Assembly (NCBI GenBank): GCA_024644775.1
Contig: JAHEHB010000359.1
Span: 1-5,736 of the forward strand
DNA: 5,736 nucleotides
Reading direction: 5' to 3'
Source: Deltaproteobacteria bacterium
GTDB lineage: Bacteria; Desulfobacterota; Desulfobacteria; Desulfobacterales; SURF-15
Shown: piece by piece, positions 1 to 5,736 of the stretch
Numbering within the stretch: the first letter of the stretch is position 1
How the letters are laid out: each line of letters opens with the position of its first letter
Made by a program: the position numbers and the translations under genes
The notes under the pieces: model-generated
What the model was told of the DNA's origin: nothing
The model's database searches: none
Seen by the model: only the letters and a program-made list of their open reading frames with translations

Positions 1-120
1 GAAGAGCTGGCCGTCTCGACCTGGCCGAAGTTTGAAAAGGTCGTGCCCTCTGAGACCATAAAGATTATCCAGGACAACATGGGCCCCGACAGCGGAAAAG
101 GGTTCGGCGTCATATACTAG
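1..120 (+). CDS. C-terminal end of a gene cut by the window edge, probably a TRAP solute-binding protein (DctP type)
   Basis: Frame 1 is open from the first base and ends at TAG (118-120), giving 39 residues that begin EELAVSTWPKF and end GKGFGVIY. The fragment is too short to show any family-defining motif. The call rests mainly on position: TRAP operons commonly run binding protein, small membrane subunit, large membrane subunit, and the two membrane subunits follow on the same strand. The mixed polar, lysine- and glutamate-containing tail would suit a periplasmic binding protein, which captures the substrate and delivers it to the membrane subunits. A strong hairpin lies 78 bases after the stop, a common arrangement where the binding protein must be made in excess. 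It could instead be the end of an unrelated enzyme. The existence of a coding end here is more certain than its identity. Confidence 0.55.
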   Translation, partial: EELAVSTWPKFEKVVPSETIKIIQDNMGPDSGKGFGVIY

Positions 121-198
121 CAAAGCGTCGCCTTATGCGGAAACTTGACTCATTTGTTAAGTATCGGATCATCTTAAACGGTTATTCATTGAAATGAC

Positions 199-225
199 TG
201 CGTGGCCGGTGCTACCGGCCACGCA
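199..225 (+). promoter_or_regulatory. Perfect 12-bp intercistronic hairpin between the putative binding-protein gene and dctQ
   Basis: Bases 199-210 (TGCGTGGCCGGT) are the exact reverse complement of 214-225, with a 3-base GCT loop. The stem is very GC-rich. No T run follows (the next bases are acagcaaacc), so it is not a standard intrinsic terminator. In binding-protein-dependent transport operons, hairpins at this position are known to protect the upstream message from 3' decay or to reduce read-through, giving more binding protein than membrane subunits. That role is inferred here from position and structure. Confidence 0.7.
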
Positions 226-246
226 ACAGCAAACCAAAATCGATAT

Positions 247-250
247 GGGA
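247..250 (+). promoter_or_regulatory. Probable ribosome binding site of the DctQ-type gene
   Basis: GGGA lies 8 bases before ATG 259. It is modest, but it supports ATG 259 over the in-frame GTG at 202. That GTG is buried in the 5' arm of the perfect hairpin at 199-225 and has no Shine-Dalgarno-like sequence before it. Confidence 0.45.
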
Positions 251-258
251 ACGTATCC

Positions 259-783
259 ATGAGCGAAACACCTGCCATCCGCTTTTTGAACAGCGTCCGA
301 TCAGCCGTACAATGGCCGGTTAAAATACTCTGTTTTTTATTGTTCAGCCTGATGGTTGTCGATGTGTTTTTAGCGGTGCTGACCCGGTATATATTGGACG
401 AACCGTTTAACTTTTGCGATGCGGTCGCAAAGTATTTACTGATATGGTTTTCCCTGCCTGCTGCCGGTCTTGCGGTGCAGGATAAAGCCCATATCGCGAT
501 TGATGCGCTTACAAGAAGATGGTCGACACGGTATCAAAAACTAATGATGATCATCATCAACGCAATGATCAGTTTTTTCCTGATTTTGATGATCAAATAC
601 GGTATAGACTATACTAAAAGGGGCATGCTCTATACGGACCCGATTGTGTGGGATCTGCCTCTGGTTTATGTGTACCTGGCTCTGCCGGTCGGCCTTTCCT
701 ATATCTTGTTTGAATTTAATCTCGAAACCAGCCTGTATGTTTTAAGCGATGATGGCAGCGGCACGTATTTTCGCGATGATTAA
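259..783 (+). CDS. TRAP transporter small membrane subunit (DctQ type)
   Basis: This 174-residue inner-membrane protein is the small permease subunit of a TRAP system, which uses an ion gradient to import carboxylates handed over by a periplasmic binding protein. Four hydrophobic segments are visible at about residues 20-42, 54-73, 93-114 and 134-152. Between the first two is the family-like TRYILDEPF, followed by FCDAVAKYLLIW. After the second comes AVQDKAHIAID, matching the usual small-residue stretch ending in H-I-x-x-D. The position often held by Glu before the second helix appears to be Asp here (D54). The length is normal for the family. The frame stays open back to GTG 202, but that codon lies within a hairpin and the extra 19 residues look unlike an N-terminus, so ATG 259 was chosen. 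The large subunit starts 36 bases after the stop, implying one operon. The substrate cannot be read from this subunit. Confidence 0.9.
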   Translation: MSETPAIRFLNSVRSAVQWPVKILCFLLFSLMVVDVFLAVLTRYILDEPFNFCDAVAKYLLIWFSLPAAGLAVQDKAHIAIDALTRRWSTRYQKLMMIIINAMISFFLILMIKYGIDYTKRGMLYTDPIVWDLPLVYVYLALPVGLSYILFEFNLETSLYVLSDDGSGTYFRDD

Positions 784-819
784 CGTCCGGAATCATATTC
801 AAATGAAACGGTGTAAAAT

Positions 820-2106
820 ATGCTGTTGGTCTTGCTAACATCGTTCTTTGTTCTGGTGGCCCTCGGGTTTCCCGTTGCCTTTGGATTGGGCATATCCACC
901 ACTTTTGTCATGTGGATAACGGACGCTCCATTGGGTATTTTACCCATGCGTCTGTGGTCGGGCATCGACAAATTCGCCTGGGTGGCTATACCGCTTTTCA
1001 TGCTTGCCGGTGAGCTGATGGGAACCGGCGGCATTCTGCAGAGGCTGCTTGATTTTGCCAGAATGTGCGTCGGCAGGTTAAAAGGCGGGCTGTTGCATGT
1101 CAACATATTCGTCAGTATGCTGTTTGGAGGAATTAATGGATCCGGGCCCGCAGATACCAGCGCGGTTGGCTCTCTTCTCATACCGGCCACCGTTGCCGAA
1201 TACAAAGACTCTCCCCTTGCCGCCGCCGTGACGGCCTGCTCTTCCATGGTGGGTCCCATCATACCCCCCAGCCTGCCGATGATCATCTACGCCCTGGTTT
1301 CACAAACCGTCACCATCAGCGGAATGTTTCTGGCGGGTGTGGTTCCGGGTATTCTCCTTGGGGTGGGAATGATGGGGGCGACAGCCTTAATTGTTAAAAA
1401 AAGAGGCTTCCCCAGAGACGAAACGAAATATTCGACCAAAGATGTTTTGAGAATATGCCGTCGCTTTACTCTGGCCATGGTGCTGCCCCTGATAATGGTT
1501 GGTGGCGTGGTAAGCGGTATCTTTACAGCAACGGAATCCGCGGGCGTCGCTGTCATCTACGCCTTAATTGTAGGGTTGCTTGTTACCAGGGAGCTCAATT
1601 TTCAGAAGATATTCGTCGCCGTGATAAATGCCGCTAAAATGACCGGTGTCATCATGATTATGGTAGGAATTGCCAATATCGGCATCTGGTGGCTGTCCAC
1701 ACAGCAGTTGGCCACTCAATTGAGCGAGCTCATACAGAGTTTGACCAATTCCCCAATCATTCTTCTGTGCATTGTGGCCATCATGTACCTCGTTCTCGGA
1801 ATTGTAATCGATTGCTCTGCGTTGCTTATCATGATGGTGCCGGTCTTTACGCCAATCTGCCTTAGCTATGGCCTGAACCCTCTCCACGTTGGCATGGTTT
1901 CGGTTCTTTCCATAATGCTGGGTCTGCTGACACCGCCGGTCTCGGTGGGTCTATTTATCGCCAGCACCATAGCAAGAACGCCGCTTGAGCAGGTTTTTAA
2001 ATCATCATTGCCGCTGTTAGCGGTATGCGTCGCCACGCTTTTCATCATTATATTTTTTCCCGAAAGCTGCTTGTGGGTCCCCAAGTTATTTGGTTATGTG
2101 GAGTAG
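820..2106 (+). CDS. TRAP transporter large membrane subunit (DctM type)
   Basis: This 428-residue, highly hydrophobic protein has the usual length and signature stretches of the large TRAP permease subunit, which forms the substrate pathway in the inner membrane. Motifs in order are an N-terminal helix with LGFPVAFGLGIS (15-26), IPLFMLAGELM (57-67), a GGLLHVN stretch (89-95), INGSGPADTSAVGSLLIPA (105-123), SSMVGPIIPPSLPMIIY (141-157), GIFTATESAG (233-242) and GLLTPPVSVGLF (368-379). The start at ATG 820 puts the first helix at the very N-terminus, as is typical. A weak GGTG (810-813) lies 6 bases before it. It follows the small subunit by 36 bases and precedes the sulfatase-fold gene by 43 bases on the same strand, so co-transcription is likely. 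Substrate class is inferred only from neighbours: a sugar acid or an esterified derivative. Confidence 0.95.
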   Translation: MLLVLLTSFFVLVALGFPVAFGLGISTTFVMWITDAPLGILPMRLWSGIDKFAWVAIPLFMLAGELMGTGGILQRLLDFARMCVGRLKGGLLHVNIFVSMLFGGINGSGPADTSAVGSLLIPATVAEYKDSPLAAAVTACSSMVGPIIPPSLPMIIYALVSQTVTISGMFLAGVVPGILLGVGMMGATALIVKKRGFPRDETKYSTKDVLRICRRFTLAMVLPLIMVGGVVSGIFTATESAGVAVIYALIVGLLVTRELNFQKIFVAVINAAKMTGVIMIMVGIANIGIWWLSTQQLATQLSELIQSLTNSPIILLCIVAIMYLVLGIVIDCSALLIMMVPVFTPICLSYGLNPLHVGMVSVLSIMLGLLTPPVSVGLFIASTIARTPLEQVFKSSLPLLAVCVATLFIIIFFPESCLWVPKLFGYVE

Positions 2107-2138
2107 ATTGATTGATTCACCGGAGTAAAGAAAAAATT

Positions 2139-2143
2139 GGAGG
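2139..2143 (+). promoter_or_regulatory. Strong Shine-Dalgarno site of the sulfatase-fold gene
   Basis: GGAGG ends 6 bases before ATG 2150, near-ideal spacing. It is clearly stronger than the sites before the two TRAP membrane genes, suggesting this enzyme is translated more efficiently than the permease. It fixes the start at 2150, so the protein begins directly with the first strand of the catalytic fold. Confidence 0.8.
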
Positions 2144-2149
2144 AATAAA

Positions 2150-3556
2150 ATGAACTTGATTCTTGTGGTTATTGACAGTCTTCGGGCCGATCATCTGGGC
2201 TGCTACGGCAATTCCTGGATAAAGACGCCCAATTTTGATGCCTTTGCAAAGGAAAGCGTTCTGTTCGAACGGTGTCATCCGGAATCGCTACCCACCATTC
2301 CCATGCGGCGGTGTCTGCACACGGGAAACCGACTCTTTCCCTTCCGGGACTGGCAGACCAAGGCCGGCGACACCGTCACCACCCCGGGATGGGCGCCGTT
2401 CCGGGAAACCGATACTACTTTGTCTGAAATTTTACTGCCCGAGGGCTACCGCACCGCATTTATCAGCGATGTGTACCACATGTTCAAACCCTCCATGAAC
2501 TTCCACCGGTCCTTCAAGGAGTGGCGGTTTATCCGGGGCCAGGAATATGACCAGTACCGGTCCGCACCCCCTCCAGCCCATATCGATGTGGACCACTATC
2601 TCAAACCCGAAATCCTCGGGACCTACATTCACACCAAGATCCTGCAGTATCTCTCCAACACGGCGTTTCGAAAGGGAGAGGAAGACTACTTTTCCCCCAT
2701 GGTATTCGGCGAAGCCATGCGATGGGTGGAGGAAAACCAGGATGCGGAAAACTTTTTCCTTTGGGTCGACTCCTTCGACCCCCACGAACCTTGGGATCCG
2801 CCCCAGGAATACCGCGATCTTTACAACCCTGGATACACGGGAAAGGAGATCATCAATTGTGCCGTGGGGAATGCGAAGGACTATCTCACCGAGGAAGAAC
2901 TCAAACATACCCGAGCGCTTTACGCCGCCGAGGTGACCCTGGTGGACAAGTGGTTCGGGAAACTCGTGGAAAAGGTCCGGGAATTGGGGCTTATGGAAAA
3001 CACTCTATTTGTCATGGTCTCGGACCACGGACACCCCCTCGGCGAACACGGCATCATCCATAAGCATCCTTCGGCCATGTATCCGACGCTTATGGACTGT
3101 CCCATGATGATTCGGCATCCATCAGGTGTTGGCGCAGGCACCCGGGTCAGTGAATTTGTCTACCAGCACGATCTGTTCACCACCATGCTGAACCAGCTGG
3201 GGGTTGAGCCGCCTGAGCCGGTGGACAGCCAGGACCTCTGGCCGCTGGTGACCGGACAGGGCGGACCCAAAAGGGAGTTTGTAACCTGCGGCATCGGGCG
3301 CTTTGTATGGGTCAAGGACGATCACTACGCATACATCGCCGAAACCGACGGCACGCACCCCAGGCTGTTCGATCTCAAGACCGACCCGGGTAACTTCAAG
3401 GATATCTCTGTCGAAAATCCGGAAATTTGCAAAGAAATGCACCGGAAGGCCGAAACCGATGCCGGCGGTCCTCTGCCGGACTTTTCCTATCTCACCGGGT
3501 ATTCGGCCAAGGCTGAATTCCGTACGGGACAGGATCAGAAAAAAACGAAAATTTGA
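2150..3556 (+). CDS. Sulfatase-fold hydrolase (alkaline phosphatase superfamily) with Thr at the nucleophile position
   Basis: This 468-residue enzyme probably hydrolyses a sulfate, phosphate or phosphonate ester. Sulfatase-family landmarks are present in order: VVIDSLRADHLGCYG (6-20) with metal-ligand candidate D9; the nucleophile motif PTIPMRRCLHTG (48-59); FDPHEPW (209-215) with H212; and SDHGHPLGEHG (291-301) with D292 and H293, followed by HKHP with K305. Aligning the motif to C/S-x-P-x-R-x-x-L-x-T-G matches P51, R53, L56, T58 and G59, but the residue normally oxidised to formylglycine is T49. Thr serves as the nucleophile in other superfamily members such as nucleotide pyrophosphatase/phosphodiesterases, so activity without maturation is plausible. 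There is no signal peptide or lipobox, so the location should be cytosolic. From memory, homologues with this PTIP-x-RR form exist and are annotated simply as sulfatase. The gene looks more GC-rich than its neighbours. The substrate is unknown. Confidence 0.88.
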   Translation: MNLILVVIDSLRADHLGCYGNSWIKTPNFDAFAKESVLFERCHPESLPTIPMRRCLHTGNRLFPFRDWQTKAGDTVTTPGWAPFRETDTTLSEILLPEGYRTAFISDVYHMFKPSMNFHRSFKEWRFIRGQEYDQYRSAPPPAHIDVDHYLKPEILGTYIHTKILQYLSNTAFRKGEEDYFSPMVFGEAMRWVEENQDAENFFLWVDSFDPHEPWDPPQEYRDLYNPGYTGKEIINCAVGNAKDYLTEEELKHTRALYAAEVTLVDKWFGKLVEKVRELGLMENTLFVMVSDHGHPLGEHGIIHKHPSAMYPTLMDCPMMIRHPSGVGAGTRVSEFVYQHDLFTTMLNQLGVEPPEPVDSQDLWPLVTGQGGPKREFVTCGIGRFVWVKDDHYAYIAETDGTHPRLFDLKTDPGNFKDISVENPEICKEMHRKAETDAGGPLPDFSYLTGYSAKAEFRTGQDQKKTKI

Positions 3557-3605
3557 ATCACAGAACTACAAGTCTGCTGGTGGCGACCTATCATGACCTC
3601 GTAAG

Positions 3606-3669
3606 ATTCCCGGGTTCGTCGTTCCGGGATGACGTAATAAAGGAATTTCGGGATTTTTACGAAATCGTC
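3606..3669. repeat. Imperfect inverted-repeat region in the spacer, possibly a worn dispersed repeat
   Basis: Two small stems lie side by side. TCCCGG (3608-3613) pairs with CCGGGA (3624-3629), extendable by a G-T pair. ATTTCG (3645-3650) pairs with CGAAAT (3660-3665). GACG (3631-3634) could also pair with CGTC (3666-3669) around the second stem. The gattccc...gggatgacg layout resembles short palindromic intergenic repeats common in many proteobacterial genomes. Only one copy is visible, so repeat status is inference. No T run follows either stem as in a classic terminator. The rest of the 159-base spacer (3557-3715) holds a short tandem TTAGGAA/TTAGGAA (3680-3693) and no recognisable gene. 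Confidence 0.35.
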
Positions 3670-3704
3670 ACGTATACATTAGGAATTAGGAATATGGTTT
3701 TTAA

Positions 3705-3710
3705 GAGGAG
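3705..3710 (+). promoter_or_regulatory. Strong Shine-Dalgarno site of the DHDPS-fold lyase gene
   Basis: GAGGAG ends 5 bases before ATG 3716. It supports that start, which also gives the normal family N-terminus (KFAGIYPIMYAFF at residues 6-18). Confidence 0.8.
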
Positions 3711-3715
3711 ATAGA

Positions 3716-4648
3716 ATGACTGAAAGAAAAAAATTTGCCGGTATTTATCCGATTATGTATGCATTTTTCAACTCGGATGGGACGCTGGACCCGGAAGCCA
3801 TGAAACTCCAGGTAAACCGTTGCATCGAAGCGGGCGCACAGGGAATCGTTGTGCTGGGAATTGTTACAGAGTTTAACAAACTGAATGTAAATGAGCGCCG
3901 TCAAATCTTGGAATGGGTTGGGGAAACGGTGAATGGCCGTGTGCCTTATGCGGTGACCTGTGCAGAGCCAAGCATTAGCGGCCAGGTTGAATTCGCCAAT
4001 ATTGCGAAGCAAAATGGCGCTGATTTTGTGATTCTCCAACCACCACCGGTCAAGGGGGTGGCAGAAATCGAGTATGTTCGTTTTTTTGGAACCATTGCCG
4101 GTATGTGCGAAATGCCGGTGGCAATCCAAAACAATCCGGTCAATCTGGATGTATCGTTATCCAATGAGAGCTTGATACGTCTGGGCCAGGATCATGAAAA
4201 CATTACTATACTAAAAGCTGAAGGACCGGCTGAAAATGTTGCGCGACTGATAGACAATGTAGGGGATCATTTTGATCTCTTTAGCGGTCGAGGGGGACTT
4301 GAGCTCATAACAACTTTATTGAGCGGTTGCACAGGATGCATCCCGGCACCCGATGTCTTTGATGTGGAATTGCGTATCTTTGATCTTTTTCAAAAGGGTG
4401 GGGAGGAAAATTTTGCCGAAGCGGATCGCCTGTACAAAGAAATTTTACCGTTGATCGTATTTATGAGTCAGTCCGTCACCTATACCTTGAGCTACGGGAA
4501 ATATTTAACCGCAAGACGATTGGGATTAAATAACACCGATCTAAGGGCACCCGCCCTGCAAACTACGGAATTTGGTCGAAAAATGATTGATCGTATGACC
4601 AAGGATCTCGGTCTTTTCGGGGAAATGAAAGGGAATTTAGCGCCATAA
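3716..4648 (+). CDS. Dihydrodipicolinate-synthase-fold (NAL/DHDPS family) aldolase or dehydratase, not DapA
   Basis: This 310-residue class I lyase of the DHDPS/N-acetylneuraminate lyase family has normal family length. It begins with GIYPIMYAFF and a GTLDPEAM stretch, as expected for the (beta/alpha)8 barrel. The Schiff-base lysine is most likely K167 in ITILKAEGP, corresponding to DapA Lys161, and SGRGG (190-194) follows on the next strand. Residues that define DapA are changed: the GTTGE loop reads GIVTE (48-52), the catalytic tyrosine of YNxP is Gln138 in QNNP, and the arginine that binds aspartate semialdehyde (Arg138) aligns with Asn143. The enzyme is therefore probably catabolic, acting on a 2-keto-3-deoxy sugar acid or similar 2-oxo acid by retro-aldol cleavage or dehydration in the cytosol. 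The neighbouring acid-sugar dehydratase supports this. A 159-base spacer separates it from the sulfatase-fold gene, so it may have its own promoter. The exact substrate cannot be told. Confidence 0.88.
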   Translation: MTERKKFAGIYPIMYAFFNSDGTLDPEAMKLQVNRCIEAGAQGIVVLGIVTEFNKLNVNERRQILEWVGETVNGRVPYAVTCAEPSISGQVEFANIAKQNGADFVILQPPPVKGVAEIEYVRFFGTIAGMCEMPVAIQNNPVNLDVSLSNESLIRLGQDHENITILKAEGPAENVARLIDNVGDHFDLFSGRGGLELITTLLSGCTGCIPAPDVFDVELRIFDLFQKGGEENFAEADRLYKEILPLIVFMSQSVTYTLSYGKYLTARRLGLNNTDLRAPALQTTEFGRKMIDRMTKDLGLFGEMKGNLAP

Positions 4649-4674
4649 AAAAAGATCGATTCGTCATTTGAATC
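4647..4674 (-). terminator. Weak candidate terminator for the minus-strand dehydratase gene
   Basis: Read on the minus strand, GATTC (4674-4670) pairs with GAATC (4662-4658) around a 7-base loop. GATC and then seven Ts (4653-4647) follow. The stem is only 5 bp and the T run starts 4 bases after it, so stability is doubtful. The position just past the dehydratase stop is right. It overlaps the end of the opposing lyase gene. Confidence 0.35.
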
Positions 4675-4703
4675 AGTTCAGCAACAGGACAACGGATTTT
4701 TTT
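4673..4703 (+). terminator. Weak candidate terminator for the plus-strand lyase gene
   Basis: TC-A-GTT (4673-4678) can pair with AAC-G-GA (4691-4696) with one internal mismatch and a 12-base loop, followed at once by seven Ts (4697-4703). The stem is poor, but the T run and the position 24 bases after the lyase stop suit a transcription end. The spacer is too short for much else. Confidence 0.3.
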
Positions 4704-4704
4704 C

Positions 4705-5736
4705 TTAATCGGTCATTATCAGTTTGAAGGCCTCTTCTGTTGGTTCAACACCTAACCCTGGGCCTTTAGGCAAGTGATAATAGCCCTTTTCGCACTTCAT
4801 ATTCCCCGATACGTATTTTAGATTCTTATCAAAAATTGAATGCTGGTACTCATGATAGGGCACATAGTATAGCGCCGCAGCCGCATGTAGGCTTGCGGCC
4901 TGGAAAATCCCAATCCCCATACTCGCATGAGGCATCACACGACAATGAAAGGCTTGGGCCATACGACATATATTCATGAACTCGGTAATACCGATGTGTG
5001 CCATTTCCGGCTGAAGCACACTCATGCACCGTTTAACAAGTCGTGGTAAGTACTCGTATCGGGTTCGCAATTCCTCTCCTATGGCTATGGGAACAGAAAC
5101 CGCAGCCGCAACCTGTGCTTGCCCTTCGATGTCTTCAGGAGCACAGGGAGCCTCAGCCACATGAAGGTTATACACATCCATTTGATTAATAATTTTAATA
5201 GCTTCATGGGCGGTGAATCGCCAATGCATATCAATGAGAATATCGACATCAGGTCCTACGGCTTCCCGCAATCCACGCATCTCGACGACTTCTCCTTCGA
5301 ATGAAACAGCCCCTGCGAATTTAATGGCCTTAAATCCCTTATCCACCCATTCTCGCGCTAGTTTTTTACGCTCCTCCAGTGTTTCTCGAGGAAGCCCGGA
5401 AACATAGACAGGTATCTTTTTAAGTCGTTGACCACCCAGTAGTTTCACCAGAGGCAAACCTGAAAGCTTACCGCAAACATCCCAAATGGCAATATCCACG
5501 CCGGCAATGGCATCCACGTAATACCCTCCAAAAAATCCTCGTACGTGCATCAGATCATAAAGATCTTCATAGATAACCATCACATCACCTGGAACTCGAT
5601 CCCGTATAACCGGACCCAAAACCTCTTCAATAATGTTAACAACCGTGCGCGGACTGATAATTCCATAGCACTCGCCCCAGCCAACCATACCTTCCTTTGT
5701 TGTGACTTTGACCAAAACGCATTGATCGGTAGTGGG
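4705..5736 (-). CDS. Enolase-superfamily acid-sugar dehydratase (mandelate racemase/galactonate dehydratase-like), N-terminus outside window
   Basis: The frame is open to the window edge with no stop, so the gene is 5' truncated. 343 residues are visible, starting PTTDQCVLVKVTT; full members have roughly 370-400. A TTG at 5715 is in frame, but the residues before it fit the family, so it is not the start. Visible numbering: N-terminal capping domain with GMVGWGE, then a barrel with metal ligands D169 (IDMHWRF), E195 (VAEAP) and E221 (AIGEE), spaced 26 and 26 as in mandelate racemase. E244 (QPEMAH) and H270 (MPHASMG) take the place of the usual Asp-His pair. The D-x-H pattern (D169, H171) resembles D-galactonate dehydratase, where this His is the general acid. 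No clear K-x-K motif is present; K139 in AIKFAG is nearest. Likely role: cytosolic, Mg-dependent dehydration of a sugar acid to a 2-keto-3-deoxy acid, feeding the convergent lyase. The substrate is unknown. Confidence 0.88.
   Translation of the reverse strand, partial: PTTDQCVLVKVTTKEGMVGWGECYGIISPRTVVNIIEEVLGPVIRDRVPGDVMVIYEDLYDLMHVRGFFGGYYVDAIAGVDIAIWDVCGKLSGLPLVKLLGGQRLKKIPVYVSGLPRETLEERKKLAREWVDKGFKAIKFAGAVSFEGEVVEMRGLREAVGPDVDILIDMHWRFTAHEAIKIINQMDVYNLHVAEAPCAPEDIEGQAQVAAAVSVPIAIGEELRTRYEYLPRLVKRCMSVLQPEMAHIGITEFMNICRMAQAFHCRVMPHASMGIGIFQAASLHAAAALYYVPYHEYQHSIFDKNLKYVSGNMKCEKGYYHLPKGPGLGVEPTEEAFKLIMTD

Follow-up and report, generated by a model that had tools for sequence, protein, structure and literature searches.

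The window, meaning the whole analysed stretch of 5,736 nucleotides, holds a sulfatase-like gene directly downstream of genes for a TRAP transporter. On the plus strand, the end of an open reading frame that by its place and look may encode the TRAP binding protein DctP (1-117) is followed by genes assigned with Pfam to the small permease DctQ (202-783, PF04290) and the large permease DctM (820-2106, PF06808), the latter ending 43 bases before the hydrolase gene. The intact hydrolase open reading frame (2150-3556, plus strand) encodes 468 amino acids and has an ATG start preceded by a likely ribosome-binding site read by eye (GGAGG, 2139-2143, plus strand). Downstream, Pfam identifies a DHDPS-family protein (3716-4648, plus strand, PF00701) and a convergent enolase-superfamily protein, MR_MLE (4705-5736, minus strand), whose 5' end lies beyond the window.

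The 468-residue protein matched the Sulfatase family of the alkaline phosphatase superfamily (PF00884) with 127.2 bits, against a Pfam gathering score of 25, and SGSH_C with 39.9 bits, against a cut-off of 29.3. A further match, to PF01663 of the NPP-type phosphodiesterases (36.1 bits against 23), had its best stretch across just residues 259-295, where the common D-H region lies. Thirteen NCBIfam models were listed for the protein, and it passed the cut-off of none. The AF2 model was confident and has the sulfatase/phosphonate monoester hydrolase (PMH) fold, its nearest structures in Foldseek being PMHs and arylsulfatases; EfAS, the Mn-dependent arylsulfatase of Enterococcus faecium (9koq; NF052527), ranked second, and YejM was also among the fold matches. 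The protein begins at the first core strand, shows no membrane segment by eye and is probably cytosolic.

The (C/S)xPxR motif with a Cys or Ser precursor of formylglycine (FGly), by which SulfAtlas family S1 is recognised, was not found in the protein, position 49 being Thr; in its place stands P48-T49-I50-P51-M52-R53-R54 (2291-2311, plus strand). The sequence-only reading had put T49 (codon ACC, 2294-2296, plus strand) at the residue normally matured to FGly on the strength of P51, R53, L56, T58 and G59, all of which were located as described when the translation was re-read, and alignment to solved structures bears out the placement. T49 fell on the FGly or precursor column of 4uph, 5g2v, 7oz8, 2qzu and 6hhm with phmmer and of 2vqr in a profile alignment; the residue printed at that column is Ala in 4uph and 2vqr (presumably a stand-in for the modified residue), Ser in 5g2v, 7oz8 and 2qzu, and Cys in 6hhm. 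Additionally, in an alignment with the PehA/RlPMH gene of pRL9, T49 stood opposite the Cys in CGPAR. The remaining catalytic positions named in that reading were also found in place (all on the plus strand): D9-S10 in the metal-ligand region (2174-2179; D-Q in RlPMH and EfAS), H212 in the D210-P211-H212-E213 part of the FDPHEPWDPP block (2777-2788), aligning with a conserved PehA His, D292-H293 (3023-3028), which correspond in the alignment to the metal-binding D-H pair in PMH and in EfAS (D311-H312), and the aligned active-site lysine K305 (3062-3064). Loss of the GKWH lysine was dropped as a PMH-like sign, as the HMMER alignments disagree by one column there.

Thr is strongly conserved at the T49 column. 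Among the 120 best homologues, the window protein included, 117 have Thr, two have gaps and one (P0110) has Ala in an otherwise intact motif; since a change between ACC and TGC needs two substitutions and Thr is kept in 117 of the 120, the residue reflects neither chance nor a single-base error. In the same set, D9, R53, H212, D292, H293 and K305 are invariant in every covering row, which makes decay unlikely, and a pseudoenzyme was judged improbable. The D9-S10 position was readable in 117 rows, every one of which has D-S or D-T, and the dipeptide thus marks the family. Further protein searches provided three subfamily sets of 120 rows each (ESLPTxPxRR, ASFPTVPxR and GSLPCMPARR), and Thr occupies the nucleophile column in all 120 rows of ASFPTVPxR and in 237 of the 238 readable rows of the ESLPTxPxRR and ASFPTVPxR subfamilies taken together.

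Relatives of the Thr type occur in Deltaproteobacteria/Desulfobacterales, Chloroflexi, Armatimonadota, Rubrobacter, Lokiarchaeota, Bathyarchaeota and other groups. At least 79 distinct Thr-type loci were retained from at least 583 confirmed stretches, the family being larger than this sample, and 4,986 of 7,998 scored candidates match the window protein at E 1e-3 or better, with Thr and Cys types pooled. An alignment of 123 rows (122 from L001-L111 and the window's own) gave 111 Thr, 8 Cys in ordinary-type paralogues and 4 gaps, where the L069 row starts after T49 and so may be misread as Thr. Overall, this describes a large, uncharacterised, sulfatase-shaped family of bacteria and archaea with a plain Thr, which is probably independent of FGly maturation.

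Several other Thr groups were seen during the survey. A module repeated at L115 (1496-3225), L116 (7103-9371) and L001 (9591-11376) sets a small MEVKETAACGI protein beside a TVPTR/TIPTR-type Thr hydrolase; at L116 it also holds a protein that looks like GcvH and a 430-residue protein with MTPQHRALMEKLT. Thr types of about 510-540 residues, mostly with EGLPTxPxRRAxxTG, occur at L094-L105 and L119 in genomes of the same class as that of L002, and several adjoin an open reading frame resembling thioredoxin reductase by look. A group at L124, L129, L130 and L135 has an aromatic residue where the motif Arg would stand, or close to it (PTHPGW, PTQPSF).

The GSLPCMPARR subfamily falls in the same supported clade as the window protein and differs from it in having a Cys nucleophile (Cys in 117 of 120 rows, with 3 gaps), mostly Gly rather than Glu at position 45, and mostly Glu rather than Lys at position 113. 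Almost without exception, W81, D107, H110, R129, E132, D210, H212, E213, D292, H293 and K305 are common to all three subfamilies. The hosts of the Cys type are rhizobia, roseobacters, haloarchaea, Deinococcus, Streptomyces and Chloroflexi, the proteins are named 'sulfatase', and no characterised member was seen among them. A plasmid search returned 548 records, of which 60 were listed and 14 of these had regions read; Cys types (GSLPCMPARR or GSMPCMPARR/GGLPCMPARR) were present in 13 of the 14, and the remaining one, from Martelella, has a Thr type. Seven of 13 Cys-type loci adjoin TTT or sugar ABC transporters.

Genes for the FGly maturase FGE were found beside some Cys-type loci. An FGE gene lies near 4 of 13 of them (L175, L177, L178, L180) and near none of the 79 Thr-type loci (956 kb searched with an FGE profile; Fisher p 2.6e-4), a comparison in which three of the four FGE neighbours were known from annotation and used to build the profile, leaving L175 as the independent one, the flanks spanned 1.5-8 kb at Cys loci and up to 8 kb at Thr loci, the sets came from different collections, and rows within each set are related (L024 and L069 share one contig). 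Around 56 profile-matched hydrolase places in 14 genomes (66 rows less seven fragments and three rows from two genomes outside the PF03781 scan, with Thr not checked individually), no PF03781 match starts closer than 14 kb. In 40 genomes with Thr types, 21 had no PF03781 match, 18 no TIGR03942 match over the cut-off and 8 neither; completeness of these genomes is unstated, and G410, with a broken TIGR03942 match, was set aside from the eight. In six of the other seven genomes (G004, G394, G395, G407, G413 and G418), which have no recognised maturase, 27 PF00884 rows were read of 34 places listed. One is unreadable, and the other 26 carry Thr at the position of the nucleophile or the corresponding one, nine of these having been read by eye without a column alignment. 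The Lokiarchaeon G397 (L122-L163) lacks PF03781 and a full-score TIGR03942 match as well, and its 26 rows, which may include duplicates, comprise 21 Cys, 4 Thr and 1 unreadable. Therefore, a missing PF03781 or TIGR03942 match does not prove missing maturation, and G397 possibly has an unrecognised maturation system; unidentified maturation machinery is mentioned for E. coli in the accessible part of one report (PMC6189696).

In the trees, the Thr and Cys subfamilies form one clade (100/99; SH-aLRT 99 in a quick 86-row tree) and the Cys rows a single clade within it (100/100). Careful trees of 67 and 86 rows place the Cys clade beside the SFPT Thr rows, inside the Thr types (98/91; 99/99), though a tree with all Thr types on one side of a branch is not rejected by AU tests (p 0.28; p 0.358), and in the quick 86-row tree the fork was open, with the constrained tree scoring 29 lnL higher (p 0.81). 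These topologies fit one change between Thr and Cys within the family, in either direction. That FGly was a later acquisition, the ancestor having a plain Thr, the GSLPCMPARR lineage switching to Cys/FGly and recruiting FGE, and the Thr lineages hydrolysing the same class of ester, possibly sulfate, is a tentative scenario that we regard as rather doubtful.

The genes around the hydrolase suggest that an organic or sugar acid ester may be taken up and broken down. DctM genes also lie near the hydrolase at the two loci of its 70% (L002) and 68% (L112) relatives, and transporter proximity is used here as context for these three closest loci only. In the wider family, TRAP/TctA proximity is uneven among the DctM matches listed, at 1 of 1 in G001, 2 of 2 in G002, 9 of 18 in G003 and 1 of 1 in G419, and 1 of 5 in G005, 0 of 2 in G418 and 0 of 2 in G429, the counts having no computed background. 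Neighbourhood clustering of 79 genome loci found no gene conserved at all of them, and the second-largest cluster (13 loci) was dropped because it resembled antisense open reading frames. Among NCBIfam models, those of sugar-acid dehydratases come nearest to the MR_MLE protein, which stays under their cut-off (188 bits, with 311 required); the protein also matches 4h1z and 2ppg strongly (about 387 bits), entries whose titles give no function. The DHDPS-family protein has IQNNP where 2yxg has LYNVP. A Tyr at that place is usual in DapA-type enzymes, so its replacement suggests that the protein may not be a standard aldolase.

Combined, these results lead us to favour, with modest confidence, a metal-dependent ester hydrolase that is independent of FGly, in which T49 would be the nucleophile and a phospho- or phosphonoester a likelier substrate than a sulfate ester. 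The sequence-only reading had proposed a working enzyme with a different nucleophile; the conservation, the AF2 model and the lack of adjacent FGE genes speak for a working enzyme of this kind, and that T49 is its nucleophile is inferred from alignment. A TRAP transporter may import an anionic, perhaps sugar-acid-like ester, as the gene context suggests. Alignment to EfAS and RlPMH suggests that the anionic group would be bound by a divalent metal, which D9, D292, H293 and T49 would hold. T49 would attack the phosphorus, with R53 and K305 stabilising charge and H212 assisting departure of the leaving group, water would free the Thr-bound intermediate, and the freed acid could conceivably pass to the dehydratase-like and lyase-like neighbours. 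A gene-encoded nucleophile of this sort would need no FGly maturation. In FGly sulfatases, sulfate release has been proposed to proceed through hemiacetal cleavage, according to the part of PMC5870055 available; Thr would have no such route for a sulfo-intermediate, which favours a phosphodiester, phosphonate or phosphate ester over a sulfate ester. For Thr-type members of the family, we found no assay, structure or metal analysis.

The same argument bears on the main alternative, a true sulfatase with an unmodified Thr, in which T49 would attack sulfur, with water clearing the resulting sulfo-Thr, or would only position a water molecule. Sulfatases stand beside PMHs among the top sequence and fold matches, and the Cys sister subfamily, with FGE near 4 of 13 loci, has the same remaining active site and often similar transporters; a sulfate ester is therefore still conceivable as the substrate. 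Precedent is mixed: in the text accessible to us, an unmodified choline sulfatase turns over slowly but repeatedly (PMC6189696), and EfAS C61S keeps about 20-35% activity, although its authors suspect oxidation of the Ser to FGly (PMC12421950), so that this residual activity says little either way. Against the alternative stands, besides the closed hemiacetal route, the statement of the SulfAtlas authors, in the available portion of PMC5066984, that no case of FGly made from Thr has been demonstrated and that TXNXE proteins should not be assumed to be sulfatases while they are uncharacterised. A Thr-dependent sulfatase is held to be unlikely. It is less probable still that T49 serves only as a metal ligand or structural residue, in an enzyme that is inactive or uses metal-bound water: P0110 does carry Ala with the motif otherwise intact, but Thr in all but one of the readable rows of two subfamilies, with the other catalytic positions near-invariant, is hard to reconcile with such a role.

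Thr-type relatives such as EptA/MCR and LtaS are transferases of phosphoryl-type groups, and T49 could similarly accept such a group and pass it to an acceptor other than water. In favour of this, the window protein weakly matches phosphoethanolamine-transferase models, although each match falls far short of the cut-off (the best reaches 25.2 of 500 bits), and no LtaS model is among the NCBIfam matches listed up to E 0.01. EptA/MCR and LtaS are membrane enzymes, whereas the window protein keeps R53 and the SGSH_C end and lacks a visible membrane segment, and its gene adjoins catabolic-looking genes; a transferase is therefore considered quite improbable. Finally, positions 42 and 55 are both Cys in the window protein, and with a shifted motif either might be the nucleophile or FGly precursor. 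As had been noted from the sequence, however, both lie at the wrong offsets, off the (C/S)xPxR register in phmmer, and they are not conserved (Cys in 10 of the best 120 at C42 and in 1 of 120, the window protein itself, at C55), leaving this explanation barely credible.

The preferred hydrolase with a Thr nucleophile would stand close to known enzymes without matching any. PehA/RlPMH, a phosphonate monoester hydrolase-phosphodiesterase (2vqr; S1_0 in SulfAtlas), has a like fold, and its metal-pair Asp, motif Arg, His, D-H ligands and Lys all align with the window protein; it differs in its Cys/FGly nucleophile and its D-Q, where the window protein has Thr and D-S, and its NCBIfam equivalog gives 117.1 bits against a cut-off of 900. 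EfAS has D-H metal ligands as in PMHs and Cys61 in place of the Thr, and NF052527 gives 74.2 bits against 850. EptA/MCR, LtaS and NPPs have a gene-encoded Thr at the nucleophile place and are membrane-anchored or bimetallic; they lack the soluble TxPxRR frame. Thr in this fold is not new, since Thr replaces Cys/Ser in 30 of 59 sequences of the Pfam seed, including a TXNXE group of eleven, in the accessible part of PMC5066984. A literature search, to which subscription papers were mostly closed, returned no soluble sulfatase-like enzyme of the TxPxR type, and the large soluble TxPxR(R) family beside its Cys twin seems to be undescribed.

If the preferred reading is true, a widespread family labelled 'sulfatase' or 'arylsulfatase A-like enzyme' breaks the formylglycine rule, and such labels would lead to wrong predictions on how uncultured bacteria and archaea degrade sulfate esters. 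With almost all other active-site residues common to the Thr and Cys subfamilies, the pair would therefore represent a natural experiment on what formylglycine adds.
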